IMG/VR virus record: IMGVR_UViG_3300006916_000414
Location: 1 to 23,094 of that record
Reading direction: 5' to 3' (one strand)
Length of the DNA: 23,094 nt
From: a virus
This document shows positions 1 to 23,094 of this stretch, in pieces. Within the stretch, counting starts at the first letter, position 1. Each line of letters begins with the position of its first letter. The notes beneath the pieces are model-generated. The model had not been told where the DNA came from. It did not search any database and saw nothing but the letters and a program-made list of their open reading frames with translations. The position numbers were made by a program, and so were the translations under genes.

Positions 1-117
1 ATGATAGACAAGGGAGTTTTAACAACAGACGAATTTATCGATTATCAAATCCAAGCTAGAGAGGCAGTTGAATTCGATGAAAACATGGGGCGAGAAGACG
101 AAGGTGGAGATAGGTAA
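1..117 (+). CDS. 3' end of an upstream gene, possibly portal protein C-terminus (partial)
   Basis: An open frame enters from the left edge and stops at 115-117. It encodes about 38 residues, polar and acidic, ending in a Glu/Asp/Arg-rich tail. The ATG at position 1 may be internal, because no upstream sequence is visible. Its place just before a methyltransferase and the prohead protease, and the segment resembling 'KGVLTTDEF', fit the C-terminus of an HK97-type portal protein, which normally precedes the protease. This rests on gene order plus a short acidic tail, so it is tentative. It overlaps the next gene by 41 nt. Confidence 0.45.
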   Translation: MIDKGVLTTDEFIDYQIQAREAVEFDENMGREDEGGDR

Positions 118-625
118 CAAGTCTCCACGACCAGATGACTGGGTTACCGTTAACCTGGACAAATCGACACAACCTACGGTGAACGCACCTGCAACTAAAA
201 TACCACTGGAAGATGACTTTGCCGATCTTGTTTATGCTAGTCACATTCTTGAGCATCTCGATTACGGGAATCGGCATCCTAGCGCATATGCTGCTCTCAA
301 AGAATGGTGGCGAATACTGAAACCAGGCGGCACTTTGATGGTGGGTGTACCTGATCTTGAAGTGTTGTGCGAGTTGTACCTAAAGGGAAGTACAGCAGAT
401 CGCGTGATGATTATGCGAATGATGATGGGAGGTCACTTAAATGAGTGGGATTACCATTATGCAGGGTACGACCAAAATTTATTGGCATCTTATCTGTCAT
501 ACTCTGGATTTGAAAACATCGAGCGAGTGAGGGATTTCGGTTTGTTTACTGATGATTGCACAACGCTTGAATACAAAAACACACCTATATCACTTAACTT
601 AAAGGCAACAAAATGTTCGACGTAA
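77..625 (+). CDS. Class I SAM-dependent methyltransferase-like protein
   Basis: The protein has 182 residues from ATG 77; a TTG at 68 is an alternative start in the same frame. It resembles small type-11 class I methyltransferases. A shortened motif I ('VEIGN', residues about 10-14) leads to 'VNLD', the 'ADLVYASHILEHL' segment (about 49-61) corresponds to motif IV, and 'ILKPGGTLMVGVPD' (about 80-93) is the usual post-motif strand. The Gly-rich SAM loop is degenerate, so activity is uncertain. The substrate is unknown; small molecules, glycans or protein are all possible. It sits between the portal end and the protease and overlaps both neighbours, so it is transcribed with the late genes. Such an insertion in a head module looks like a cargo gene. 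Confidence 0.75.
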   Translation: MKTWGEKTKVEIGNKSPRPDDWVTVNLDKSTQPTVNAPATKIPLEDDFADLVYASHILEHLDYGNRHPSAYAALKEWWRILKPGGTLMVGVPDLEVLCELYLKGSTADRVMIMRMMMGGHLNEWDYHYAGYDQNLLASYLSYSGFENIERVRDFGLFTDDCTTLEYKNTPISLNLKATKCST

Positions 626-1290
626 CAACTCGCGAAATCTTTCTGTACGATGACATCGGACCAGCGTACATGGGGATGTTCGGGACCGAGACTTTAATGG
701 AAGGCATTCGCACTTTTGGCAAAGGCCCGATTAACCTCCGCATCAACAGTTATGGAGGCAGTGTTGATGAAGCATTGGCTATGATTGAAATGCTTTCTAG
801 GCATGATGGGGATGTTCAGGTCAGCGTCGACTCGATTGCTGCCAGTGCTGCATCGTTATTCCCAGCCTACTTCCCATCGACTGCTGCTCCTCACGCTCGC
901 ATCATGATTCACAATCCATGGGGCGTTGCCATGGGTGACGCTGAAGAGTTTCGTAAGCAGGCTGACATCTTGGACATTTACCGAGACAGTCTTGTTTCAA
1001 TTTACGAAGAGGCAATGGGAATTTCTCGTTCAGAGATTATCGCAATGCTTGATGATGAAACTTGGTTTGGTGCAAAGGATGCTTTGCAGGCAGGTTTGAT
1101 CGACGATATTGGATCAGGAACAATGGTTCCAGCGGAACCTGTGCCACAGGATCGATTCAAAAACGTGCCTCAGGACATGATCATGAGTCCAGTTAAAAGC
1201 AGCAAACCGCCCCAGCCCGACAACTCCAAGGAACTGACAAACAAGTTGAGTTTGCTTCGCTTGAAATGTAAGTTGCACAGGGCGAGATAG
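613..1290 (+). CDS. ClpP-like (S14) prohead protease
   Basis: The protein has 225 residues and the ClpP/crotonase-like serine protease fold used by many HK97-type phages to mature the prohead by cleaving scaffold or capsid N-termini. Visible signatures are 'LRINSYGGSVDEALAM' (about 42-57), the nucleophile Ser78 in 'SIAASAAS', His100 in 'IMIHNP', and the acidic 'DDETWF' region (147-152) expected to supply the third catalytic residue, followed by 'ALQAGLIDDI'. The last 55 residues or so are polar and Pro/Lys-rich and look disordered. The start at ATG 613 has AAAGG about 8 nt upstream and overlaps the methyltransferase stop. The major capsid gene follows after a 207-bp gap carrying its own promoter. 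Confidence 0.92.
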   Translation: MFDVTTREIFLYDDIGPAYMGMFGTETLMEGIRTFGKGPINLRINSYGGSVDEALAMIEMLSRHDGDVQVSVDSIAASAASLFPAYFPSTAAPHARIMIHNPWGVAMGDAEEFRKQADILDIYRDSLVSIYEEAMGISRSEIIAMLDDETWFGAKDALQAGLIDDIGSGTMVPAEPVPQDRFKNVPQDMIMSPVKSSKPPQPDNSKELTNKLSLLRLKCKLHRAR

Positions 1291-1319
1291 GTCGCAAAAA
1301 CCTGGCAAACAACGGTGTA

Positions 1320-1348
1320 TTGACATTTTTGGCAATTTATGGTATGGT
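1320..1348 (+). promoter_or_regulatory. Sigma70-type promoter upstream of the major capsid gene
   Basis: TTGACA at 1320-1325 is a perfect -35 box. TATGGT at 1343-1348 lies exactly 17 nt downstream as a -10 box. It sits just after the protease stop and would start RNA near 1355, giving a leader of about 140 nt before the capsid GTG. Such a strong internal promoter inside a late operon suggests extra transcription for the most abundant virion protein. Sequence match only. Confidence 0.7.
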
Positions 1349-1497
1349 GGTGCGGTCTGGAACCCACAATTCAGACAATGCGAGTAGGTAGCGACCGAAA
1401 GCGTATCTAAGACTGTAGTGGTCGAGGTATGCGTTTGGTCCTACCTATTTTTTTTGGACCTGCCTCGGCATGAGACAATTTAAAAGGAGAGTGATCC
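1349..1497 (+). promoter_or_regulatory. Structured 5' leader of the capsid mRNA, possible attenuator
   Basis: No ORF is evident in this leader. Several pairings are visible: GTCTG 1355-1359 with CAGAC 1372-1376; TAGGTAG 1385-1391 with CTACCTA 1441-1447; CGACC 1392-1396 with GGTCG 1420-1424. CTACCTA is followed directly by eight Ts (1448-1455), the form of an intrinsic terminator. A smaller hairpin AGGTA 1425-1429 with TACCT 1442-1446 also abuts the T run. A competing fold pairs GGTCC 1437-1441 with GGACC 1456-1460 and CGAGG 1423-1427 with CCTCG 1463-1467. The ribosome site AAAAGGAGAG lies just before the GTG. The alternatives suggest attenuation or mRNA stabilisation; neither is proven. Confidence 0.45.
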
Positions 1498-2859
1498 GTG
1501 AATAAGATCCAGATGTTGCGAGAAGAGCGTGATGCTCTTGCCGCAAAAGTCGAGGCTTTAACCATCCTCGCACAAGAAGAAGACAGAGACTTTTCGGAAG
1601 AAGAGCAGGCACAAGTTGATGCTATTATTGGCAGCGACGAAAACGAAGGCGAGTTGGCTGAGATCAACTCCAAGATCAAACGTGAAGAGCGTCTTGACGA
1701 GATTCGTCGCGACATTGCTGCTTCTCGTGCTTCCCAAACCATTCAGCCTCGCAATGAGCCTGGCGAAGTCAACATGAAGAATGTTACCGTTCCCGCAAAA
1801 GCTAAATCGCGAGGTTCTTTAGCTTCGTTTGATGGTGCGGACGCTGAAAAGGAAGCATATCTGGCAGGTTTGTTTTATCAAGCTGCCTTCACTGGAAACG
1901 AAAAAGCCGCTAACAAACTTAGCGATTTCGGCATCCAAATGGCCCAAACCACTGGTGACAACACCAAGGGTGGTTTCCTCGTGCCAGATATCCTCGAAGC
2001 ACGATTGATCCGATTGGTTGAAGAGTACGGTGTCGCTCGCCAAGAGTGCCGTGTGATGCCAATGGGTGTTGGTGGAACCTTCAGCGTACCTCGTCGTGCT
2101 GGTGGATACACCGCATACTTCGTTGGTGAAAACGCCGAGGGAACTCAATCGGACCTGACGTTCGATCAAATTCAACTCGAAGCCAAGAAGTTGATGGTGC
2201 TTTCTCGTTGGTCGAGCGAATTGCCTGAAGATGCTGCTGTGCAGTTAGGCGATTTGATCACTCAAGAGATCGCATATTCTTTCGCCAACAAAGAAGACGA
2301 TTGTCTTTTCAACGGCGACGGAACATCGACATACGGTGGAATCGTCGGCTGGGCAAATGCTGCCAATGCTGGATCGATTGTTGAAACTGCCGCAGGTGTT
2401 GACACTTTTGCGGAAATCACCATTGCTACCTTTGAAGAGGCACTTGGCAACCTGCCGAAGTTCCCAGGTATCGCACCTAAGTGGTATGTCCACCAGTCTT
2501 GCTGGGCCAATGTCATGCAGCGATTGGCTATGGCAGCAGGCGGCAACACGGTGCAAAACTACGAAGGTGGCGTTGGAATGAGTTTCCTCGGTTACCCAGT
2601 AGTGATTTCACAAGTCCTGCAATCTGGCAGTCCTTCGACTGACATTTCAGGCAACATTTTTGGTTACTTCGGTGACATGGCGATGTCTACTACACTTGGC
2701 GACAAGCGTGGCGTGACGGTTGCTACCGACTCCAGTTTATACTTCACCAGCGATGCAATTGCACTCAAAGCAACCGAGCGGTTTGACATTAACTGCCACG
2801 AGCGAGGTACTGCAACTGATGCTGGTCCTATGATCGCTCTGAAGGCTAACGCATCCTAA
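1498..2859 (+). CDS. HK97-fold major capsid protein with N-terminal scaffold (delta) domain
   Basis: The protein has 453 residues. Residues 1 to about 110 are highly charged and predicted coiled coil (Leu/Glu/Lys heptads starting 'NKIQMLREERDAL'), typical of the delta domain that acts as an internal scaffold and is removed by the prohead protease. From about 150 onward it matches the phage major capsid family: 'TGDNTKGGFLVPD' begins the N-arm, and 'KKLMVLSRWSSELPEDA', 'FNGDGTSTYGGIVGWANA' and a C-terminal 'ATERFDINCHERGTA' follow the usual order. The start is GTG 1498, set by AAAAGGAGAG 8-10 nt upstream. The gene is bracketed by its own promoter (1320) and terminator (2895), so it can be made as a monocistronic mRNA. 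Confidence 0.95.
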   Translation: MNKIQMLREERDALAAKVEALTILAQEEDRDFSEEEQAQVDAIIGSDENEGELAEINSKIKREERLDEIRRDIAASRASQTIQPRNEPGEVNMKNVTVPAKAKSRGSLASFDGADAEKEAYLAGLFYQAAFTGNEKAANKLSDFGIQMAQTTGDNTKGGFLVPDILEARLIRLVEEYGVARQECRVMPMGVGGTFSVPRRAGGYTAYFVGENAEGTQSDLTFDQIQLEAKKLMVLSRWSSELPEDAAVQLGDLITQEIAYSFANKEDDCLFNGDGTSTYGGIVGWANAANAGSIVETAAGVDTFAEITIATFEEALGNLPKFPGIAPKWYVHQSCWANVMQRLAMAAGGNTVQNYEGGVGMSFLGYPVVISQVLQSGSPSTDISGNIFGYFGDMAMSTTLGDKRGVTVATDSSLYFTSDAIALKATERFDINCHERGTATDAGPMIALKANAS

Positions 2860-2894
2860 CGGACCCATCGCTTTAGCCCCAGATGGACGGGGTT

Positions 2895-2928
2895 GGGGTT
2901 GGTTTTGGCTGACCCCTTCCCTTTTTTG
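2895..2928 (+). terminator. Intrinsic terminator after the major capsid gene
   Basis: An 8-bp stem with G-T pairs (2895-2902 with 2909-2916, GGGGT pairing with ACCCC at the base) and a six-base loop is followed by TTCCC and TTTTTT (2922-2927). A second G/C hairpin (CCCC 2877-2880 with GGGG 2889-2892) lies just upstream. It is probably leaky, since downstream genes need late transcription too. Confidence 0.7.
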
Positions 2929-2956
2929 ATTACACATTACTTTAAGGAATTTCAAA

Positions 2957-3379
2957 ATGAAACGCCAACAAAGTGCAGTATACAGCGTGTTGTTAGCTCC
3001 AGATGCTTCCGCTACCACCGCTCGCGCTGCCAATCTCGATTGTTTAGGTGCTGATTACGCATCGATCCTCGTCAACATTTCCGCTGAAGCAAACACCAAC
3101 TCTACGAACGTAGCAGTTGATTTGCTGGAATCTGATGACACGGTTGTCACTAACTTCGCCACCTTTGCCGCTGCTAATGCTGTAACGGTCGATAACACGG
3201 ATGCTGCCGTTCATGCGTTCCATGTTGACATGAAGGGTCGCAAGCGATACCTGCGTGTTACTGTCACTCCAGATACCACCACCAACGGTGCTGTCCTTGT
3301 GAGTGCAGTTTCTGCTCTCGATAAAGAAATCAAGAACGCTTCTAATGCAGATAATGCAGATAGCGTTTCTGTTTCCTAA
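2957..3379 (+). CDS. Small structural protein next to capsid gene, possible head decoration protein
   Basis: The protein has 140 residues, rich in Ala, Val, Thr, Asn and Asp with little charge, and shows alternating hydrophobic patterns typical of a beta-sandwich. The ending ('NASNADNADSVSVS') is low complexity. AAGGAA lies about 8 nt before ATG 2957. Position directly after the capsid gene and the composition suggest a capsid decoration or head-associated protein. I recognise similar proteins in other siphophages but cannot name a characterised homologue, so the role is inferred from context. There is no signal peptide or membrane segment. Confidence 0.65.
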   Translation: MKRQQSAVYSVLLAPDASATTARAANLDCLGADYASILVNISAEANTNSTNVAVDLLESDDTVVTNFATFAAANAVTVDNTDAAVHAFHVDMKGRKRYLRVTVTPDTTTNGAVLVSAVSALDKEIKNASNADNADSVSVS

Positions 3380-3402
3380 AACTTAACTGCTGGGGCTAAA
3401 GC

Positions 3403-4134
3403 ATGAGTACAAATAGAGGCAAGTTGAAAAATAGCTTGGTTGGCAAAAAGGTTGCCGCCTTTATGACAGCGCCTCGCTACGAATCAACGTGGGCGAGGAA
3501 CATGATTGAAACCGCTCTGAAGGACGCTGGCATTCCGCTGGTCATTTCTCAGGGCGTGTTTTATGGGCAGTGCATGCAGCGAATGTTGGAGGATGCGATT
3601 TCAGCAGGCGTTGACATAGCAATCACGATCGACTTCGATTCGATCTTTGTGGCAGATGATGTCAGGTATCTTTTGTCCATAATCAAGGACGAGAAGTACG
3701 ACGCGATTGCTGCATTGCAATCAAGGCGATCCATGCCTTATCCGCTGTTCACAAAAGGCGACAGCGATCAGGTGGAATTCAACGGCGAGCCTCTCCAGGT
3801 TTCGACGGCACATTTCGGATTGACGGCAATAAAACTGTCAAAGTTATCGGAAGTGCCTAAGCCGTGGTTTTGCTCGGTTCCCAAGGAAGACGGATCATGG
3901 GACGAAGGCAAAATAGATGACGATATTTACTTTTGGCGGCAGTGGGAAAAAGCGGGTCACAAGGTGTTTGTTGATGCCGCACTTACCATCGGCCATATGG
4001 AAGAAATGATCGCAACATTTGACGACAACGGCAACCATAAATTCGTGTATCCAAATGACTGGTTCGAGCAAAACTATATGCAAGAACTGCAACCAGAAGA
4101 AGTGCAAGAAGAAGAAAGTGGAACTGCTGTCTGA
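3403..4134 (+). CDS. GT-A fold glycosyltransferase-like protein
   Basis: The protein has 243 residues. It resembles family 2-like nucleotide-sugar transferases: strand 'KKVAAFMTAPRYES' near the N-terminus, helix 'MQRMLEDAISAGVDIAI', then 'TIDFDS' with the DxD-like Asp77 and Asp79 that in this fold bind metal and the sugar nucleotide. Later 'GKIDDDIYFWRQWEKAGHKVFVDAALTIGHME' looks like the acidic catalytic segment and the metal-binding His near the end of the fold. Acceptor and sugar are unknown. The gene sits inside the head module, so the target could be a virion protein or a host glycan. The Glu-rich C-terminus is probably disordered. GGGG 7 nt upstream supports ATG 3403. Confidence 0.7.
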   Translation: MSTNRGKLKNSLVGKKVAAFMTAPRYESTWARNMIETALKDAGIPLVISQGVFYGQCMQRMLEDAISAGVDIAITIDFDSIFVADDVRYLLSIIKDEKYDAIAALQSRRSMPYPLFTKGDSDQVEFNGEPLQVSTAHFGLTAIKLSKLSEVPKPWFCSVPKEDGSWDEGKIDDDIYFWRQWEKAGHKVFVDAALTIGHMEEMIATFDDNGNHKFVYPNDWFEQNYMQELQPEEVQEEESGTAV

Positions 4135-4318
4135 GTGGAATCGCTACGGAACAGGAACAGTATTCTTTGAGTGTCTTTTAGGTGCAGGTGTTACATCGCT
4201 TCTAATTGAGCGTGGCATAGCGAGGTATAAACGTGCGACTAACAAAGCTAACCGATCCAACAACACTGGCAGTGGCAAGGTCGGACGTAAAAGATCATCT
4301 AAGAATCGAACAGGATGA
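4118..4318 (+). CDS. Possible small single-span membrane protein (uncertain)
   Basis: A 66-residue frame starting at GTG 4118 overlaps the end of the glycosyltransferase gene and the first 86 nt of the connector gene. It has one apolar stretch ('TVFFECLLGAGVTSLLI', about 14-30) followed by a basic tail ending in Lys/Arg/Ser/Asn. It would fill the otherwise empty 98-bp gap between neighbours. There is no convincing ribosome site, and the large overlap with a well-supported gene makes a chance frame quite possible. Confidence 0.22.
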   Translation: MELLSEWNRYGTGTVFFECLLGAGVTSLLIERGIARYKRATNKANRSNNTGSGKVGRKRSSKNRTG

Positions 4319-4829
4319 GGTCGACTACGACAATGATGTAGACGAGTTGATCTATGCTGCCATGGCATACGTCATGGAGGAAACGCACCATACGCTAATC
4401 ACTACGCAATACACTGCGAAGTGGGATTGTTTTCCTGGGGACATACTGAAGATACCAGCTTGGCCGATCATTTCTATTGATTCGATTCAATACATAGACA
4501 CTGACGGTGCAACACAGACATTATCTCCAGCATTGTATCGGACTGAACTAGTTCAATGCCCAGCGACAATTAGACCTGCGATTGACGATGATTGGCCCGA
4601 TACTTTGGCAGACGCCATTGATTCGGTTACGGTCACCTTTACTGCTGGGTACGGTGCTGCGGCGACGGACGTTCCGTACATGTTCCGTTCGATGATCAAG
4701 TTATTGGTGGGGCATTGGTTCAAGCATCGCGAAGCCATTGGTTCGTCCAACACTCCAATTAAACTTGCCTTCAATGCTTTGAGGGATCAAGTGCGTGTTA
4801 ATGAGTGGCAGGAGTTTCTCAACCAATGA
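4233..4829 (+). CDS. Head-tail connector protein (gp6-like)
   Basis: The protein has 198 residues and resembles the phage gp6-like head-tail connector family, which forms the ring joined to the portal. Typical features are 'VARSDVKDHLRIEQDEVDYDNDVDELIYAAMAYVMEETHHTLI' (about 14-56), the short 'WPIISIDSIQYIDTDGATQTL' segment, 'VTVTFTAGYGAAATDVPYMFRSMIKLLVGHWFKHREAI' and a final small domain. It starts at GTG 4233 with GAGG about 8 nt before. The stop overlaps the next start (ATGA at 4826-4829), so the two are translationally coupled. Confidence 0.88.
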   Translation: MRLTKLTDPTTLAVARSDVKDHLRIEQDEVDYDNDVDELIYAAMAYVMEETHHTLITTQYTAKWDCFPGDILKIPAWPIISIDSIQYIDTDGATQTLSPALYRTELVQCPATIRPAIDDDWPDTLADAIDSVTVTFTAGYGAAATDVPYMFRSMIKLLVGHWFKHREAIGSSNTPIKLAFNALRDQVRVNEWQEFLNQ

Positions 4830-5161
4830 CCAACATATTTAGCGGCGACCTTCGTCACAGGCTAAGAATTGAAAAAAAGACCAATAAGATTGGTCCGAGA
4901 GGTCAGGCTTTAGAGGAGTGGAGCGAAGTCGGTCGCATGTGGGCGAAGATTACACCCATGTGGGGCATGGAGTTGGAAGTCGCAAGGAAGCGACAAGAGA
5001 ATGTTAGTGTAAAGATTATTACTCGCAAGCAATTGGCTCGCGAAATGGACTCCAGTTACAGGTTGGTTCATCACGACGACATTTACAACATTGGGTTTGT
5101 AAACCAGGCGAGCGATGACCTGCGTGACATTCACGTAATGTGCAGCAAAACAAGGGTCTAA
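4826..5161 (+). CDS. Head-tail adaptor protein (phage head-tail joining family)
   Basis: The protein has 111 residues from ATG 4826, which overlaps the preceding stop (ATGA), with GGAG 11 nt upstream; an upstream frame extension exists but would overlap the connector more. 'GDLRHRLRIEKKTNKIGPRGQALEEWSEVGRMWAKITPMWGMELEVARKRQENVSVKIITR' is the classic pattern of head-tail joining proteins of the SPP1 gp16 type, which plug or extend the connector below the portal. 'YRLVHHDDIYNIGFVNQASDDLRDIHVMC' completes the beta-barrel-like end. Confidence 0.87.
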   Translation: MTNIFSGDLRHRLRIEKKTNKIGPRGQALEEWSEVGRMWAKITPMWGMELEVARKRQENVSVKIITRKQLAREMDSSYRLVHHDDIYNIGFVNQASDDLRDIHVMCSKTRV

Positions 5162-5163
5162 TC

Positions 5164-5730
5164 TTGATCAAGTATGAATACAACAAATACGACTATGATC
5201 AACTTGAAACACAGTTGATGATGCTACAGAAGAAGACGAGGAATAAGTTTATTCGCAAGGCTACTCGACATTCTCAAAGGCGTCATCTGTTGCCACAGAT
5301 CAAGCGTATGACTCCATCTGGCGGCAAAGGTGCGAGAGGTTTACATATAAACAAGGCAGGCGAGCGTAACAATCGAGCATTACAGGCCTACGCATATACT
5401 GGTGGTCGTTCGAAAGGTTTGTTGAGGCGATCATGGAAGATTCAGGCACTGAAGCGATCTAGGAGAATTGCAGGTACGTCCGTTGCCTCGTTCAACCCTG
5501 ATGCGTTTTACGGCAAGTTCGTCGAGTTTGGTCGGACACACAACCTGTTTCTTCCAATGCGAAAATGGAAACTTATTCCACAATCATGGAAGGGAAAAGG
5601 AAACAGGCTTTGGTATAAGGGTCAGCACGTGTTTTTAAGGGTGGCGAAGAGACGCAAAGATATTGTTGAACGTGCTGCGATTCGCGAAGTATGGCGATTG
5701 ATGAGAAAAGAAGTTAGCGGTAAGAAGTGA
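5164..5730 (+). CDS. HK97 gp10-like head-tail / tail completion protein
   Basis: The protein has 188 residues from TTG 5164, chosen because AAGGG (5152-5156) is 7 nt upstream; a GTG at 5140 in the same frame would overlap the previous gene without a site. It is strongly basic. The N-terminal helix ('LETQLMMLQKKTRNKFIRKATRHSQRRHLLPQIKRM') followed by 'GGRSKGLLRRSWKIQ', 'FYGKFVEFGRTH' and a C-terminal 'ERAAIREVWRLMRKE' helix is the layout of HK97 gp10 family proteins, which finish the neck or tail joint. An insertion around 130-165 is longer than usual. Confidence 0.8.
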   Translation: MIKYEYNKYDYDQLETQLMMLQKKTRNKFIRKATRHSQRRHLLPQIKRMTPSGGKGARGLHINKAGERNNRALQAYAYTGGRSKGLLRRSWKIQALKRSRRIAGTSVASFNPDAFYGKFVEFGRTHNLFLPMRKWKLIPQSWKGKGNRLWYKGQHVFLRVAKRRKDIVERAAIREVWRLMRKEVSGKK

Positions 5731-6152
5731 TGGATATTACAGAGGCAATTATTTCACGAATTCGAAAGATGCCGAATCCACCCAACCATGTGGGGGAGGT
5801 CGTGCCGCAATCGATCACACACTTTCCATACGTTTTCATTATGAAACGATCAGAGGAATACTCTGACGATTTATGCTATCCACGAGTCAAGGACAACATC
5901 ACTTACGACCTTGAAGTTATCAGTGATGACATTGACGAAGCGAGAAGTCTTTCATCCCAAATTAAGATATGGTTGATGGACACGGAATTGCATGAACTGA
6001 AATTTTTCAATGATGATGGGCTAGAGCAAACAATTCATGGTATCACCGTTGAAGATCACGATGATACTTACGTTAACCGATTCCCCGATTCCGATGAAAA
6101 GATTTTCATTGCGGCAATTGACATAGAAGCAATTTTAGGACAATTAGTTTAG
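5730..6152 (+). CDS. Tail terminator / completion protein (DUF3168-like)
   Basis: The protein has 140 residues from ATG 5730, which shares bases with the preceding stop (TGATG). 'MDITEAIISRIRKMP' followed by 'PQSITHFPYVFIMKRSEEYSDD', 'TYDLEVISDDIDEARSLSSQIKIWLMD' and a final strand 'IFIAAIDIEAIL' matches the compact alpha/beta fold of minor tail or tail-terminator proteins (SPP1 gp17, lambda gpU class). Position between the gp10-like protein and the tail tube gene is exactly where this gene is found in siphophages. Confidence 0.75.
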   Translation: MDITEAIISRIRKMPNPPNHVGEVVPQSITHFPYVFIMKRSEEYSDDLCYPRVKDNITYDLEVISDDIDEARSLSSQIKIWLMDTELHELKFFNDDGLEQTIHGITVEDHDDTYVNRFPDSDEKIFIAAIDIEAILGQLV

Positions 6153-6164
6153 GAGATAATGACC

Positions 6165-6608
6165 ATGCCAACATCCAAAGCATTAGGTATGACCGTATAC
6201 CTCAGCGATGCCACGACGGGAGCATTTACCACGATTTGTGCTACCAGCATCGATGGAGGTGGCGTAGAGACTTCGTCAGAATCACAAGAACCGTGCTTGG
6301 ATGACACGGTCATTCTTGAGTACCCAGCCGATCCTAAGTATGCTCAACAGACCATCGAGTACAAGAAGATCGAAAGCACTGATGGTTCTGGAATTACCTA
6401 TGACATGGAAACCGCTTGTCTGGACGGAACCCTTTGTCGGTATGCTCTGAAGATTCCTCTGGCAACTCCAGTTTACGCCACCCGAACAGCGTACATCATC
6501 TCCCACACAGACATGAGTAAAGAACGAAACCAAGACATGAAATCGTCTATCGTTTTTGCTCCACAGTCTGCTTGGACTTACTCTACAACCGCACCTTCCA
6601 CTACTTAA
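6165..6608 (+). CDS. Major tail tube protein
   Basis: The protein has 147 residues from ATG 6165, 9 nt after AGGAG (6151-6155); the in-frame ATG at 6159 is too close to that site. It has mixed beta composition: 'ALGMTVYLSDATTGAFTTICATSIDGGGVETSSESQEPC' near the start, a central 'QQTIEYKKIESTDGSGITYDME' and 'MKSSIVFAPQSAW' near the end. It is the first gene before the tail chaperones and after the terminator-type protein, which is the normal place of the tube subunit. It is somewhat short compared with many tube proteins of 180-250 residues. Confidence 0.75.
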   Translation: MPTSKALGMTVYLSDATTGAFTTICATSIDGGGVETSSESQEPCLDDTVILEYPADPKYAQQTIEYKKIESTDGSGITYDMETACLDGTLCRYALKIPLATPVYATRTAYIISHTDMSKERNQDMKSSIVFAPQSAWTYSTTAPSTT

Positions 6609-6627
6609 TCCTTGAAAGGGGCTAACA

Positions 6628-6978
6628 TTGGATATCTTTGAAATCGGAACCGCTGCGAGAACTGCTGAAGTCACCATCCCTACACCTGGTGGGGATGCGA
6701 CTTTTTTGTGTAAATCAGTCAGCATTGGTGTGAAGTCTAAGATTGAGTCAATCATTTCAAAACCCGAGGTGAAAAGCTCAAAAGACTGCACTGAGATGCG
6801 TTGGATTGCATTAAGCAATGGCGTTTTTATTTTGGAAACTGGCGAACCTGCTTTCACAAGGAACCAAAGATCCGAATTTAATAAATTGGAGTCTTGGTTT
6901 GTTGAGCCTTTGTTCGAAAAAATCCTTGAACTCTCAGGCGTCACAGGTAAAGACCGTGAGGACTTTGAGGGAAACTAG
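6628..6978 (+). CDS. Tail assembly chaperone, upstream frame (gpG-like)
   Basis: The protein has 116 residues from TTG 6628, with GAAAGGGG (6614-6621) 6 nt upstream. It is mainly helical after a short N-terminal beta portion, as in siphophage tail chaperones that coat the tape measure before tube polymerisation. The reading frame ends with GAG GGA AAC TAG, where GGGAAAC (6969-6975) is an in-phase slippery heptamer. A share of ribosomes would slip -1 and continue into the next frame (6975-7280), giving a 217-residue fusion. Gene order (tube, chaperones, tape measure) strongly supports the assignment even without obvious sequence motifs. Confidence 0.82.
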   Translation: MDIFEIGTAARTAEVTIPTPGGDATFLCKSVSIGVKSKIESIISKPEVKSSKDCTEMRWIALSNGVFILETGEPAFTRNQRSEFNKLESWFVEPLFEKILELSGVTGKDREDFEGN

Positions 6979-7029
6979 AAGAAGACCCTCGTGAGTTAAT
7001 GCTATGGAAAATAGCTATCCACGGGGGTC
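6969..7029 (+). promoter_or_regulatory. Programmed -1 ribosomal frameshift signal
   Basis: The slippery site G GGA AAC (6969-6975) is in phase with the upstream ORF and directly precedes its TAG. Eight nt later a 10-bp stem begins: GACCCTCGTG 6984-6993 pairs with CACGGGGGTC 7020-7029 with one T-G pair. Inside the loop a second stem, GCTAT 7001-7005 with ATAGC 7011-7015, closes a GGAAA loop. Heptamer, spacer length and stimulatory stem together make a complete -1 signal. Confidence 0.9.
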
Positions 7030-7280
7030 ATTTGCATCCAGACTTCATTCGGGACAAATTGACTGAAAGGCAACTCCACGAAATTGCATGGTACTACAAT
7101 CGCCATCCATTCGGTTGCGAGATTGATCACATCATGATTGCTCGTGTTATTGCAAGTTTAGTTGGTGGTAAACCTGAAGACTACATGCCGAAGTTTGCAG
7201 AAGAACTAACTACAGAAAACATGGTTTCTTCCATGAGTGGACTGAGTCAGTTTTTAGCAGACAATGAAATCGAGGAATGA
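6975..7280 (+). CDS. Tail assembly chaperone, -1 frame extension (gpT-like part of gpGT)
   Basis: After slippage the frame reads 'LEEDPREL' and then the 93 residues that also begin at ATG 6999. The segment includes 'LHPDFIRDKLTERQLHEIAWYYNRHPFGCEIDHIMIARVIASLVGGKPEDYMPKF', a helical, charged domain typical of the second chaperone, which binds the tape measure and tail tube. No good ribosome site precedes ATG 6999, which lies inside the frameshift hairpin, so the domain is best read as the C-terminal part of a fusion covering 6628-6975 and 6975-7280. Its stop overlaps the spacing before the tape measure start. Confidence 0.85.
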   Translation, partial: LEEDPRELMLWKIAIHGGHLHPDFIRDKLTERQLHEIAWYYNRHPFGCEIDHIMIARVIASLVGGKPEDYMPKFAEELTTENMVSSMSGLSQFLADNEIEE

Positions 7281-7281
7281 A

Positions 7282-8982
7282 ATGGCAACAGTCAAATCAC
7301 TTAGAATCATGCTCTATGCTGACCATCAAAAGTTAAGCAAGGGTCTTGATGGTGCAAAGAAGAAAGTCAAGAACGCTGTTCGCGACATGGCAAAAGCTCT
7401 CGCCACTGGTTTTGCTGCTCGTGAAATTGGCAGGACTGTTGTCAGTGGGATTCGAGAAGCGATAAAGATGGAGACATTCGCCGTCGACTTTAAGGTTCTT
7501 GGCACTGGTGGTTCCGATCTTTTGAAGCAATTCGAAAAAGATGCACAGAAAGTGGATTTCCCGATTGACCAATGGATGAAGGGTGGCTTGAAGTTGTGGA
7601 AAGCCGACGAAGGTCAATTGTTGGAGTTTATGGAAAGCAGCATTGCCGTTCAGAAAGCCTTGCAGACTGAACTTGGTGTAACTGCCCAGGAACTTAACAA
7701 GATGCGAATGGCTGGGGAGGTTACAGCAAACGACGTTCGTGCTGCGATGAGCAATATCATCATACCAGCAGACCAGTTTACAAAAGACGGCACAAAGCTA
7801 TTTAGGCAATTGCGTGATGAGGCGATGAAAAGTCCATTTCCGATTGAAGATTGGATGCTGGGTGGCAAACGATTGCTAGGAGCGCAGGTTCCAGCAGAGC
7901 GTGTTGTCGAAATCATGAGAATGCTTGGCGAGATGAGTGCTGGCACTGGATCTAAAATTGCTGAACTGGGTCTTGTCTTTACCCAGATATTTGCCAAGGG
8001 CAGGTTGCAGGGTGAGGAAATGCTCCAGTTTATGGAGCGAAACGTATCGCTTAACAAGGCATTGCAAAAAGTGCTTAAGGTCAACAAGCAGGAATTGCAG
8101 AAGATGCAGGAAGCAGGCCAAATAACGCCTGAGGATGTCATCCGTGCCATGAAGGAGATGACACAGGAAGGCGGCATTTTTGGCGGGATGATGGCGGCAA
8201 AGATGCAGACCCTCGGTGGATTGGTTCAATGGCTTTCAAACCAATGGAGTTGGTTCACAGCAGAGGTGGGCAGTAGACTGATTCCTGCATTGGCAGTTGG
8301 TGCTGAATTGATTGGATCAATGGTTGCTCACGGGGCAATTATCAGTGGATTCTTTTCTTCTATCGTCACTGCCATTAACCTTGTCGTAATAGCTCTTGAA
8401 ATAGTTCTTGGTGTACTTCATTTTATAGATGTGATGACACTTAACCTTTTTGGTTGGATTGTCGGGATTGTTGCTGGTTGGGCCGCTATTTCATACAGCA
8501 TATACCTTGCAAACGTCGGCGTTGCTGCTTTAACTGGAGGAACCACGTTATTTGCCATTATATCCAAAGGGGTGTTGATGATTTGGACTGCTATTAGGGC
8601 AGCAGTCACAGGTGCAACTGGCGGCATGAACCTATTATTAGCTGCCGTTATTGCTGTAGGAACTTGGTTGGTGTGGTTGGTATCAAGTAGTTGGCTAACT
8701 CGGTCTACTGACCAATTTGAAAAGATGAGGCAGGATGCAGAAGAGATTAACAAAAACATGAAAGCTGCGACCACTCAGAAAGCCACAAAGCTATTTATTT
8801 TTGGCACAGCAGAACTTGCTAACTTCACAGCACGGCAAAGAAACAAACAACTGGCATTGGCAGAAAAGCAGGTACAAGAATTGGAGCGTATCCGCGAAAA
8901 CACTGCCAAGGAAAAAGAAAAAGAATTTAAGCAGAAAAAAACTGCACAGACATTCTCTAAATCAATAGTATTCTCACCGTAG
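7282..8982 (+). CDS. Tail tape measure protein
   Basis: The protein has 566 residues from ATG 7282, 6 nt after GAGG. It sets tail length and is injected with the DNA; at about 0.15 nm per residue the tail would be roughly 85 nm. The N-terminal third matches the tape-measure N-terminal domain: 'IFAKGRLQGEEMLQFMERNVSLNKAL' (about 236-261) and 'MQEAGQITPEDVIRAM' (about 275-290). Residues about 76-156 are a shortened second copy of about 169-292. A hydrophobic block with several predicted membrane spans covers about 333-470. A coiled coil (about 476-555) ends the protein. It is short for the family, and no lysozyme or peptidase domain is seen. Confidence 0.9.
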   Translation: MATVKSLRIMLYADHQKLSKGLDGAKKKVKNAVRDMAKALATGFAAREIGRTVVSGIREAIKMETFAVDFKVLGTGGSDLLKQFEKDAQKVDFPIDQWMKGGLKLWKADEGQLLEFMESSIAVQKALQTELGVTAQELNKMRMAGEVTANDVRAAMSNIIIPADQFTKDGTKLFRQLRDEAMKSPFPIEDWMLGGKRLLGAQVPAERVVEIMRMLGEMSAGTGSKIAELGLVFTQIFAKGRLQGEEMLQFMERNVSLNKALQKVLKVNKQELQKMQEAGQITPEDVIRAMKEMTQEGGIFGGMMAAKMQTLGGLVQWLSNQWSWFTAEVGSRLIPALAVGAELIGSMVAHGAIISGFFSSIVTAINLVVIALEIVLGVLHFIDVMTLNLFGWIVGIVAGWAAISYSIYLANVGVAALTGGTTLFAIISKGVLMIWTAIRAAVTGATGGMNLLLAAVIAVGTWLVWLVSSSWLTRSTDQFEKMRQDAEEINKNMKAATTQKATKLFIFGTAELANFTARQRNKQLALAEKQVQELERIRENTAKEKEKEFKQKKTAQTFSKSIVFSP

Positions 8983-8990
8983 GGGCAATA

Positions 8991-10508
8991 ATGGCAGTTA
9001 CTCAAGTTAAGCCTTTAAGGAAAGTTGAAGCGGACGCTGGAACCGATTCAATGGAGGTGACAGTTGATTACCGTGTAACATGCGACTCTTTAAATGACGG
9101 TCCCCAAACTGTTTTAGGAAAATTTCCTCTTGGCAGGATCGTTGACGGGTACATCAAAGGTGGTCACGCTACCCCGTCGACCAAGAATCCACCACAAGTT
9201 TTAATGTACCCTTGGCCCGAACAGTGGTGCAGCGACATCACAAAATATTGGACTGCCGAAAATGGAATGGGCATACAAGCGAAAGTTGCCTTGTTCATTT
9301 CCAATGTAAGGATTGTTGAACGCGAAAAGATTGACCGTCAAAACGGTACAGTAAATTGGATTGTCGAGGTAACATTTTCTCGCGATCAAGAACATGGTGC
9401 TGATTACTCTATTCGTGAAATAACGCCATACTATCTCTATGAGGATCAGCCTCAGGAATATGGAGCATTCCTTGGACTGTACAAAAGAGTTGTTACGACT
9501 AAAAAGCCAAGTGATGGCCCGAGTCAGCCTGGGCAATGGGCTAAATTAAACGAGCCTTTTTATATAGATGAAACGGTATTTAAAGGTTACGTTAGCGAAG
9601 AAGATGCTGACGAATGGAGACCTTTGGCACTATGCAACACCGTTGGGACACCTCTTGAGCCAGGCTCCTTAGTCCAGCGTGTAGCTCGACCTGCCTTCAA
9701 ATGTGAATGGTTTTCTTATACAGCTTTAGATTTCAGTGATGCGGTTGGTAAGGTTAATGCCAGTCCCTATACGCTTGTAAGTTGGGATTCAGGATGGAAA
9801 TGGCCTACGAATTCTTTTGCTGGGGAAGGTGCTGACCATCCAGCAGTCATCTTTTATCGATGCTTCAATCCAAGAGAGCTGCTCGTCCACACTGTCGATT
9901 GCGAGATAGTCAATTGGAGTGGTCGCAGGTGTTACAAGTATAGTGTTGATTTAATTTACGATCGCGATGGTCACGACAAGTACATTGCTAATATCGGATC
10001 AGATGGTTCTGCCAAAGTTGGATCTGACACTGTAAGTGGCGGCACGGTTCAGGACGAAGATGTGCAGGAGGGAATGAGTCCAACACAGCTTTTAAAGGGC
10101 GTCGATGGATCGGGTCCAAGTCGTGATGTTTTTATTAATTACGATGGAACTCCACTTGTCAAATACGGAGCCAATGGCGATCCTCGCCAAACCACTGCTG
10201 ATGCTCTATTCATGAAATGGCGAATCCACGAAGAAGTTGAATTCTACGATCCTTGGACAATAAAATCTGGACCTCTCTCTGGTGATTATGATTTCCAAAA
10301 GGCAAGTTTTTTCCAGACAGGCAATACAAATGGCGGTGAACTTGGCAAGTGTCCTCTCTTTTATGATGGTGGCTGGAGATACTACGACATCGATCGTTCC
10401 GACCTGACAGAATTGACAGTGCCAGATGAAAGCACTTGGCCCGACGGTGTTTGTCGCGAGCCTGAACCTGGGAACGAAAAAACAAGGTACAAAAAACGGA
10501 ACCCATAA
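8991..10508 (+). CDS. Putative distal tail / tail tip structural protein
   Basis: The protein has 505 residues; AGGGGC lies 6 nt before ATG 8991. I do not recognise a named family. It is mostly predicted beta structure with many aromatic residues, contains 'DYRVTCDSLNDGPQTVLGKFPLGRIVDGYIKGG' near the start and several Trp/Tyr-rich strands in the middle, and ends in a Pro/Asp/Glu-rich and basic tail ('EPEPGNEKTRYKKRNP'). It follows the tape measure directly, where distal tail, hub or baseplate proteins are encoded, so a tail-tip role is inferred. No catalytic motif or membrane segment was seen. Confidence 0.6.
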   Translation: MAVTQVKPLRKVEADAGTDSMEVTVDYRVTCDSLNDGPQTVLGKFPLGRIVDGYIKGGHATPSTKNPPQVLMYPWPEQWCSDITKYWTAENGMGIQAKVALFISNVRIVEREKIDRQNGTVNWIVEVTFSRDQEHGADYSIREITPYYLYEDQPQEYGAFLGLYKRVVTTKKPSDGPSQPGQWAKLNEPFYIDETVFKGYVSEEDADEWRPLALCNTVGTPLEPGSLVQRVARPAFKCEWFSYTALDFSDAVGKVNASPYTLVSWDSGWKWPTNSFAGEGADHPAVIFYRCFNPRELLVHTVDCEIVNWSGRRCYKYSVDLIYDRDGHDKYIANIGSDGSAKVGSDTVSGGTVQDEDVQEGMSPTQLLKGVDGSGPSRDVFINYDGTPLVKYGANGDPRQTTADALFMKWRIHEEVEFYDPWTIKSGPLSGDYDFQKASFFQTGNTNGGELGKCPLFYDGGWRYYDIDRSDLTELTVPDESTWPDGVCREPEPGNEKTRYKKRNP

Positions 10509-10518
10509 GGAATAACAA

Positions 10519-10932
10519 ATGGCTGACTTAGTAATAACACCCAACAGTGTCCGTTCGCAGGCACTTACTCCACTTACAGCGGTACAGTTTGGCGAAGCGG
10601 TTACGCCTGGTGTTGTTCTTTACCGCTCTTCATCCGATAACAAATACTACAAATCTGATTGTGACGCCACATCCACAGCAGATATCGATGGTATCGCAAT
10701 GTCACACGGATCTGCCGACGAATACGGATACGTTTACAACTCAACAAACACAAAGCTAGATCTGAGCGTAACACTTACGACAGGAACAGCATATGTTGTA
10801 AGCGACACTGCTGGTAACATCATGCCTGACACCGACCTTACCACTGGACAATACCTATCAATCATAGGATACGGTGACGCAGATGGTTTATTGTCGTACC
10901 AACCAAACGTAACAGGTTTAGCGAAACCGTAA
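10519..10932 (+). CDS. Small phage structural protein
   Basis: The protein has 137 residues; AAGGA lies 7 nt before ATG 10519. The N-terminal 'MADLVITPNSVRSQAL' and the repeated pattern 'GVVLYRSSSDNKYYKSDCDATSTADIDGIAMS' and 'GTAYVVSDTAGNIMPDTDLTTGQYLSIIGYGDADGLL' belong to a type of small beta-rich phage protein widely seen near structural genes, usually without a named role. It is most likely a virion component such as a fibre-associated or decoration protein. It is placed between the tail-tip candidate and a coiled-coil protein. Confidence 0.65.
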   Translation: MADLVITPNSVRSQALTPLTAVQFGEAVTPGVVLYRSSSDNKYYKSDCDATSTADIDGIAMSHGSADEYGYVYNSTNTKLDLSVTLTTGTAYVVSDTAGNIMPDTDLTTGQYLSIIGYGDADGLLSYQPNVTGLAKP

Positions 10933-10935
10933 GAA

Positions 10936-11535
10936 ATGCGTGACGCAAAAAGCGAAATCGAACGACTAAAGTCGGATATCCGATTGCTGCAAGGGAAGTT
11001 GCATAAAGTAACATCTCGCCTCGGCAGGTTATCACAAATCAATCCATACCAGCACATGTTGGTTGAGGCTGATGAAGACATACAACCAAACGAAGAAGGC
11101 ACTTGCAGCGTCGTTTGGAGGTTAGGCAAAACCCCAGGTTACGATGATCGCAAACTTAAAAAACGCAACTCTTACAAAATCAAAGTTTATAACCATCGAA
11201 AAACTCCGATATGGAAGGATGAACAGTTTCACGTTGCCGTTGATACTTGGGGAGATTACTATCGCATTCGCGACAGATCGCATTACACATCCTTTTTTCT
11301 GACAGGTGACGAGGGAATACCTGCTGCAAATGGATATCAGCCAGAATATGCTTCGTGTAAAAGATATTTTTTTAACAAGAATTCTGGTGTATTAGAATTT
11401 GTTGAAGATTCTGTAATCGCTGGTGCGGTTTACGAAAATGTTTACAACCACACGGAGAATCCAATTGGATCAGACAAGTTGATACAGGCAAAGTTGATTG
11501 ACGGTCATTGGTTTGTTGATGTGGAACCGTGTTAA
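10936..11535 (+). CDS. Coiled-coil protein of the tail tip region
   Basis: The protein has 199 residues. Residues 1-35 form a clear coiled coil ('AKSEIERLKSDIRLLQGKL' onward), a common trimerisation or attachment device in fibre-type proteins. The rest is beta-rich: a compact domain with 'CSVVWRLGKTPGYDDRKLKKRNSYKIKVYNH' and an end that reads 'NPIGSDKLIQAKLIDGHWFVDVEPC'. It begins 3 nt after the preceding stop and its own stop touches the next ATG, so translation is coupled. The function is unknown; an attachment protein or structural adaptor is inferred. Confidence 0.6.
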   Translation: MRDAKSEIERLKSDIRLLQGKLHKVTSRLGRLSQINPYQHMLVEADEDIQPNEEGTCSVVWRLGKTPGYDDRKLKKRNSYKIKVYNHRKTPIWKDEQFHVAVDTWGDYYRIRDRSHYTSFFLTGDEGIPAANGYQPEYASCKRYFFNKNSGVLEFVEDSVIAGAVYENVYNHTENPIGSDKLIQAKLIDGHWFVDVEPC

Positions 11536-12975
11536 ATGAGTTTTAAGAATCACGGGCCAGGTGGGTGTTGTTGTGTTGGTACATGCCCGTTCTGGCAGGA
11601 CCAATTCGACCTGAATGGATGGTATGTTGACGACGACGGGCGGCAAGTGTGGGATACTCACTTGGGATCGAGTACGAGTTTTTACGAACAGAACGGGGCT
11701 ATGGTTGCAACAAGAAGTCCAACTGGTCTCGGTGCGGGTAACCAAAGGGATCAAGGCCCAAGGCTGCGTTACGGCTTTCTTGAGCCAGAAGGGGCGTTGC
11801 TATGGGATCTCGACAAGGGGTACAAAGCACAGTACACCATAAATGTTGATTACGGGCATCTTGTTCTTGGTCACATGAACGCAGGTTTGCTATTTGATTC
11901 GCTAACAAACAAAGCCTACCCCGTATCAGCGAGCAACTTATACTTGAGCTTTTCAGAGATATCTGGCGAAGGCTTCGACTTCGACCCAAGTTACCCGTTT
12001 GATGTAACATTAACAAGGTGCGGTGCGATCTCAACCGTTTACAACGATCCGACCTTTGGGGTCTGCCAGATCAACGCCGGACCAGACAGGATTGGAAACA
12101 CAATAGACTACAGGTTCCAAACAGACCCGAACCAAGGGCAGTGGACTGGTCGGCCAAGAACTATAAAGTTCGACATGTGGGGTAATGTGAAAGGAGACCA
12201 GCTTAGCTCACGGACACCGTTTAGCAACGGGAACAGAAGTTACTATCCCGCTGTCGTTCCATCAACACCTGAAATAACAAGGGTAAACAGGACTGACTGC
12301 CAACTAAGGCTTCACGACCTGACGATGGAGGGTATCGGTAACCTTTATAGGTACTCGATATATCCCAACAACCCAAAAAACCCACTCGTTTCATTGGGGG
12401 CCGCAACCGTCCCAAGTTACGAGGAAATTAAAGATTGCGAAATTGTCCCAGAGTGGAACATTGACGACTGGATAAACCCGTACAAGGTCGGAAATATCGA
12501 AGGTTATCCGATATTCGGCGGGGAAGCAAAGAACCAAGTCAGAGTCACGGTTAGCGGTAGCCCATCACGACCCATTGACGGCGAGGACACGACTGGACGG
12601 CTTACCAACACAAGTGAGTTCGCACAAGCTCGTGGATATGGTGCTTACATTTGGAAGGACACGCCAGTACTTGTGCCATCTGGGATGGTAATAAACACAG
12701 GCAGACACATTCGGAGGTTGGTTAACTTTAATCGACCCAACACCATACTCTGCCGAGACGACTTCATTATGGACAACGTGCAGGAACAAATAAGGATCAA
12801 TTACTGGTTCGAGATCGGGGCGGCAGGAAATAGGGAGTTTCCGTTTGAGCTAACATCACCGTTCGCTGCTGATGTCAGCGTTATTAACAATGCAGCAGTG
12901 GCAACACCAACCATCGACCCAGCCGATGCGTGGACGGCGGTCGGAAATAGAGAATGGCTTATAGAAAAACTTTAA
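11536..12975 (+). CDS. Large tail-tip / fibre candidate with Cys-rich N-terminus
   Basis: The protein has 479 residues and its start is adjacent to the previous stop (TAA ATG). The N-terminus 'HGPGGCCCVGTCPFWQDQFD' has four Cys within eight residues. The following 'DGRQVWDTHLGSSTSFYEQNGAMVATRSP' has the strand pattern of a concanavalin/LamG-like jelly roll (about 20-180), and the C-terminal third is another beta-rich region with many Arg and Asn residues. A carbohydrate-binding or receptor-binding role is inferred from this pattern and the position at the end of the tail module. I do not recognise a family with certainty. Confidence 0.55.
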   Translation: MSFKNHGPGGCCCVGTCPFWQDQFDLNGWYVDDDGRQVWDTHLGSSTSFYEQNGAMVATRSPTGLGAGNQRDQGPRLRYGFLEPEGALLWDLDKGYKAQYTINVDYGHLVLGHMNAGLLFDSLTNKAYPVSASNLYLSFSEISGEGFDFDPSYPFDVTLTRCGAISTVYNDPTFGVCQINAGPDRIGNTIDYRFQTDPNQGQWTGRPRTIKFDMWGNVKGDQLSSRTPFSNGNRSYYPAVVPSTPEITRVNRTDCQLRLHDLTMEGIGNLYRYSIYPNNPKNPLVSLGAATVPSYEEIKDCEIVPEWNIDDWINPYKVGNIEGYPIFGGEAKNQVRVTVSGSPSRPIDGEDTTGRLTNTSEFAQARGYGAYIWKDTPVLVPSGMVINTGRHIRRLVNFNRPNTILCRDDFIMDNVQEQIRINYWFEIGAAGNREFPFELTSPFAADVSVINNAAVATPTIDPADAWTAVGNREWLIEKL

Positions 12976-12989
12976 CAGGAGCAAATAAA

Positions 12990-13448
12990 ATGGGACAAGT
13001 GAATCAAACAACTATTACCTCAGGAACAATTGTCAACACTGACATTGCAGCGAGTGCAGGACTTTCAGCGTCTAAGCTACAGCACCAGCATGTTTTAGTT
13101 GCCGATTGGGGGTATGCTGATACTCAAGGAAGTATCGCCACAGAAGACGAGACTCTGTTTATTGCTAGTAGTGCTGGCGAAATCAGAGAAGTCAAGGTCT
13201 GGATGGTCAACACAGGTTCTGCGACGACTAATATTGATTTCGACCTGGAGGTTAACGGATCTTCCGTCCTTACTGGCGATATCAACATTCTTAACAGCAC
13301 GGCAAACTTTACCGCTATCTCTGGAACCATTTCCAGTGGAACCTTAGCCGCAGGTGATTATGTGACTGCCGTCATCAAAACTGTTACATCTGACAACGGC
13401 AGTACAGGACCAAGAATGCAAATTACCGTAGATAGCACCTACGTTTAA
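12990..13448 (+). CDS. Small structural / fibre-associated protein
   Basis: The protein has 152 residues from ATG 12990; ACAGGAG lies 8 nt upstream, which favours this over an in-frame ATG at 12954 inside the previous gene. The start 'GQVNQTTITSGTIVNTDIAASAGLSASKLQHQH' follows the 'N-ADI-ASA-I--SKL' pattern common in phage tail or fibre proteins. The remainder is Thr/Ser/Val-rich beta structure. It is the last rightward gene, and its stop overlaps the stop of the leftward gene at 13445. A virion role is inferred. Confidence 0.6.
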   Translation: MGQVNQTTITSGTIVNTDIAASAGLSASKLQHQHVLVADWGYADTQGSIATEDETLFIASSAGEIREVKVWMVNTGSATTNIDFDLEVNGSSVLTGDINILNSTANFTAISGTISSGTLAAGDYVTAVIKTVTSDNGSTGPRMQITVDSTYV

Positions 13449-13726
13449 TCCAGCAATGGCTTGTTTCCCTTTCTCATTGCCTGTTTGAGCGAGCGAACGG
13501 AGGCTTGGAGTTTCTTTACGGTTACCTCCAAGTCCTCCGCTTGTCTTCTCTGAGCAAACAATTTCTTTTCAAGTGCCTCTATCTTGGTGTTGTTTTCCCG
13601 AACGTGCTGAAAAATAAACCAGACACCCATCTGACCATACTGATCCAGCATTTTGCTGAGTTTTTCAGGCGACTGAATTAACTCTTCAGTTAGCCGATTG
13701 TAAACTTCGCCTTTGGTCATTTTCAT
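13445..13726 (-). CDS. Coiled-coil hypothetical protein
   Basis: The protein has 93 residues from ATG 13726, 6 nt after AGGAG. Residues 1-40 are helical ('MTKGEVYNRLTEELIQSPEKLSKML') and about 45-85 form a Leu/Lys/Glu coiled coil with a basic C-terminus. It is the last gene of the long leftward operon; its stop overlaps that of the convergent structural gene. No family is recognised; a small regulatory or nucleic-acid-associated protein is possible. Confidence 0.55.
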   Translation of the reverse strand: MKMTKGEVYNRLTEELIQSPEKLSKMLDQYGQMGVWFIFQHVRENNTKIEALEKKLFAQRRQAEDLEVTVKKLQASVRSLKQAMRKGNKPLLD

Positions 13727-13934
13727 GTGCTACTCCTAATGATGCCTTGTCTATTGCCTGCTGTAGCTTCAATATAGCATCCCAGTGCCTTCCTGCTTGA
13801 GAGGCGATATCAAACCCTAAAAGAACCAACTGAGCCTCCTTCGCCGCTCTGAGCAGATCTGGTGCTGCAACCAGCACCTGTTCTGTTACATCTGGTTCGT
13901 CGGTGCGGATGTGGTACGTTCTTATATCGCTCAT
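13686..13934 (-). CDS. Conserved small phage protein, unknown function
   Basis: The protein has 82 residues from ATG 13934, which overlaps the preceding stop (ATGA) and has GGAAG 5 nt upstream; an in-frame ATG at 13946 is less likely. 'VLVAAPDLLRAAKEAQLVL' followed by a helix ending 'AILKLQQAIDKAS' is a pattern found in many small phage proteins annotated only as hypothetical. It overlaps the next gene by 41 nt. No catalytic or binding motif is evident. Confidence 0.6.
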   Translation of the reverse strand: MSDIRTYHIRTDEPDVTEQVLVAAPDLLRAAKEAQLVLLGFDIASQAGRHWDAILKLQQAIDKASLGVAHENDQRRSLQSAN

Positions 13935-14170
13935 AATAACTTCCATTCTAACAATGTAAGGTTACGGTGATTTGGAAAGTTTGCGTCAATAATCTTGACC
14001 GCTTCCTTCCAGCTATAGGCTTTAACGTAAAGCGTTTCGATGTTTCCGCGAAAACGAAAATTGTATTTGTAAAGCCCTTTGCGATCAGGGTTAAATTTAC
14101 CCTTAGTGGAATGCTGTTGGCATGTTGGTGCAGTCTGATGCATCATTTGGGTGGAACAACGCTTCACCAT
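13931..14170 (-). CDS. Small hypothetical protein with perfect ribosome site
   Basis: The protein has 79 residues. ATG 14170 is preceded by AAGGAGG, 7 nt away, the best ribosome site in the window, which fixes this start although it overlaps the upstream gene by 68 nt. The N-terminal 25 residues or so (Gln/His/Ser/Thr-rich) are probably disordered. The rest, 'GLYKYNFRFRGNIETLYVKAYSWKEAVKIIDANFP', looks like a small alpha/beta domain. Function is unknown. Confidence 0.6.
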   Translation of the reverse strand: MVKRCSTQMMHQTAPTCQQHSTKGKFNPDRKGLYKYNFRFRGNIETLYVKAYSWKEAVKIIDANFPNHRNLTLLEWKLL

Positions 14171-14513
14171 TTTGCAACCTCCTTCTCATCACTTCTATTT
14201 TGCCAATTGAACCAGGCGGGTAATGCGTTGATTCAGTTGCTGGTTCAGGAACAAACGTCATATCATTTTTGAAGACCTTAATCCACCTGTCAACGGTGTT
14301 GATTTCTTCTATCGGCATAGCGGATGCTTTCTTGTCGATGTAAGCGAGACAATCACCTCCGCACCTATGGCTTTTGCCACTAATCAAGTTTTGTTTGCGA
14401 ACAGACCTCCTCTCGCCACACGCACACTCGCAAGGAACATAAATTGCGTAGTTACAGTTTTTGTACTCTTCGCCAACAACTTCCCACAAGCCATAAAAAT
14501 CTCCTATTGCCAT
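14103..14513 (-). CDS. Putative zinc-binding phage protein
   Basis: The protein has 136 residues from ATG 14513, 6 nt after GGGAGA, which lies in the end of the helicase gene. 'YVPCECACGERRSVRKQNLISGKSHRCGGDC' (about 25-55) is a Cys-rich segment with the spacing of the 'C-C-CG---V---L--GK---CGC' domain often seen in phage proteins, sometimes fused to HNH or AP2 domains and probably zinc-binding. The C-terminal 'YPPGSIGKIEVMRRRLQNGEALFHPND' resembles a short motif found in many phage proteins of unknown role. No nuclease motif is seen here. Confidence 0.6.
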   Translation of the reverse strand: MAIGDFYGLWEVVGEEYKNCNYAIYVPCECACGERRSVRKQNLISGKSHRCGGDCLAYIDKKASAMPIEEINTVDRWIKVFKNDMTFVPEPATESTHYPPGSIGKIEVMRRRLQNGEALFHPNDASDCTNMPTAFH

Positions 14514-14515
14514 TG

Positions 14516-16048
14516 CTAGTCTCCCTTCTGATGTAGATCATCCATTCGTAAAGCAGAAACTGGCAAGTACCAATCCACTAATCGTTTTGGCATGTTAGGC
14601 CAGTCTCGGGGTGGATACTTCCAATTGTGGTTTCTTGCAAAGTTTGCGTACAGTTGAGCAAATGTTCGGTGAGGTTTGTATTTCCTTGCACCGTAAACTG
14701 CTCCACTCCACTTACTTTGCAATGATTCAGTTGTTTCTAGCTTTCGACGCTGACGCCATTCCCGTATGTCCATCGCAACAAGTTGACCATTAGTTTGGAT
14801 CACCTTGCGATTAGCCTTTGCCGTTGTTACCTCCCAGCCACACCAAGGGCATTTCTTAAAATCAATTCTTACGCCATCGCAATTTGGGCATGTCAGCGGT
14901 GCTGGTTCATCACCTTCGCGTATCCGCTCATTCCTAATAGCTGCATAGGTCGAATTGGTCATGTTGAGATCCCAGGATCTCGTAGAGTTCAGACTGCCGT
15001 GACGCCAGTAATTCCCGCCATGGTCCTGTATCGTGACTGAGTCAATACTTGGATGGTTTCTTAGCATTCTGCCTCCAGCCTGAATGTAGCTGGTAACACT
15101 TCCAAAGGTTGTAGCAAAAATGCAATGACCTAGCCAAGGCCAATCAATTCCTTCACGTAGCACGTGCCTATTAGTGCAGACTTTTATGTCGCCACTTTTA
15201 CTACGTGCAGCGATCTCGTCGCGAACTTCCTGAGTCGTTGTCACCAACTTGCCGTCCAAATAACAGTTTTCGCCATCAATATGTGCAGCAGAAATACCGC
15301 ATCGGATAAACTCTTTGCAAAGGAACAATGAGCCAGCTACATCAGGTCCAAACAATATCGTTGGGCGACCGTCAGGATTAAGTCTGCGGTAATTTTCAAT
15401 GACACTTCCGTAGATTCTTTGAACATAATCAGCACGTTTGTCGACAGCGATACCGCATTCAGATCCAATCTTAATCTTGCCAGTGACCTTACTGCTGACC
15501 TCACTCGGGGCAAAGTGTTTTGCAGGAACGTGCGATCCACATTCGCGCATTTCTTCGTTAGTACCAGCAACCACTAAATGATCGTAAGCATGACCAATCT
15601 CAAGGGGAGTTGCAGTCCACCCGATCCTGACGCCACCATGTAGCTCTAACAGTTCAAGTGTTTTTCCATTGCTGTTGTTGTGTGCTTCGTCGATATGTTG
15701 AAACTTGCTGTTGTGGATATCTCTGCTTCCATGTTGCATCACAGCAATCTTCTCTGTTTGCAACATTGCTAATTGAGTATCAGCAAGCAAAGCTACCCGA
15801 TGACCACTAGCCCGCCTTCCATAAAAAATATTGGCATCATCTAGGTTACCTGCCAATTGCGAGAACAACATTTTGCGATCGGTGTACAATGTTGATTTGC
15901 GGTTGGCTAATATGTGAGTCATCATCATTCGACTCTTACCAGCACCCGTTGGAGCAGTAATGCAAATCCTTGTCTCGCCAGCGTCAATTAGGTTTTGCAG
16001 TTCGGTTAAACCTCTCACTTGGTGGGGCCAAAGTCCTTCGAAATTCAT
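14516..16048 (-). CDS. DEAD/DEAH-box SF2 helicase with C-terminal zinc ribbon
   Basis: The protein has 510 residues from ATG 16048, 6 nt after GGAG; the in-frame ATG at 16060 has no site. It has an ATP-dependent superfamily 2 helicase core: Walker A 'APTGAGKS' (about 32-39), motif II 'IDEAH' (about 119-123), motif III-like 'GWTATP', then in the second RecA domain 'GIDWPWLGHCIF' and motif VI 'QAGGRMLR'. A CxxC...CxxC zinc ribbon ('CPNCDGVRIDFKKCPWC') follows, then a basic tail. It is probably a DNA unwinding enzyme in phage replication or recombination, as in other siphophage early regions. Its start overlaps the stop of a 42-residue ORF (ATGA). Confidence 0.92.
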   Translation of the reverse strand: MNFEGLWPHQVRGLTELQNLIDAGETRICITAPTGAGKSRMMMTHILANRKSTLYTDRKMLFSQLAGNLDDANIFYGRRASGHRVALLADTQLAMLQTEKIAVMQHGSRDIHNSKFQHIDEAHNNSNGKTLELLELHGGVRIGWTATPLEIGHAYDHLVVAGTNEEMRECGSHVPAKHFAPSEVSSKVTGKIKIGSECGIAVDKRADYVQRIYGSVIENYRRLNPDGRPTILFGPDVAGSLFLCKEFIRCGISAAHIDGENCYLDGKLVTTTQEVRDEIAARSKSGDIKVCTNRHVLREGIDWPWLGHCIFATTFGSVTSYIQAGGRMLRNHPSIDSVTIQDHGGNYWRHGSLNSTRSWDLNMTNSTYAAIRNERIREGDEPAPLTCPNCDGVRIDFKKCPWCGWEVTTAKANRKVIQTNGQLVAMDIREWRQRRKLETTESLQSKWSGAVYGARKYKPHRTFAQLYANFARNHNWKYPPRDWPNMPKRLVDWYLPVSALRMDDLHQKGD

Positions 16049-16173
16049 AGCAGACTCCATTCTTGAAAAAGCAAATTAAAAATGGCTAATCCGTCTTTTG
16101 GGTGGACGCAATTTCGTAGCACTTGTTTTTGGCACTTGTCACCGTCGTAATAAATGTTGTAGAAGTGTTTCAT
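16045..16173 (-). CDS. Possible 42-residue ORF coupled to the helicase
   Basis: The frame from ATG 16173 encodes 42 residues ('MKHFYNIYYDGDKCQKQV' onward, ending 'NLLFQEWSLL') and its stop shares the ATGA with the helicase start, the same coupling used by other genes in this operon. No ribosome site precedes the ATG. Two Cys are present and no known motif is seen. The stop-start overlap is the main support. Confidence 0.4.
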   Translation of the reverse strand: MKHFYNIYYDGDKCQKQVLRNCVHPKDGLAIFNLLFQEWSLL

Positions 16174-16277
16174 TTTGTCGGCACTTGTGGATATATGCCT
16201 ACATTTTGTACTGGATCTCTTCAGTCTGGTCTCGATCCCAGAGACTCCCTCCGACTAGTCGATTCAGAGCCAATCAG

Positions 16278-16790
16278 CTATTTCCTTATGTCAATCGCAT
16301 CAACGCATTCACACAGGTAATCTAAGTCGATAAAGATAAAAAGATCCTTTCTGTCAGGTCTGCCATAAAATTTATTTACAGCGTATCCATATCTGGGTTT
16401 TTCCCGTTTAAAAGAAACGTCATCTGCATGAAGGTATTTAGTCTCAAGAAAATCAACAAGATCAGTTCGAGCAAAAACTTTGAATTCGCCATTGTCCAAT
16501 TCAAAAGCAATGTAATCCGCTTTTCCGTAGATCCAACCTGGGTAACCAGCAATGTTTTTTACTTCGAGTAAAACACTACCTGCCGCATCACATCCACCTT
16601 TGCTTGCCTTTACATCAAACCTATGGACGATGCGATTATCGTTATCAAGTGTCGCCACATCCCAATGTTCTGTTCTATCCTGCTCGTAGGTAGCTTCTCT
16701 GGTCTTGTTGCCACGCTTTTGCAAGATAGCAGCAAATCGATGTTCGCATTTCGTTCCTCGTTTCTCGCACTCAGTTATTCTGCCTTTCAT
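16278..16790 (-). CDS. PD-(D/E)XK-like endonuclease family protein
   Basis: The protein has 170 residues from ATG 16790, 6 nt after AAAGGA. The pattern 'CEHRFAAILQKRG' (Glu16), 'EHWDVA' (Asp44), 'FDVKA' (59-62), 'VLLEVKN' (73-79) and 'GWIYGKADYIAFE' (about 85-97) fits the core of PD-(D/E)XK nucleases and Holliday-junction-resolvase-like phage proteins: an acidic residue after a helix, then an acidic-x-Lys strand. It could cut DNA in packaging, recombination or host degradation; the exact substrate is unknown. It is separated from the helicase by a spacer with a short ORF and inverted repeats. Confidence 0.65.
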   Translation of the reverse strand: MKGRITECEKRGTKCEHRFAAILQKRGNKTREATYEQDRTEHWDVATLDNDNRIVHRFDVKASKGGCDAAGSVLLEVKNIAGYPGWIYGKADYIAFELDNGEFKVFARTDLVDFLETKYLHADDVSFKREKPRYGYAVNKFYGRPDRKDLFIFIDLDYLCECVDAIDIRK

Positions 16791-16965
16791 TCCGAATCCT
16801 TTCAGCATAAGTGCTTAAATCTTCAAGCACATCGTTTAACCTTTCACGCGACTGATTGAATCCGTTCCAGTCAGTTTGTCGATGCAGGCTGTGCAATGTT
16901 TTTACAAGAGTTGATATTTGCTTAAGGGCTGTGTCGATAATTAGGTGTGGTGGTCGTTTGTTCAA
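16771..16965 (-). CDS. Small helical protein, unknown function
   Basis: The protein has 64 residues from TTG 16965, with GGAG and AAGGA just upstream; a longer frame to 17109 would run antiparallel to nothing but overlap the DUF3310 gene by 188 nt. It is helical and charged ('DTALKQISTLVKTLHSLHRQ', 'RERLNDVLEDLSTYAERIRNER'), probably a two-helix hairpin. It overlaps its neighbours by 44 and 20 nt, typical of this operon. No family is recognised. Confidence 0.5.
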   Translation of the reverse strand: MNKRPPHLIIDTALKQISTLVKTLHSLHRQTDWNGFNQSRERLNDVLEDLSTYAERIRNERQNN

Positions 16966-17170
16966 ATTTCCTTGTCTCCCGTTCAATGACTCGATCCAAA
17001 TACCATTTAGCTTTTTCCAGATCATCCAACAATGGCTCGCCTGGTTTGTTACCTGCTCTGCAAACGTACTTGATGACGTTGCCGAGGCAAAAGTCCAAAC
17101 ATTCTGCAATGTCGATTACCTCTGCACCTGTTGACGTGAAGTAATGATCTGGATTTGTTTTATTAGTCAC
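16922..17170 (-). CDS. DUF3310 family protein
   Basis: The protein has 82 residues from GTG 17170, which overlaps the preceding stop. 'NPDHYFTSTGAEVIDIAECLDFCLGNVIKYVCRAGNKPGEPLLDDLEKAKWYLDRVIERE' is the conserved DUF3310 sequence (sometimes called SaV-like or nucleotide-kinase-like) that occurs in many phage early regions. The biochemical role is not established; it usually lies near replication and nucleotide genes, as here. The Thr/Pro/Asn-rich tail after residue 70 is likely flexible. Confidence 0.87.
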   Translation of the reverse strand: MTNKTNPDHYFTSTGAEVIDIAECLDFCLGNVIKYVCRAGNKPGEPLLDDLEKAKWYLDRVIERETRKFEQTTTTPNYRHSP

Positions 17171-17372
17171 TTTGCTCGCCCCAGGTTATCTGAATAATCG
17201 TGCGTTCATCTTTCGACCACAGTTGTTTTGTAGTTACCGACGAAACAAACTCTGGACTGTCGTCGAGCAATACACCTGCGTGAACTAAACCATCGATCAC
17301 TGCTTTCGCAGAAATGTTATCGATATCAATTAGCTTTTTACGAAAGTTAACTATTGTTATCTTTGCTGCCAT
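17163..17372 (-). CDS. rusA: RusA-like Holliday junction resolvase, C-terminal half (split gene)
   Basis: The fragment has 69 residues from ATG 17372. It carries the catalytic half of RusA: 'LIDIDNISAK' gives Asp17, Asp19 and Lys23, and 'GVLLDDSP' gives Asp38. The spacing (+2, +4 and +19 from the second Asp) equals that of Asp70, Asp72, Lys76 and Asp91 in E. coli RusA. The N-terminal strand and helix of RusA are missing here but are encoded at 17799-18029, beyond the HNH gene. The ATG overlaps the HNH end and has a weak GGGG site upstream, so the half may be translated separately. RusA cuts four-way junctions in phage recombination or packaging. Confidence 0.78.
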   Translation of the reverse strand: MAAKITIVNFRKKLIDIDNISAKAVIDGLVHAGVLLDDSPEFVSSVTTKQLWSKDERTIIQITWGEQSD

Positions 17373-17895
17373 TGATCTGCCCCATGTACTCAAAATAGGT
17401 TTTCGAACCTTTCGATGAATTGCATGAACGACAAGCTGGCACGAGATTGCTCGGCCAATTTTGTCCACCTTTAGATAGCGGTATCATGTGATCACACGAC
17501 AACCACCCTTCAGGCGTTTCATGTTTCTCAACACCACAGTAAACACATTTGAAACCGTGGTAAGCTAACCTCTGCTGCCAGTCATTGGCAGTGAAAAATC
17601 CTTTTGCATTAAGACTCCTAGCACGACGGCGATGGCTTTTAGCCCTTATCTTGTCACGGTTCCTTGAAGCGAACCTCGCCACTGCCTCCCTGTGCTTTTC
17701 TTTGTTTCTGCGTTGCCACGCGAGAGCAGTCTTTAAGGTGCATTCTTTGCACACTGACCGCACTCCGTATTTACCTCCTTTGACTTTGTGAAATTTGCTT
17801 ACGGTTTTTTCTTCGCCGCACTTCGAGCATCTTTTAGTTTTTGTTTGTTTCTTTTGCTGGGACGTATTGTCGCCATGTAATCCATTACTAGGCAT
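17347..17895 (-). CDS. HNH endonuclease inserted in the RusA gene
   Basis: The protein has 182 residues. The N-terminal zinc-ribbon-like segment 'RCSKCGEEKTVSKFHKVKGGKYGVRSVCKEC' is common in phage HNH proteins. A very basic helix follows ('RRNKEKHREAVARFASRNRDKIRAKSHRRRAR'), then the HNH core: 'CVYC', 'CDHMIPLSKGG', 'NLVPACRSCNSSKG'. All metal and catalytic residues are in place, so it is probably active, as a homing-type nuclease. Both ends of its frame reuse flanking rusA DNA in another frame. GGAG lies 10 nt before ATG 17895. It separates the two rusA halves, and 504 bp is the net insertion. Confidence 0.88.
   Translation of the reverse strand: MPSNGLHGDNTSQQKKQTKTKRCSKCGEEKTVSKFHKVKGGKYGVRSVCKECTLKTALAWQRRNKEKHREAVARFASRNRDKIRAKSHRRRARSLNAKGFFTANDWQQRLAYHGFKCVYCGVEKHETPEGWLSCDHMIPLSKGGQNWPSNLVPACRSCNSSKGSKTYFEYMGQINGSKDNNS
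17354..17390. repeat. Direct repeat at the downstream HNH boundary
   Basis: This 37-nt segment matches 17845-17881 at 24 positions. TTTGCTG (17362-17368) and CCATGTA (17382-17388) occur in both copies at the same 20-nt spacing. It covers the point where the rusA C-terminal half resumes. Confidence 0.5.
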
Positions 17896-18029
17896 TCGTC
17901 AAACACTCCATCGTTGACTGCCGCTGCGATTATTTTATGCATCAGATCCCTAACCTTTTTCCGCTTCCAGTGGTTAGCTGACAGCAGGAAGTTCCATGAA
18001 GGTAGTGGAACTGGTATTTCGATTGTCAA
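17799..18029 (-). CDS. rusA: RusA-like resolvase, N-terminal half (split gene)
   Basis: The fragment has 76 residues from TTG 18029, which overlaps the stop of the small membrane protein; GGGAG lies 2 nt and GAGAG 11 nt upstream. Residues 1-41 match the start of RusA: strand 'TIEIPVPLPSWN', then 'SANHWKRKKVRDLMHKIIAAAVNDG', the helix before the second strand. The reading frame then runs through 'VFDECLVMDYMA' and becomes a basic tail encoded by DNA of the HNH gene. The catalytic Asp residues are absent here and lie on the C-terminal half (17163-17372). Joining Tyr51 of this half to Met1 of the other gives 120 residues, the length of E. coli RusA. Confidence 0.7.
   Translation of the reverse strand: MTIEIPVPLPSWNFLLSANHWKRKKVRDLMHKIIAAAVNDGVFDECLVMDYMATIRPSKRNKQKLKDARSAAKKKP
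17845..17881. repeat. Direct repeat at the upstream HNH boundary
   Basis: This is the partner of 17354-17390. TTTGCTG is at 17853-17859 and CCATGTA at 17873-17879. The minus-strand ATG inside it (17874-17876) is in the rusA frame and lies 504 bp from the ATG of the C-terminal half. Confidence 0.5.
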
Positions 18030-18190
18030 GTCTCCCGATTCTCTCGCCTTAATTTTGCAAGCTCGTGTAAAACTGAAAGAATAAACCACAATGCCAACGG
18101 TATCACCGCCCATGCAGCATGATAGGCACAGACGATGATAACCGTCAGCAACGAAAAAAAAGCAAAACTATCTAGGAATTGCCTGTACAT
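18026..18190 (-). CDS. Small two-span membrane protein
   Basis: A 54-residue frame from ATG 18190. Two apolar stretches, 'FAFFSLLTVIIVCAYHAAW' (about 9-27) and 'AVIPLALWFILSVLHEL' (about 28-44), form a tight membrane hairpin; the C-terminus is basic and charged ('AKLRRENRET'). It begins 2 nt after the ssb stop, and its stop overlaps the rusA TTG start, so it is probably translationally coupled to both neighbours. No ribosome site is visible. It might be a holin-like, antiholin or superinfection-exclusion protein, but nothing in the sequence decides between them and it is not next to an endolysin. Confidence 0.5.
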   Translation of the reverse strand: MYRQFLDSFAFFSLLTVIIVCAYHAAWAVIPLALWFILSVLHELAKLRRENRET

Positions 18191-18192
18191 AA

Positions 18193-18585
18193 TTAAAAAG
18201 GGATGTCCGCTGTTGAAGGAGAGGTAGCAGAGTTAGAGGATGAATTGCTGCCACCCGAACCTGAGCCTAACAACACCAAACGATCCCCTTGTATTTTGTG
18301 CTTTGATCGATTAGCACCCGTGTCCCTGTCTTGCCAGTTATCTTGTTTCAGGCGACCCTCAACCAAACATGGCGACCCTTTTTTAAGGTACTCGCCAGCA
18401 ATTTCTGCCGTCCGACCCCAAAACGTGACATCTATGTAGGTGGTTTCTTCGCACCACTCACCATTGCGTTTTACGCGATCGTTCACCGCCAGGCGAAGAT
18501 CAGTGACACACGAATCACCAACTTGCCTCAACTCAACGTCAGCACATAGATTACCAACCAAAACAGAACGATTAAAACTAGCCAT
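18193..18585 (-). CDS. ssb: Single-stranded DNA-binding protein
   Basis: The protein has 130 residues from ATG 18585, with AGGAG about 9 nt upstream; the ATG overlaps the preceding stop (TAATG). The OB fold of bacterial-type SSB is clear: 'SFNRSVLVGNLCADVELRQV', 'VTDLRLAVNDRVKRNGEWCEETTYIDVTFWGRTAEIAGEYLKKGSPCLVEGRLKQDNW'. A Ser/Gly/Asn linker (about 107-125) leads to the acidic tip 'ADIPF', which recruits partner proteins. It coats single-stranded DNA during replication and recombination, together with the exonuclease, helicase and resolvase in this operon. Confidence 0.95.
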   Translation of the reverse strand: MASFNRSVLVGNLCADVELRQVGDSCVTDLRLAVNDRVKRNGEWCEETTYIDVTFWGRTAEIAGEYLKKGSPCLVEGRLKQDNWQDRDTGANRSKHKIQGDRLVLLGSGSGGSNSSSNSATSPSTADIPF

Positions 18586-18929
18586 TACTTTTTACTCCTA
18601 ACTCGAATGCAATCTTTAATTTCCTTACCAAGTCGCGTTTTGTCTCGAACAAGAACCACTTCCTTGCCGATCCATTTACTCGCATCGCGACCGTGAATCG
18701 CCGCAATCAGTTTGCCGTTGCTCTTGTTCATGATAAATGGCAATGGCTTTTCCACCTCCCCACCTTTCACAATGTAATGCACAACTGGTTTATACTGCTT
18801 CTCTGCTTTACCTGGCAACTGCATTTCCACCTTCGCATCAATACGTCTGATTTCAATCAGAAGTCCTTTTTCAGGAAGATGAAACCATCGCAGGTAGTTA
18901 CTGTCAAAAAGACTCTCAAAATCAACCAC
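18585..18929 (-). CDS. Conserved phage protein upstream of ssb
   Basis: The protein has 114 residues. 'MVDFESLFDSNYLRWFHLPEKGLLIEIRRIDAKVE' at the start and 'PFIMNKSNGKLIAAIHGRDASKWIGKEVVLVRDKTRLGKEIKDCIRVRSKK' at the end match a conserved protein I recognise in many phage recombination or replication clusters near SSB and exonuclease genes. The beta-rich fold resembles an OB-type domain, and the basic C-terminus could touch DNA. No experimental role is known to me. It overlaps the exonuclease by 8 nt and ssb by 1 nt. Confidence 0.7.
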   Translation of the reverse strand: MVDFESLFDSNYLRWFHLPEKGLLIEIRRIDAKVEMQLPGKAEKQYKPVVHYIVKGGEVEKPLPFIMNKSNGKLIAAIHGRDASKWIGKEVVLVRDKTRLGKEIKDCIRVRSKK

Positions 18930-19764
18930 CGTAATCTACCTCCGTATGATCATGGTTAAGCCAAATCCAATCAGCACCTTCGTCCTGACCAATGTTAAAA
19001 GCAACCTCTTTGTATCGCTTGTAACGCTCGATGCATACGTCAATGTCGTCGCGAGCCTTATCGAGCCACTCGACAGGTATTCTGAAAACCGTAACGTCAA
19101 TAGGAGACTGTTTCCCAGCAGCAATGATGTAGCACTGGTCTAATGGAAATTCATAGCCGTTTTGCCATGCCAACTCGATGTACCATCGCAACTGGAAGCC
19201 ATAGCCGTATCGAAAAAATGCTCGTCGAAACTCACGAATCGATGAGTCTCTTGTGGTCTTTAAATCAAACAACAGGGAGTCAGATATACCATCTGCCAAT
19301 CCTTTGATCGGCACACCTGACCACAGACCATCCATAGCTGCCTGCGTAATCCCTGATGTGTCATTAGTGAAGTTCTGAAAAAACTTCTTGCGTTTAACCT
19401 GCTCCGCAACCGAGGCACAGAAGGTCCACTCATCCTTGGTGATAAATGTCTTACCCTGATTCTCTTTAGCGAATTCAGACATCTTCTGCTTCACGTAACC
19501 AGTTCGGTTGCTGGTCGAAGGTTTCCCATCAGCCGTCACGTTGCCAGTGCAGTTGGCATAGTCAGGTGGTATCACAAACTGCTCGTTAACCAAGTCTGGA
19601 GTTAAAACCATAACGTCGATTAAACTGCCTACCCGAAACGCATCACTGGTCGCTGGAGGTGGCTCTAAATAAGCTAGACCGCTCTTGAGCAACCTCTTTG
19701 CCATTGACTGCGACAGTCCGCTCATGTCGCGATACTGCTGATCTGGGATGTTATAAATACCCAT
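18922..19764 (-). CDS. RecE/DUF3799-type PD-(D/E)XK exonuclease
   Basis: The protein has 280 residues from ATG 19764, preceded by AGGAG within the overlapping upstream gene. 'YNIPDQQYRDMSGLSQSMAKRLLKSGLAYLEPP' is the typical start of putative exodeoxyribonuclease VIII-like proteins. The nuclease core shows 'PIKGLADGI' (Asp158), 'LLFDLKTT' (Asp167, Lys169) and the later 'YGYGFQLRWYIE' helix with its Gln. The usual G-x-x-x-H motif appears as 'GSLIDVMVL', with Asp where His is common, so metal use or activity may differ. It probably resects double-stranded ends for annealing. No RecT-like annealase was recognised nearby. Confidence 0.85.
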   Translation of the reverse strand: MGIYNIPDQQYRDMSGLSQSMAKRLLKSGLAYLEPPPATSDAFRVGSLIDVMVLTPDLVNEQFVIPPDYANCTGNVTADGKPSTSNRTGYVKQKMSEFAKENQGKTFITKDEWTFCASVAEQVKRKKFFQNFTNDTSGITQAAMDGLWSGVPIKGLADGISDSLLFDLKTTRDSSIREFRRAFFRYGYGFQLRWYIELAWQNGYEFPLDQCYIIAAGKQSPIDVTVFRIPVEWLDKARDDIDVCIERYKRYKEVAFNIGQDEGADWIWLNHDHTEVDYGG

Positions 19765-20056
19765 CCATGTCTCCTTTTTTTAATTGCATGTCACCATCAT
19801 CATTTAAGTAACAGTGTTTTTCGATAAGTTCAAATATCTTCTCCCGAACTTTTACGACACCGTACCAATATATTGCTGCCTCAACCGTGTTTTTAAATTC
19901 GGTTGGGTCTTTGGTGTTTCTACAATCTCGCCACTGATCAATTGTGGTCGAGGGGTTATCTAAAAAATAGCGTTTTAGATGTTCAAAGATAATTGCATTA
20001 GATTGATCCGAATCGGCAATCTTAGCAATTTTCGCTTGCAAGAATTTGTCATCCAT
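19751..20056 (-). CDS. Hypothetical helical protein upstream of the exonuclease
   Basis: The protein has 101 residues from ATG 20056, 7 nt after AGGAG; a longer frame to 20119 lacks a site. It is helical and charged, with 'AIIFEHLKRYFLDNPSTTIDQWRDC' and 'VEAAIYWYGVVKVREKIFELIEKHCYL'. Its stop overlaps the exonuclease start by 14 nt. No family is recognised. It is the first gene after a 142-bp noncoding leader with inverted repeats. Confidence 0.6.
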   Translation of the reverse strand: MDDKFLQAKIAKIADSDQSNAIIFEHLKRYFLDNPSTTIDQWRDCRNTKDPTEFKNTVEAAIYWYGVVKVREKIFELIEKHCYLNDDGDMQLKKGDMDGYL

Positions 20057-20198
20057 GTTTGTCTCCTTGTGTCTCGTAAAAGCAGGGGAGGGTTGGCCTA
20101 AAGGGAGGTAATTTGCCAACGCCTCCCACTGCTCTTTGGAGACTGACCTGATAATAGCGGGTCAGTTATCGCTGTCTAGTGTCTGTTGTTTCATCAAA
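20057..20198 (-). promoter_or_regulatory. Noncoding leader with two inverted repeats
   Basis: The only sizeable coding gap inside the main leftward operon. ACTGACC (20142-20148) and GGTCAGT (20160-20166) form a perfect 7-bp stem with an 11-nt loop. GGGAGG (20103-20108) and CCTCCC (20122-20127) form a second 6-bp stem. Neither is followed by a T run on the minus strand, so they look more like operators, processing sites or mRNA stabilisers than terminators. No convincing promoter is visible. Confidence 0.4.
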
Positions 20199-20411
20199 TC
20201 AAGATCGCTTTTTGTATCGCTTGATATCAATATTCATTTCGCGAGCAACAATATCAGCTAAACGATGATTCAGTTTATTTTTTGGAATTCCACTGTCGAT
20301 GGACAGTTGCTCCATTAGCTCTTTAGGTCTCCAGGTTTTGCTGTAGTATTTTTTCGGGTTCAGCGTGACAGCTTTGCATAACGCCATACCTTTTTGCAGC
20401 GAACTAGTCAT
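20199..20411 (-). CDS. Small basic protein, possible DNA-binding
   Basis: The protein has 70 residues from ATG 20411, 7 nt after GGAG, overlapping the previous stop (ATGA); a longer frame reaching 20672 is an accident of overlap. It is basic and helical: 'KPKELMEQLS'-like region 'WRPKELMEQLSIDSGIPKNKLNHRLADIVAREM' resembles a helix-turn-helix followed by a Lys/Arg tail. A DNA-binding regulatory role is possible but not shown. Confidence 0.55.
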   Translation of the reverse strand: MTSSLQKGMALCKAVTLNPKKYYSKTWRPKELMEQLSIDSGIPKNKLNHRLADIVAREMNIDIKRYKKRS

Positions 20412-20676
20412 TACCAATCTCCTGTAAGTTGAACTCTTTCTTGTAATCTTCGAGGGTCTCAAACCACTCCAAGTAATCAATGATCCACTCAAAACCATAT
20501 CTCTTGGAAATATACGCATCGGCAGCGAGAAAGTGCTGTGTGTCCCAGTCGTCACCGTATGCGTCCATCCAATGTTTTGCATTCGCAAAGATGCGAGGGA
20601 GCCTAAGGCTCGCATAAGTGCCAGTGGCATCTCTGCAAACCCTAGCAACCACAACACCACTTGGCATATCACTCAT
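20404..20676 (-). CDS. Small hypothetical protein
   Basis: The protein has 90 residues from ATG 20676, which overlaps the preceding stop; GGAGG lies 9 nt and GAGG 3 nt upstream. It reads 'GVVVARVCRDATGTYASLRLPRIFANAKHWMDAYG' followed by aromatic, acidic helices ('YGFEWIIDYLEWFETLEDYKKEF'). No family is recognised. It lies among small early genes whose overlaps imply coordinated translation. Confidence 0.55.
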   Translation of the reverse strand: MSDMPSGVVVARVCRDATGTYASLRLPRIFANAKHWMDAYGDDWDTQHFLAADAYISKRYGFEWIIDYLEWFETLEDYKKEFNLQEIGND

Positions 20677-20896
20677 TGTCCTCATCCTCCCACATTGCGT
20701 CGAAGCAATCGCTACAAATGTGACTCATCAAGAACTCACGATCGTTAACCGACAGATATGGGGCCGCATCTTGGATGTACTCACCGCCCTTCCATTTATA
20801 GTAGTCCTCGGAGCGAATCGCCAAGCTCACGCTCTCTGAGCATAAGATGCACCGCCCGTTGCAGTGGGCGACGCCATCTACGTGTTGAACAATCAT
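20669..20896 (-). CDS. Conserved small zinc-binding-type phage protein
   Basis: The protein has 75 residues. 'CNGRCILCSESVSLAI' and 'ICSDCFDAM' give two Cys pairs, with 'YYKWKGGEYIQDAAPYLSVNDREFLMS' between them. This arrangement is common to a family of small phage and plasmid proteins of unknown function, probably zinc-binding. AGGAGGG is just before ATG 20896, which overlaps the preceding stop. Confidence 0.7.
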   Translation of the reverse strand: MIVQHVDGVAHCNGRCILCSESVSLAIRSEDYYKWKGGEYIQDAAPYLSVNDREFLMSHICSDCFDAMWEDEDNE

Positions 20897-21102
20897 TTCA
20901 CCCTCCTAATCTTTGGTCTCTTTCCGTAACGTGTAATGTATTTCTTTGCACTCGCAACCGTCAGGAATCCACGCAGGCGAGCCGCAGGTGGGACCGCTTC
21001 CTCTGGAAGTGTTGTCGTAAATCCGACAGTGTGACCACCATCCTTACCAACAAATAGCTCAGGCCAGATGTAGTGACCTTTGTAGTGAATTAAGTTATCC
21101 AT
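20893..21102 (-). CDS. First gene of the main leftward operon, hypothetical
   Basis: The protein has 69 residues from ATG 21102, 5 nt after GGAG. It is a small alpha/beta protein: 'LIHYKGHYIWPELFVGKDGGHTVGFTTTLPEEAVPPAARLRGFLTVASAKKYITRY', with a basic end. It lies about 25 nt downstream of the start predicted for promoter 21134-21163. No family is recognised. Confidence 0.55.
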   Translation of the reverse strand: MDNLIHYKGHYIWPELFVGKDGGHTVGFTTTLPEEAVPPAARLRGFLTVASAKKYITRYGKRPKIRRVK

Positions 21103-21133
21103 CGAGTCTCCAGTTTCAAGCAAACTTTTGCAA

Positions 21134-21164
21134 ACTATACAAAACAGCAGGGGGGTGGGTCAAT
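21134..21164 (-). promoter_or_regulatory. Leftward promoter of the main early operon
   Basis: On the minus strand TTGACC (plus 21158-21163) and TATAGT (plus 21134-21139) are 18 nt apart. The -35 box is embedded in a 15-bp element (21150-21164) repeated exactly upstream of the other leftward operon (23053-23067). RNA would start near 21127, just before the gene at 21102. Confidence 0.65.
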
Positions 21165-21249
21165 TGCAAAAAAAATCTAAAGGTCAAATATTTTTAGGAG
21201 GTGGGGTATATTCAACCTGGGGTCAACTTGCGTTGTGCTGTCTTTTGAA

Positions 21250-21429
21250 TTAGCAACGGCAATCTTTCTGCGTACTCTCATCTTTTACACACACAACACT
21301 AATGACATTTGCTCGGGAACTAACTTCACGCACAGCAGCGTTAGCATCGTCAGCCCGCACAACAATATTCCTAACGTCATCTTGTTTGCTGCCAGCAACG
21401 ATCGATTCAACAAAAAAGTAACTCGACAT
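21250..21429 (-). CDS. Small 59-residue ORF in the control region
   Basis: The frame from ATG 21429 has AGGGA 6 nt upstream, a proper ribosome site. The product ('MSSYFFVESIVAGSKQDDVR' onward) has a beta-alpha-beta-like pattern: 'NIVVRADDANAAVREVSSRANVISVVCVK', then a polar end with two Cys ('CRC'). Codon choice and protein-like composition support a real gene. It lies upstream of promoter 21134 and so needs its own promoter, which I cannot identify. Function is unknown; it could be a small regulator. Confidence 0.5.
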   Translation of the reverse strand: MSSYFFVESIVAGSKQDDVRNIVVRADDANAAVREVSSRANVISVVCVKDESTQKDCRC

Positions 21430-21547
21430 ATCAATTCCCTAATCTGAAGAAAGACGAACAAACACAACCATGTTTTTTGCATTGTCAAAAATGACGCCAC
21501 TCTTTTTTGCTTCTATAGACCAAAAATGTGTGCAGTTTTTTCAACCC

Positions 21548-21609
21548 TGTCAATTTGTCAGTGACTTTTTGTCACGTGCCAAGTTGTCAGTGACATTTTG
21601 GCAGGCCTG
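21548..21609. repeat. Direct and nested inverted repeats, possible operators
   Basis: TTGTCAGTGAC occurs at 21555-21565 and 21584-21594, 29 bp apart, each containing the palindrome GTCAgTGAC and each followed by a T-rich WTTTTG. GTGAC 21561-21565 and GTCAC 21571-21575 form a hairpin around TTTTT. TGCCAA 21577-21582 and TTGGCA 21598-21603 flank the second copy. CAGGCCTG (21602-21609) is an 8-bp palindrome. Confidence 0.6.
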
Positions 21610-21656
21610 TCTTACCTATTTTAACATAGCTCTCAGATCGCACACGATCGATTGTA

Positions 21657-21731
21657 ACGCATGCCAGGAAAATCCGACATCCTATTCGAATTGGCATTTT
21701 AAAATGCGTCATTCGCCTGGCAGGGATGCGA
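21657..21731. repeat. Long imperfect inverted repeat with central palindrome
   Basis: TGCCAGG (21662-21668) pairs with CCTGGCA (21716-21722), and flanking CGCA and TGCG extend the stem across a short bulge. Inside is GCATTTTAAAATGC (21694-21707), a perfect 14-bp palindrome. It could be a protein-binding site, an origin element or a structured RNA. Confidence 0.5.
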
Positions 21732-21779
21732 CGATTCATGCATTTTGAATCCAACAAAAAAACCTGGGACAACAAAGAC

Positions 21780-21906
21780 GAAAAAACCCCCTACCAATCG
21801 CAAACGATCAATAGAGGGTTTCAGCGCCTGCCAGCGCGATAGATCAAGCAGCTACGCAAAGGTAGCCTCAATCCGATTGAGGATTGTTCGTAAGATGCTG
21901 GCAGGC
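21780..21906 (-). ncRNA. Candidate structured noncoding RNA with intrinsic terminator
   Basis: On the minus strand a perfect 10-bp closing stem (plus 21826-21835 with 21897-21906, GCCTGCCAGC pairing with GCTGGCAGGC) encloses two hairpins: CCTCAAT with ATTGAGG around a 3-nt loop, and GCTAC with GTAGC around six bases. This makes a three-way junction of about 80 nt. Seven nt downstream lies a 14-bp terminator stem and six Ts. TACAAT (plus 21914-21919) sits where a -10 box would start RNA at or next to the first base of the closing stem, although the -35 is weak. No ORF fits. It is probably a stand-alone small RNA of about 125 nt. Confidence 0.6.
21781..21818 (-). terminator. Strong intrinsic terminator of the ncRNA
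   Basis: Plus-strand 21787-21800 pairs with 21805-21818 over 14 positions (four are G-T), closing a four-base loop (21801-21804). The minus-strand transcript then has six Us from the A run at 21781-21786. It terminates leftward transcription only. Confidence 0.8.
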
Positions 21907-21943
21907 AAAACAGATTGTAAAAGAGCAAGTGCCGATAGACAGC

Positions 21944-21975
21944 AAAAAACCCCTGTCCCAATTAAGAGACAGGGG
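21944..21975 (-). terminator. Intrinsic terminator after the 21987-22979 operon
   Basis: CCCCTGTC (21950-21957) and GACAGGGG (21968-21975) form a perfect 8-bp stem. The minus-strand product is followed by six Us (A run 21944-21949). It lies 11 nt past the stop of the gene at 21987. Confidence 0.85.
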
Positions 21976-21986
21976 CTGATTGTAGC

Positions 21987-22265
21987 CTATTCATCAAAAT
22001 AGCCTTCACCAAATTCTACATTGTAATGCGAGGCGATTCCCCTCAGCATTAAGTATTGGTTTCTTGTTACATTGTCGCCACTGCAAAAAATGCGAATGCC
22101 TCCGTCAATGTCTTTAAATTCAATAACAGCCAATATCCTATAGTCATCCTCACTGCAAAATGAAATATGCGGATGCGAAGTTGAATATGCGGACGGAACA
22201 ACGCCTAATGCAATTGTCACATCGCAGGATATTTCCATTAGCCTCATTGCTTTTTTGTTTTTCAT
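21987..22265 (-). CDS. Hypothetical protein, last gene of the distal leftward operon
   Basis: The protein has 92 residues from ATG 22265; a GGGGGTG-like site is about 5 nt upstream. It is mixed alpha/beta: 'DVTIALGVVPSAYSTSHPHISFCSEDDYRILAVIEFKDIDGGIRIFCSGDNV', then helix 'TRNQYLMLRGIASHY' and an acidic end. No family is recognised. A strong terminator follows. Confidence 0.55.
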   Translation of the reverse strand: MKNKKAMRLMEISCDVTIALGVVPSAYSTSHPHISFCSEDDYRILAVIEFKDIDGGIRIFCSGDNVTRNQYLMLRGIASHYNVEFGEGYFDE

Positions 22266-22275
22266 TCAACACCCC

Positions 22276-22608
22276 CTATCGATTTTCATTGGCAAACTGA
22301 TGTGCAGCTTCCCAAATTAGGTACAGTTCAGAATTATCGGTATCAGCAAAATCGGTTTCAGAATCGAAATAGATAGTCTCGCACAAAATGCGTTTGTCGT
22401 CCGCAGATGCTGAGACGTTTTCCCATTTACCATCGATCTGTTTTACGATTCGCCAATCGATATCGTAATTGTCCAAAACATATCGGCATTCTGATTCGCA
22501 ATCGCCTGGCGATGTGCAATCAAGTAAATCCTGCTTAATCGTTTTACGTTCATCGGCATTCCAGCTTGATGCTGAAACGTAACCGCAAAGACTCAATTCA
22601 ACAATCAT
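22276..22608 (-). CDS. Acidic hypothetical protein
   Basis: The protein has 110 residues from ATG 22608, chosen because it shares ATGA with the stop of the upstream small frame; ATG 22620 is an in-frame alternative. It is strongly acidic ('DETDFADTDNSELYL'-like stretch near the end) with five Cys, including 'SPGDCESECRYVL'. A DNA-mimic or protein-binding early protein is conceivable from the charge alone. No family is recognised. Confidence 0.5.
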   Translation of the reverse strand: MIVELSLCGYVSASSWNADERKTIKQDLLDCTSPGDCESECRYVLDNYDIDWRIVKQIDGKWENVSASADDKRILCETIYFDSETDFADTDNSELYLIWEAAHQFANENR

Positions 22609-22763
22609 TTTGTCACCCATTCTTTTATTTCGGCAATGGCTTGCGCTATCCCCTTGCGATGCATAAGACTAAACATTTCATTTTTGAACGGAAAACAAAC
22701 ACCGTTCCAAAATTTCATTTCATCATCGTTTAATTGATCAGCAATGTAAGATTACGTTGGCAT
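22605..22763 (-). pseudogene. Small gene with an early in-frame stop
   Basis: ATG 22763 reads Met-Pro-Thr and then TAA (plus 22752-22754). The same frame continues without a stop for 48 residues ('SYIADQLNDDEMKFWNGVC' onward, ending 'AIAEIKEWVTK'), protein-like and helical. The end overlaps the next ATG (ATGA). Either an internal ATG at 22718 starts a 37-residue product, or a single C-to-T change broke a 52-residue gene. A sequencing or assembly error is also possible. Confidence 0.4.
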
Positions 22764-22787
22764 TTGTTTCTATTTACCGACGTTTTC

Positions 22788-22979
22788 TTACTTATGCCCC
22801 AATTTTGCTCTAATTTCATCAGCAGCAATTTTAATAACTCCCCTGCGACATCCCTTGTCTAACCATTCCCATGCAGCGATTTCCCTATCCTCATCATCCA
22901 ATGATGAAACATCGTGGCAGTCATAAAAATATTTCAGTGCATCGTTATCGGTTAAAAAAACAAGATACGGTAATTTCAT
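22788..22979 (-). CDS. Small hypothetical protein, first gene of distal operon
   Basis: The protein has 63 residues from ATG 22979, 6 nt after GGGAG. 'PYLVFLTDNDALKYFYDCHDVSSLDDEDREIAAWEWLDKGCRRGVIKIAADEIRAKL' is a compact, acidic, helix-rich protein. It lies about 50 nt downstream of the start predicted for promoter 23038-23066. No family is recognised. Confidence 0.55.
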   Translation of the reverse strand: MKLPYLVFLTDNDALKYFYDCHDVSSLDDEDREIAAWEWLDKGCRRGVIKIAADEIRAKLGHK

Positions 22980-23037
22980 AGCTATCTCCCCACAATGTCT
23001 AAATGAAACGAATGACCATTGATGATCAGATGCAATT

Positions 23038-23067
23038 ACTATTCACGATGATGGGGGGTGGGTCAAT
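23038..23067 (-). promoter_or_regulatory. Leftward promoter of the distal operon
   Basis: On the minus strand TTGACC (plus 23061-23066) and AATAGT (plus 23038-23043) are 17 nt apart. The -35 lies in the same 15-bp element found at 21150-21164. It precedes the gene at 22979. Confidence 0.6.
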
Positions 23068-23094
23068 CCCACTTTCAAAATAATAACAAAATAA

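Follow-up and report, generated by a model that had tools for sequence, protein, structure and literature searches.

The resolvase RusA of the virus studied here is probably made as two chains. The DNA analysed is a stretch of 23,094 nucleotides (positions 1 to 23,094 of the IMG/VR virus record IMGVR_UViG_3300006916_000414), which we call the window. We suggest that the division of RusA into two chains is old, that the two genes ancestrally overlapped each other and were later un-stacked in the lineage of the window, and that a gene for an HNH endonuclease now lies at their junction.

Layout of the rusA locus

On the minus strand of the window ORF A is followed by the HNH gene and then by ORF B. 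Gene A (17799..18029, minus strand) is an ORF of 76 amino acids with a TTG start 5 nt 3' of the sequence GGGAG. It appears to code for the N-terminal half of RusA, that is strand 1 and helix 1, and for a C-terminal tail of its own. Within this tail lies the motif DYMATIRP (17859..17882, minus strand), which corresponds to EYLxMIRP in the relatives and is recognised by its conservation across the A proteins. The HNH endonuclease gene (17347..17895, minus strand) encodes 182 amino acids with Cys pairs in the N-terminal part and, as assigned with Pfam and PHROG, an HNH domain in the C-terminal part. Gene B (17163..17372, minus strand; 69 amino acids) codes for the C-terminal catalytic half of RusA according to Pfam, PHROG and an AlphaFold model.

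The HNH gene starts within A and ends within B. By frame arithmetic its 5' end shares 97 nt with the A tail (17799..17895, minus strand), and by the ORF coordinates its 3' end shares 26 nt with the start of B (17347..17372, minus strand). Over the A tail the HNH gene is read in the -1 frame of A, which is the frame of B in those relatives where A and B overlap. A preliminary description of this DNA had named the two minus-strand rusA pieces and the HNH ORF between them and had noticed that the start and stop of the HNH gene lie inside rusA DNA read in another frame; all of this we can confirm. The same arrangement is found in a near-identical record (L001, 99.9% identity over 12 kb).

The surroundings of A and B (14516-19764, minus strand) are a recombination cassette consisting of a helicase (phrog_16), a DUF3310 protein, the A/HNH/B genes, a single-strand binding protein (SSB) and a DUF3799/exonuclease VIII-like protein. 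The cassette also contains an ORF of 176 amino acids (16278-16808, minus strand) which has no PHROG match and an unconvincing Pfam match; by eye its residues E...HWDV...DVKASK look like those of a PD-(D/E)XK nuclease. A hydrophobic ORF of 54 amino acids (18026-18190, minus strand) ends with a stop codon that overlaps the TTG start of A, and a comparable small ORF is present at the same place in the related locus L002.

RusA homology of B and, probably, of A

The assignment of B is based on several comparisons. B matches the Pfam RusA family with an E-value of 6.5e-05 and 24.0 bits at a cut-off of 22.8, the joined A-B sequence reaching 22.7, and five relatives have no Pfam RusA match. B matches phrog_34 with 6.2e-11, and PHROG RusA families match in all cases tested. 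Profile-profile comparison of B with single-chain RusA gives a strong match (8e-19). The spacing of Asp, Asp, Lys and Asp known from E. coli RusA, to which the preliminary description had drawn attention, is indeed present as D16, D18, K23 and D38 (17257..17327, minus strand). By motif spacing and structural alignment these putative catalytic residues correspond to D70, D72, K76 and D91 of the E. coli protein. Among 54 B proteins D16, K23 and D38 are invariant, and D18 is found in at least 90%. The AlphaFold model of B (pLDDT 87) superimposes on E. coli RusA (1q8r) over residues 53-118 only, with a Z score of 6.2, an rmsd of 2.3 over 64 residues and 30% identity. The top three structural matches are all RusA entries (Z 6.2-5.7, residues 53-120), the modest Z scores being expected for half a domain. 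Matches of B and of the joined A-B sequence to PDB sequences of designer PPR proteins were dismissed as repeat-consensus artefacts.

B is thus the second half of the fold, and we asked whether A fits the first. A alone gives no good match to the RusA families. When the N-terminal half of A is joined to B, the score against phrog_1682 rises in 6/6 cases, by 5.2 to 11.6 bits: in the window from 27.3 for B alone to 34.4, and in five others from 32.4 to 44.0, 21.2 to 30.7, 23.5 to 28.7, 14.2 to 20.0 and 30.2 to 37.6. Every time the joined match begins at profile positions 30-34, the expected start. Ten shuffled N-terminal halves, which served as control, shift the score by only -1.9 to +2.5 bits. 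In profile-profile comparison A aligns with single-chain RusA at the right position, with a weak score (p about 0.015-0.03). The A model (pLDDT 80) has an extended N-terminal segment and helices; its structural comparison with a Foldseek pre-list of 63 chains yielded unspecific helical matches and no RusA. Taken together, we think it quite likely that A is the N-terminal half of RusA carrying a new tail.

Related loci with overlapping genes

The clade comprises 83 loci, mostly on metagenomic contigs, many of them from IMG/VR. In 80 of these loci A and B overlap, in three they are separated (the window with L001, L002 and L037), and in none are they fused in one frame. An uninterrupted rusA, as could be expected if a single gene had been split, was looked for and is absent from all 83 loci. 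The 80 distinct overlapping loci belong to divergent viruses and prophages and are free of the HNH gene. A and B lie almost completely on top of each other in different frames, and B is in the -1 frame of A in 80/80 loci.

Three loci come from metagenome-assembled genomes (MAGs) of bacteria, namely of Methylophaga, of another gammaproteobacterium and of Kiritimatiellae. In the Methylophaga locus (L110) the A/B pair is located downstream of NinB and YbcO and upstream of the terminase. Lambdoid phages carry rus at the matching position. Among named phages the pair was found only in vir555, where the HNH gene is lacking, and a search of plasmids found no A/B pair. In the vir555 record (BK063671, L003:2832-3293) the RusA catalytic half is unannotated; the one ORF called there is the overlapping A frame, listed as a hypothetical protein. 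A sequencing error as the cause of the frame offset in vir555 can be ruled out, the same offset being present in 80 loci. Probably, gene callers generally overlook one member of the pair in this clade.

Both frames are under amino-acid constraint over the same DNA in the overlapping relatives. As a null model for open frames we replaced the first 40 core codons of B by synonymous ones, drawn according to the codon usage found in these loci. This predicts an open A frame in 5.9 of the 80 loci and an open third frame in 0.95; observed were 80 and 0. Conservation of the A-frame residues beyond that imposed by the B codons reaches z = 10.6 in a first set (n = 16), where the third frame has 2.0; in two larger sets with genome-derived codon usage the values are 20.9 against 5.5 and 25.0 against 6.1. 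The null ignores phylogeny, and the third-frame value gives the share due to common descent alone. The A-frame signal has its maximum at the motif EYLxMIRP (Y, z 9.7; R, z 8.8; P, z 6.6), the DNA of which encodes G-I-L-x-D-D-S in B. In 54 aligned A proteins Y51 is invariant and I55, R56 and P57 occur in at least 90%; the strict pattern Y...IRP is present in 57/80 loci. The tail of A with Y...IRP and a basic end is also retained in L037, L002 and the window, where it does not overlap the B core.

In the B frame amino-acid conservation begins about 8 residues before strand 2, and further upstream, including the region of the N-terminal half, it is no higher than in the null model. The B frame upstream of its conserved part is open in 55/59 loci, with 34 expected. 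The start of B may therefore often lie shortly before that of A, giving B a leader under little constraint, and in a few loci it may lie within A.

Separated loci and selection on both halves

L002 shares about 73% nucleotide identity with the window in alignable DNA and has the order A, a related HNH gene, an extra ORF of 155 amino acids, and B. A is 74% and B 62% identical in amino acids between the two, with saturated synonymous sites. The pN/pS ratios are 0.21 for A and 0.30 for B, and neither gene has acquired frameshifts or stops. Both RusA halves are under purifying selection. As A and B recur in L002 at this distance, the A/HNH/B arrangement is not due to chance. Moreover, A and B are kept at least as well as the neighbouring genes for SSB (54% identity) and helicase (55%), which makes a decay of the two halves unlikely.

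The extra ORF of L002 (L002:4480-4947) sits exactly at the junction of HNH gene and B, and its ATGGCA overlaps the HNH stop. It has neither a Pfam nor a PHROG match; by eye we recognise a PD...E-x-E pattern as in some PD-(D/E)XK nucleases. A second nuclease may thus have joined this spot in L002.

In L037 A and B are adjacent, without the HNH gene and with nothing between them. Here (L037:3775-4186) the ATG start of B is within the A tail and the B core starts directly after the A stop. L037 is possibly an independent un-stacking of the A/B overlap. The offsets from A to B in the three separated loci are 0, 1 and 2 mod 3.

The HNH gene at the junction

The HNH protein is well supported (Pfam HNH 6.8e-12, HNH_5 6.9e-12; phrog_1035 4.5e-39). 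It is 50% identical between the window and L002, and the catalytic and Cys motifs are retained. Among the phage relatives listed best, which are annotated as HNH endonuclease or endonuclease VII, identity is about 29-35%.

A search of positions 17000-18200 against Rfam gave no match with E up to 1 and thus no intron core, in line with the preliminary description, which had noticed no group I core either. A group I or group II intron was rejected for this reason and because the stretch is almost wholly coding. An intein was rejected as well, the HNH gene being out of frame with A (in its -1 frame) and A having its own stop. These results favour an HNH gene that stands on its own at the A/B junction. 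Its role in homing is putative. At its start the HNH gene reads NGLHGDNTS where B would read AGILEDDSP. This might be the trace of a duplicated copy of B; the constraint on A alone would give part of the likeness.

The preliminary description had further pointed to an ATGGC at 17876 and another at 17372, 504 nt apart, whose joining gives an open frame of 120 residues. Sites and frame are as described. The distance of 168 codons was taken as meaningful, which it is not: in L002 the corresponding ATGGC sites are separated by 1052 nt, and as an ATG stands in frame at both of them any distance would rejoin in frame, so that the figure of 504 carries no weight. A frame-restoring excision of 504 nt does not hold up either. 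What follows the first ATGGC (MATIRPSKRNKQKL...) is the A tail, which is conserved in relatives that have no insert and no HNH gene. Positions 17799-17876, taken for part of an insert, are therefore the end of a conserved protein.

Alternative explanations

In the reading of the preliminary description, rusA was once an intact single-chain gene and was split when an HNH homing nuclease invaded it. The HNH gene does lie between the halves both in the window and in L002, and splits made by nucleases are known from phage nrdA and T4 gene 60 (PMC2988022). Yet no single-frame version exists in the 83 loci, and the 80 overlapping loci and L037 are already in two pieces without any HNH gene. Furthermore, what would be the insert after ATGGC codes for the conserved A tail. 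We regard this explanation as very improbable. We give next to no credence to the idea that rusA is dead here and that the halves are decaying remnants. The ORFs are indeed short and overlap the HNH gene, but the identities of 74% and 62% to L002 at saturated synonymous sites, the low pN/pS ratios and the lack of frameshifts and stops speak against it, and all putative catalytic residues are retained. Three fates had been proposed for the invaded gene, that RusA works as two chains, that the RNA is spliced, or that rusA was lost. With RusA as two ORFs, the HNH gene between them and both halves under selection, two chains are the best of the three; splicing finds no support in Rfam, and loss is at odds with the pN/pS ratios.

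Two other explanations start from the overlap itself. In one, B is part of a fusion protein with A, which the overlapping viruses would produce by programmed -1 ribosomal frameshifting and the virus of the window by bypassing or splicing. In favour of this, the -1 relation is constant in 80/80 loci, a heptamer XXXYYYZ occurs in 9/59 loci (six of the nine in the codons of the conserved R-K-K), and a -1 site CGA AAG is known in IS1222, as cited in PMC10885494. On the other hand, 50/59 loci have no classical slippery heptamer and none is conserved, as far as a scan for XXXYYYZ goes. In addition A is constrained far beyond any slip point, the separated loci display all three offsets, and a fusion would lose helix 1, the DNA of which overlaps strand 2 of B. 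A frameshift product is in our view quite improbable. Finally, A might be an unrelated small partner or regulator overprinted on rusA, with B alone being a minimal RusA. That A alone has no good family match and that the profile-profile support for homology of the N-terminal half is weak would fit such a partner. It does not explain why the N-terminal half of A raises the RusA profile score in 6/6 cases at the expected start and shuffled sequences do not. B moreover lacks residues 1-52 of the fold, and its frame has no amino-acid conservation over the region of the N-terminal half. We consider an unrelated A unlikely.

A proposed model for the two-chain RusA and its history

We favour two chains encoded by formerly overlapping genes and suggest that they work as follows. 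Gene A would supply the N-terminal strand and helix together with a small basic tail, and gene B the remainder of the fold, in which all four putative catalytic residues lie. The two chains would together make up a single RusA fold, and two of these assemblies could form the usual dimer that cleaves four-way DNA junctions. Both the assembly of A with B and the junction-resolving activity are inferred.

The split would be old, as A and B overlap in related viruses with the B core in the -1 frame of A. In the lineage of the window the two genes presumably came apart, probably through an event resembling a duplication, after which A lay upstream and B downstream; at most faint traces of such a duplication can be made out in the sequence. 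The HNH gene occupies the junction but would not have created the split; the simplest view is that it encodes a free-standing nuclease of the homing type which spreads its own site. A tree built from the joined sequences sets the two-chain clade apart from single-chain RusA (99/97), and the window and L002 fall inside a set of overlapping-type loci (95/84) with L037 elsewhere, the alignment having few columns. The position of the window and L002 apart from L037 suggests, within the limits of this short alignment, that separation happened more than once. The order of events, overlap before separation, seems tentatively indicated. Single-chain RusA proteins share the B segment that lies under the tail (A-G-x-L-x-D-D). 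The simplest assumption is therefore that the A tail was overprinted on B and that the separation of the genes followed later.

We are inclined, with some reserve, to extend this to the whole clade. At least 80 viruses and prophages would then encode one RusA fold as two complementary halves, with the same nucleotides read in two frames. The halves would form an obligate two-chain resolvase, the N-terminal chain of which carries a functional tail gained by overprinting the catalytic core. The overlap would have been undone in a few lineages including that of the window, where the freed junction carries a homing-type nuclease gene.

Comparison with known systems

With E. coli RusA (PDB 1q8r, 2h8c) the proteins have in common the fold of residues 53-118 and the D, D, K, D set in B, and the N-terminal half of A fits the part that B lacks. 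Known RusA consists of a single chain. Here there are two genes, with dual coding in the overlapping relatives, and A carries the additional tail with Y...IRP and basic residues. We found no report of a split, overlapping or dual-coded RusA in the open-licence literature. The work on PRFect mentions frameshifted RusA/RuvC in passing and cites work on ruvC.

Two partner proteins from one DNA stretch in two frames are also found in phage lambda. The overlapping pair Rz/Rz1 encodes interacting products which are separate lysis proteins. A and B, in contrast, look like complementary halves of one enzyme fold.

Edgell and colleagues describe Aeh1 nrdA and T4 gene 60 as splits made by nucleases (PMC2988022). 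In phage Aeh1 nrdA is in pieces with the HNH gene mobE between them. As in our case, the HNH gene lies between two ORFs of one enzyme and both pieces are selected. There the gene was split by insertion of the nuclease; here relatives free of the nuclease have the split too, and none is fused. For the DNA polymerase gene 43 of phages 25 and 44RR the same authors discuss that a seg nuclease possibly invaded a gene already split (PMC2988022). Among their cases the window appears closest to gene 43 of phage 25, where a homing-type nuclease likewise is located at the junction of a gene that is split in relatives without the nuclease. The enzyme is a different one, and in phages 25 and 44RR the pieces are separated by untranslated sequence and do not overlap.

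If our reading is correct, one small enzyme domain is formed from two chains which are mostly encoded on the same DNA in two frames. The clade would then allow tests of how overlapping genes come into being, constrain one another and separate again. Our reading would also mean that gene callers miss such A/B pairs, the catalytic half being unannotated in the single GenBank record found (vir555), and that a nuclease gene between the halves of a gene need not be the cause of the split.
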